A stretch of 50,923 bases of DNA from Candidatus Saccharimonadota bacterium (lineage in GTDB: Bacteria > Patescibacteriota > Saccharimonadia > Saccharimonadales > Saccharimonadaceae). The translations under genes and the position numbers were made by a program. Location: NCBI GenBank assembly GCA_010014525.1, contig RZZT01000002.1:1-50923 (forward strand). The letters run 5' to 3'. Shown one piece after another: positions 1-50,923 of this stretch. How positions within the stretch are numbered: the first letter of the stretch is position 1; each line of letters begins with the position of its first letter. A model generated the notes under the pieces. The model saw only the letters and a list, made by a program, of their open reading frames with translations. It was not told where the DNA came from and did not search any database.

Positions 1-46
1 TCCGCCACTGTCTCTGGTAACTGATTACAGTTTAACATATTTTGGG

Positions 47-76
47 TGAAAAAACAAGAGCCGATTTGAGCTCTTG
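47..76 (-). terminator. Rho-independent terminator of the 95..298 gene
   Basis: CAAGAGC (55-61) / GCTCTTG (70-76) stem followed on the minus strand by TTTTTT. Confidence 0.7.
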
Positions 77-94
77 CGTTTATTGGTATAAGTA

Positions 95-298
95 TTATTT
101 ATTTTCTAAAATTTCGACTCGTTCGTGCAACCTGTTGATTTCGCCAATCATAAAAGAATGCATTTCAGCTTCAGATTTGTTGAGCTCTTCTGTGTAGTTA
201 GCGTGATCCACGACTAATAATGTCAGTACGCCTAGCCAGATGAAAATAATAACGGTTGATATAATTATGCATATTTTTAATTTCTTGATGTCTTTCAT
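95..298 (-). CDS. Small single-TM protein with C-terminal coiled-coil-like tail, unknown function
   Basis: Complete 67-aa ORF, AAGGAG Shine-Dalgarno 6 nt before ATG, one hydrophobic N-terminal segment. Confidence 0.7.
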   Translation of the reverse strand: MKDIKKLKICIIISTVIIFIWLGVLTLLVVDHANYTEELNKSEAEMHSFMIGEINRLHERVEILENK

Positions 299-355
299 AT
301 GTTCTCCTTTGTTTTATAGAAAAGAGGCTTGTTTAGACCTTTTTCTAAGTTTGTA

Positions 356-730
356 TTATTTCAGTTCGAGATAATACGAGTTTGTTGGTACATTAACTTT
401 CTCTTTAATGAAATAACCCATCTGTAATCTTCCGAAGAGATCTTTATAATAGTAGTTTCCTGCTATAGTAACTTTACTGCCTCTGTTTAATTTTATGGAT
501 CTATATTCTCCAGATTTCCAACCTACATCGCCTCCGCCAAATGATGGGACAGCATCGAATAGATTGGACAAAACTTGTCTACCTCCAGTTGCTGATGGTG
601 TGAGTCTAACCGTTACGGCTGCCACTTCAGCGTTTACAGTTTGAGGTTTTAACATCCCCACTGTCGTAACTGTCATAGCTAAAAGCAGTAATTTTACGAT
701 ATTTTTATTAAACTTAACTATATTATTCAT
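356..730 (-). CDS. Predicted secreted protein, unknown function
   Basis: Sec-type signal peptide (KFNKNIVKLLLLAMTVTTVG...VNA-E), purine-rich SD AAGGGGTGAAG, TTGTTT-17-TATAAT promoter upstream. Confidence 0.75.
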   Translation of the reverse strand: MNNIVKFNKNIVKLLLLAMTVTTVGMLKPQTVNAEVAAVTVRLTPSATGGRQVLSNLFDAVPSFGGGDVGWKSGEYRSIKLNRGSKVTIAGNYYYKDLFGRLQMGYFIKEKVNVPTNSYYLELK

Positions 731-779
731 AGTTAAACTTCACCCCTTATTCTTTGTTTGGCTAAGCAAGACCCACTTC

Positions 780-808
780 ATTATAGCACTAGCATTTATA
801 AAAAACAA
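780..808 (-). promoter_or_regulatory. Promoter of secreted protein gene (TTGTTT-N17-TATAAT)
   Basis: -10 at 780-785, -35 at 803-808, 17-bp spacer. Confidence 0.65.
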
Positions 809-1016
809 TAAAATTATCTTCGACTCTCTTGATGTGAGTTTTAGCAAAATAAACCATATGAGTATGTTTAATCCTAATAGGTGAAACTCTGGATTTATGA
901 TTATAAAATAATCCTAGCTCTAACTGTTGCCAGGCTTAGCTTTCTTATGGTTCCTATTGCCTTGCCCGCTCTTTGGCGCGCATAAAGAAATTCCGGTTAT
1001 GAAAATAATGTAGCTA

Positions 1017-1045
1017 TTGCTTTTTTACACCATTTGTGATATAAT
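1017..1045 (+). promoter_or_regulatory. Promoter TTGCTT-N17-TATAAT
   Basis: -35 at 1017-1022, -10 at 1040-1045, upstream of 1101 ORF. Confidence 0.65.
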
Positions 1046-1100
1046 ATAAAGATATGATGGTAGTTTTAGGACTGTCAAATTTGTACTTTAGGAGAGTGAT

Positions 1101-1901
1101 ATGATGATAAATAATGAAAATGTTTTTGAGGTTTTGTCGGCCGAAAATGAACTGAATCCTGCACCTCTAGGAGATGTGGAGATTCAGGCTGCGGTCAATG
1201 TGAAGCTGAGCAATCGCTTAACTTCGTATTGGCATGGCTACTTGCCGGAGACAGTAGTATCGAATGGTCTGGTTGTAGCTGCAGCATTTGAGCAGCAAAA
1301 CCGTGCCAAGTATCAAAGATTAAATCGTGAATTAATCGTTCGGGAAGGAATTTCTCCTGAACTGAAGCCAATTTTTGATTTGGCAACTAAAGGTTTAGCT
1401 AACTATGATCAATTATTAGACTTATACTTGGATTGTAGTTCAATCCACACAATTGATTTGGCTAGCTATACCCACGGCGGAGATGCCTCGAGAGAAGAGT
1501 TATTTGAGACGTTGTGCCCAGCCATGAAGGCGAGCTTTACGAATAAATATGAAGTCGCTTTGGCTGATGAAGACATGGTGATTTCTGAGCCGAAATATTA
1601 TTCAGGCTTAAGCCGGAATCTTGACCCAGAAAATTTCAACGGGATTGAACGAATCCGCGTCGAAAAAAGATTCGTCAAGCTCGGCGAAACTGAAGATGGC
1701 ATTGCCCTAATGGCGCGCCTGATTGACTTCAAAATCATCTTTGCCGATGAGTCTCAAAACATCGACGATTTGATTGACAGAGGGCTATTCAAATATGACG
1801 ATAGTGCTCGTCAGTCACGGGTGTATTATATACCCGTATCAACAAGTTTCTTTGTGTGTAATATGCGAAGAAATAAGAAGATGCGCAAGCGTTTTCTATA
1901 A
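1101..1901 (+). CDS. Hypothetical protein
   Basis: 266-aa ORF with AGGAG SD, promoter and downstream terminator; no family recognised. Confidence 0.8.
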   Translation: MMINNENVFEVLSAENELNPAPLGDVEIQAAVNVKLSNRLTSYWHGYLPETVVSNGLVVAAAFEQQNRAKYQRLNRELIVREGISPELKPIFDLATKGLANYDQLLDLYLDCSSIHTIDLASYTHGGDASREELFETLCPAMKASFTNKYEVALADEDMVISEPKYYSGLSRNLDPENFNGIERIRVEKRFVKLGETEDGIALMARLIDFKIIFADESQNIDDLIDRGLFKYDDSARQSRVYYIPVSTSFFVCNMRRNKKMRKRFL

Positions 1902-1918
1902 AATTTATCACTGATTTG

Positions 1919-1945
1919 CCGCCTATACACTAGGCGGTTTTTTTC
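1919..1945 (+). terminator. Rho-independent terminator of 1101..1901
   Basis: CCGCCT-atacact-AGGCGG followed by T7. Confidence 0.85.
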
Positions 1946-1952
1946 TTTGACC

Positions 1953-1992
1953 AAAAATAAAACTTCCCTACTCGCGAGAATAAGGAAGTTTT
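1953..1992 (-). terminator. Terminator of rplA
   Basis: AAAACTTCC (1959-1967) / GGAAGTTTT (1984-1992) stem, T-rich on minus strand. Confidence 0.7.
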
Positions 1993-2012
1993 GTGGTTTG
2001 CTATCTTAAAAA

Positions 2013-3068
2013 TTAAGCAATTGGGCTTTCGGTTACGATTGCAGGGCCTTGAGTGGTTGCAACAGTGACGGATTTTACATACATGCCTTTTAGGCTGCTT
2101 GGTTTTTGGCTAGCAAGGCTGTCAAAGAAAGCTTTGGCGTTCTCGGCTAGTTTCTCTTCGCCGAATGATACTTTACCGATTGAAAGATGGACAATCGACT
2201 GCTTATCGACGCGGTACTCAACTTTACCGGCTTTAGCCTCAGATACGGCTTTAGCTACGTCTACAGCAACGGTGCCAGCTTTAGGATTCGGCATCAAGCC
2301 ACGTGGGCCAAGTAAGCGTGCGTATTTACCAAGTTTTGGCATATATGCGGGTGTTGCAATCAAGACGTCGAAGTTTAATTCTTCTTTGTCTAGCTGTTTT
2401 AGGAAAGTTTCGTCACCAATAACATTTGCACCGGCTTTTTTAGCTGCGGCGTGGTCTGCTTCTGGAGCAAATACAGCAACTTTGACATCTTTACCAGTTC
2501 CGTTTGGCAAAACAACAGTTGAGCGAACGTTTTGGTCGGCTTGACGTGGGTCAACTCCTAAGCGGACGTGTAGTTCAACGCTAGCGTCGAATTTTGCTGG
2601 GTTGGTTTCGGTAGCTAGTTTTAGGGCTTCAACTAGGCCGTAAACCTTGTCTTTTTCAACCTTAGCGGCTGCGGCTTGATATTTTTTACCGCGGCGCTCT
2701 AGGCGTGGGCGCGTGATAGGCTTTGGACCTTTTTTGGCTACAGCTTCGCTGCCGTCGGTTGGGGTAGTATCACCAGCTTCTTTGCGGGCTTCTTTTTCTT
2801 CTTGATCGGCGGTTTCCTCAGCGTGTTTTTTGCTGCGTTTTCCGCTTTTAGCGAAGGCTTCTTCTATTTTTTCCTCAGCTGTTTCGATAATTTCTTCAGC
2901 TTCTTTTATAATCTCAGAGACTTCTTCAGCAACTTCTTCGACGATTTCTTCTACCTTCTCAGCTGCAGCTTTGATAGCCTCGTTGATTTCGGCGATAGTG
3001 TTTTTCTCAGTTAATTTCAAACCAAGTGCTTTCGCATCTTCTAATAGGTCGGCTTTTTTCTTTGCCAT
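2013..3068 (-). CDS. rplA: 50S ribosomal protein L1 with long N-terminal extension
   Basis: L1 core motifs (GLMPNPKAGTV, GKVEYRVDK); start moved to MAKKKADLL with AGAAAGGA SD. Confidence 0.95.
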   Translation of the reverse strand: MAKKKADLLEDAKALGLKLTEKNTIAEINEAIKAAAEKVEEIVEEVAEEVSEIIKEAEEIIETAEEKIEEAFAKSGKRSKKHAEETADQEEKEARKEAGDTTPTDGSEAVAKKGPKPITRPRLERRGKKYQAAAAKVEKDKVYGLVEALKLATETNPAKFDASVELHVRLGVDPRQADQNVRSTVVLPNGTGKDVKVAVFAPEADHAAAKKAGANVIGDETFLKQLDKEELNFDVLIATPAYMPKLGKYARLLGPRGLMPNPKAGTVAVDVAKAVSEAKAGKVEYRVDKQSIVHLSIGKVSFGEEKLAENAKAFFDSLASQKPSSLKGMYVKSVTVATTQGPAIVTESPIA

Positions 3069-3081
3069 TTGTGAATCCTTT

Positions 3082-3127
3082 CTGTGGTAATAACGACTTT
3101 GCAACTATTTGCCCCAAAATCTCCCAG
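3082..3127 (-). promoter_or_regulatory. Candidate L1-binding leader structure in rplA 5' UTR
   Basis: Leader reads CTGGGAG...TTACCACAG; resembles the UGGGAG/ACCAC arrangement of L1 target RNAs, by eye only. Confidence 0.3.
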
Positions 3128-3150
3128 CATTGATATTATTTAACTTGTTA

Positions 3151-3179
3151 ATTTTAGCATAACTGAGGGTTTTAGTCAA
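3151..3179 (-). promoter_or_regulatory. rplA promoter TTGACT-N17-TAAAAT
   Basis: -10 at 3151-3156, -35 at 3174-3179. Confidence 0.75.
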
Positions 3180-3180
3180 A

Positions 3181-3209
3181 TAAAAACGCCGAAACTTTGT
3201 GTTTCGGCG
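3181..3209 (-). terminator. Terminator of 3218..3409 gene
   Basis: CGCCGAAAC-tttgt-GTTTCGGCG 9-bp stem, T-tract on minus strand. Confidence 0.85.
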
Positions 3210-3217
3210 TTGGTTGC

Positions 3218-3409
3218 TTACTCTTTGGCGTGAGGTAGAAATTTTTCTACCTTGATGTCTGATCCCGCTTCGTTTAAAGCATTTTCGACAATGTTTACAG
3301 AGAAATTCTCGCACCAATACGGAATTGCCGCTTTGAGTGCTTCTTCTGAACCTGCTTCTACCGCCGCTTCGATGGCACTGTGCAGGCAAAATAATTCGTC
3401 TTTTCTCAT
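3218..3409 (-). CDS. Small hypothetical protein (63 aa)
   Basis: ORF MRKDELFCLHSAIEAAV...; AAGGTGAAGG SD before the internal ATG at 3409. Confidence 0.65.
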   Translation of the reverse strand: MRKDELFCLHSAIEAAVEAGSEEALKAAIPYWCENFSVNIVENALNEAGSDIKVEKFLPHAKE

Positions 3410-3490
3410 ATCCTTCACCTTTTTTCTAAGATTTAAACAAACCGAATAAGCTGTAGTGCAAAGGTGCCTATTCAATCTGAATATACTTAT

Positions 3491-3519
3491 ATTATAGCAT
3501 AAAAATGTATAAAAAGCAA
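3491..3519 (-). promoter_or_regulatory. Promoter TTGCTT-N17-TATAAT for 3218..3409
   Basis: -10 at 3491-3496, -35 at 3514-3519. Confidence 0.6.
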
Positions 3520-3527
3520 TAGCTTAA

Positions 3528-4469
3528 CTATAGTATATGGATTTTTTGTTCAATTTGCCGGATAGAGATATTTTTAATATTTTTTAGTTTGGTTGATTCA
3601 CCCTCAATTTGAATCTGTAAATTCTGTGGTTTTTCTAAAATTATTTCAACCTCGTGGGCGGTTTTTAGTGGAATGAATCCAAACAGCCCCTTTACCAGAA
3701 ACGGTAGATTTTTAATAATTTTACCTGAATCTAGTGCCGCAAAACCAAATTTTTCAGGTGCTTTTTTGTTGGCCTGAGAGCGCATAATTCGCGCCATTCG
3801 CGGTCCGTTCATAAAAACTAAATCTGTTATTTTAGGGTTAACACGGACGGATTCCCCGTTAATTTTAATTTTTTCAACGTGAATATCTTTCTCTTTGCGA
3901 TGGTTGAAGTAAAATCTTGTTGCCGCAAGCAAAGAAAGGGCTAGCCGAGAATTACGACCGGGCGTCTTTTTGAGCGCACCACGGATTCTTGGATGTTCGA
4001 AAATCTCTGCCATTTCGGCGGTGAGCCCAACCGTAGCGTAGAGTGGAATATAGCGATAGAATTCGCCGTTAATAGATAGCTCGAGCGGCTTGACTGAATA
4101 TTTTGATTGTTGTTCATCTAATGCGCGGATGCAGGCCTTATAGTGATTACGCGAAAAACTATGGGCATAATCATTAAAATTGCCGAAGCCGGTATATTTG
4201 ATTTTGATGCCAGTTTTGCCTGAAATTATAATCGCGTTGGTTGCGATGTGGGCTGTACCATCGCCGCCGGCCACTAAGACAATATCATTATTTTGTAGGA
4301 TTTTCGCCATTTTTTTGGCGTTATCAAGCGGATTAGTCGGCTCGATTTCGTAGGTTTGGCGCTGTTTTTCACTTAAATTGAGCCCATCAATATAGCGAAT
4401 GATTTTCTTCTCAACTAATGCGTATCCACTCGAGCGGCGGTTCACGACCAAAACCAGGCGATTTTTCAT
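3528..4469 (-). CDS. Diacylglycerol kinase / lipid kinase catalytic-domain protein
   Basis: DAGK_cat-like GGDGT motif (VLVAGGDGTAHIATNA) with N-terminal LVLVVNRRSSGY. Confidence 0.85.
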   Translation of the reverse strand: MKNRLVLVVNRRSSGYALVEKKIIRYIDGLNLSEKQRQTYEIEPTNPLDNAKKMAKILQNNDIVLVAGGDGTAHIATNAIIISGKTGIKIKYTGFGNFNDYAHSFSRNHYKACIRALDEQQSKYSVKPLELSINGEFYRYIPLYATVGLTAEMAEIFEHPRIRGALKKTPGRNSRLALSLLAATRFYFNHRKEKDIHVEKIKINGESVRVNPKITDLVFMNGPRMARIMRSQANKKAPEKFGFAALDSGKIIKNLPFLVKGLFGFIPLKTAHEVEIILEKPQNLQIQIEGESTKLKNIKNISIRQIEQKIHIL

Positions 4470-4503
4470 AATTTATATTATACCATTTTTTGCGGCAAAA
4501 GAA

Positions 4504-4532
4504 AAATATCACCCTCGTATAGAGTGATATTT
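4504..4532 (-). terminator. Terminator of 4550 gene
   Basis: AAATATCAC ... GTGATATTT stem, T-rich minus-strand side. Confidence 0.7.
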
Positions 4533-4549
4533 CATAACTAGTTAGTATT

Positions 4550-4853
4550 TTAATCCTCGGAATCGTCTTTATGCTGCTCGTCGTACCATTTTTGAAACTC
4601 TTCCATGTCTTCTATAGAGTAAGGCTTGACGTCAGCTTCGTCCGTTCGGCCATCAACTAAGCCACGGTTTCTGAGATATGCTTCGAGTCTCATTGTCTTG
4701 AAGCTATTTTCGGCGTTTGAGTCGTATGCTCCCTGAATGGCTTTAAATTGCAAAGATGTCAATAAGAATAAAACTACCGCTGCCACAGTCAACGCCGCGT
4801 TGGAAATTACTAAAAATTTGATGGTTTTCTGCTCTTTTTGTTTGTTTTTTCAT
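4550..4853 (-). CDS. Small membrane protein, reading frame interrupted at a poly-A start
   Basis: Listed TTG start (4792) has no SD; upstream ATGAAAAAAC (4853) with CAGGAA SD is one frame off. Removing one A gives MKNKQKEQKTIKFLVISNAALTVAAVVLFLLTS. Confidence 0.6.
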
Positions 4854-4911
4854 ATAGATTCCTGTTTATTTTATGTTGGTCTATCTACATAATATCATAT
4901 TATTTCGCAAA

Positions 4912-4944
4912 AAAATATCACCTCCGCTAGGAAAGTGATATTTT
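4912..4944 (-). terminator. Terminator of rplK
   Basis: AAAATATCAC ... GTGATATTTT stem. Confidence 0.7.
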
Positions 4945-4960
4945 ATGATTTTTGAATAGA

Positions 4961-5386
4961 TTATTCAGTAATCGAAACGCCCATTGAGCGAGCAGAGCCA
5001 GCAACAGTTTTCATTGCGCCTTCGATATCTACTGCGTTTAGGTGTTCCATTTTAGTTTCAGCGATTTCTTGTAGCTGAGCTTTGGTGATAGAACCAGCTT
5101 TTTCAGTCAGGCTGTTGCCTGCACCTTTTTTGATACCAGCTTTTTCGCGGATCATATCATCAACTGGCTGACCAAGCGATTTCCAAGTGAAAGTTCGGTC
5201 GTCGTACACTTGCATGTGAACGATTACATCTTTACCCATTAAATCTTTAGTTGCGTCGTTGAACGGATTGATGAAATCCATCATATTTAGACCCCACTGA
5301 CCAAGGGTTGAACCCACTGGAGGACCTGCAGTTGCGCGGCCCGCTGGGATTCGAAGTTTCAAATTTCCAATAATTTTCTTTGCCAT
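4961..5386 (-). CDS. rplK: 50S ribosomal protein L11
   Basis: L11 signature (PPVGSTLGQWGLNMMDF, ARSMGVSI). Confidence 0.97.
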   Translation of the reverse strand: MAKKIIGNLKLRIPAGRATAGPPVGSTLGQWGLNMMDFINPFNDATKDLMGKDVIVHMQVYDDRTFTWKSLGQPVDDMIREKAGIKKGAGNSLTEKAGSITKAQLQEIAETKMEHLNAVDIEGAMKTVAGSARSMGVSITE

Positions 5387-5471
5387 TTTCTTCCTTATAT
5401 TTTACTTGTTTAGACAAGTGCGTAACGGATCTATTTTAGCATAGTTTGGGTGAAAACGCAAGGGGTAAACT

Positions 5472-5497
5472 AAGACTCTCCCACTAGGGAGAGTCTT
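5472..5497 (-). terminator. Probable terminator/stem-loop after nusG
   Basis: AAGACTCTCCC-acta-GGGAGAGTCTT 11-bp perfect stem, weak T-tract. Confidence 0.55.
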
Positions 5498-5517
5498 GAG
5501 TTTATACAGAGTAAGTT

Positions 5518-6060
5518 TTAGATTTTCTTTACTTGCAAAGCATCTAGCTCAACCGGTGTTTCGCGACCGAACATTGAGACCATAATTTTAAGCTTGCCTT
5601 TGACGGCGTCTATTTCAGAAACAGCACCTTCAAATCCCTTGAATGGACCGTCGATAATGTTGATAATTTCGCCTTCTGAAAAGCTAATGTCATATTTTGG
5701 TTCTTCGGCGCCCATGCGGCGTTTGATATCACGCATTTCTTTTTCTGAAACTGGAGTTGGCTCGGTTCCCGCCCCTACAAAACCAGTTACGCCTGGCGTA
5801 TTACGAACAACAAACCAAGTTTCTTCTGTTAATTTCATTTCTACTAGTACGTAACTTTGCAATATTTTACGGTCAACGATTTTTCGCTTACCATTTTTTA
5901 CTTCAATTTGTTTTTCTTTTGGCACCATTACGTCAAAGATTTTGTCGGCCATATCGACTCCATTAATTCTCTGGCGAAGGCTTTCGGCTACTTTATCCTC
6001 GTATCCTGCATAGGTTGTTACCGCGTACCAGTTTCGGGTTGAATCATATCGTTTACTCAT
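5518..6060 (-). CDS. nusG: Transcription termination/antitermination protein NusG
   Basis: NGN domain and KOW motif (GPFKGFEGAVSEID), TPGVTGFVG. Confidence 0.95.
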   Translation of the reverse strand: MSKRYDSTRNWYAVTTYAGYEDKVAESLRQRINGVDMADKIFDVMVPKEKQIEVKNGKRKIVDRKILQSYVLVEMKLTEETWFVVRNTPGVTGFVGAGTEPTPVSEKEMRDIKRRMGAEEPKYDISFSEGEIINIIDGPFKGFEGAVSEIDAVKGKLKIMVSMFGRETPVELDALQVKKI

Positions 6061-6074
6061 TTTTACTCCTTAAA

Positions 6075-6482
6075 TTATCCTAAAATTGTTTTAAACACCC
6101 AGTCAAAAAATATATCAAGCAGCAAGATTAGCGTAGCGAAAGCTATTGAAAATGCCAAAACGGCGCCAGTCATCTTCCAGGTCTCGACACGGGTTGGCCA
6201 ACGAACTAGTTTTAGCTCTGCCCAAGCTTCTTTGAAATAGCGACCAATAGCGATAAATGGCTTGAACGCCACTTGTAGGAATTTTGGCAAAGGTTTGCGG
6301 GCTTTCTTCGCTTTTTTGCCAGAAATTTTAGCGGCGTATTTACCAGCTTCTGGTTTTGCCTCCTGCTCGATCACTCGTTTTTTGGTGGTTTTGCTACTCG
6401 CTGATTTTTTAGTTTTGGCGGATTGGTCAGATTTTGCCGAAACTCGCCTAACTTTTGTCTCTGATTTATCTTGTTTTGCCAC
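6075..6482 (-). CDS. secE: Preprotein translocase subunit SecE with Lys-rich N-terminal extension
   Basis: GTG start with AGAGGAGT SD; C-terminal SecE motif (ELKLVRWPTRVETWKMT) plus single TM; adjacent to nusG. Confidence 0.9.
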   Translation of the reverse strand: MAKQDKSETKVRRVSAKSDQSAKTKKSASSKTTKKRVIEQEAKPEAGKYAAKISGKKAKKARKPLPKFLQVAFKPFIAIGRYFKEAWAELKLVRWPTRVETWKMTGAVLAFSIAFATLILLLDIFFDWVFKTILG

Positions 6483-6545
6483 GTTCTACTCCTCTTGCTC
6501 TTAAATAAAGCCAAATTAAAAAGCCTTATGAGGCTTGATATGTCA

Positions 6546-6574
6546 AGTATACCTCTTTATTTTTTATCTGTCAA
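6546..6574 (-). promoter_or_regulatory. secE-nusG promoter TTGACA-N17-TATACT
   Basis: -10 at 6546-6551, -35 at 6569-6574. Confidence 0.7.
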
Positions 6575-6591
6575 GTGGTAGAATAGAGCTA

Positions 6592-7740
6592 ATGCAAATT
6601 TTATTATTCTCTCTAATCAGCCTTTCGAATTCTTTTTTAGCTTACAAATTACTGTTGAGCTTGCGTAAGTATCGTATAAGAGAAGTTAAAAATTTAGTGG
6701 ATGCGGGTCCGCGCGATTTGCCAAGCGCGAGTGTTTTAATTCCAGCTAGAAATGAGCAGATAGCCATGCGCTCTTGTCTGGAAATGGTTCTGGCGAGCGA
6801 TTATCCAAAGCTTGAGGTCATTGTTCTGGATGACAATTCTGTTGATAATACATCCGACGAGATTAAACGGTTTGCTCACGCTGGCGTGCGATTTGTTAGT
6901 GGCGAAAAGCCACCCGAAGGTTGGTTAGGGCGCAATTCTGCCTATGACCGTTTGAGCACCGAAGCTAGCGGTGATTTGCTACTATTTTTGAGTGTCGATA
7001 CTAAAATTAAGCTAAAAACTATTTCTAAAATGGTTAATTTTATGATTGATAACCAAACTAAGATGCTTAGTGTTTTGCCTAGCCGAAGTGATAACTATCG
7101 TTTTTCGGTTTTGTTTTCAACTTTACGCTACTATTTGGAATTGATTTTAGCCCGAGTATCTAGTCCTCCTTCAAGCTCTGGTATTTGGATGATTGACCGT
7201 ATAGTTTTGACTGAGGAGCTTGGTGGATTGCACCATTATCGTCAAGCGGTGATGCCAGAGGCTGAGATTGCAAAAGACCTTGCAGCAAAAGACGGTGGCT
7301 TATTTGAAATCGAGAAGCCACAATATCAATTCCTAATTGACGAACAGAAGCTGGGCGTTGATTTTGAAAAGCGTTGGAGCTCGCAGATTCAAACTGAGCA
7401 GCGTAATTTTGCGCTAAATATATTAAAACAGCCGGTAATTATCCTGCCCGTTTTAATTATATTTGGGTTGCATCTACTGCCATTTTTAATGACGATTGTA
7501 AAATTTTTATTGACTGATTTTGGTCCGGATTTCTGGTTTTATTTAGCTCAGGCAGGTATTTCGATGCTTATTTACGCCTGCTATACCTCTATAGTATGGT
7601 CTAGAGGTTGGTGGTTATCGTTCCTGCTCTACCCGCTGGTGATTATTCAAGAGTCGATGATTTTCCTATCTAGCATTTACCATCGTTTCTTCGGCAAGAT
7701 GATCTGGCGTGGTCGTGAGATTAACTTTAGAAAATTCTAG
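6592..7740 (+). CDS. Family 2 membrane glycosyltransferase
   Basis: GT2 motifs (VLIPARNEQ, VIVLDDNSVDNT), C-terminal TM segments; start reset to MQILLFS with -10 TAGAAT 7 nt upstream. Confidence 0.85.
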   Translation: MQILLFSLISLSNSFLAYKLLLSLRKYRIREVKNLVDAGPRDLPSASVLIPARNEQIAMRSCLEMVLASDYPKLEVIVLDDNSVDNTSDEIKRFAHAGVRFVSGEKPPEGWLGRNSAYDRLSTEASGDLLLFLSVDTKIKLKTISKMVNFMIDNQTKMLSVLPSRSDNYRFSVLFSTLRYYLELILARVSSPPSSSGIWMIDRIVLTEELGGLHHYRQAVMPEAEIAKDLAAKDGGLFEIEKPQYQFLIDEQKLGVDFEKRWSSQIQTEQRNFALNILKQPVIILPVLIIFGLHLLPFLMTIVKFLLTDFGPDFWFYLAQAGISMLIYACYTSIVWSRGWWLSFLLYPLVIIQESMIFLSSIYHRFFGKMIWRGREINFRKF

Positions 7741-7747
7741 CTGTAGG

Positions 7748-9364
7748 CTAGTCTTTTTTATATATAGGTAGTGAAAACTTAAAGGTTGATCCGTGATTCA
7801 AGCGACTTTTTAGCTCGACTTTCGTGTCCATCTTGTCTGCTAATTTATTAGAAACATAGAGTCCAAGACCTGTTCCGCCAGTTTCGCGTGTGCGGTAATC
7901 CTCGCTACGGTAGAACTTATCAAACACCCGCTTTTGATCATTTTTAGAAATACCGATTCCAGTGTCAGCTACCGCAAACTCAATTTCGTTAGCTTTATTC
8001 TTGATTGAAATCGTTACACTACCGTCTTTGGTATATTTTATAGAATTGGTGATCAGGTTTTGTAAAAGTTCTTCAAGATAAAGCCGGCTGGTCAATACAT
8101 CTTTCAGATTTGGACCGAGATCTAAATTAAACTCCAAATCTTTTTCTTCAGCGTCCTTAACGTATTTATTGTATAAACTTTCGCCAAGTTCTTTCGTTTT
8201 TATAATCTCACAGCTATCACCGATACCACGTTCGGTACGCGAAAGCGTGGATAAATCATTCACCATATTCGCCAAGAACATAACTTCTTCGTAGGTTGAA
8301 TCGACGGTTTTTTTCATTTTGTCTAGGGGCATATTTTTTTCTATCATTAGCTTCAGATTGCTGATGGCTCCTTCGGCTATTGCCACCGGTGTTCGCAATT
8401 CGTGGCTCACAACACTAATAAACTCGTCACGCTCGTCGTCTAGTGTCTTTTCTTTCGTGATGTCGCGTAAAGTAATCACAAAGCTTTTCTCGCGCGCCAA
8501 ACTCTCATCAGAATAGGTGCCGTGAATTGGCAGAATTGTTAGTTCAACCCTGATTGTCTCGGTTGGCATTTCATAAACCAGATCACTCCGCGTTAGATTT
8601 CGCTTAGTCTGTCTGAGCGTTTTTGAGATATCAAATTCTTCGCCGGTATCGTCTTTTAGGCGCAGAGACTCAGAGATATTCTTACCGGTTAATGTTTCAT
8701 TCGTGTCTAGGAGATTTAGCGCGGCGGCATTGTACACTTCGATCTTTCCGGCAGCATTGACCACCATCATACTATCTGTAAGGTTGTTGATAATTGTCAG
8801 TAGCTTCTCACGCTGATTTCTCTCACGATTTCTGGACTTAATTATACCTTCTTGATTTGATTTTTGCGAGTTCAGAATTGCGACGATCGCCATTCCTAAG
8901 ATTGAAACCGAGATGACGGATGTCATTTGGGTAATCTGAAGATGCCAATCGGCGGGTGAAGAAGAAATACTTTCTAGTAGTGAGGCTATAATAAATAAAG
9001 TCAAGCTAGCCCAAGTCAGGCGAGCGTTAAAATATGAAGATGTATCTATCAGGAGCAAGACCCAGACTGCGATAAATGGAATGTTAAAACCGGAGATGAA
9101 GACAAAATAGGCTAAAGTTAAGATATGATAAATGACGACTTTTTCTAACGGTGGGATGATTTTCTTTTTTTGAGCTTGAATTAATAAAACTACTAGCCAT
9201 AAGGCGGAAATTATGTATAGGGCTAAATCTGAAGAATAGTTATTATTAGGGACTATAGAAAATTTGACTAAGAAACCGTAGACGATCATCAATATAGGCA
9301 TCATTATGGCCGCATATCTTAAAATGTTATTTACGCCCCACCCTTTATTCGCCTCGCTAATCAT
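7748..9364 (-). CDS. Membrane sensor histidine kinase (TM, PAS, HisKA, HATPase_c)
   Basis: H-box SVVSHELRTPVA, N-box NLITNSIKYT, G-boxes ADTGIGI and GGTGLGLYV. Confidence 0.92.
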   Translation of the reverse strand: MISEANKGWGVNNILRYAAIMMPILMIVYGFLVKFSIVPNNNYSSDLALYIISALWLVVLLIQAQKKKIIPPLEKVVIYHILTLAYFVFISGFNIPFIAVWVLLLIDTSSYFNARLTWASLTLFIIASLLESISSSPADWHLQITQMTSVISVSILGMAIVAILNSQKSNQEGIIKSRNRERNQREKLLTIINNLTDSMMVVNAAGKIEVYNAAALNLLDTNETLTGKNISESLRLKDDTGEEFDISKTLRQTKRNLTRSDLVYEMPTETIRVELTILPIHGTYSDESLAREKSFVITLRDITKEKTLDDERDEFISVVSHELRTPVAIAEGAISNLKLMIEKNMPLDKMKKTVDSTYEEVMFLANMVNDLSTLSRTERGIGDSCEIIKTKELGESLYNKYVKDAEEKDLEFNLDLGPNLKDVLTSRLYLEELLQNLITNSIKYTKDGSVTISIKNKANEIEFAVADTGIGISKNDQKRVFDKFYRSEDYRTRETGGTGLGLYVSNKLADKMDTKVELKSRLNHGSTFKFSLPIYKKD

Positions 9365-9441
9365 AAAAACAGTATAACATAAGTGGAATGTTGACGCTAG
9401 TGGGAAATAAGTATGGAATTCAATGTGAGCCTGGTATTCGG

Positions 9442-10797
9442 CTAGTGTTTGCGGTCTAGAGACATAAAGCGTAATCGCTCTGGGTGGAAATACAGCTCAA
9501 CCGTGCCGGTCGGACCATGGCGGTGCTTAGCAAGGATTAAATCTGTGATGTTTTCGCGCTCGGTTTCTGGATTATAATAAGCCTCGCGATAAATGAACAT
9601 TACGATGTCGGCGTCTTGCTCGATCGAGCCAGATTCGCGGAGGTCGGCTAGTTGCGGGATTTGTGGCTGGCGGCTTTCAACTGAACGGCTTAGCTGTGAG
9701 AGTGCAATTACGGGTACGTTTAGCTCGCGTGCGAGGAGCTTAAGCCCACGCGAAATCTCCGAAACTTCTTGTACGCGGTTACCCTGAGCTTGGCTTGAGC
9801 CGCTCCCTTGCATCAGCTGCAAGTAGTCAATAATAATAAGGCCGAGCTCATTTTCGTGCGCGGCACGACGAGCCTTGGTGCGCATTTCGAGGACTGAAAC
9901 ACCCGGCGTGTCATCAATATAGATTGGTGCTTCGGCCATCTCACCCATTGCTTCAGACAATTTTGCAAAGTCGTCATCGCTCAAATTACCGGTGCGGATA
10001 TTCCAACTATCAACTCCGGCAGCATCAGCTAGCATACGGTCAACCAACTGTTCTTTACTCATCTCGAGGCTGAAGAATAGCACTGATTTTTTCTCGATTG
10101 TTGCTACGTTGTAAGCGAGGTTAGTTACTAAGGTTGTTTTGCCCATCGCTGGGCGGGCGGCTAGGATAATTAAGTCGCTGCGTTGCAGGCCGGCAGTCAT
10201 ATTGTCGAGGTCTCGATAGCCAGTTTTGATACCGCGGAGCGAGCCCTTATTTTTGTAGAGTTCATCAAGTCGTTCAAAGCTTTCGTCCAAAATCTCTTCG
10301 ATCGAGGTTAAGTCCTGCTTTAGCGATTGGTCGGAAACATTGAAAAGTTCGGCTTCGCTCTGACCAAGCAATTGTGGCACGCTTAACTCTTCGTTGAAGG
10401 CTAAATCAGAGATTTCGCCGCCAGCTCTTATTAATCGACGGCGTACGGCGGCTTGCGAAACTATATCGGCGTAAGATTTAGCGTGCGCAGCGGTGGGCAC
10501 GTAGTTAGTAAGCTCGGACAGGTAGCTCGAGCCGCCGATAGTATCTAGATCGCCACGTTTTTTAAGCTCGTCAGTTAGGGTTAAGAGGTCAACTGGACTG
10601 CGGCGTTCGTATAGCCGAATCATGCCGTCATAAATAATTGAGTGTCGCTTATCATAAAAATCAATTACTTTGGTGATTTCGGCGACATCCGCCAAGACTT
10701 CTTCGTCGATTAGAATTGCACCGAGCAAGCTCTTCTCGGCATCAACATTCTGCGGCGGAATCTTCCCCACTATAACTTCATTTCGCGAATTATTCAT
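9442..10797 (-). CDS. dnaB: Replicative DNA helicase
   Basis: PPQNVDAEKSLLGAIL, Walker A ARPAMGKTT, LSQLSRSVE. Confidence 0.96.
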   Translation of the reverse strand: MNNSRNEVIVGKIPPQNVDAEKSLLGAILIDEEVLADVAEITKVIDFYDKRHSIIYDGMIRLYERRSPVDLLTLTDELKKRGDLDTIGGSSYLSELTNYVPTAAHAKSYADIVSQAAVRRRLIRAGGEISDLAFNEELSVPQLLGQSEAELFNVSDQSLKQDLTSIEEILDESFERLDELYKNKGSLRGIKTGYRDLDNMTAGLQRSDLIILAARPAMGKTTLVTNLAYNVATIEKKSVLFFSLEMSKEQLVDRMLADAAGVDSWNIRTGNLSDDDFAKLSEAMGEMAEAPIYIDDTPGVSVLEMRTKARRAAHENELGLIIIDYLQLMQGSGSSQAQGNRVQEVSEISRGLKLLARELNVPVIALSQLSRSVESRQPQIPQLADLRESGSIEQDADIVMFIYREAYYNPETERENITDLILAKHRHGPTGTVELYFHPERLRFMSLDRKH

Positions 10798-12253
10798 TGA
10801 TTTTTACCTCTTCTCCGCCCCCCATTATGTCTACTATCGCAGCGGTAGTCTCGTCGCTTGGCGGTTTTTGCTCGGCGTAAGTTTCAAAAGCCCAACTGCC
10901 GGCGTTTAATTTTTTAAGCACATTAGCCATCAAGCCGCGATATTTGGCGGTGTCTAATTTCTTTTTGTAAATTGCGCGCCCAGCATATAGTTTGATTGTA
11001 TAACCATCAATTTCGTATGAGATGCTATTTAGGATCGAAAAAGCTGGCATATTTAACTCTTTCATTTGGCTTAAAAATTCGCTCCACTCAAAAGGTCTGG
11101 CTTCTCCGCTAGGAGTTGGATTTTTTTGCTCTGACTTTTTAGATTCTTCTTTTCTCGTCGCTGGCTTTGGCGTAGGTTTTTTTTCTGTTTGAGCGGGTTT
11201 GATTATCGCGGCTTTTTCTAGTGGCTGAAAATCAGTTTTTTCTACGTGCGCAATTGGGGTCGTTACTTCGATAAAATCAGGCTTGGCCACTACGTCGCTA
11301 GCGATATTTCTTTTGCGCGATTTAATTAAAATACACAGTAGTTTAATATCGACAAATGGTGAATTTTTAGTTTCAACTAGCGGGCTTAAAAGCACGATTA
11401 AGTGCGGTTTAGTGGCTAGATTGCGGCGAACCTCGGTAATGAATTGTTCGACAAAAGTCTGCAAATTTAAGCCACTTTTTTTGGTATCTTCGATGATTTT
11501 GATAATTTCGCTTACGTTTTGTGCTTCATATTCGGAGATTAATCGGCGAATATTTTTTTGCGGTGTCAAGCCTAGGATTGATTCCAAGAACTCGGGTGTA
11601 ATTTCGCCTTTACTATTCATGCTGGAAATTTGGTCCAGTAGCGAGATGCTGTCACGAAAACTGCCGCCACCGCGCTCTGCGATCAAAGATAACGCCTCGT
11701 CGTTAATTTTAAGGTTTTCGCTATCGGCAATAAAACGCAGGTGTTTAATAATACTCTCTCGCGAAATATAATGGAAAACAAATTGTTGCGTGCGGCTAAT
11801 GATTGTCGGTGGAAGTTTATGCGCATCAGTAGTCGCTAAGATGAAAACCACGTGTTCCGGTGGTTCCTCGAGAGTTTTGAGCAACGCATTAAACGCCTGC
11901 TTACTTAGCATATGAACTTCGTCTATGATATAAATTCGCTTGTCGGCTGAAAACGGCGCTACTTGCACTTGATCGCGCAACGAGCGAATATCATCTATGC
12001 CGTTGTTGCTGGCGGCATCAATTTCGATAATGTCTGGGTGGTATGATTCATCTACATATGGGATTTTATTAATTTCGTGGGCTAAAATTCGTGCTACGCT
12101 AGTTTTGCCTACGCCGCGTGGGCCGGTCAAAAGATAAGCGTGCGCAATTTTGTTTTTAGAGATTGCCGATTCTAATACGGTAGTGATGTGATCTTGCCCC
12201 ACTACTTCGCTCAGCTTCTTGCTGCGATATTTTCTATAAAACGCCTGACTCAT
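10790..12253 (-). CDS. dnaX: DNA polymerase III gamma/tau subunit
   Basis: FYRKYRSKKLSEVVGQDH, Walker A GPRGVGKT, DEVHMLS; leaderless-type start at 12253. Confidence 0.95.
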   Translation of the reverse strand: MSQAFYRKYRSKKLSEVVGQDHITTVLESAISKNKIAHAYLLTGPRGVGKTSVARILAHEINKIPYVDESYHPDIIEIDAASNNGIDDIRSLRDQVQVAPFSADKRIYIIDEVHMLSKQAFNALLKTLEEPPEHVVFILATTDAHKLPPTIISRTQQFVFHYISRESIIKHLRFIADSENLKINDEALSLIAERGGGSFRDSISLLDQISSMNSKGEITPEFLESILGLTPQKNIRRLISEYEAQNVSEIIKIIEDTKKSGLNLQTFVEQFITEVRRNLATKPHLIVLLSPLVETKNSPFVDIKLLCILIKSRKRNIASDVVAKPDFIEVTTPIAHVEKTDFQPLEKAAIIKPAQTEKKPTPKPATRKEESKKSEQKNPTPSGEARPFEWSEFLSQMKELNMPAFSILNSISYEIDGYTIKLYAGRAIYKKKLDTAKYRGLMANVLKKLNAGSWAFETYAEQKPPSDETTAAIVDIMGGGEEVKINE

Positions 12254-12290
12254 TACTAATATTTTACCACTTTTTGCTTGGTTTTTAAAG

Positions 12291-13214
12291 CTAGAAATCA
12301 AACAATGAGGCTTGCCGTTCAGGTAGCTCAACTTCAGTTATCTTATTGGAGATTTTAAGCTTATAGCCGGTAAATTTACGAGCTGGAATAACTAAATTTT
12401 CGTCTTGTTGCTGTGCGATTAAAATGTAGCCGACTTGCGCCAAGAGTTTACCTGAAAAGGTAATTTTGTTCGCAGATTCCAACTTGGTTGTATCTATAAT
12501 TTCGCCGTGTGGTATAGTTTGATTAGAATAAAATTTATCTAAAAACATCACTTCGTTTTGGGTGAATCTAATGTTTAAATTTGATTCAATTAAGTCACGA
12601 GCTTCATTCAATAATTGTCCAGCTTTAACCTCATCAAATTTAATTTCAAGTAATTTGATTTTAGCATTACTTTTAACATTTTCGCAAAAGCTTGGCATTG
12701 CTGAAATCTTTGCTTCGTAATTTCTGGCTACGTTGGCGCTTGGAAATTCGTCCAGAATCAGAGCCGCTCGTGCGCCTTGCTCCAGAAGTCGAGCGATATC
12801 ACGGCCGGCGAAGGAAATACCAACCTTAATAGTATTTTCGGCGAAATACGCCAGATAAACAAAATGTGGCTGCTGATTTCTTTCAATCTGCTGGGCTGAG
12901 ATATCACCTTCGGCGGCGTTGTAAAAAGCCGGATTAAAGCCGGTACGTTTCTGGCAGCGCGGACATTGCTCGTATTTTTTCTCTACTTCGGACCTCTCTG
13001 GGCAAGCGAATTCCTCGCCAGTTGTTAAATCATGCCAGCCAATGCAAAAACGTTGTGCGGTTGCGATTTCTAGTGTAATATCTTCGCCAAAAGTGGGTGT
13101 AAAATTGTAAATTCTATCAGTTTCTGGTTCAATTAACTTCAGCCTTGGTTTTTTGTTTCTATCAAAATCTACTCGAGCGAGTAATAAATCTTTATCGTAA
13201 ATTCCCTGGTTCAT
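12291..13214 (-). CDS. DUF2797-like protein ending in QASLFDF
   Basis: HFVYLAYFAENTIKVGIS and LLEQGARAA motifs, C...CxxC cluster; leaderless-type start at 13214. Confidence 0.75.
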   Translation of the reverse strand: MNQGIYDKDLLLARVDFDRNKKPRLKLIEPETDRIYNFTPTFGEDITLEIATAQRFCIGWHDLTTGEEFACPERSEVEKKYEQCPRCQKRTGFNPAFYNAAEGDISAQQIERNQQPHFVYLAYFAENTIKVGISFAGRDIARLLEQGARAALILDEFPSANVARNYEAKISAMPSFCENVKSNAKIKLLEIKFDEVKAGQLLNEARDLIESNLNIRFTQNEVMFLDKFYSNQTIPHGEIIDTTKLESANKITFSGKLLAQVGYILIAQQQDENLVIPARKFTGYKLKISNKITEVELPERQASLFDF

Positions 13215-13253
13215 CTTTATATTGTAGCACAAATTTTATCGGTCGGCTACTAG

Positions 13254-16200
13254 CTATTGTTCGCCCAAAACTTCGTCTTCAAACGCAATTAAATCCGCCA
13301 CGCTTACGCCCTGACCGGTTTTACTTGGCTGGATGGAATCGATTGTGAAATTCTTGATTTTGTTATCTAGTGCAAAAAGTAAATCTTTTATTCGTTGTTG
13401 AGTTTCGCTATTAAATTCTATAGATTTTACTATCGGTGTGCGATATTTTTCGTCGCCCTCGATAAATTCCAGTCGGCCGGTTTTAACTTTGTAGTTCTTG
13501 AATTCTGGCGAATTTTCGAGCAAAATTTTATAAAAATACAGCTGCATCTGGTATTTATGTAATTTTGGCTTGTTTTTGAAATTTTCTTTCTCGGTGATAT
13601 TGCCAGTTTTAAAATCAACAATTTCGATAGTTTTGGCATTTTCGTCGATTTCAATTCGGTCAATACCGCCGCTAATCAACACTTCTCCGTCTAATAGAAT
13701 CTTGCCAATTTTTACTTCGCTGGCGGCTTTGCACTCAAAAATAGTCGCCCGCTGATTGTAAAAATTAGTAAATGCCGCCAATGCTCGCGCCAATTCGTTC
13801 TGCTTCTGTTGAGGCGACAATCGGAGCCTACTAACTTTTGTCTCAACTTCTCGCAGAATTGTTTCTAGTCTTACTGTTTCGCCTCTGTTAATCTGCTTCT
13901 GCCAAAAATCAAAAACTTGGTGCATTAAAGTTCCGAATTGTGCAGAGCCCGAAACTTCTTGCGGAAAACGCAGAATATGGTTTTCGAAGAATTTATTCGG
14001 GCCGCCATATTTGGCGTCGTAGAAACTAGTCAAAGTTGAAGCTGAATGGCTGAAATGTTGTAATTTATCGGCAAAAAGTTGCTCGTTTTTGAGTTTGGGG
14101 ATATCTAGATTATCGCTCCAGTTAATTTGTAAGATTCCTAAACTCGGTGTTTCGCTCTCATCGACAATGATTTTATTGAAACCGACTGGCATATTTTCGG
14201 CAATTTGGTCGGCGCGATTTTCGGCTAACAGTTTAAGCGGTGACTTGGTCCGACCGTCAAAAGTTTTGTCGGAGCTAGTCAAATAAAGATTAGTTTTAGC
14301 ACGAGTAATTGCTACAAAAAACAAACGTTTTTTGGTATCTTGCTGGTTCGGGTCTTTAATTCGCTCCATATTTTTAGGTAGCGAAATTACTTGTGAATTT
14401 CCCTTGCCTGTGCCCCAAGCTGAATCGTCAACCGAAATTAAGAAAGTATGCTTAAACTCCAAGCCCTTGGCGCCAAATGCCGTCATCACCTGCACAGCGT
14501 TTTGGTCGGTTGAAAATGCAGTTTTGCTTACAATTTTTATTCCACTTTCTTGATAAATATTAATCATCCGCAGAAACTCAGTGACGGTAATCGCAGTTTC
14601 TCCGGTGATGTTGTTTTTGGATTTTTCGCGCAGAATCGTCAAGTAAGTCGCTAAATTATAGAAATCCTCATCAGACTTTTGACTATAAAACTCACGTAGT
14701 GGCGATTTAAACCCCGTTTCGGTTTCGGTGCTTCCAATGACCAAGTCAACGATTGTTTCGAAAGTTTCTTGGTTAATTTTTTGTGATAACTCGATGAAGA
14801 ATTTAGCGATATCTTGCAACTTCTGGTTCTCTGATTCTAGCAAAATTTGCGTAAGATTTGGCGCGGAGTCATCCCAACGGTTAAACTTAGAAACGGTTTG
14901 ATAAATTTCGATTAAACCATTTTGCCAAAAATCAAACACTAAAACTTTAGGCCAAATTACATTTTGGTTGGTTGAATCGTCAGCGATACTTTGCACCAAT
15001 TTCAACATTTCAATTACCTGTTTGACCGGTTTTTCATCTAGAATGTTCTCGGACTTTTCGTATTCAACTGGCAAATTAAAATGGTGTAGATATTTAGACA
15101 TTTCCTCTAAAATTGCGTGTCTAGGCGCTAGAACCGCGATTTCGCGTGGTCTAACTCCGCTTTCAACTAGCGCGCGAATTTTTCCTGCCACTTCATAAAA
15201 TTCGGTTGATTGATGAGCAAAGCTTTTGCGCCAAATACTGACATCTGTAATATTTGGGTTGGCCTGAATAACTTTCTTATTTAAATCCTTGATTTTGCGG
15301 GAAAGCCGACCCTCAATTTGTTCGGCAATAGTTTCTGCAAAATCGAGAATTGTTTGGTGCGAGCGATAGTTTTTAGTGAGGTTAATCGTCTTCGTTGGGC
15401 AATTATAAAAGCTCATAAAGTCGTGCATATTCGAAAATTGCGCGCCTTGAAACGCCATAATCGCTTGGTCGTCGTCGCCCACCGCTAAAACATTAGGCTC
15501 GTAATCTGGAATCATTTCGTTTGAGGTCAGGAGCTCGACAATTCTGCTCTGTGCGCCGTTGGTGTCCTGATATTCATCTAGCAAAATATATTGATATTTT
15601 TCTTGCATCGTGAAACGGAAATCAGCATTGTTTTCGAGTAGTCTAATCGCGCGTAAAATCATATCGTTGAAATCCTGTAGGCCATCATTTTGCAACGACG
15701 CCTCATATGTAGCGTAAAATTCGGCCAAATCCAACGCTTTTCTGCTGGCGGATTCATCTTTGAAACGGAAATTGTTATTATGATTTTTCTCGAAATATTT
15801 ATCTTTCCAACCTTTAGTGAGATGTGTGATCGATTGCTTGGGATCGGCTTCTAACTTTGCAATTTGCTCACTAAAATTAGCGTAAATTTGCTCTAAAATA
15901 GTTGGTGTTTTGGCATAAATGCGCGGTTCGTCAAATGTTTTGAGTGTTTGAGCTAGCCTGCTCAAAATTTCGATTTTTTGTATGGCAGCAGAAACTTTGC
16001 CAGCACCTTTGCTACTCTGTTTGACGGCGGCTAATTCGTCCATAATCTGTAGTGAGTCGCTTGCCTTTTTAATTAGTTTTAGGTTTTGCAGAGCAATTTG
16101 TTTAAAAATTTCAGGCGAAATGTCCTCTTGCTTAATGTCTTGAATTGCAATTAAAATATCACGAACTTTGTTTTTCTCTGGCGCCAGCAGATTATCGTGC

Positions 16201-16595
16201 GGTAAATTTTGCTTTATATCCCTAATGATTTCAAATTGTTTCAATTCGTCGATTGAGACTCGCTCTTCGTCTAAATAATCGCGGCCTTGGGCCAAAAGCG
16301 AATTGCCGAATGAGTGATAGGTCGAGATTTCCACTTCATAAGCGGCGGATGCTCCGATGAAGCTCGCTAGCCGTTCGCGCATATTTTCAGCACCGTTTTC
16401 GGTAAAGGTCAAACAAAGAATATTATTCGGGCTAGCGTCTGTTATCCGTAGAATATTGGCAACGCGGGCGCTCAAAAGCTGGGTTTTACCCGTTCCTGGA
16501 CCAGCAATCACTAGAACTGGACCATAAATATTGTCGACCGCCTCACGCTGCTCATCATTTAGTTGATTGTAAACTTTTCTAAAATTATCGCCCAT
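13254..16595 (-). CDS. UvrD/Rep-family helicase with C-terminal PD-(D/E)XK nuclease (AddA/RecB-like)
   Basis: Walker A AGPGTGKTQ, DEYQDTN, C-terminal GGIDRIEI...IEIVDFKTG...YQMQLYFY; GAGGGA SD. Confidence 0.9.
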   Translation of the reverse strand: MGDNFRKVYNQLNDEQREAVDNIYGPVLVIAGPGTGKTQLLSARVANILRITDASPNNILCLTFTENGAENMRERLASFIGASAAYEVEISTYHSFGNSLLAQGRDYLDEERVSIDELKQFEIIRDIKQNLPHDNLLAPEKNKVRDILIAIQDIKQEDISPEIFKQIALQNLKLIKKASDSLQIMDELAAVKQSSKGAGKVSAAIQKIEILSRLAQTLKTFDEPRIYAKTPTILEQIYANFSEQIAKLEADPKQSITHLTKGWKDKYFEKNHNNNFRFKDESASRKALDLAEFYATYEASLQNDGLQDFNDMILRAIRLLENNADFRFTMQEKYQYILLDEYQDTNGAQSRIVELLTSNEMIPDYEPNVLAVGDDDQAIMAFQGAQFSNMHDFMSFYNCPTKTINLTKNYRSHQTILDFAETIAEQIEGRLSRKIKDLNKKVIQANPNITDVSIWRKSFAHQSTEFYEVAGKIRALVESGVRPREIAVLAPRHAILEEMSKYLHHFNLPVEYEKSENILDEKPVKQVIEMLKLVQSIADDSTNQNVIWPKVLVFDFWQNGLIEIYQTVSKFNRWDDSAPNLTQILLESENQKLQDIAKFFIELSQKINQETFETIVDLVIGSTETETGFKSPLREFYSQKSDEDFYNLATYLTILREKSKNNITGETAITVTEFLRMINIYQESGIKIVSKTAFSTDQNAVQVMTAFGAKGLEFKHTFLISVDDSAWGTGKGNSQVISLPKNMERIKDPNQQDTKKRLFFVAITRAKTNLYLTSSDKTFDGRTKSPLKLLAENRADQIAENMPVGFNKIIVDESETPSLGILQINWSDNLDIPKLKNEQLFADKLQHFSHSASTLTSFYDAKYGGPNKFFENHILRFPQEVSGSAQFGTLMHQVFDFWQKQINRGETVRLETILREVETKVSRLRLSPQQKQNELARALAAFTNFYNQRATIFECKAASEVKIGKILLDGEVLISGGIDRIEIDENAKTIEIVDFKTGNITEKENFKNKPKLHKYQMQLYFYKILLENSPEFKNYKVKTGRLEFIEGDEKYRTPIVKSIEFNSETQQRIKDLLFALDNKIKNFTIDSIQPSKTGQGVSVADLIAFEDEVLGEQ

Positions 16596-16608
16596 AAATC
16601 CCTCTTTT

Positions 16609-17664
16609 TTAAATTACGATTCCGCCGCCTAAGCAAACTTGGCCGTCATAAATCACCACACTTTGACCAGGTGTTACGGCGCGCTGTTCGTCTGATAATT
16701 TTAATGTTAAATTGTCGCCATCAAATTCAATTCGACTTTCGATTAGCGGCGCGCGGTGGCGAACCCGAATTTGGTATGATTTTGTGGTGTCTGCCGGCTG
16801 ATTAATCCAGTGAACCGCCGAAAGTTCAACTTCTCGGGTCCAAAGCTCGCCATTGTTAAGATTAGTTGTAACGTAAACTTCGTTTTTGTCCATATTTTTA
16901 CCGCAAACATAAAATGGCAAACCACCACCGATATTCAATCCATGGCGTTGGCCGAGCGTGTAAAAAATTGCGCCGTCGTGATATCCAACAGCCTCACCTG
17001 TTTGCTGATTGATAATTTTACCAGGTTTTTGCTCTGGTATAAATTGTTTCAAGAAGTCACGAATACCGATTCTACCAACAAAGCAAATACCTTGCGAATC
17101 TTTTTTGCTAGCGGTAAATAAATTGCGTGCCTCTGCCATCGTTCGCACTTCTGGCTTAGTGAATTCGCCAAGTGGTAATAAAGTTTTTTCTAAAGCCTCG
17201 CCCCGCACGCGGTACAAAAAATAGGTCTGGTCTTTATTATCATCTTTAGCTCGTAAAAGCTCACCATTCTTGGTGCCGGCATAGTGGCCGGTCGCAATCA
17301 TATCCGCGCCGTCTTCAAGGGCCGCCTCAAGAAATAGTTTAAATTTAACTTCTTGGTTACACATAATATCTGGATTGGGTGTGCGACCGGCGGAATATTC
17401 GTCAATCATATATTGCACGACCTTTTCGCGGTATTCAGTTTCGAAATCAAACACTTTAAAATCGATACCGAGCTGAACTGCCACGCGTTTGGCGTCGGCT
17501 AAATCTTCCGCCCACGGGCATTTCATACCGGGCAAATCTTGCGTCCAGTTTTTCATATAAACGCCGGTTACATGGTAACCACGCTCTTTTAGTAGTGCTG
17601 CAGTGAGACTGGAATCGACTCCGCCGCTCATACCGACGTAAACTTTAGCTCCTATATTATCCAT
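16609..17664 (-). CDS. mnmA: tRNA-specific 2-thiouridylase
   Basis: GMSGGVDSSLTAALL, NPDIMCNQEVKF, DSQGICFVG; AAGGAG SD. Confidence 0.96.
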   Translation of the reverse strand: MDNIGAKVYVGMSGGVDSSLTAALLKERGYHVTGVYMKNWTQDLPGMKCPWAEDLADAKRVAVQLGIDFKVFDFETEYREKVVQYMIDEYSAGRTPNPDIMCNQEVKFKLFLEAALEDGADMIATGHYAGTKNGELLRAKDDNKDQTYFLYRVRGEALEKTLLPLGEFTKPEVRTMAEARNLFTASKKDSQGICFVGRIGIRDFLKQFIPEQKPGKIINQQTGEAVGYHDGAIFYTLGQRHGLNIGGGLPFYVCGKNMDKNEVYVTTNLNNGELWTREVELSAVHWINQPADTTKSYQIRVRHRAPLIESRIEFDGDNLTLKLSDEQRAVTPGQSVVIYDGQVCLGGGIVI

Positions 17665-18292
17665 TATTTGCTCCTTGTTCTACGAAAAATATAATAATGC
17701 CACCTAGCTCGCTCAGGGTTAGCTGCCAGCCGCGTAGGCTCAACCACCAAAAATTGGTCCACTGAGGGTCATTTTGCGCTGGTGCGTTGATGATTTCTAC
17801 GCCCGTTCCGTAAAGCGCTCGCGAAAATTCCAAATATGCGCGCCGTTGGTGATATCCGCTGGTCGTCAAAATAATTTTTTTGAATTTGTTGTCTGTAATA
17901 ATTTTGGCCGTGAGCTCTGCGTTTTGGTTGGTATTTTTTGCATCTTCGTCAATCAAAATATTAGCGGCCGGTACGCCTTGCTCGATTGCTTGAGATTTCA
18001 TAACATTGGCGTTTGAAGGGCTCGAAACATCGGCGGCAGCTCCTGAAAAAATGACTTTTTCAGCCCAACCTTGTTGGTAGAGTCTTACGGCTTCGTTGGT
18101 ACGTGCGGCCGTGTTTCCGCCGGAAATCGAGATGATAGCATCAACTTTTTGGCACTTTGAAATGCTTGATTGATAAATCCCCGGCGTGCTACAGTCGGCA
18201 ATATCGTTCGGCGCGAGGAAAAATGTGCAAGCTACGACAAAAATCGCTAGAGCTATCAAAATAATTAGTGTGTCAAAGAAAAACTTCTTCAT
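17657..18292 (-). CDS. YdcF/DUF218-family membrane-anchored protein
   Basis: DUF218-like IISISGGN...EAVRLYQQGWAEKVIFSG...NTNQNAE...TSGYHQRRA. Confidence 0.85.
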   Translation of the reverse strand: MKKFFFDTLIILIALAIFVVACTFFLAPNDIADCSTPGIYQSSISKCQKVDAIISISGGNTAARTNEAVRLYQQGWAEKVIFSGAAADVSSPSNANVMKSQAIEQGVPAANILIDEDAKNTNQNAELTAKIITDNKFKKIILTTSGYHQRRAYLEFSRALYGTGVEIINAPAQNDPQWTNFWWLSLRGWQLTLSELGGIIIFFVEQGANNG

Positions 18293-18293
18293 T

Positions 18294-19475
18294 CTAGTGG
18301 CTGCCTCTTAATCGATTTATTTCATCACGAATAGTTTGACTAATAATTTCGGCTGCGCGGCGAGTGTTTTCTGCAGTTGAGAGTTTGCCTAGAGAAATTC
18401 GGAGACTGCCGTTAATAACTTCGTCGCCCAAGCCCATCGCGGCCAAAGTTTGCGAACGAGTATGTTTATTGGCGGCGCAGGCCGAGCCAGTTGAGACCAT
18501 CACATTTTGAGTCTCGAGCATAAAAATAATTCGCTCTGCATCAACTCCCGGAAAACTAATCGTAATATGTGAGTTTAGCTGCTTTTTGCTGTCAGCGACA
18601 GATACTAATTCCGTCTCTGAAAAGTTGCTCTTCAAAATTTTAATGAAATCAGTTTTTAAATTTTTGAGCCGTTCGTTTTCTGATTTGCGGTGCTTCTCGG
18701 CTAATTTCATTGCGCGCGCAAAACCAATCACCGAGGGTACGTTTTCAGTACCGCTGCGCAAATTCCGCTCTTGCCCGCCACCAACGATTTGCGCCTGCAG
18801 GCGAACGTCTTTGCTCACCCAAAGTAGACCAGTTTGTTTGGGGCCATAAATTTTACCAGCATTAATGGTGAGCATGTCAACACCTAATCGCGAGACGTGA
18901 ACATCAACTTGGCCCACGCCTTGGCTGGCGTCACTGTGCAAATAAATCGGTCGAGTTTCGTCGTTTTCTAACCGCCTGAGCCGCTCGGCGCGAATTATTT
19001 CAGCCACGCTAGCTAGCGGTTGTATCGCGCCAGTTTCGTTATTGGCTATCATTACGGAAACTAATACCGTCTGTGGCGAAATCTTGCTACGCAAATCTTC
19101 CAAATCAATCATACCTTTTTTGGTGATATTGATTTTTTGTACGCTTCCTGATCTGTCTGCCGCCGCTAAGACCGAATGATGCTCAAACTTGCCAACTAGA
19201 ATCTCGCCGTCATCAAAATTATTAATCGCCGAAAAAGCTAAATTTATACTTTCAGTAGCGCCGGCAGTCATTACTAACTCGTCACTTTTTGCACCAATCG
19301 TGCGCGCAATCTCATCTTTCGCAGCTTCATAGTCGCGCCTCACTTCTACGCCTTTAATATAAGCCGAGCTAGGGTTAAAAAATTTCTCGCTAAAATACGG
19401 GGCCATTGCCCGCATTACGCTTTCGCTCACTGGGGTTGCAGCGGCATGGTCAAGATAAATTAACTCTTTATTCAT
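18294..19475 (-). CDS. Cysteine desulfurase (IscS/NifS family)
   Basis: YLDHAAATPVSESV, GATESINLA, KIYGPKQTG, STGSACAANKHT. Confidence 0.93.
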   Translation of the reverse strand: MNKELIYLDHAAATPVSESVMRAMAPYFSEKFFNPSSAYIKGVEVRRDYEAAKDEIARTIGAKSDELVMTAGATESINLAFSAINNFDDGEILVGKFEHHSVLAAADRSGSVQKINITKKGMIDLEDLRSKISPQTVLVSVMIANNETGAIQPLASVAEIIRAERLRRLENDETRPIYLHSDASQGVGQVDVHVSRLGVDMLTINAGKIYGPKQTGLLWVSKDVRLQAQIVGGGQERNLRSGTENVPSVIGFARAMKLAEKHRKSENERLKNLKTDFIKILKSNFSETELVSVADSKKQLNSHITISFPGVDAERIIFMLETQNVMVSTGSACAANKHTRSQTLAAMGLGDEVINGSLRISLGKLSTAENTRRAAEIISQTIRDEINRLRGSH

Positions 19476-19539
19476 TCTCTATATTTTACTATATTTTCAA
19501 GAATTTTACAAATTAGGCTAGGTCAAAACCAGCCGATAT

Positions 19540-20175
19540 TTATTCGGTTTGGCCGTAGATTTTTTCTAGTATTAGCCGAGTATAAACCAGAATCGCCCGT
19601 TCGAAATTGTCTAACTCGTTGCCTTCTAACGCGCTATAGCGCGGTCCGGCATAAACTTTAATAATTTTATCTTCTTTAACTTCATAGCGTATTGCATTCT
19701 CGTGCTTTTGTCCATTGTCATCAACCTGGGCTTCGTACCAAATCCAGGTGTCTTCATCTAAATTGAAAAACTTGCGTTCCTGATTTTCCGCTAGAGCGCC
19801 AAAAATCGTGCCGCCTAATTGGCTTTCTAAGTCAACTAAATCTCTAATTGTCATTTTCTTGAACGGTCCGAGCTTTAATGCTTGATTCTTGTAAAAATAA
19901 GGGTTAAAATTAGCTGATTTTCTAGCTCTTTTCCAGATTAGCCGAGCATTTTTAGGATTATTTTTTCCTAAAAATTGGGCGGCTTTTTGGCGAGCTTCAA
20001 TTATTTGCCAACTTTTTTTGATAAGATCTGAAAAATCGTTATCTACATCTTTTATTTTGGCTTTATTTGTAGTAAGGGCAGGTTGATTTGTCATCTCTTG
20101 AATAGGAGTCTCGGCTGGTTGCCTGACCGAAAAATTGGGAATCTGAAACTGGGATTTATCTATGACGCTGTCCAT
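19540..20175 (-). CDS. Hypothetical protein
   Basis: 211-aa ORF with AGGAG SD and consensus promoter. Confidence 0.75.
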   Translation of the reverse strand: MDSVIDKSQFQIPNFSVRQPAETPIQEMTNQPALTTNKAKIKDVDNDFSDLIKKSWQIIEARQKAAQFLGKNNPKNARLIWKRARKSANFNPYFYKNQALKLGPFKKMTIRDLVDLESQLGGTIFGALAENQERKFFNLDEDTWIWYEAQVDDNGQKHENAIRYEVKEDKIIKVYAGPRYSALEGNELDNFERAILVYTRLILEKIYGQTE

Positions 20176-20204
20176 ACATCTTACTCCTATGATTAACTGT
20201 TCTA

Positions 20205-20233
20205 ATTATACCATATTTGACTTAAAAAGTCAA
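20205..20233 (-). promoter_or_regulatory. Promoter TTGACT-N17-TATAAT with palindromic -35 region
   Basis: -10 at 20205-20210, -35 at 20228-20233; TTGACTT-AAA-AAGTCAA palindrome 20217-20233. Confidence 0.75.
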
Positions 20234-20272
20234 TATAGACATAAGTTGTCTCTAGAAAAAGAGTTGGCAATG

Positions 20273-21055
20273 TTAGTAGAGATTGAATAAATCCTCAAAA
20301 TTATGATTGGTAATTTCAGCAACTTTTTCTACAGAAATACCACGCTTATTCGCTAAATCTTGAGCAATCATGCTAGTCCAAGCCGGCTGATTGGGCTTGC
20401 CGCGCTTACCAGCGGGCGCCAGGAACGGTGCGTCGGTTTCAAGTAAAATACGATTCAAGGGAATCGCCTCAAACATCTCTATTTCGTGCGGTTTTTTGGC
20501 GAAAGTTGAAATTCCGTTGATGCCAATGTATAGATTGCGCGCCAAGGCCTTCTCTAGATTTTCTATTGAATCAGTAAAACTGTGCAAAACGCCGCGAATC
20601 GTGCTATTTCGATTTTCCTCGTCAAAAACTCGCCAGAAATCTTCATAAGCGTCGCGCACATGAAAAGCGATTGGTAAGCCGAGTTTAGCGGCTAACTGAA
20701 TTTGCGCGCGCAAGGCCGCAATTTGGTCATCTTGACTAGAGTTATTGTAGTGATAATCTAAACCGATTTCGCCAATGCCGATTACTGTTTTATGGCGAGC
20801 TATTTTTTTCAAGCGCACCGAATCGCCACTAAAATCTTTAGCTTCGTGCGGGTGTACGCCAACGCATACCAATAGCTCAACCTCGTCGCTAGAATTGTTC
20901 TCAGCAAACTTAACCGCCGTCTCGGAATCATCTTCGCTCACGCCAATACAGACGATTTTTTTGACGTTTTCGGCTAATGCCTGCCGAAAGACCTCCTCCT
21001 TCGGAAAAGGAAAATCGGCATCGTGAATATGACTGTGAGAATCTATTAGCGGCAT
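20273..21055 (-). CDS. tatD: TatD-family metal-dependent hydrolase
   Basis: LIDSHSHIHD, GEIGLDYH, LETDAPFLAP. Confidence 0.95.
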   Translation of the reverse strand: MPLIDSHSHIHDADFPFPKEEVFRQALAENVKKIVCIGVSEDDSETAVKFAENNSSDEVELLVCVGVHPHEAKDFSGDSVRLKKIARHKTVIGIGEIGLDYHYNNSSQDDQIAALRAQIQLAAKLGLPIAFHVRDAYEDFWRVFDEENRNSTIRGVLHSFTDSIENLEKALARNLYIGINGISTFAKKPHEIEMFEAIPLNRILLETDAPFLAPAGKRGKPNQPAWTSMIAQDLANKRGISVEKVAEITNHNFEDLFNLY

Positions 21056-21064
21056 CTATTTTAC

Positions 21065-22639
21065 TTATTGGTTTGAGATCTGCACCTTTTCTTGGGCTGT
21101 AGCGTCTGTCGTTTCTTGAGCCGGAGTTTCCGCTGATTCTTTTATTACAGGATTTTTAGCGCGCGGATCAGGCGTGTGAATATAGATTCGAGGAAACAAA
21201 ATTTCGCCCTCTATATCCTGTATAACTCCAGTCGCAAAAATGTGATTAATTTTCTCGGCTGTATCTGGCAAAAACGGCGCAATCATCTCAGCGACTTGTA
21301 TAATTCCACCAACTGAGTGGCTCAAAACCTCTGACAAGTGCGCCTCTTCTTCCCTGTCGGTCTTGGCGAGCTTTGCAATTTCCCAAGGCTTGATACGCTC
21401 AATATATTGGTTATGAGACCGCACCGCAACCCAAATCTCGTCCATTGCGCGGTTGAATTCAAGATTTTTCATGTAAGTGAAATAGTCGTGCACATCATGC
21501 TCATTCGCCTCAACATCGCCGATCACCCCTGATTGATAGCGTTTAACCATACTGGCAACGCGCGAAACTAAGTTTCCAAGGTCATTTACGAGTTCTGTAT
21601 TATATGCTTTTTCGAATTTTTCCCAAGTGAAATCGCCGTCGTCAAGTGTTGGGATATGGCGCGAGAAGTAATAACGAAAAGCGTCAAGGCCGTAATTATC
21701 GATTACCTCATTCGGGCCAACTACGTTTCCGATAGTCTTGCTCATCTTTATTCCTCCAGAAGCGATATGACCATGGACTAAAAGTTCTTTCGGTAAAGGC
21801 AGCCCAAGTCCAAGTAGCATTGCTGGCCAAATTCCGGCGTGAAAACGCAGAATATCTTTGCCGATTACCTGTAGGTTCGCTGGCCAATATTCTTGCCATT
21901 CGGGTCGATCCGGATAACCAATCACAGTCAAATAATTAGCCAGAGCGTCAATCCATACGTACATTACTTGACTTGAATCACCTGGCACCGAAACTCCCCA
22001 AGATAGATTTTTGCGTGGGCGCGAAATGGAAACATCTTCCAAACCACCTTCAAGAAATTTCAAAAACTCTTTTTTGCGGAATTCGGGCGTAATTTTCATT
22101 TTGTCGCTAGCAATTGCTGTATAAATTTGGTCACGAAAATCGCTAGTTCTTAAATAGTAATTTTCCTCACTCAAACGAGTATACGGAGTCTGGTGATCTG
22201 GACAAATACCTTTGTTTTCGGTCACTTCTTTTTCCGACCAAAAAGCCTCACAGCCAGTACAATACCAACCTTCATAAGTGCCCTTGTAGATGTGGGGCTC
22301 AAGCTTTTGCCAGATGTATTGTGAGGCGCCAATATGGTGCGGATCTGTGGTGCGGATAAAGTCAGTATAAGTAGTTTTGGTTTTGTCCATCAACTGGCGA
22401 AAATTTTGGTGAGTTTGGTCAACAAATTCCTGCGGCGAAAGATTATTTTCGGCTGCCTTTTCGGCAATTTTATTGCCATGTTCATCTGTGCCAACTTGAA
22501 AGCGAACTTCGCTGCCAGAATGTTGGCGATGATATCGCGCCCAGATATCAGCGATTAGATAATCGAGTGCATTACCGATGTGCGGTGCGCTATTGGCGTA
22601 TGGAATTGCCGTAGTGATGTAGAGTTTTTTCTTTGTCAT
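21065..22639 (-). CDS. metG: Methionyl-tRNA synthetase
   Basis: PYANSAPHIGNALD, GTDEHGNKI, KMSKTIGN. Confidence 0.97.
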   Translation of the reverse strand: MTKKKLYITTAIPYANSAPHIGNALDYLIADIWARYHRQHSGSEVRFQVGTDEHGNKIAEKAAENNLSPQEFVDQTHQNFRQLMDKTKTTYTDFIRTTDPHHIGASQYIWQKLEPHIYKGTYEGWYCTGCEAFWSEKEVTENKGICPDHQTPYTRLSEENYYLRTSDFRDQIYTAIASDKMKITPEFRKKEFLKFLEGGLEDVSISRPRKNLSWGVSVPGDSSQVMYVWIDALANYLTVIGYPDRPEWQEYWPANLQVIGKDILRFHAGIWPAMLLGLGLPLPKELLVHGHIASGGIKMSKTIGNVVGPNEVIDNYGLDAFRYYFSRHIPTLDDGDFTWEKFEKAYNTELVNDLGNLVSRVASMVKRYQSGVIGDVEANEHDVHDYFTYMKNLEFNRAMDEIWVAVRSHNQYIERIKPWEIAKLAKTDREEEAHLSEVLSHSVGGIIQVAEMIAPFLPDTAEKINHIFATGVIQDIEGEILFPRIYIHTPDPRAKNPVIKESAETPAQETTDATAQEKVQISNQ

Positions 22640-22673
22640 ATGTGTTTAATTATAGCATTTTTTGAGGGAAAGC

Positions 22674-23374
22674 TCAAAAATTATTACAATAGTCTAGCTG
22701 CTCTTGAGGGGCTAGACCGTCGATATCCAGATTTTGTAAGCACTTTAACGTCTTTTCTTGTTCTGGGTTTGAGTATCTAGTTACTTTAGACATTTCTAGG
22801 TATGACCAGCCCCACATACCGTTTTCGTCGGCTGAGGTAGTGCACCCATAGCCGCAGCTAGGGAGTCGTGCTTTGCCTTTGTCGATGAAGGCAAGTAGTT
22901 CCGCACAAGTATTCTTGGCAGATTCCGATAAATCATTCATTGTACAGACTTGATTATAGACTGCTACGTGCATGTTAATACAGGATGAGTAGTCTTGTCC
23001 GCCTCCGCAAATTCCCTTATCAGTCTGCTTAATGTCATATTCAATAATGGGTGGATTATCTTTTAGCTCTTGGATAGTAGTCTCTAGTTGTTTGCGCTCT
23101 GTCTGAGCCGAAACTGCACCAATGAGAACAATAATGATGGAGAAAACTAGCGAATATATAATGGTATTTATGATTGGGTGCGGTTTGGAATTAAGATAGC
23201 CTATTATAAAAAATCCTAAAATTCCCAACCCCGTTGCCGGTTTAGATATATCATACCCTATTGATTCGAGCGCGACTGTAGATGTAACTCCAGCAATAAA
23301 GGCGCACATCGTCAACAATCCTAAAAATCTTAGCGTTGTGTTTTTTTGTTTTGGGTTTTTTCATCGTTTTCCAT
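22674..23374 (-). CDS. Membrane protein, unknown function; start region out of frame at poly-A
   Basis: Listed TTG start (23318) has no SD; ATGAAAAAAC at 23364 (GGAAA SD) is one frame off. Removing one A gives MKNPKQKN- or MKKPKTKN-TTLRFLGLLTMCAFIAGVTS. Confidence 0.6.
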
Positions 23375-23589
23375 ATAATTAAAATTATAAATATATAGTA
23401 ATTGTATAATCAAGTTGTTGGGGTGCCGTATTTTGACTGAAGTTATTTTATAGTGACTAACTCCAGATAATTCACCGTCATTAAATCTAAAGTTTGGAAA
23501 TTGTGTGGGACTTGGTATCTCTGGGCCGAATAGCTACATAGTTCAGTAAAAGCTCGAATCCGGTGGCCATATTTGCGTCGATGGATAAC

Positions 23590-23621
23590 AAAAACCTCGC
23601 TAAACTTTAAGTTCGGCGAGG
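23590..23621 (-). terminator. Rho-independent terminator / attenuator
   Basis: CCTCGC (23595-23600) / GCGAGG (23616-23621) with inner AAC/GTT pairing; TTTTTGTT on minus strand. Confidence 0.7.
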
Positions 23622-23644
23622 CTATTTTCTGCTCGTGTATTTAC

Positions 23645-23673
23645 ATTATAGCATAAACTTAATCAAATGTCAA
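23645..23673 (-). promoter_or_regulatory. Perfect consensus promoter TTGACA-N17-TATAAT
   Basis: -10 at 23645-23650, -35 at 23668-23673, between ksgA and the terminator. Confidence 0.7.
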
Positions 23674-23680
23674 GCTGTCG

Positions 23681-24556
23681 CTATTTAGTAAGGGTGTTGG
23701 CCATCTCTAGCCAGTTCTCTATCGTCAAATCTTGGGCTCGTAGGTCAGGTGAAATTCGGCATTTTTCGAGATTTAGTAGAGTCTCTTCTCTGCTTAGCGC
23801 TAAATTAGCGCTCAAACTTTTGCTGATTTTCTTGCGTTTAGCGGCGAATCCGGCTTTAACTGCGCGGAAGAATTGCTTCTCGGTTAAATTGGCACCAGTT
23901 TTTTGGTTAAATTCTTCTAGTAAATTTTGCTTTCTGGTTTTCAGGATTACGACCTGCGAATCAACTTTTGGCGGCGGTGTGAAGAATTCGCGCGGAACTA
24001 GATCCCCCAATTCGGCCTGAGCATAAATTTGAGTAGCAATTGCTAAAATGCTTAAATCGCCCGCTTCAGCCACCATTCGCTCGGCGACTTCTTTTTGCAC
24101 TAACAGCGCAGCCACGGCTGGTTTATTGGCGCTGGTTAATAGTTTCTCGACGATTTTTGAAGTGATGTAATATGGCACATTAGCGGCCACTTTGTAGTTA
24201 TTGGGCAATTTATCTAAATCGAATTCTAGAAAATCAGCGTTGATAATTTCTAGGTTTTTACCCGGGAATTGCGCTGGTAGTTTGTGAGCGAGGTTTTCGT
24301 CGAATTCAACAGCTAAAACTTGACCGTCCGAGCCGCTAAATTTAAGTAAGGAAGATGTCAGAGTACCCAAGCCTGGACCAATTTCTAGTACAAAATCGCC
24401 GTTTTTGATTTCAGCACTAACGGCAATTCCATCTAAAATTTCACGGTCGCGCAACCAATGCTGACCGAGAGATTTATTAGGGCCTTTATTCTGGTATTTT
24501 TGTGCGTGCAGTGGGCGGCGCTTTTTTTGGGATTTTTGATTGAAGTTTACGGACAT
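23681..24556 (-). CDS. ksgA: 16S rRNA (adenine1518/1519-N6)-dimethyltransferase
   Basis: KSLGQHWLRD, LEIGPGLGTLT, NVPYYITS; start probably MSVNFNQK. Confidence 0.93.
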   Translation of the reverse strand: MSVNFNQKSQKKRRPLHAQKYQNKGPNKSLGQHWLRDREILDGIAVSAEIKNGDFVLEIGPGLGTLTSSLLKFSGSDGQVLAVEFDENLAHKLPAQFPGKNLEIINADFLEFDLDKLPNNYKVAANVPYYITSKIVEKLLTSANKPAVAALLVQKEVAERMVAEAGDLSILAIATQIYAQAELGDLVPREFFTPPPKVDSQVVILKTRKQNLLEEFNQKTGANLTEKQFFRAVKAGFAAKRKKISKSLSANLALSREETLLNLEKCRISPDLRAQDLTIENWLEMANTLTK

Positions 24557-24561
24557 TGCTT

Positions 24562-25776
24562 TTACCACCAGCCTTGAGCCCGCCAGGAATTGTACGCGTC
24601 CGCCCAACTTCCATAACGAGACTTATATTTATCCGCAGCTTGTAATTGACATACTGGGTCGCTGAGTAATGTTCCTGAACAGCCATATCGTGCTAAATTA
24701 TCCGTGTTGGTTTGATAAAGTCCGTAGTACTGGCCATTACGGGCGTTTGGATTCCACGTTGATTCTTTGGTGATAATAAAATCTACATAACCCCATTCCG
24801 ACTCTGGAATCCCAGACGCTCTTAGCCATTCGGTTTTGCTTCCGCCGCCAGTATACGGCATAATGACATTTTTAGTACCCACAATCTCCACCTGCTTTTT
24901 AGGCTTTTTGGTTTCGGCTTCATTAATTTTGGTGCGCGAAATTTCTTCGCCCGATTGCATTTCAATCTCGTACGAGACAACCTTAGTTCCCTTTTCGCCC
25001 AGTTCTTTTACCTGGCGGTAGCTAATTTCTTTGTCGGCGTCTTTAATCTCCTCAACTTCGAACTCAATTTCTTCGTCAACGGTAATTATTTGCTTGCCGT
25101 TTCGCCAAATTCTAAAGTTGTCACCAACTTTAATTTTTGTTTCGAGTGGTACGGAAACCTCGTCGTTTTTTTGTAGAGAAATCTTCTTCTCTTCTAGGAA
25201 GTCTTTTATAGTTTCAGCTTGGGTTCTGAAATCAGTTTTTTTGCCAAACATATCAACGCTGATTAATTTAGCCCGCTTAATTTTAAGATGAGTTGCTACG
25301 CCATCAACCGCTGGATTTTCGGACGGATTGTTATATATGATGTCTTCATCAAAAAGCTTAAAGCCGGCATCACCTGCCATTTTTTGTGGAGTTTGACTAG
25401 CAGTCATAACTCGCTCTCTGCTCGCACCATCCTCTACCAAAATTGGTCGCGCACGGTAAATGTTTACGTTGTAGTCATTGCCGGTCAGCTCTTCATCTAA
25501 TGACGGTTCGATATTGTCACCAGAGTTTAGCGCAACCCCGCGCTCTTTTAGCGCCGCACGGACGGTGTTGGCATCGGTGCGAAAAGATATTCGTTGTCCG
25601 TCGTCATAAACTGATAGAACTTTGGCGCCTTCGCCCTCTGCTTCGGCATGCGATTTTGCAGAAATAACGATTGAAAAGATTGTTGAGGCGACCAGAAAAA
25701 TCGACAAAACACCGAATGTGATTTTAAACGGTTTTTTTACTCCACTCAAAAAGTTTGTAGTTGATTTTATCCTCAT
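24562..25776 (-). CDS. Resuscitation-promoting-factor/YabE-like secreted protein (DUF348, G5, lysozyme-like domain)
   Basis: N-terminal TM, DUF348-like repeats, G5-like region (EIEFEVEEIKDADKEISYRQVKELGEKGTKVVSYE), C-terminal transglycosylase-like domain (FIITKESTWNPNARNGQYYGLYQT). Confidence 0.88.
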   Translation of the reverse strand: MRIKSTTNFLSGVKKPFKITFGVLSIFLVASTIFSIVISAKSHAEAEGEGAKVLSVYDDGQRISFRTDANTVRAALKERGVALNSGDNIEPSLDEELTGNDYNVNIYRARPILVEDGASRERVMTASQTPQKMAGDAGFKLFDEDIIYNNPSENPAVDGVATHLKIKRAKLISVDMFGKKTDFRTQAETIKDFLEEKKISLQKNDEVSVPLETKIKVGDNFRIWRNGKQIITVDEEIEFEVEEIKDADKEISYRQVKELGEKGTKVVSYEIEMQSGEEISRTKINEAETKKPKKQVEIVGTKNVIMPYTGGGSKTEWLRASGIPESEWGYVDFIITKESTWNPNARNGQYYGLYQTNTDNLARYGCSGTLLSDPVCQLQAADKYKSRYGSWADAYNSWRAQGWW

Positions 25777-25820
25777 CTTACTGCTATATATTTTAACAAA
25801 TTTTTGCAGTAATGTCTAAT

Positions 25821-27959
25821 TTAAATCTTTTCAAGTCTAGCAAATTCGGCGTTTAGTTTTTTGCTGCCGCCACGGTCAAATTTAACTTCAACTGCCATAC
25901 CTTCAATATCGATAATTTCACCATCTCCAAAAGCTGCACTGCGTACGCGGTCACCGACTTGAATCTGCGGCTCGTCGTTGTAGAAATTATCGACATATTC
26001 GTCTATGAAGGGTTCATCAGTGGCGCCAGAAATGCTGAAATCTTCGTTAAATTGTTCTAACTCTAGTTCAGCATCGGTAATAAAGCGGCTCGGCGCGTTA
26101 TAGCTTCGCTGACCAAATTGTGCGCGGCTGGCGGCAAAACTCAAAATTAATTCTTGCTTGGCGCGCGTCATGCCTACGTAGCAAAGTCGGCGCTCTTCTT
26201 CTAGCTCTTCTGGTCCGCTGCTATAGACTCGTGAATGTGGGAATAGGCCCTCCTCCATGCCGGCCAAAAATACCACTGGGAATTCCAGGCCTTTAGCGGC
26301 GTGAAGTGTCATTAAAGTGATCTGGTCGTCTTCAGCTGAGGTGTCGGATGAACTGAGTAGTGCGGCGTCTTCAAGATAACTGGCAAGATCGGCGTAAGTT
26401 TTAGCCTCGGAAATCATTACGCTGAGGTTTTCGTTGCGGTCGATTTGCTCAGACTCGAGCAGTTTTTCGGAGCCAGTGTAACCAGTTTTGCTCAAAATAA
26501 AATCGATGATATCAGCTGGATTGGCGGAACCTTCGTTCATGATTTGAGCAGCGCGCAAAATCTCACCTAGGTTAACTAGTGCATCTCTTGCCCTAGACGG
26601 CAGAGTGGTTAGTTCGTTACACATTAAAAGTGAGGAAATAATGTCCATTCCGTTTTGAGATTGCCAGTTGAAAAATCTCTCTTCACTAACTTTTCCCACC
26701 GAGCGCGCCGGCACGTTGATAATTCTCTGAAATGCTATTGTGTCGAGCGGGTTGTAAATCGCGCGCAAATACGCCAAAGTGTCCTTAATTTCTTTGCGGT
26801 CGTAAAACCGCGTGCCGCCCACAATTTTATAGGGAATCTGATAGCGCAAGAGCGCTTTTTCGAACGATTGACTCTGGGCATTGGTGCGATATAAGATTGC
26901 GAAATCGGCAAAATTCCGAGCGCCGACACTTTTGTAACTAAAGATTTGAGCAGCGATTTTGAAGGCTTCATCATCTTCATCGCGCGCCTCTTGTAGCTTG
27001 ACTGCTTCGCCCTCGCCAATTTTGGTGAACAGTTTTTTATCGGTTCGCTGTTTATTTTTCATAATTACATTGTGAGCGGCATTCAAGATACTTTGTGTTG
27101 AACGATAATTTTGCTCTAATTTTATGACTTTCGTGCCCGGGAAATCACGTTCAAAATTTAAAATATTTGTAAAATCAGCGCCACGCCAACTATAAATTGA
27201 CTGCCAGTCATCACCAACCACACAAATATTGCGCTCGCTGGCCACTAACATTTTGACAATTGCATATTGCGCGGCATTGGTGTCCTGGTACTCGTCAATC
27301 AGAATATGTTTAAATTTGTCTTGCCAAAACGCGCGAATGTCTTTATTGTCGCGCAGTAAACGAACGGTTTCCATTAATAAATCATCAAAATCAAGCGCGT
27401 TGGCTTTACGGCGGCGAATTTCATATTCTTCGTAGATTTGCGCCACGCGTTGCTCGAATCCCCAGTTTGCGCTTAATGCATAATCTTCAGCCGAAAGTAG
27501 CTGATTTTTGGCATTAGAGATTGCTGCGCTAACAGCGGCCGGTTTGGTTTGTTTTTCGTCGATTTTGAGGTCGCGGATAATATTTTTGATTAAAGTCCGG
27601 CGGTCGGTTTCGTCATAAATCACGAAGTTATTCTCAACCCCAATTGCATAACCTTTGAGCCGCAAAATTCGCACGCAAATTCCGTGGAAAGTTCCCATCC
27701 ACGGCATAAACGAAAAGCTATCCGCTCGCATGCCGAGAATTTCGCCTAGGCGAGTGCGCATTTCTTTGGCGGCCTTATTTGTGAAAGTTACTGCCAAAAT
27801 CTCTTCTGGGCCGATGTTCTTTTCTTGAATTAAATAAGCGATTCGATGGGTTAAAGTTTTGGTTTTGCCACTTCCGGCACCCGCCAAAATCAATAGTGGA
27901 CCACTAGTCGTTTCCACCGCTTCGCGTTGCGCGTCGTTTAGTCCCTTAAGAATATCCAT
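25821..27959 (-). CDS. pcrA: UvrD/PcrA-type DNA helicase
   Basis: LAGAGSGKTKTLTHRIAYL, DEYQDTNAAQY, GLEFPVVFLAGMEEGLFPH. Confidence 0.95.
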   Translation of the reverse strand: MDILKGLNDAQREAVETTSGPLLILAGAGSGKTKTLTHRIAYLIQEKNIGPEEILAVTFTNKAAKEMRTRLGEILGMRADSFSFMPWMGTFHGICVRILRLKGYAIGVENNFVIYDETDRRTLIKNIIRDLKIDEKQTKPAAVSAAISNAKNQLLSAEDYALSANWGFEQRVAQIYEEYEIRRRKANALDFDDLLMETVRLLRDNKDIRAFWQDKFKHILIDEYQDTNAAQYAIVKMLVASERNICVVGDDWQSIYSWRGADFTNILNFERDFPGTKVIKLEQNYRSTQSILNAAHNVIMKNKQRTDKKLFTKIGEGEAVKLQEARDEDDEAFKIAAQIFSYKSVGARNFADFAILYRTNAQSQSFEKALLRYQIPYKIVGGTRFYDRKEIKDTLAYLRAIYNPLDTIAFQRIINVPARSVGKVSEERFFNWQSQNGMDIISSLLMCNELTTLPSRARDALVNLGEILRAAQIMNEGSANPADIIDFILSKTGYTGSEKLLESEQIDRNENLSVMISEAKTYADLASYLEDAALLSSSDTSAEDDQITLMTLHAAKGLEFPVVFLAGMEEGLFPHSRVYSSGPEELEEERRLCYVGMTRAKQELILSFAASRAQFGQRSYNAPSRFITDAELELEQFNEDFSISGATDEPFIDEYVDNFYNDEPQIQVGDRVRSAAFGDGEIIDIEGMAVEVKFDRGGSKKLNAEFARLEKI

Positions 27960-28015
27960 TACAATTATTATATCACAAGCTTAACATTCCACCATAATTA
28001 TGCTAATCTAGGGCT

Positions 28016-29134
28016 ATGAAAGCTATTGAAATCAACAAACGAACTTCGCACGCGCTCAAAGCTAGCGCGATTGGGTTAATTGTCAACTTGGTATTATTTG
28101 TCACTAAGATTATTATTGGTTTGGTATCTGGCAGCGTTTCGGTCATTGCTGATGCAGTTTCAAACTTAAGCGATTTTATATCAGTTGGAGTGATGATGGT
28201 TAGCTTTTTAATTTCGCACAAACCGCCTGATAAAAACCACCCGTTTGGCCACGCGCGTAGTGAATATTTGAGCGCGTTTATTATCTCATTCTTAGTAATG
28301 TTTGTTGGTGCACAGTTCTTAATTGACTCCGTTAAAAGTATACTTGAGAATAATCGTGTTTCACTCTCTTCTGCTGCGATTCTAGCTCTAATTGTGTCCG
28401 TTGTCGCCAAAATAATTCTAGCGATTATCTATTACTATTCCAACAAAAAGACAAAATCAAACACGATTCGGGCAATAATGATTGACAGCTGTAATGACGC
28501 GATTATTACGCTCGTTATCTTAGCCGGTTTGTTGGTCGGTCAAAACTTCAGCTTCAGCATAGATGGCGTGCTTGGCGTGCTAGTTTCGTTATTTGTTATG
28601 CGTTCTGGTTTTGGGATGGTTCGTGATTCGCTTGACGACTTAGTTGGCGCTCGCCCAGTGACTGAGATCGTGCAATCGACTAGATTATTGAGGTCTTATG
28701 ATAATATTTACGGCTTTCACGATCTTTTGCTACATAATTATGGTGTGAAGAAATTTTTTGGGAGCGTTGATGTTGAGGTTCCGGAAAACTTATCGTTGAC
28801 CGAAGCTCATACGATTGCAAATCGGATCGAAAAAGATTTTGAGCGCAAATTTTCTATTGATATGATTGTCCACGTTGACCCTGTTGGGAAACTCTCGGCG
28901 CGCGATAAGGTCGTTTTAAAACTAATTAAACAGACCGTGCGCCAGACTTCGCCTACTTATAAAATCCATAATTTTGTTTCTAGGGGTGAATCTATTTCTC
29001 TAACACTAGACCTGCCCAGCGAGATGGGCGAACGATCTAAGAAAATAATTGAAGATACGAAAGATCGGGTCACAGAAGATTTTAGCCAGCTGGAGATTAA
29101 AATCACAGTATCTTTTGATGATTTTTTAGCTTAG
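28016..29134 (+). CDS. Cation diffusion facilitator family transporter
   Basis: SGSVSVIADAVSNLSDFIS, KNHPFGHARSEYLSAF. Confidence 0.93.
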   Translation: MKAIEINKRTSHALKASAIGLIVNLVLFVTKIIIGLVSGSVSVIADAVSNLSDFISVGVMMVSFLISHKPPDKNHPFGHARSEYLSAFIISFLVMFVGAQFLIDSVKSILENNRVSLSSAAILALIVSVVAKIILAIIYYYSNKKTKSNTIRAIMIDSCNDAIITLVILAGLLVGQNFSFSIDGVLGVLVSLFVMRSGFGMVRDSLDDLVGARPVTEIVQSTRLLRSYDNIYGFHDLLLHNYGVKKFFGSVDVEVPENLSLTEAHTIANRIEKDFERKFSIDMIVHVDPVGKLSARDKVVLKLIKQTVRQTSPTYKIHNFVSRGESISLTLDLPSEMGERSKKIIEDTKDRVTEDFSQLEIKITVSFDDFLA

Positions 29135-29174
29135 CCATCTGGCACACCTGCAGATTTTATGATATAATCAGTTC

Positions 29175-29669
29175 ATGAACGAGCAAATCTATTCTGATAT
29201 TAATTTTGAAAAGTTTTTGCAATCTCACTTTGGTGTAGATTTTGAGATTTGCAAGGTTATCGCTCGTGACTTGCCGGCTGGGCGAACGGCTGAAGCGGTT
29301 ATTTTTATGACTAAGAAAAAGCGTGTGTATGTGTTTATCTCGGCTGAGGCTAAGCTTTTGTTGGGAGACGTACAAAAAATACTTAGTAAAATGGGCCTAA
29401 AAGTTAGTGAATTTATTCCGCCAAATGGTGTGCGTGATTATTTTGAGGATCGCGCGCGCGTTAAATTTTTGGAGGTTTTCCCCGGTCGCATGCAGATTAG
29501 TGATGATGATTTGCGGTTTTATAAAACTTTAATTCCTTATAATCCAGCTTTGGCGGAAGTTTCTGAAATCAGAAACGGCGAAATCAAGGAATTCAACGCT
29601 GATACTCGCGGGAATTGGCGGGTCGCTAAGCGGTTTTCCTACAAGCGGATTATTGCAAAAAACGTGTAG
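29175..29669 (+). CDS. Hypothetical protein
   Basis: 164-aa ORF; TATAAT ends 6 nt before ATG. Confidence 0.75.
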   Translation: MNEQIYSDINFEKFLQSHFGVDFEICKVIARDLPAGRTAEAVIFMTKKKRVYVFISAEAKLLLGDVQKILSKMGLKVSEFIPPNGVRDYFEDRARVKFLEVFPGRMQISDDDLRFYKTLIPYNPALAEVSEIRNGEIKEFNADTRGNWRVAKRFSYKRIIAKNV

Positions 29670-29682
29670 TTGGGCGCTCGCC

Positions 29683-30996
29683 TTAGATTTTAAGGTCAAG
29701 CACTACTAAATGTTCGATGTGTGGAGTGCGCGGAAAGAAATTATAACCGCGAGCATATGAAATGTTGTATTTTTCGCTCAAAACCGCTACGTCGCGAGCC
29801 TGAGTGGTCGGGTTGCAGCTGAGATAGATTATGCGCGAAGGCCCGATTTCGAGCAACTTGGCGCAAACTTTTTTGTCTAGGCCGGCACGCGGTGGGTCAA
29901 CGATGAGGCTTGAGTTTTGCTTAATATAGTCAAGCGCATTTTCGCTCGCTGACAAAATTACTTGGGCAGATTCTTCTCGGCCCAAGACCTTAATATTTCG
30001 TTTCATTTCTTCCACCGATGCTGGGTTTATTTCAACCATCGTTAGATTATTTTTGCCAATCGTCAGGCCAATTGTGCCAACGCCAGAATACAGATCGATT
30101 GTTGGCTTTTTAGCATCGATAAATTGTTCCATATCTCTTAGTGCTTGTTCGTAAACGGGCAGGTTTATCTGAAAGAACCCTTCAGTAGCGTAATTAAACT
30201 CGATATCTAGGATTTTGTCTGAAAGCACGGCGTCGTTTTGCGCGTAAAGTTTCTTCGTAATGACACTAGCCGGAGATTTAGGATTTGAATAGATAATTTC
30301 AAAGTTAATAAAGCCGAGTGCCGAGATTTCGTCTGCGGTTGGTAGCGGAAATTCTTCCGTTTTAACGTAGAGTTGCGCGGCGATTTCGCCCTTTTGGTTG
30401 GCGCGAATCAGGACGGTTTTTAAGTCGCGACTAGAAATTTTTCGCTTTCGTAGTAGCGCCAAAACTTTTTGCCCAGCCTGATTGATTTCGGTTTTAGCGA
30501 GACTGGTCCCTTCTACTGGAATCCGGCCTTTACCACCACGTTTAAAGAAAGATAAATTCAATTCGCCGTCGTCGCTGTTTTCGTCAAATTTTTCCCACCA
30601 GAATGAAAACTCAACCTTGTTGCGGTAGTTGAAAATCTGGCCGTCGGTGTGAATAGGCGCGCTTCGCACTAAATTAATTTTCTCTTGTGCAAATGATTCA
30701 CCAATTAAAAACTGCTTGGTCTCTAGCTCGTAGTCGTAGTCTATCACCTGCCATGGGCTGGTTGATAGATAACTCTCAGGGTCTTTCGGCGTGGTGCGCT
30801 TGATTGCTGGCTCTATAATTTCGTCCGCAAAACCTTCGGCGAAGGATTTTTTACTTTTGGTGATTCTAACCCGCGCAGTTTCACCAGGCAGGACGCCCCA
30901 TGCGAAGACTTTTTTCCCACTATCGAGCGTGCCTAAACCTTGTCCACCAGGCGTGAATTTATCAAATTTTAGAGTTTCAAACTTTGGTTTTTTCAT
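29683..30996 (-). CDS. 23S rRNA (uracil-C5)-methyltransferase, RlmCD/TrmA family
   Basis: TRAM-like N-terminus (GQGLGTLDSGKKVFAWGVLPGE), DLYSGVGTIGL, DPPRAGLD, SCNPTTQARD. Confidence 0.9.
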   Translation of the reverse strand: MKKPKFETLKFDKFTPGGQGLGTLDSGKKVFAWGVLPGETARVRITKSKKSFAEGFADEIIEPAIKRTTPKDPESYLSTSPWQVIDYDYELETKQFLIGESFAQEKINLVRSAPIHTDGQIFNYRNKVEFSFWWEKFDENSDDGELNLSFFKRGGKGRIPVEGTSLAKTEINQAGQKVLALLRKRKISSRDLKTVLIRANQKGEIAAQLYVKTEEFPLPTADEISALGFINFEIIYSNPKSPASVITKKLYAQNDAVLSDKILDIEFNYATEGFFQINLPVYEQALRDMEQFIDAKKPTIDLYSGVGTIGLTIGKNNLTMVEINPASVEEMKRNIKVLGREESAQVILSASENALDYIKQNSSLIVDPPRAGLDKKVCAKLLEIGPSRIIYLSCNPTTQARDVAVLSEKYNISYARGYNFFPRTPHIEHLVVLDLKI

Positions 30997-31727
30997 TTGT
31001 CCGCCTTACTGCATCGCGTTCCAAAAATCTCTAGCCATTCTCTACCAGTAAGCTGGCTAGGCTTGAGATCTGTAAACTTCGTATTATCTACGGCACGCTT
31101 GAATTTTTCGTTATCTGTGAATAAATCTTCAATCATTTTTTCATAATTGATTTTATGTTTTACGAGCGGTTGTTCTCGGCGTTTCATCTCTAAAAAGACC
31201 GTATCGACTGCCGGCGGCGGTGTAAAGTCAGTCTTTTGAAGAGGTTTTTTGATTTTAATATCATAGAACGGATAAATTTGCGCGCCTAGAATACTGGTAA
31301 AATGACGGTCGTTCGCCATCAATTTTCTGGCGAATTGTTTTTGCAGAATTAAATAAATTGCTGCTGGCTGGTTTTTTGTGTTCGCAAGTCGCTTCAATAT
31401 CGGCGAGCTCAAATGAAACGGAATATTGGAGCAGATTTTATAGTCACTTGGCAGCTTACTTAAGTCAAAGCTGAAGAAATCACCTGCAAAAATTTTAACA
31501 TTTGCTAAATCTTTAGTGTTATTACGCAATTTCTGCACTGCCGATTTATCATTTTCAATCGCCAAGACCTGCGCTGATTTTTTGCTCAAAGCGTAGGTGA
31601 AAACTCCGCTGCCCGCACCAATATCAAGCGTGAAGTCGTTCTTTTTGATGTTGGTGTGCCCCACCAACATCATCGCAATTTGCGGCGAACGTAAGAAATT
31701 TTGTGATTTTTTGTAATCTCTAGTCAT
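30993..31727 (-). CDS. Erm/KsgA-superfamily rRNA adenine-N6 methyltransferase, Erm-like
   Basis: KSQNFLRSP, LDIGAGSGVFTYAL, CSNIPFHLSSPIL; start set to MTRDYKKSQNFL just after permease stop. Confidence 0.85.
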   Translation of the reverse strand: MTRDYKKSQNFLRSPQIAMMLVGHTNIKKNDFTLDIGAGSGVFTYALSKKSAQVLAIENDKSAVQKLRNNTKDLANVKIFAGDFFSFDLSKLPSDYKICSNIPFHLSSPILKRLANTKNQPAAIYLILQKQFARKLMANDRHFTSILGAQIYPFYDIKIKKPLQKTDFTPPPAVDTVFLEMKRREQPLVKHKINYEKMIEDLFTDNEKFKRAVDNTKFTDLKPSQLTGREWLEIFGTRCSKADK

Positions 31728-31728
31728 T

Positions 31729-33030
31729 TTACTCGTAACGTAAAGCTTCAATTGGATCTTGTTTAGCGGCGCGGAGTGAAGGTAGAGCTCCAGCGATGAA
31801 CGCAATCGCCATAATTGTTAAGCACACAACTAGTCCATTGAGTGGTGTAAAGATTGTTAAACTAAATCCCTCCAAGCCTTTTAAGAAAGTCTCGGTAGCA
31901 TAGTTATTGATTGTCCTTCCGACTAGCATCGCAGCTCCTAGCCCCAGTAATGACCCCCAAAAACCAATCATAATCGCTTCTAGGCTAAAGATTCTGAATA
32001 TTCGGCCCCTTGACATTCCCATAGCCTTTAAGAGACCAATCTCGCGGGTTCTTTCTTGGACGCTCATATAAAGAGTATTGATTATTCCAAAACTAGCGGC
32101 GAGTAGCGCGATAGCACCGAACAGAACCAAAGCACCTGTAATTGCGTTTACGATATTCCGCACCATGCCGATTCGGTCTTCGATAGTTGTACCCGAATAG
32201 CCTTTTCTGTCTAGCTCTTTTTTTACTTTTTCTAGATTGTCTCCACTGACAAAATCGGATTCTAAGTTCGCTATAGCGCCGATATAACTCTGTTTCATTG
32301 CGTTGGGTAATCCTGCGATTTGGAGTTCGGACACTTCGTCGAGAACGGATTGATTGTAGAACCCAACCATATCTTGCACGAGTGATTTATTGAGCACGCC
32401 AACAACTTTAGCCGTAGTTGTCTTTATTTTTCCAGTTGCACTATTTTTGACGGCTAGCTTAATTGTTGTGTCAATTGCGTCTTCGTCATTTTTGAAACCG
32501 AGTGCTTCAATATAGCTAGCTGGTAAATTGATTTCTGGCTGAGCTGAGCTAATATCTATCGGTCGCCCCGATTTTGTGTCTAAAACCATCCCCGAGATTG
32601 CCGAGCGTGCGCTGATTAAAAACTTCTTATTGTCTATGCCTTCAATATATTCGATTGAGACAGATTTGTTGGGCTCGACTTTTTCGATACCATCAATGGC
32701 TTTAATTTTTTCGATATCTTCATCTGATAGAGTCTCGAAACTTAATCCGGCCATACCTATGCTAATTTTGTCTGGGCTATATTCGGTTGGGCCTTCTGGG
32801 CTGCTGAATGGGCTACTCTCCGTCTTCTTTGAGATCTCTAGAATTGTACTATCGTTGCCAAAAATACCGACCTGTTTGTCAATATAGTCATTCACGCCAA
32901 AGTTAACTGCACTAGTTAGGGCGATGGTGAATGCGCCGATAAACACGGAGATGACCGTCAAAATTGTGCGCAATTTGTCTTGCCAAAATTCCCCAATTTG
33001 TTTAAATATCCGAGACACCTTATTTTTCAT
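31729..33030 (-). CDS. MacB/FtsX-family ABC transporter permease
   Basis: N-terminal TM plus periplasmic domain, C-terminal FtsX core (SVQERTREIGLLKAMGMSRGRIFRIFSLEA). Confidence 0.92.
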   Translation of the reverse strand: MKNKVSRIFKQIGEFWQDKLRTILTVISVFIGAFTIALTSAVNFGVNDYIDKQVGIFGNDSTILEISKKTESSPFSSPEGPTEYSPDKISIGMAGLSFETLSDEDIEKIKAIDGIEKVEPNKSVSIEYIEGIDNKKFLISARSAISGMVLDTKSGRPIDISSAQPEINLPASYIEALGFKNDEDAIDTTIKLAVKNSATGKIKTTTAKVVGVLNKSLVQDMVGFYNQSVLDEVSELQIAGLPNAMKQSYIGAIANLESDFVSGDNLEKVKKELDRKGYSGTTIEDRIGMVRNIVNAITGALVLFGAIALLAASFGIINTLYMSVQERTREIGLLKAMGMSRGRIFRIFSLEAIMIGFWGSLLGLGAAMLVGRTINNYATETFLKGLEGFSLTIFTPLNGLVVCLTIMAIAFIAGALPSLRAAKQDPIEALRYE

Positions 33031-33721
33031 TTTTAACCTCTCTCTGAGCAGAATCCTCTACAATTTTACCGTCTTTTAATCTAATCTGACGAGAACATTT
33101 GGCCGCTAATTCTTCGTCATGAGTTACGATAATCAGCGTGATTCCTCTCTTATTAAGCCCGAATAAAATCTCCTCCACTTTTTCGCTGGTTGCACTATCT
33201 AGGTTGCCGGTTGGCTCATCTGCAAAAATAATCTTGGGATCGTTGACCAGAGCTCGCGCGATGCACACGCGTTGCTTTTGGCCGCCAGATAAATCATTCG
33301 CGCGGCTCTCGGCTTTGTCGGTTAGATCAACTTGTTCCAGGGCGTTCATAGCAATCTTTTTACGATCCGAGTACTTGACTCGTGCAATTTTTAGCGGCAC
33401 CATAACGTTGTCCAGTACGGTATCTTTGGCATTCATAAAAAATTGCTGAAACACGAAGCCAAAGGTTTTGTTGCGCATTTTATCTAGCTGTTTGCGGCGT
33501 AGCTTAGTCGACTCCTCACCATCAATAGAAATATGACCATCGGTAGGCGTATCGAGCAACGCCATAATGTGCATCAAAGTTGATTTTCCTGAGCCAGATT
33601 TACCAATAATCGCGATTGACTCACCTTCTTTAATCTTGAGCGAGACATTTTTAAGTGCTCGAAATTCATTGCTGCCCTCGTTATAAACTTTGGATATATT
33701 TTTTAGACTAATTATATTCAT
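33020..33721 (-). CDS. ABC transporter ATP-binding protein (MacB/LolD type)
   Basis: [42 protein letters not shown]. Confidence 0.96.
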
Positions 33722-33757
33722 AAACCTATTATACTAGTGATTTGTGTTAAGCGCAAA

Positions 33758-36511
33758 TTAGTTATTGTTATAATCTGATTGATTTGGGTTTTTGCGAGCC
33801 CGCGGTTTACGGCGACGCTTGTTGCTCGCGTTTGATATTCTATCATCCTCCGAGCCACTTGGTCTGCCCTCAGACAATATTTTATTTAAATCTTTAAGCT
33901 GATTGGTCGGCTGCTGATTCTCTAGGCTGTTAGGGCTTACTTTTTTTGGGTTAAAGTCTTTATTCCTAGCTTTTGTGGGCGCTGCGAACATCGGTTTAGC
34001 GGGTTCGAAAACTTTTTCAGTCTTTAGGGTCGTACCACTTGCGATATTAGAATTCGTCCAGCCAGCCTGAGGGGTTAAATTTTGTCTTTCGACCATTTTT
34101 TTGTTAACAAACTGTTTAGGCGGCACTAAAATATTACGAATGTCTTCTTCAATTTCGGCGCGCGGTCGGCCGTAATGACGGCGAGTATTTTCAATAATCT
34201 TTGGAGTTAAGTCATTGGCGGGATCTGGTAAGGTTAACGTAGTGGCGCTAAACGCGGTGGTTTTTTCGCCGCTAATGACCATATTCATCACAAAATGGCG
34301 GTTGTTCATTTGAATTAAATCTTGTGGCTCAAACTGTGGCTCAAATTGTTTACTGAGAATTGGCGCATCGTCGGCTGAAACTCGGAATGAAATTATTGAG
34401 CCAACATTTCCAAAAACGGCGTCGCGCACACTTTCGGTCATCTGCGAGATGTACTGATTCGCGACGGTCAAGTTAAGGCCGTATTTTCGGGCTTCAGATA
34501 GAATCACCGCGAATGAATCGGTGGCAAAGTTTTGAAATTCATCAACGTATAAGTAGAATGGCCGGCGGTCTTCGATTCTTTCGATATCTGAGCGGCTCAT
34601 TGCAGCTAGCTGGATTTTAGTCACTAAGAAGGATCCAAGAATCCCCGCGTTGTCCTCGCCGATTAAGCCCTTAGAAAGATTTACAATTAAGATTTTACCT
34701 TCATCCATAATTTCACGAATATTGAAGGTCGATTTTGGCTGACCAATAATATTGCGGATAATTGGGTTGGCAGTAAAAGCTCCAACCTTGTTTAATACCG
34801 GCGCTATAGCTTCGTTAACTTGTTTCTCTCCCCATTGACCGAATTCTTGTTTCCAGAATTGTAGGACTGAAATATCTTTACAATATGCCAAAGTGTCTTT
34901 GCGGAATTCGGCGTCAGTCAGAATTCGCGTAATATCAAGCATAGTGGTCTCTGGCCGGTCTAGTAACGCTAGGATTGAATAACGCAAAATGTATTCAAGC
35001 CGTGGACCCCAAGAATCCCCAAACATACGCTTTAGAACACCGATTACTTCGGATGAAATATTTGATTTACGATTTGGATCTGTAACTTCGAGTGGGTTGA
35101 AGCCTAATGGAAAGGCTGTATCGCTCGGGTTGAAATAAACCACATCTTTGAGGCGATGTTCTGGAATGAATCGCATATTATTTTGTGCGAAATCGCCGTG
35201 CGGATCAATAATCGCATAACCCTGATTATGATAAATGTCAGATAGCGCTAAAAGCTCAAGCGTACCAGATTTACCAGCGCCAGTCTGCCCGATGATATAA
35301 AGATGGCGACTGCGGTCGCGACGCATCATGCCAAATTGGTGGTTGATGCCGCGGAAATTAGTTAAACCAAAAGCCGAAATATTTTCGTCGTGAGCTGGAT
35401 CGCCCGTCATCATCGGCAGCTTAGCTGGTGGCTCGGCGGTCTTGCTACTCGCCCAGACAATATTTGGTGTTTCCACATTGGTGTGCGGTAGGTGCCAAAT
35501 ACTAGCTAGTTCTTGAATATTTAAGATGTAGCCTTCATCAAAAAACTCCCGATTTCGATAGCTTGAAATGCTAGCTTTATCTAGACTGCCGTTAATCATC
35601 TTGAAGCCGTTTAGGTTCGTACTATTGAACTGTTTAAAAGTACCGGTTAGGGCTTGCATCTGCAATCTAGCGCTGCTTTCGTTATTACCAAGATACGCCA
35701 AGCGAACTTTTACTTGATAACCGAGTTTAGTCGCCTTCTCTTCGGCTTTAGAGATTCGAGTTTTGTCGCGTTCGCCAAGCTCCTTAACGGCAGGTTTTTC
35801 ACCTTGTTCTGGCGGAGACCAGAGAGCCGCTAATACGCCTAGGAACCACTTCATATCAAAAGAAAAATTCAATGTTCCGTCTTTAACTTTTTTAATCCAT
35901 TTGTCAGATTTTTTGTGCCAATCATCGGCGATTGGGCGTGTCAAAATTTGGATCCAGAGTTCATCGCCAGTGCTTTCTAGTTTGGCGAGTGTACCAGTGA
36001 TTCCGGCTAGCGGGTCTACTTCAAAACCGTCAAAAGTTTTAATCGGAAGAGCCTCGTCCTCGGACAATGATATCTCGGCGGTGTGCACAACACTATGTGT
36101 TTCGGCTTTATCGACATAGTCGTTCTGGGCTTCGTAAATTTGCACGCTTGGATATTGTGAATAAATCTGCCCTTCTACGAAGCTCTGTAAGGATTTTGGC
36201 ATCCAAACATAAAAACGAATCGCACCATCAACCGAAGCGATTTCAAAACTAAGATGTTCTTGCACCATTTTGTTGTTTTTTAGCTCTTCGGTATCACGCA
36301 AGATTCCGTGCAGACTCGCAAAAAGTTGTTCGGCCGCCAACTCGCTTTTGTCGTTAGTTTTTGGTATTTCAAGTGCTAATAGTATACTTTCAGCGTTTAG
36401 AACGGTTAACTTATCGAGTTTTTTGTAATTTTGGTAAGTTAAGTAGGCTAGAATTCCGACAATTGGTAGCCAAACGATTGGTTGAAATATAAAATAGAAA
36501 AATTGAGACAT
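33758..36511 (-). CDS. TraD/VirD4-like membrane ATPase
   Basis: N-terminal TM, Walker A IGQTGAGKSGTLE, AIIDPHGDFAQ, FYLYVDEFQNFATDSF. Confidence 0.88.
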   Translation of the reverse strand: MSQFFYFIFQPIVWLPIVGILAYLTYQNYKKLDKLTVLNAESILLALEIPKTNDKSELAAEQLFASLHGILRDTEELKNNKMVQEHLSFEIASVDGAIRFYVWMPKSLQSFVEGQIYSQYPSVQIYEAQNDYVDKAETHSVVHTAEISLSEDEALPIKTFDGFEVDPLAGITGTLAKLESTGDELWIQILTRPIADDWHKKSDKWIKKVKDGTLNFSFDMKWFLGVLAALWSPPEQGEKPAVKELGERDKTRISKAEEKATKLGYQVKVRLAYLGNNESSARLQMQALTGTFKQFNSTNLNGFKMINGSLDKASISSYRNREFFDEGYILNIQELASIWHLPHTNVETPNIVWASSKTAEPPAKLPMMTGDPAHDENISAFGLTNFRGINHQFGMMRRDRSRHLYIIGQTGAGKSGTLELLALSDIYHNQGYAIIDPHGDFAQNNMRFIPEHRLKDVVYFNPSDTAFPLGFNPLEVTDPNRKSNISSEVIGVLKRMFGDSWGPRLEYILRYSILALLDRPETTMLDITRILTDAEFRKDTLAYCKDISVLQFWKQEFGQWGEKQVNEAIAPVLNKVGAFTANPIIRNIIGQPKSTFNIREIMDEGKILIVNLSKGLIGEDNAGILGSFLVTKIQLAAMSRSDIERIEDRRPFYLYVDEFQNFATDSFAVILSEARKYGLNLTVANQYISQMTESVRDAVFGNVGSIISFRVSADDAPILSKQFEPQFEPQDLIQMNNRHFVMNMVISGEKTTAFSATTLTLPDPANDLTPKIIENTRRHYGRPRAEIEEDIRNILVPPKQFVNKKMVERQNLTPQAGWTNSNIASGTTLKTEKVFEPAKPMFAAPTKARNKDFNPKKVSPNSLENQQPTNQLKDLNKILSEGRPSGSEDDRISNASNKRRRKPRARKNPNQSDYNNN

Positions 36512-36577
36512 AATTATACTCCGAGTTTAGCATAAATCGGGCGCCTATTCAATACGGCTTCAGACTTATTACTTTAT

Positions 36578-37642
36578 TTATACAGTTTCTTTGTCTGCTA
36601 GAGAGTACGTCGATTTTGCAACGCGTTTGAATTCTGGTTTGCTCTGCAAATTTAATAGTACTGTAGTTTCTTTGACTTTGCGTTTATCTAATACGCGCTT
36701 TACGATTTCATCACGGAAAAGTGGTTCGCCGGCTTCTTCTAGCACTAACCGAATAATATCACTGACCGTTCCCTGTTTGTATCCCCAATCTTCGAGCGCA
36801 TAAATTCCGCGACCGATCAAAATAAAACGTCGGTCTTTAATAAGCTCGTTGTGAATCGCTTGGGTTGTAACGTTTCGGCGGTTGAAATCCCCATCACGAA
36901 TTGATCTTGCGATTTCGGAGAAATGCAACGGTTTTTTGTTAGCTTTTAGAATTACAAATATTTTATCACGGATATTTTTTGGATTGACACTTGGCCACTT
37001 AGCTAGTCCCCACATGCCGTTTAAGGTCGCAAGTAGCTTGCTTATTCCGGCTAGAGCTTCGATTTGACTAGGGTGCTCATACTCGAATTGCCCATCTAAT
37101 TCGTCAAGCGAAATTGGACTTTTATTCTTTTTTATGACTTTGACAATTTCCTCAATTGCTGATTTAATTTGGCGCTCATCGCCATAGCTTGAGTTTGCAA
37201 TCGCGCTGTGGTATTTGTCGTTTTCATTGATGGTGACTAGCTTGCTACTAACTTCACCAATAAAAATAAAATCGAGAAGGATTTTTTCTAATGGTTTTTC
37301 GCCGACGAACTTCTCGGCCAAAACCTCAGTCCGAGCTATGCGACCAGACTCAGCTAATGCGCGAATGATTAGCTTTTCTACTTCTGGAAGGTTTTCTATT
37401 TCGCCTTTTTCTGCAGCGATTTTCAATCTTATAAGGGCTGCTTTTTCAAGTTGCCGAACGCGCTCTCGGGTAATATCTAGACGTTCGCCGATTTGCTCAA
37501 GAGTCTCTTTTTTACCTTTTAGACCAAAACGTCGTGATAATATTTCGCGCTCGCGAGGCTGCTCAATAATCCCTACGATACTCTCAATTGTGGTGTTGAT
37601 TAAACTGGTTTTATCATTGGGTGATTGGCTGGATGCGTTCAT
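36578..37642 (-). CDS. Stand-alone sigma-70 region-4 HTH protein with HARE-HTH-like C-terminal domains
   Basis: REREILSRRFGLKGKKETLEQIGERLDITRERVRQLEKAALIRLK matches sigma region 4; two C-terminal HARE-HTH-like segments; no region 2. Confidence 0.85.
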   Translation of the reverse strand: MNASSQSPNDKTSLINTTIESIVGIIEQPREREILSRRFGLKGKKETLEQIGERLDITRERVRQLEKAALIRLKIAAEKGEIENLPEVEKLIIRALAESGRIARTEVLAEKFVGEKPLEKILLDFIFIGEVSSKLVTINENDKYHSAIANSSYGDERQIKSAIEEIVKVIKKNKSPISLDELDGQFEYEHPSQIEALAGISKLLATLNGMWGLAKWPSVNPKNIRDKIFVILKANKKPLHFSEIARSIRDGDFNRRNVTTQAIHNELIKDRRFILIGRGIYALEDWGYKQGTVSDIIRLVLEEAGEPLFRDEIVKRVLDKRKVKETTVLLNLQSKPEFKRVAKSTYSLADKETV

Positions 37643-37698
37643 TACCTTTCCTTCGTCTAGTTGTTAGGGTGATTTATTTATAATATCAATTAAAATAT

Positions 37699-37727
37699 AT
37701 TTTACAATAAAAATAGTTTTATGTCAA
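37699..37727 (-). promoter_or_regulatory. Promoter TTGACA-N17-TAAAAT
   Basis: -10 at 37699-37704, -35 at 37722-37727, upstream of 36578..37642. Confidence 0.75.
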
Positions 37728-37785
37728 TAGCTTCTAACTTATTTCTAATCATATTATAACACATAATTGCGTATTATAATAAAAA

Positions 37786-37822
37786 ATGTAATAAAAATAT
37801 CATTTTCCTATTTTTATTACAT
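37786..37822 (-). terminator. AT-rich hairpin downstream of topA, possible terminator
   Basis: ATGTAATAAAAATA-tcattttcc-TATTTTTATTACAT 14-bp perfect stem. Confidence 0.5.
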
Positions 37823-37855
37823 AATCATTGTGCTTATGGCTATTTATTGTATAGC

Positions 37856-40186
37856 TTATTTTTTTGTCGTAGGCTTTTTTGTAGCAGGTTTCTTTGTTGC
37901 GGCCCTTTTCTTGGTAGCTGGTTTCTTTTTGGCCGTTTTTTTGGCGACAACTTTAGTGCTACCTTTGCGGGCTGGTTTATTCGCTAGCATCTCTTCGGCT
38001 TGCTCTTTTGTGATAGACTTGGGATCGGTCTCCTTGGGGATTTTTACGTTGTTCCATCGGCCAGGGCCTTTTACATACGGACCGTAGACGCCATTGATAA
38101 TCTGAATTTCGCCCCAGTTGGCGATATACGAATCGCGTTTCTTTTCGTATAGGGGGATCGCTTCTTCAAGCGAAATTATGTACGGATCAACGTCTTTACC
38201 GAGCGAAACGTTATAATTGCCGCATTTCAAATATGGCCCGAATGGCCCAGCGGCTGCAACAATTTCCGTGCCGTCATCAGCCTTACCAAGATTGCGTGGC
38301 AGCTCTGGCAGGGTCAATTGTCTCAATGCTTGATCGAGGGTCACGGTTTTAACGGATTTTCGTTTTGGCAGAGGCGCAAATCGGGGTTTTTCGCCAGTTT
38401 CTTTTTCGTTTTCGCCAACCTGAATGAATCCACCGTTTTTGCCGACCTTAGCATAAATTGTCTTGCCAGTTTCTGGCTCATGGCCCAATATTCGGGCGTT
38501 ATTATAGCGCTCTACGCCTTCGCTCGCCATTACATCAGAATTGAAAGGCCCATAGAAATCACGCAGCATTTTGATTTTATCTAGTTTAGCCTCAGCCACT
38601 AAATCGAGGTCTTTTTCGATGTGAGCGGTAAATTTATAATCAACGATATTCTTGAAATTATCCACCAAGAACCCAGCAATCAATTCGCCAATTGGCGTCG
38701 GTACTAGCTTACCTTTGTTGGCGCCATATTTTTCTTTTACTGTGCTGCGGCTAATGGCGTTGTTTTCAACCTTGAGCTCAACTACATTACGCTCTTCACC
38801 TTCGGAGTTGCCTTTAATTACGTAGCCGCGATTTTGAATCGCCGACATAATACTGGCATAAGTTGAAGGCCGGCCGATGCCAAGCTTCTCAAGCTGTTTG
38901 ACCAAAGAGCCCTCGGTGTAGCGAGCGAGCGGTTTGCTAAAAGTTTGGCGAGCGATGATAGATTTAGCCGCTAATTCCTGCCCCGCTTTGAGTACTGGCA
39001 ACTCGCTTTCTTTGGTGCGGCCAACCACTTTTAGAAAGCCGTCAAATATAATTACTTCGCCTTTGCCTTCGAACAAAAATTCTGTCGGCGTAGCAATTTT
39101 GACGGTGGTTTTTTCGAGCTTAGCATCGCTCATTTGGGTGGCAAGTGTGCGGTTTCTGATCAGGTTGTATAAACGCCTTTCATAATCATTTTTTCCGGCA
39201 ACCTCGCGCGTGATGCTGGTTGGGCGAATCGCCTCATGGGCTTCTTGCGCGCCAGCCGATTTTTTGCCAAAACCGCCGCGAACTTTTAAGTACTGTTTGC
39301 CGAATTCGCGCTCAATAAAGCCGGCAATCGAGCCGATTGCATCTTTACTTAAATTCAAGCTGTCGGTTCGGTGGTAAGTAATATGCCCAGCCTGATACAG
39401 ACCTTGGGCCGCGTTCATTGTTGTGCGAGTCGTATAGCCTAGTTTACTGTTGGCCTCAATTTGTAAGGCGGCGGTCGTGAGTGGTACGCCGGGGCTACGC
39501 TTGCCAGGCGAAGTTGTAATATCCGAAACGGTAAATTTCGCACCAATCATAGTTTCTAAAAATTCAGTGGTTGATTTTTCGTCTTCGAATTCAGTGTTTA
39601 AAACTGCTTGAAAGCCAAAATCGCCAGTAATTTTAAATTTGAAATTGCTGGCGAACTTTTCGATCTTCTGCTCGCGTTCAACAATCAGCCGTAACGCTGG
39701 CGATTGCACGCGCCCGGCTGAAATTGCGCCCGGAACTTTTTTGCGTACCACGCCCGAAAGGTCGTATCCGACCAGCATATCAAGTGTTTGGCGAGCTTGC
39801 TGGCTCGAAACCATATCCATGTCCACGGTCCGCGGATTCTGGATCGAACGCTCCAAAGCAGTTTTAGTGATTTCGTGAAAAGTAATACGATTTGTGTCTT
39901 GCGGCAATTTTAAGACCTCTAAAAGATGCCACGAAATCGCTTCGCCTTCGCGGTCTTCGTCGGTTGCGAGCCAAACTTGCCCAGCCGTTTTGGCAGCTTT
40001 TTTAAGTTTGGAAATAATTTCTTTATGCCCAGCGTCGATTTCGTAAGTTACGCTAAAATTTGATTTATCTACCTTAGTGTCTTTTCTAATATGACCCACC
40101 GAAGCCATCACGGTGAAATCTTCACCGAGGTATTTTTCGATAGTTTTGGCCTTGGCTGGGCTCTCTACGATTACTAAATTTTTCAT
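37856..40186 (-). CDS. topA: DNA topoisomerase I with Lys-rich C-terminal tail
   Basis: LVIVESPAKAKTIEKYLG, TDEDREGEAISWH, SAGRVQSPALRLIVERE, ITYHRTDS. Confidence 0.97.
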   Translation of the reverse strand: MKNLVIVESPAKAKTIEKYLGEDFTVMASVGHIRKDTKVDKSNFSVTYEIDAGHKEIISKLKKAAKTAGQVWLATDEDREGEAISWHLLEVLKLPQDTNRITFHEITKTALERSIQNPRTVDMDMVSSQQARQTLDMLVGYDLSGVVRKKVPGAISAGRVQSPALRLIVEREQKIEKFASNFKFKITGDFGFQAVLNTEFEDEKSTTEFLETMIGAKFTVSDITTSPGKRSPGVPLTTAALQIEANSKLGYTTRTTMNAAQGLYQAGHITYHRTDSLNLSKDAIGSIAGFIEREFGKQYLKVRGGFGKKSAGAQEAHEAIRPTSITREVAGKNDYERRLYNLIRNRTLATQMSDAKLEKTTVKIATPTEFLFEGKGEVIIFDGFLKVVGRTKESELPVLKAGQELAAKSIIARQTFSKPLARYTEGSLVKQLEKLGIGRPSTYASIMSAIQNRGYVIKGNSEGEERNVVELKVENNAISRSTVKEKYGANKGKLVPTPIGELIAGFLVDNFKNIVDYKFTAHIEKDLDLVAEAKLDKIKMLRDFYGPFNSDVMASEGVERYNNARILGHEPETGKTIYAKVGKNGGFIQVGENEKETGEKPRFAPLPKRKSVKTVTLDQALRQLTLPELPRNLGKADDGTEIVAAAGPFGPYLKCGNYNVSLGKDVDPYIISLEEAIPLYEKKRDSYIANWGEIQIINGVYGPYVKGPGRWNNVKIPKETDPKSITKEQAEEMLANKPARKGSTKVVAKKTAKKKPATKKRAATKKPATKKPTTKK

Positions 40187-40220
40187 AAGCTCATTTAATT
40201 CTAACACGGTGGTTTTTAAA

Positions 40221-40249
40221 TTGCAATTTTAGCGCGATATTGATACAAT
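40221..40249 (+). promoter_or_regulatory. Promoter TTGCAA-N17-TACAAT
   Basis: -35 at 40221-40226, -10 at 40244-40249, ATG 7 nt downstream. Confidence 0.65.
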
Positions 40250-40256
40250 ATGTCTT

Positions 40257-41579
40257 ATGAGAATCGTAATTGCATCCGACTTATTTTGGCCGACACTAAA
40301 CGGCATATCTGTTTTTAGTAAAAATTTAGCCGAAGGAATGAGCAAGCGCGGCCACGAAGTTGTTGTTTTTGCGCCCAGTCAAACTGGGAATTTCTACATT
40401 GAAGAAGTAGAAGGTTATAAAATCGTGCGTTTGAGCTCACTTAACTTCCCGTTTTATCATAATCAGACTTCGCCATTACCTCCGCCCAAAACGATTGTCG
40501 GCAGCATCAAAATGCCGCAAATATATATAAATAATGGCTATCGGCTGAGCCTAACGCCATATAAAGAAATTCGTGGCTATTTCAATCGCACACAGTTTCG
40601 CCCAGATGTTATACATATTCAGCTGCAGTTAACGATTGGCCAAGCAATGATGTCATACGCCTCACGACACAATATTCCGGTGGTCTCGACTAATCATTCT
40701 AGCCCCGAGAATCTATTTGATAACCTCAAACTTCTGGCACCGTTTTCACCAGTTATTAACCGCGTAGTTTTAGATTACACTAAGCGCTTCAACGTGCGCG
40801 CAGATTACACCACTATGCCGACCCAGCTGGCAATCAACCGGTACTACAAACATCCCGAAAGGGCCAAAATGCCAGTTGAAGCCGTCAGTAATGGCATCGA
40901 CTTAGCTAAATTTACACCCGAGCAACCGCCTAAGGAGTTTTATGACAGGTTTAAACTTTCAGATAAAAAGAAATATATTTGTCATATTGGTCGGGTTGAC
41001 GCCGAAAAACACATTAGCTCTCTGGTCGAAGCGTTCGCGCTGATTGCTGACAAAAATCCCGACACGGGCATGATAATTGTGGGTGACGGTACTGATATGA
41101 CGCATTTGCAAAATATAGCCTATCAGCTCAAAATCGCCGACCGTGTGCGTTTTATGGGCACTCAGTTAGGCGAAGATCTAGTGAATTTTCACCGCTTAGC
41201 GACGGTTTTTTGTAGTCCTAGCCCAACTGAAACGCAAGGGATTGTCTTTTTAGAGGCTGCGGCCTGTGGAAAGCCAGTTGTCGGGGTCGATGTTGGCGCG
41301 GTCAAAGAGATTTGCCAAGATGGAGTCAACGGCTTCTTGTGCGAAGCTGATAATTATGAACAAATTGCTGAGAGCCTAGATAAAATTTTGAATAGTAAAA
41401 AATTACGCGACGAGTTTTCTGGGGCTAGCCTTAAAATTATTAAACACCACGATTTAAATTTTACGCTTAATAAATTTGAGGAAATCTATCAGTTCGTATT
41501 AGATAAGAAGCAAGAAGAATCAGATAGTAAAATCTTTAATAGGTTTGCTGCTAAGTTTAAGTCCAAAAAATGGTTTTAA
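40257..41579 (+). CDS. GT4-family glycosyltransferase
   Basis: SDLFWPTLNGISVFSKNLAEG, VSNGIDLAKF, SPTETQGIVFLEAAACGKPVVG. Confidence 0.93.
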   Translation: MRIVIASDLFWPTLNGISVFSKNLAEGMSKRGHEVVVFAPSQTGNFYIEEVEGYKIVRLSSLNFPFYHNQTSPLPPPKTIVGSIKMPQIYINNGYRLSLTPYKEIRGYFNRTQFRPDVIHIQLQLTIGQAMMSYASRHNIPVVSTNHSSPENLFDNLKLLAPFSPVINRVVLDYTKRFNVRADYTTMPTQLAINRYYKHPERAKMPVEAVSNGIDLAKFTPEQPPKEFYDRFKLSDKKKYICHIGRVDAEKHISSLVEAFALIADKNPDTGMIIVGDGTDMTHLQNIAYQLKIADRVRFMGTQLGEDLVNFHRLATVFCSPSPTETQGIVFLEAAACGKPVVGVDVGAVKEICQDGVNGFLCEADNYEQIAESLDKILNSKKLRDEFSGASLKIIKHHDLNFTLNKFEEIYQFVLDKKQEESDSKIFNRFAAKFKSKKWF

Positions 41580-43267
41580 ACGCCGAAATAACCGAAAAAT
41601 CGTTCGGTAGTAAAGTTTTGATGTCGAATATCCGGCTAAATGTTGATGATGGCGAAAAAATCGGCGTGATTGGCCGCAACGGAATTGGTAAAAGCACTCT
41701 GTTTGGGCTTTTGACGGGCGCGGATAAAGATTTCTCGGGCGAAATTATTTATCGCCGTGGTGCGGTACTCGCCAGCACGCAGCAGGAATATTCTGATGTC
41801 GGCGAACAAAATGTACTGGAATTTATCTTGAACGATTTGCCCGAATACTCACAGCTACACCATTTAATTACGGAGTTGCCTTTGACGATGGGCGATGACC
41901 TCGCACAAATTGAGAAATATTCCGACGCGCTAGAGCGTTTTCAGCAAAAGAATTTCCACTTTATCGAAGAAAAAATTATAGGTGAACTAGCGAATTTCAG
42001 TTTGGCTGGGTTTGAATCTAAAAAAATGAATCAGCTTTCAGGCGGTCAGAAACGCTTGGCCGATACAATTAAGATTATCTATTCACAGGCTGATTTAGCG
42101 CTGGTTGACGAGCCAACCAACTTTATGGATTATGCTGCCAAAGATCGATTCCTAGACTGGATGAAATCCACCAAGGGCGCAGTGCTGGTGATTACGCACG
42201 ACCGTGACGTTTTAAAACAAGTTGACAAAATTATTGAGTTACGTGATGGCGAGACAGTCGCTTTTAGCGGCAATTATGACGCGTATTTGAAACAAAATGC
42301 ATTTTCGACGACCAATAAAATGTCTGATTACGAATCGATTCAGCGCCGAATCGTTAATCTGCGCCAAAAAACCCGCGAATATCAGCGAATGAAGGAGCGC
42401 GCGCGTGACCCAGGCACGATTCAGCGATTCAAACGGCTCGAAAATAACGCACGAGCTGAATTGTCTCAGCTTGAAGGAGTCAAAAAACCGACTTTTTGGA
42501 TTGATAAAGAACACGTTGAAAATCTTGATTATAAGGCTGCCAAATCTTATGAAAAGTTTAAAGCTCGCAATGTCAAAATCTCGGTCGATAATTCAACCGA
42601 AAAATCGCGGCGAAGTTTGGTCAGAAGCGAGAAATTGGCGCTTGGCTATGGCGAGCTAGTAGACACTATTGAAGGTAAAAACGGCGCTAAGATGCTATTC
42701 GAAAATCTGAATTTTGATCTAAAAGTTGGTGGAATTATTGAACTACACGGTCGAAACGGCGCCGGCAAAAGTTCGCTTATCAAGGCAATTTTACATCCAG
42801 ATTCCCCCGCCTCGCCTTCTATCTACAATGGCGAAATCCAGATTGACCCAAATGTTGTAATTGGCGAATATACGCAAGAAATTACGCCGGAGTTTTTTAA
42901 GACCTCGCTGAAAGCAGCGGTTGAAAAGGTTTATTTAGACCAAAATCTGGAGATTTCCGAAACTAAGTTGCGTCAGATTCTACACCAATATTTGTTTAAT
43001 GAGGGTGACTTTGATTTACCGATTGCTCGGCTTTCTGGCGGTCAAAAAGCGCGGTTTCAGCTAATTAAGATGCTGTCTAGCGATCCTAACCTGTTGATCT
43101 TAGACGAGCCAACCTCGCACTTAGATCTACCAAGTATCGAAGAACTTGAAAGCGCACTCAAAAAGTACAGCGGTGCCGTATTCTTTGTGAGCCACGATGA
43201 GTATTTTCGCCAAGCGATGAAAAAAACCGACAAGGACTATCGAGTAGTTGAAATTGGTGAACGCTAA
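41570..43267 (+). CDS. ABC-F family ATPase
   Basis: Two ABC domains (GRNGIGKSTLF, GRNGAGKSSLI), two LSGGQK signatures, no TM segments. Confidence 0.93.
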   Translation: MVLNAEITEKSFGSKVLMSNIRLNVDDGEKIGVIGRNGIGKSTLFGLLTGADKDFSGEIIYRRGAVLASTQQEYSDVGEQNVLEFILNDLPEYSQLHHLITELPLTMGDDLAQIEKYSDALERFQQKNFHFIEEKIIGELANFSLAGFESKKMNQLSGGQKRLADTIKIIYSQADLALVDEPTNFMDYAAKDRFLDWMKSTKGAVLVITHDRDVLKQVDKIIELRDGETVAFSGNYDAYLKQNAFSTTNKMSDYESIQRRIVNLRQKTREYQRMKERARDPGTIQRFKRLENNARAELSQLEGVKKPTFWIDKEHVENLDYKAAKSYEKFKARNVKISVDNSTEKSRRSLVRSEKLALGYGELVDTIEGKNGAKMLFENLNFDLKVGGIIELHGRNGAGKSSLIKAILHPDSPASPSIYNGEIQIDPNVVIGEYTQEITPEFFKTSLKAAVEKVYLDQNLEISETKLRQILHQYLFNEGDFDLPIARLSGGQKARFQLIKMLSSDPNLLILDEPTSHLDLPSIEELESALKKYSGAVFFVSHDEYFRQAMKKTDKDYRVVEIGER

Positions 43268-43273
43268 ACTGAA

Positions 43274-43302
43274 AAATATCCACCCTTTTAAGGTGGATAT
43301 TT
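43274..43302. terminator. Bidirectional terminator between ABC-F and glutaredoxin genes
   Basis: AAATATCCACC-cttttaa-GGTGGATATTT 11-bp perfect stem. Confidence 0.8.
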
Positions 43303-43305
43303 AGA

Positions 43306-43554
43306 TTAGAATCGTTCAATTTCGAGAAATTGAGTCAACTTTGGCCGGTCAAAACCGACTATGATTTCATCTCCAATCACCGTTACTGGTACGCCACGGA
43401 ATTCACCCCCCATTTTTTCTTTGAGTTCGGCCATTGCCGTGTCGTCTTGCTCGATGTCTTTCATTTCGAATTCGACTTTGTTGTGTTTTAGCCAATCGGC
43501 TTCTGCGTGGCAAAAGCTACACCAGCTTGTTGAGTACAAAATAACTTTATTCAT
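43306..43554 (-). CDS. Glutaredoxin-like protein
   Basis: YSTSWCSFCHAEADWL, GVPVTVIGDEIIVGF. Confidence 0.9.
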   Translation of the reverse strand: MNKVILYSTSWCSFCHAEADWLKHNKVEFEMKDIEQDDTAMAELKEKMGGEFRGVPVTVIGDEIIVGFDRPKLTQFLEIERF

Positions 43555-43648
43555 ATAACTATTTTATCATATTCTGCTGAAGATTGGCTTAAATTTGCTA
43601 CATTAATTCAACTTTAGAGCAGCAAAGTTGTTATACTAACTGCTAGGT

Positions 43649-43846
43649 TTAAGAATACTTGCGTGTCAAGTACCAGCCGCCGTCAATATCTTGATATACA
43701 AACAATTCCAAATTCAAATCAAGTGCCATCTGATAATCGGCCACTTTTTGCGCTTCAGCATGGCTACCATAGCGCCTTTTGCTGGTAGGTTTTTTAAACT
43801 CATAAGGTGTTAATTTAGCTTTTCGTTTATGATTTTTGCGAGGCAT
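43649..43846 (-). CDS. Small basic hypothetical protein
   Basis: 65-aa ORF immediately downstream of dus. Confidence 0.65.
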   Translation of the reverse strand: MPRKNHKRKAKLTPYEFKKPTSKRRYGSHAEAQKVADYQMALDLNLELFVYQDIDGGWYLTRKYS

Positions 43847-43849
43847 GAT

Positions 43850-44926
43850 TTAAGTCTTACTTTTTAATGCTTTGTTTTTGTGATATTCTTCTGACACCCG
43901 CGCATAATTTTCTATCATATCTTCATAATTTTCACCAAATTCGGCTAAAACTTGCCTAACTTCATCAGTATTTTTAGTGAGCATTAGTTGTGCCCGCAAA
44001 TCGCTCGCCCCTTTGAAATTGCGAACATAAATCTTAAAGAATCGTTTCAACGGCTCAAATTTACGCGGATTACTCTCCGTATTGTGTTTATCAAATAGAT
44101 CTAGATGCTGATTTAACAAATTCATATAATCTTGGCGCGAATGCCCACCCTCAGACTTTTCAAAACAAAACGGATCCTCAAAAATGCCTCGGCCAATCAT
44201 AATACCATCGATTCCGGGGTGCGCGCGCCAAAGTTCCATTCCCTGTTGGCAATTTTTAACATCGCCGTTAATTTGCAATAGTGTTTTTGGCGCAATCTCA
44301 TCACGTAATGCTAGAATTTCATCAATCAACTCAAAATGGGCCGGAACTTTGCTCATTTCTTTTTTAGTGCGCAGATGAACCGTTAAAACCTCAATTTTTT
44401 GCTCCAGAAGGAGCTTCAGCCAGTCGCGGAACTCCTCTACTCGTAAATATCCAAGCCGAGTTTTTACCGAAATCGGCAACCCAGATTCTTTCGCTGCTGC
44501 AATAATTTCTCTGGCCAAATCTGGAGTTTGAATTATTCCACTACCGCCGCCACTTTTAACTACGGCTTTGTCTGGACAACCAAAATTTAGGTCAATCGCC
44601 TTGAATCCCAACTCAGGTAATTTATGAGCCATAAACTTAATATCGGCTGGCCTCGAACCCCAAATCTGCGCTACTAATTTATTTTTCTCATCGGGCGTAA
44701 AAGTTAATCTTCCGCGCGTGCTGTGAATTCCTTTTGGACTAGCAAAACTACTTGCATTAGTGAATTCGGTGTAAAAAACCTCTGGCTCGGCGGCGATAGA
44801 AACTACATGTCGAAATGCTACATCCGTCACGGCCTCCATCGGCGCCAAGCTAAAAAACGGCAGCTGCTCGCCCGCTCCATTCTGCCCAGCTTGGGCTACG
44901 ACATTTTGCCAAAATTCACTCCTCAT
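43850..44926 (-). CDS. dus: tRNA-dihydrouridine synthase
   Basis: LAPMEAVTDVAFRH, DLNFGCPDKAVVKSGGGSG, INGDVKN, GRGIFEDPF. Confidence 0.94.
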   Translation of the reverse strand: MRSEFWQNVVAQAGQNGAGEQLPFFSLAPMEAVTDVAFRHVVSIAAEPEVFYTEFTNASSFASPKGIHSTRGRLTFTPDEKNKLVAQIWGSRPADIKFMAHKLPELGFKAIDLNFGCPDKAVVKSGGGSGIIQTPDLAREIIAAAKESGLPISVKTRLGYLRVEEFRDWLKLLLEQKIEVLTVHLRTKKEMSKVPAHFELIDEILALRDEIAPKTLLQINGDVKNCQQGMELWRAHPGIDGIMIGRGIFEDPFCFEKSEGGHSRQDYMNLLNQHLDLFDKHNTESNPRKFEPLKRFFKIYVRNFKGASDLRAQLMLTKNTDEVRQVLAEFGENYEDMIENYARVSEEYHKNKALKSKT

Positions 44927-45047
44927 CTTTATATTATAGCATAATTTCTCCGAGCAAAAATAAAACCCACCCCATATAGAACGAGCTAAATATTATAAAC
45001 TCTTTTAGGTCGGATTACGCAGACTACTCAAATAGCCAATTTCTCTA

Positions 45048-45076
45048 TTGAAAAATACTAAAAAATATGCTATAAT
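45048..45076 (+). promoter_or_regulatory. Promoter TTGAAA-N17-TATAAT of DEAD-box helicase
   Basis: -35 at 45048-45053, -10 at 45071-45076; roughly 70-nt leader. Confidence 0.75.
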
Positions 45077-45152
45077 AAGAAGACAATCAATTAAAACAAA
45101 TATTCAGACTGAATGCTAATTCCCTTGTATTTATGACGAATAGAAGGAAATT

Positions 45153-46613
45153 ATGCAGAAAAAACAGCAATTTAAAGGCGGTTCAAACCAGAACCGTGGG
45201 CCCAGAAACGGCAACCGTTCGGGCGTATATAACCGCGGCAATTCGCGAAATAAAACTGGCAATCGCCGGAAAGCGTATATCGACCCAAGCAAATTTATCA
45301 ATAAAAATGTAGTGCAGTTAGAGGAAAAACCACAGTTTGATGAATCCGTTAAATTCGCCGAATTCGGCTTCAACGAAGCTATTCAGGCAAATCTTGACCG
45401 AGCTGGCTTCACTCACCCGAGCGAAATTCAGAAAAAAGCGATTCCGGTAGCGATGACTGGTCGCGACGTGATTGGCCTCGCCAACACCGGTACTGGTAAA
45501 ACTATCGCCTTTTTGATGCCGATTTTGCACCAAATGATGGAGCAAAAAACCAATAACCCAGCCGTTTTAGACTTGACGTCTGAAAGCGGCAAGAGCCACG
45601 CGCCACGCGCCAAAAAATCTAGCGCTTTAATCTTGGCGCCGACTCGTGAGCTAGCGCAGCAGATTCACGAAGAATTCAAGAAATTTGGCCAAAAAACCGG
45701 TTTGTATTCTGCCCTTTTGGTAGGTGGTGTAAATATCCAAGGTCAGTTTAGAGACCTTCGCCGTAATCCGCAAATCATAATTGGTACTCCTGGCCGCGTA
45801 AAAGACCACTTGAACCGCGGTAGCGTGAACTTGAATACTGTTAAGTTCTTTGTTCTAGACGAGGCTGACCGTATGCTTGACATGGGCTTTGTGAACGATA
45901 TTCGCCAGATTGCATCTGACCTTCCTAAGGAACGCCAGACATTCTGCTTTAGCGCGACTTTTAGCGCCGAAGTGCAAAAAATTGCCGAAGAGCTGATGAA
46001 CGATGCCGAGATGGTTTCGACAAGTGTTAATCAAACTGCTGACCATATTTATCAAGATGTAGTTGAGTTCAGTGGTAGTGCGGATCGTAAGAACCAATTA
46101 ATTTCGTTGCTCAATAAAGATGAATTTGAAAAAGTTATTATCTTTGGTGAAACTAAATTTGGTGTGCAACGCTTGAGCGATGAGCTCGAAAAGAGTGGAA
46201 TCTCTTCACGTGCAATTCACGGTGATAAGAACCAGGGCCAGCGCAACCGAGTAATCCGCCAGTTCAAAAACGATGAAGTCGATGTTCTGGTTGCTACAGA
46301 TGTGGCGGCGCGCGGACTCGACATTCCAAATGTTAGCCACGTGATTAATTATGACATTCCGCAGGCGTATGATGACTATATTCACCGCATCGGCCGAACT
46401 GGTCGTGCTGGTAAATCGGGCACGGCTTACACTTTTGTGCCAGAAACGAAGCCTCAACAATCTGCTAAGAGGCCAAGCGACGTCAGAGTCGGTAATAATC
46501 CACGCCGACCTTTTAAGAAATCTGTGCCACGCATGCAGGGCGAAAATTCCGGCAAGAACTACCGAGCCAATTATAACGGCAAGCGTAGCAAGCGCGAAAC
46601 TAGCGAAGGATAA
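45153..46613 (+). CDS. DEAD-box RNA helicase
   Basis: ANTGTGKTIAF, DEADRML, SAT, HRIGRTGRAGK; AGAAGGA SD. Confidence 0.95.
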   Translation: MQKKQQFKGGSNQNRGPRNGNRSGVYNRGNSRNKTGNRRKAYIDPSKFINKNVVQLEEKPQFDESVKFAEFGFNEAIQANLDRAGFTHPSEIQKKAIPVAMTGRDVIGLANTGTGKTIAFLMPILHQMMEQKTNNPAVLDLTSESGKSHAPRAKKSSALILAPTRELAQQIHEEFKKFGQKTGLYSALLVGGVNIQGQFRDLRRNPQIIIGTPGRVKDHLNRGSVNLNTVKFFVLDEADRMLDMGFVNDIRQIASDLPKERQTFCFSATFSAEVQKIAEELMNDAEMVSTSVNQTADHIYQDVVEFSGSADRKNQLISLLNKDEFEKVIIFGETKFGVQRLSDELEKSGISSRAIHGDKNQGQRNRVIRQFKNDEVDVLVATDVAARGLDIPNVSHVINYDIPQAYDDYIHRIGRTGRAGKSGTAYTFVPETKPQQSAKRPSDVRVGNNPRRPFKKSVPRMQGENSGKNYRANYNGKRSKRETSEG

Positions 46614-46655
46614 ACAATATAAAAGCTACTGTAAAAAGTAGCTTTTATATTGTTT
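46612..46655. terminator. Bidirectional terminator
   Basis: AAACAATATAAAAGCTACT-gtaaaa-AGTAGCTTTTATATTGTTT 19-bp perfect stem between convergent genes. Confidence 0.88.
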
Positions 46656-46698
46656 GAGGGGCTCAGCTAACACTGGCGCGAACCCAGTAAGTCTAGCT

Positions 46699-48501
46699 TT
46701 AGCTTTCCTCAAACTGTGAATTGTAAAGCTTGGCATAGCGCCCGCCAAGTTCGATCAGTTCGCTATGTGTGCCCTGCTCTGCGATATTTCCTTTATCCAT
46801 CACGAGAATTAAATCAGCATTTCGAATTGTGCTCAAGCGGTGAGCAATCACAAAACTGGTGCGGCCGTGAGTTAATTTATCCATCGCCGATTGAATGGCT
46901 GCTTCGGTGCGGGTGTCAACAGAGCTAGTTGCTTCATCCAAAATCATCATTGGTGCATCCGCTAGGATTGCTCGAGCGATTGTCAAGAGCTGCTTTTCTC
47001 CGGCTGAGATATTGTCAACGTCCTCTGAGATAACTGTATCGTATCCATCCGGCAGGGTGCGAATGAAGTGGTCGGCGTGTGCCGCTTGGGCCGCTGCCAC
47101 GATTTCTTCGCGCGTAGCGTCGGGCTTGCCATAGCTTAAGTTTTCGGCAATAGTGCCGCTGAATAGCCACGTATCCTGCAATACCATTCCAAACTGTGCT
47201 CGTACGTCTTCGCGGCTCAGTTTTTTGATATCAACTCCATCAATCGTAATTTTCCCCGAATCAATTTCGTAAAAGCGCATAAGTAAATTCACTAAAGTTG
47301 TTTTACCCGCACCGGTTGGGCCAACGATTGCTACGTTTTGGTGAGGCTTAACTTTAGCTGTGAAATTTGAAATAATCGGCTCACCTTGTTTGTATGAAAA
47401 ATTAACATTATCAAACACAACAGACCCTTTGACTCTAGCGGGCAATTTATGCTCAGTAGAATCTTTGGACTGCTCCTCGGCCTCAAGAAAACCAAATACA
47501 CGCTCCGCCGCCGCCACTGTTGACTGCACGACTGTCATCGAGTTAGCAACTTGAGATAGCGGCTGAGTGAATTGACTCATATATTGGATAAACGCCAAAA
47601 TATCACCGATTGAAATCTGCCCATTTATTGCCCTGATTCCACCAATCACGGCAATTGCTACGTCACCGATTCGGCTAACGAAGCTCATCATCGGCATCAT
47701 AAGTCCGCCAAAGAATTGTGAATACCAAGCGCTTTTGAGCATATTTTCATTAATTTTATTGAACGTCGCGATTGATTTTTTCTCGCCGTTGTAGGCTTTC
47801 ATAATCTCGTGCGATCCCAAAATCTCTTCTACGTGACCATTGATACGGCCTGTTTCGCGCTGTAAATCGGCAAAATATTTCTGTGAAGATTTCATTATGA
47901 AACTAATTAGCGCTAATGAAATTGGTACAATTACAATTGCAATCAGCGTCATTTCCCAGCTGATTCGTAGCATCATGATTGCCACGCCAATGAGAGTCAC
48001 AGTTGATGTAATGATTTGCACTAAGCTTTGCGATAAATTCTGGCCAACAATTTCTAAGTCGTTCGTGACGAGCGAAACAATATCGCCGGTCTCGGTTTTG
48101 TCAAAATATGAAAGCGGTAGCCGAGCAATCTTTTTTGATAATTGTTCACGTAAATTAAATGTAATTCGCTGAGAAATGTAGCTCATCACCCAACTTTGGA
48201 GGTAATTGAAAGTTGCCGATAGTATATATAGCCCAATCAGGATAAAGCCAATTCGTGAAACCTCAGCAAGATCAATCGCAAAAACCGGACCTTTGGCGGT
48301 CATTTTCAGGCCATTGGCCACAGCATTTGTCATATCTCCAATTAGTTGCGGAGCAAAAATTGTAAAGACGGCGCTAATCACGGCTGCGATAATCACCAAC
48401 GGCAACCGAATTTTAAACGGTTTTAGATATACGAATAATTTTCTAATTGTTCCGCTAAAATCTTTAGCTTTTTGTTGCGGATGGCGATTTCTTGGTCCCA
48501 T
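46699..48501 (-). CDS. ABC exporter (TM+ATPase)
   Basis: VGPTGAGKTTLVNLLMRFYE, ISAGEKQLLTIARAI, DEATSSVDT. Confidence 0.95.
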   Translation of the reverse strand: MGPRNRHPQQKAKDFSGTIRKLFVYLKPFKIRLPLVIIAAVISAVFTIFAPQLIGDMTNAVANGLKMTAKGPVFAIDLAEVSRIGFILIGLYILSATFNYLQSWVMSYISQRITFNLREQLSKKIARLPLSYFDKTETGDIVSLVTNDLEIVGQNLSQSLVQIITSTVTLIGVAIMMLRISWEMTLIAIVIVPISLALISFIMKSSQKYFADLQRETGRINGHVEEILGSHEIMKAYNGEKKSIATFNKINENMLKSAWYSQFFGGLMMPMMSFVSRIGDVAIAVIGGIRAINGQISIGDILAFIQYMSQFTQPLSQVANSMTVVQSTVAAAERVFGFLEAEEQSKDSTEHKLPARVKGSVVFDNVNFSYKQGEPIISNFTAKVKPHQNVAIVGPTGAGKTTLVNLLMRFYEIDSGKITIDGVDIKKLSREDVRAQFGMVLQDTWLFSGTIAENLSYGKPDATREEIVAAAQAAHADHFIRTLPDGYDTVISEDVDNISAGEKQLLTIARAILADAPMMILDEATSSVDTRTEAAIQSAMDKLTHGRTSFVIAHRLSTIRNADLILVMDKGNIAEQGTHSELIELGGRYAKLYNSQFEES

Positions 48502-50366
48502 TATTTAGCTCCTTTCTTTGGCTTAGTGCCTGTCTTTTTCGGTTTACTTGTAGCCGTCCGTGGCGTCATTTTAGCTTTAGCTCCCGAACTCGCTATTTCG
48601 TCTTCCGACAGCTGAGATTTGGCAATTTCTTGATAAATTTTGTTTGTCTTCAAGAGTTGTTCATGCTTGCCGATGCCAGCAATTCTTCCGCCGTCTAAAA
48701 CGATAATGTTGTCGGCGTGAGTAATGCTTGAAACTCTCTGGGCAACGATAAACTTCGTAGTGCCGATGGTCTTTTTTGCAAGCTGAGCCCGCAATTTGGC
48801 GTCGGTCTTGAAATCTAAGGCGCTGAAGCTATCGTCAAAAATCATAATGGGCGCGTTTTTAGCAATAGCACGCGCGATTGACAACCGCTGCTTCTGCCCA
48901 CCAGAAAAATTTCGTCCGCCTTGTGCTACGTGGTCGCTAATTCCTTTCGGTAATTTATTCACAAAATCCCAAGCTTGTGCAATTTTCAAAGCTGCCACTA
49001 CTTGTTCGTCGCTTATTCCGCTGTTGCTACCGTAAGCGATATTCGAGCGAATGGTGCCCGAAAGTAGCATCGATTTCTGTGAGGCGTAGCCAATTAAATT
49101 ATGCAAATCGGCTTGTTTGATATTACGAATATCTACGCCGCCAATTAGGATTTGCCCTTCACTGACGTCATAAAAACGAGGAATCAATTTGGCAATTGTT
49201 GATTTTCCAGAACCAGTTCCACCAATTACCGCGATAGTTTCACCAGAATTTATCTTGAAGTTTATATCGCTCAAAATACTATCTTCAGAATCCTGATATT
49301 TAAAACTGACATTCTTAAATTCAATCGAATTTTCAGTTGGCACCGCCACCAAATCGGCGTCGTCATTATCGTTAATACTCAAATCCGTATCAAGAACTTC
49401 TTTAATACGGCCAAGCGAAACAATCATTCGCGGCATAAATACAAAAATCATTGAGAGCATCATAAATGCAAAAGTTGTTTGTCCTACATATTGGATTAAG
49501 GCAAAAATATTTCCTATCTGACTTCCGACGTATGCCATTAACTCGGTTGGGTTGGTGATTCCTGCGCTACCCTTGTCTGCTAGATAAGCACCCAGCCAAA
49601 CAATTGCTATCATCGAAAATCCCGAAACCATTGTCATTACAGGGCTAATTAGGCTCATTGTGCGGTCGATGAACAGATTAACTTTTGAAATATCACGGTT
49701 AACTTCTGCGAATTTGCCTTCTTCAACAGACTCATTATCAAAAGCTCTAATCACTCGAAGACCGGTAATTGTCTGGCGAGTTTGCATATTTAGGCGGTCG
49801 ACATTTTTCTGGATGATTTTGAATTTTGGCACGGCAAAAATTGTCACAATTGCAACGATTGTCAAAATAGCCATTATACAAGCTAGAACTATCCAGCTCA
49901 TGTCGGCGGAGATTCTGAAAACATTAATCACCGCTCCGATTCCAACAAACGGCGCGTAAATACCCATTCGTAGCGTCATATTGAAAGTCTGTTGAAATTG
50001 CTGGGCATCATTGGTGGTGCGTGTAATCAAGCTGGCAACCGAGAACTTACTAAATTCATTCATCGAAAATTGCTCAATTAGCTCAAAAGTGTCACGCCGT
50101 AGGTCACGCGCCATACTAGCTGCAATACGTGAAGCTAGCGCCATACTCAAAACCATAAAAATTCCACCGAGTAGCGCAATCCCTAGCATTGTAAAGCCGT
50201 GTTCGTAAATTGCACTCATATTCTTCAGCGCTACACCTTCGTTAATGATCTTGCTGGTATATTGAGGTAGCTCAAGGTTGATACTCGCTGAAATAGCGGT
50301 AAAAATACCCATAAGTATAATTTGCCACCAATATCTTTTAGCGTAATGAAAAATTAGTTTTAGCAC
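48501..50366 (-). CDS. ABC exporter (TM+ATPase), partner of downstream exporter
   Basis: IGGTGSGKSTIAKLIPRFYD, FSGGQKQRLSIARAI, DDSFSALDF; GTG start at 50366 with GGGAGGA SD. Confidence 0.94.
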   Translation of the reverse strand: MLKLIFHYAKRYWWQIILMGIFTAISASINLELPQYTSKIINEGVALKNMSAIYEHGFTMLGIALLGGIFMVLSMALASRIAASMARDLRRDTFELIEQFSMNEFSKFSVASLITRTTNDAQQFQQTFNMTLRMGIYAPFVGIGAVINVFRISADMSWIVLACIMAILTIVAIVTIFAVPKFKIIQKNVDRLNMQTRQTITGLRVIRAFDNESVEEGKFAEVNRDISKVNLFIDRTMSLISPVMTMVSGFSMIAIVWLGAYLADKGSAGITNPTELMAYVGSQIGNIFALIQYVGQTTFAFMMLSMIFVFMPRMIVSLGRIKEVLDTDLSINDNDDADLVAVPTENSIEFKNVSFKYQDSEDSILSDINFKINSGETIAVIGGTGSGKSTIAKLIPRFYDVSEGQILIGGVDIRNIKQADLHNLIGYASQKSMLLSGTIRSNIAYGSNSGISDEQVVAALKIAQAWDFVNKLPKGISDHVAQGGRNFSGGQKQRLSIARAIAKNAPIMIFDDSFSALDFKTDAKLRAQLAKKTIGTTKFIVAQRVSSITHADNIIVLDGGRIAGIGKHEQLLKTNKIYQEIAKSQLSEDEIASSGAKAKMTPRTATSKPKKTGTKPKKGAK

Positions 50367-50454
50367 GGTTCCTCCCCTGTCCATTTAATTATTGTTTGAA
50401 TAAGTTCGCTCATATTATTTTAACACTCTTTGCTTTGGTGCACAAGAGTTTCGG

Positions 50455-50490
50455 GGCAATAAAAAACTGCCGAACGAATGAGTTCGGCAG
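50455..50490 (-). terminator. Terminator of zinc-knuckle microprotein gene
   Basis: CTGCCGAAC-gaatga-GTTCGGCAG stem followed on minus strand by TTTTTTATTG. Confidence 0.85.
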
Positions 50491-50557
50491 AAACTGGAAG
50501 GTACTTGAGCGGATGGGCTCAGTTGGTTTTTTGTTTTGCTGTGCAATGGAGGGGGGG

Positions 50558-50674
50558 CTATTTTTTGACGTAACCTTTTCCATTGCACAATGTGCACGGG
50601 TGTTTCGTATAAAACGGGGCAATCGTGATGTGCCCCTTCCCGTCGCATTTTGGACATAATATTTCTTTTGCCAC
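50558..50674 (-). CDS. 38-aa DnaJ-type CxxCxGxG zinc-knuckle microprotein
   Basis: GTG start: VAKEILCPKCDGKGHITIAPFYTKHPCTLCNGKGYVKK*; AAGGAGGTGATT SD, TTGACT-17-TATAAT promoter, downstream terminator. Confidence 0.85.
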   Translation of the reverse strand: MAKEILCPKCDGKGHITIAPFYTKHPCTLCNGKGYVKK

Positions 50675-50763
50675 ATAAATCACCTCCTTGGTGTCTTCAG
50701 GTCAAAAGTGTCAAAACAAAAAACTAAAAGTTGGAAACAGCGTTGTAGGCTACTACATCTACT

Positions 50764-50792
50764 ATTATATCACGAAACGCCCAAAAAGTCAA
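50764..50792 (-). promoter_or_regulatory. Promoter TTGACT-N17-TATAAT of microprotein gene
   Basis: -10 at 50764-50769, -35 at 50787-50792. Confidence 0.8.
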
Positions 50793-50809
50793 TACTTATG
50801 ACTATTTTA

Positions 50810-50838
50810 TTGACTAAACTGCATATTTTTGCTAAAAT
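50810..50838 (+). promoter_or_regulatory. Promoter TTGACT-N17-TAAAAT of tRNA-Glu
   Basis: -35 at 50810-50815, -10 at 50833-50838. Confidence 0.8.
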
Positions 50839-50848
50839 CTAACCATGT

Positions 50849-50923
50849 GGCCTCATCGTCTAACGGTTAGGACATCAGGTTCTCATCCTGGCAATCGGGG
50901 TTCGATTCCCCGTGAGGTCACCA
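50849..50923 (+). tRNA. tRNA-Glu (anticodon CTC), CCA encoded
   Basis: GGCCTCA/TGAGGTC acceptor stem, TCAGG-TTCTCAT-CCTGG anticodon arm, CGGGG-TTCGATT-CCCCG T arm, CCA end. Confidence 0.95.

Follow-up and report, generated by a model that had tools for sequence, protein, structure and literature searches.

A predicted 38-residue DnaJ-type zinc microprotein encoded beside tRNA-Glu in a Saccharibacteria genome, and its stand-alone relatives

The stretch of DNA that we analysed, referred to here as the window, comprises 50,923 nucleotides and is contig 50 of an assembly of 0.69 Mb (genome G000). Close to its right-hand end, a small minus-strand gene lies between a gene for an ABC transporter and a divergent tRNA-Glu gene (Table 1). 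Translation of its ORF gives VAKEILCPKCDGKGHITIAPFYTKHPCTLCNGKGYVKK, a 38-residue protein with two CxxCxGxG motifs. The original prediction had described a Shine-Dalgarno (SD) sequence and a GTG start ahead of this ORF, as well as a TTGACT-N17-TATAAT promoter and a leader of ~80 nt, and all of these are present in the DNA, the estimate for the leader following from the 89 nt that separate the -10 hexamer from the GTG codon. Seven sites in the whole window score at least 11 out of 12 as promoters and that of the microgene (50792-50764) is among them, whilst the best SD match elsewhere, in a scan of the 37 larger ORFs of the window, is 6 nt long. The predicted terminator also exists, but it lies beyond the interval to which the gene and its signals had originally been assigned. 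Based on these signals, we infer transcription and translation of the microgene, which is probably an independent, monocistronic and strongly expressed unit.

Table 1. Features of the microgene locus, with positions numbered from the first nucleotide of the window
Feature	Position	Strand	Remarks
ABC transporter gene	48501..50384	-	Downstream of the microgene; second synteny anchor
Intrinsic terminator	50461..50490	-	CTGCCGAAC-N6-GTTCGGCAG-TTTTTT; 9-bp stem, 6-nt loop, T6
Perfect 11-bp inverted repeat	50540..50589 (50540-50550 / 50579-50589)	-	Codons of the second motif pair with the 3' UTR
CDS, 38-aa DnaJ-type predicted single-zinc microprotein	50558..50674	-	GTG start at 50674, TAG stop at 50560-50558
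5' leader	50675..50763	-	No match to Rfam, T-box included
Shine-Dalgarno AAGGAGGTGAT	50679..50689	-	Contains the sole AAGGAGGT on either strand of the 50.9-kb window
-10 hexamer TATAAT	50764..50769	-	Preceded by TG
-35 hexamer TTGACT	50787..50792	-	With the -10 hexamer, spacer of 17 and score of 11/12
tRNA-Glu(CTC)	50849..50923	+	Divergent from the microgene and marker of the slot; G001, G003 and G004 are arranged alike

At no more than 41 aa, the ORF of the microgene falls under the usual cut-offs for gene calling. It is overlapped in another frame by an ORF of 88 aa (ATG at 50676), which we rejected as a real gene, as it has no counterpart at the orthologous locus and its Pfam match is meaningless. 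Translated in six frames, the window contains the pair of CxxCxGxG motifs once, and 150 Markov-simulated windows do not contain it at all.

A search of related genomes for conserved cysteines and for synteny at tRNA-Glu had been suggested as a check, and we found such a homolog in G001, a genome of the same genus. There, a 39-aa ORF, MAEFKECPTCKGSGHIYHAFTPKTLCSDCKGSGLVKVSK, occupies the same site between the ABC transporter gene and tRNA-Glu; it is ~50% identical to the window protein and keeps all four cysteines and all four motif glycines. Upstream of it, at a distance of 88 nt, is a 12/12 promoter (TTGACA-17-TATAAT); the ORF also has an SD of its own, and reading by eye shows an inverted repeat with a T-run behind it after the stop codon. 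Overall, the zinc microgene is present in only two of the five genomes of genus g1. Over the 37 aligned codons, differences between the window gene and its G001 ortholog number 13, 14, and 26 at codon positions 1, 2, and 3, respectively, a count taken from a protein-guided codon alignment, which itself favours third-position differences, the unguided control covering the pattern of gaps only. In that unguided DNA alignment, the gaps are of 3 and 6 nt only. The proportions of synonymous and nonsynonymous differences are 0.85 (pS) and 0.39 (pN); as the synonymous sites are saturated, we give no dN/dS ratio for this pair. Among close pairs of other family members, however, the three ratios that could be computed lie between 0.03 and 0.15, which contradicts the value near 1 that had been put forward as grounds for abandoning the gene. 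Taken together, the third-position bias, the codon-sized gaps, and the low dN/dS indicate that the encoded protein is under purifying selection, and at the level of DNA sequence the 38-aa ORF is confirmed as a real gene.

Profile searches revealed ~40 stand-alone relatives of the microprotein, nearly all of them in the bacterial family of the window genome, where they are spread over genera g1, g2, g4, and g11. Outside that family, a sample of 380 genomes of the phylum gave two matches at an E-value of 1e-8, both of them full-length ORFs (370 and 376 aa), and at weaker E-values a sample of the order gave two short frames (72 and 105 aa). The only other match in the window genome itself is a full-length DnaJ. 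All eight motif residues of C..C.G.G-C..C.G.G are invariant in the 29 aligned sequences. Most members from g2 and g11 carry an additional N-terminal CxxC...C/H (C2HC) finger, whilst the window protein and its G001 ortholog have nothing beyond the DnaJ module. Most relatives are preceded by a promoter-like site scoring 9-12 of 12 and by a strong SD, both being sequence predictions from a simple consensus scan. We define the group by a short ORF, the invariant CxxCxGxG pair, a promoter-like site of its own and a strong SD, and the window gene, as predicted, has each of these. Literature searches on Saccharibacteria that combined small proteins with zinc fingers, or that addressed small open reading frames, found no papers, and this family-wide set of stand-alone DnaJ-type zinc microproteins is previously undescribed. 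One genome, G490, has three zinc-module ORFs (L084, L103, and L104), two of which lie on different contigs and have open frames of equal length and nearly equal scores.

An AlphaFold model built with 29 sequences consists of four strands, with a mean pLDDT of 90 and a pTM of 0.50. When it was searched with Foldseek, the top matches were the zinc module of UvrA, anti-TRAP (2bx9), DnaJA2, BSD2 (6ekb), and E. coli DnaJ (1exk). The match probabilities are near 1, yet the E-values are weak (the best against the PDB is 0.03), as expected for a query of 38 residues. The four cysteines, spaced as in DnaJ, suggest that the protein binds zinc. The original prediction correctly recognised a stand-alone module of the DnaJ type; its description of "two zinc knuckles" is imprecise, since homology with anti-TRAP and DnaJ makes it most likely that the two half-sites form one zinc site, that is, a single ribbon, and not two CCHC knuckles.

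The microprotein falls below the curated cut-off of every Pfam and NCBIfam family that it matches. Its best NCBIfam match is to anti-TRAP (RtpA/YczA; PF15777, NF058604) of Bacillus subtilis, which is likewise very small, stands alone and has a single DnaJ-like zinc ribbon; a ribbon made from two CxxC motifs is common to both, judging by the motifs and by the fold match to 2bx9. The scores are, however, 31.6 bits against a cut-off of 65 (NF058604) and 20.1 bits against a cut-off of 32 (PF15777). Anti-TRAP is trimerised by a C-terminal helix (PMC11255114), which is absent from the microprotein, as it ends at residue 38 and its model has strands only. A gene for TRAP (PF02081) was found in none of the 26 genomes searched, the B. 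subtilis control being positive, and no T-box was matched in 49000-50923 at E-values of up to 1. We therefore rejected the identification of the microprotein as anti-TRAP, given the scores below cut-off and the lack of TRAP, of a T-box and of the helix for trimerisation. In G007 (genus g4), a relative of 59 aa (L088, 1483-1659, plus strand) does exceed the Pfam threshold for Anti-TRAP, with 41.6 bits where 32 are required, and despite this, no TRAP gene was found in that genome.

With the cysteine-rich domain of DnaJ/Hsp40 (PF00684; 23.6 bits against a cut-off of 32.7), the microprotein shares the CxxCxGxG half-sites and the hairpin fold (1exk), but it has two motifs instead of four and lacks both the J domain and the client-binding domain; the window genome encodes its own full-length DnaJ as well. 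BSD2/ZnJ2 Rubisco assembly chaperones (PF25436) are stand-alone DnaJ-type zinc domains that also lack a J domain (6ekb; see also PMC5818400). In contrast to the microprotein, they are chloroplast proteins, are larger and act on RbcL, and the sequence match is weak. The C(P)XCG zinc-finger micro-proteins of Haloferax volcanii, such as HVO_0758 and HVO_2753, are single-domain proteins of <70 aa with two cysteine pairs, and most of their deletions give phenotypes (PMC10716476, PMC11241148). Those proteins are archaeal and the likeness is one of size and cysteine pairing only, as the motifs of the microprotein read CPKCD and CTLCN and have the form CxxCxGxG, not C(P)XCG. Small phage proteins with the same predicted fold were common in the structure search and some are similar in size (e.g., phi92 gp070, 46 aa); these are phage-borne and uncharacterised, and among the matches listed they are at most 39% identical to the microprotein.

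The site beside tRNA-Glu is occupied by the zinc microgene in G000 and G001, whereas in G003 and G004 a different ORF, of 49 or 53 aa, diverges from tRNA-Glu and has a similarly placed promoter-like site. The two proteins encoded there (L106, 1483-1632, plus strand; L009, 2376-2537, minus strand) are ~49% identical to each other, and neither has a match in the libraries. G002 has no microgene at its tRNA-Glu site; beside the tRNA gene it has an ORF that we call aldo/keto-reductase-like from reading its sequence (L010, 595-1419, plus strand), split by a stop codon into 219 aa and a 37-aa remnant. In a mixed set from g1, g2, g4, and g11, a UvrD/PD-(D/E)XK helicase-nuclease is encoded upstream of 32 of the 44 distinct zinc-module ORFs. 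Linkage to the helicase-nuclease was rejected as a general rule, because in g1 the helicase gene is located elsewhere and is not followed by a zinc microgene.

Of 30 helicase loci in g2, 22 were assigned by a script an ORF of 25 aa or more behind an SD, and another five (L109, L111, L113, L123, and L127), missed by the SD pattern or the ORF rule, were added by eye; reading of the printed sequence gave no such ORF at L120, L122, and L130. Six of the 22 predicted ORFs encode a DnaJ module, six a C2HC finger only, and ten no zinc motif, these classes being assigned by regular expression at the same loci from which the idea of a slot was drawn. The microproteins encoded in the g2 slot, which combine a C2HC finger with the DnaJ module, have the C2HC finger only or are zinc-free, follow similar AAGG-GGTGA SDs. 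Among the 25 loci scanned for tRNA genes, a single g2 locus has one close by, so we treat the g2 slot as comparable to that of g1 and not as identical to it. Eight zinc-free microproteins behind the helicase-nuclease (L108, L114, L118, L121, L128, L129, L131, and L133) appear by eye to be related to one another, with a motif like TGxSxxFTxTxxGYxxAAxxxxexxxxGHxVxxD, and the three of them that were searched had no match in Pfam or PHROG. It is conceivable, and we suggest it tentatively, that such a slot keeps the position of its promoter and exchanges the protein, so that the bacterial family would possess a set of swappable, strongly expressed microproteins, which perhaps modulate the helicase-nuclease or take part in conflict with phages.

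As to what the window protein does, for which the original prediction had tentatively named RNA binding or an accessory role to chaperones, we propose that its 38 residues would fold around one zinc ion, with the two half-sites on a four-strand hairpin resembling one half of the cysteine-rich domain of DnaJ. The module would then dock on a single partner, either a protein or a complex of protein and RNA, and alter the activity of that partner, by the same logic as anti-TRAP on TRAP and BSD2 on RbcL; it would be neither an enzyme nor an independent chaperone. We prefer docking over binding to nucleic acid because anti-TRAP and BSD2, the best characterised among stand-alone proteins of this fold, act on proteins. 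As this is an argument by precedent, our confidence in docking is modest, and this step is less certain than expression and zinc binding. We give about an even chance to the complete reading, in which a real, transcribed, and probably strongly expressed gene encodes a module with one zinc ion that docks on a partner and modulates it.

A minority possibility, to which we give some weight, is direct binding of RNA or single-stranded DNA by the zinc hairpin, which would act either as a small RNA-binding protein or as a Q-like transcription accessory. The fold is matched in nucleic-acid-binding contexts (UvrA and lambda Q, by Foldseek), there are weak PHROG matches to Q-like antiterminators, and many g2 relatives add the C2HC finger; the g1 members, however, lack it. 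All 30 stand-alone members counted have a net positive charge, but so do 29 of 36 zinc modules from the ordinary DnaJ proteins of the same bacteria (median +3), and this control removes the weight of charge as an argument for RNA binding.

It is unlikely, in our view, that the microgene is phage-derived or anti-phage cargo that has been kept for defence or counter-defence. Such an origin would agree with the frequency of stand-alone modules of this fold in phage proteins, with the patchy presence of relatives (22 of 174 g2 genomes), with the unrelated microproteins in the same slots of sister genomes and with the location of the g2 slot behind the helicase-nuclease. Against it, no phage genes were seen beside the window gene, a two-sequence profile found no relative in viral contigs, a search with defence models gave no match of weight, and the synteny is common to G000 and G001.

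Storage or delivery of Zn(II) by an abundant, thiol-rich peptide, acting as a buffer or metallochaperone, appears improbable. Four cysteines in 38 residues and strong expression signals would suit such a role, but metallothionein-like buffers are richer in cysteine and less ordered, and the conserved glycines and the hairpin fit a folded interaction module; nor did any of the other analyses happen to reveal a zinc-regulated element. That the RNA is functional and the ORF incidental is very improbable, since the better-than-shuffled folding of the predicted G000 transcript (z = -5.65), where the inverted repeat covers the 3' end of the ORF, is not seen for the G001 ortholog (z = -0.14), no Rfam family matches, and the protein is conserved. 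A riboswitch, T-box or structured leader was rejected on the same grounds of Rfam and of a folding excess that G001 does not share, and no 11-bp inverted repeat was reported at the corresponding place in G001.

Bacteria with reduced genomes that depend on a host are expected to drop dispensable genes; this bacterial family nonetheless retains tiny zinc proteins, whose genes bear strong expression signals and yet can be missed by gene callers. Should the slots prove to be genuinely exchangeable, they would provide a defined set of short proteins that can be synthesised and whose partner and purpose are directly testable, and they would mark a process that changes rapidly in Saccharibacteria.

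Two further features of the window were observed away from the microgene. On the minus strand at 23673-23590, a perfect TTGACA-17-TATAAT promoter has CCTCGCC...GCGAGG with a T-run no more than ~80 nt downstream of it; this is a possible short RNA gene, and it has no match in Rfam. At 4853-4550, also on the minus strand, a small ORF that starts with ATG at 4853 appears to be frameshifted relative to an 80-aa, TTG-started ORF downstream (4792-4550).
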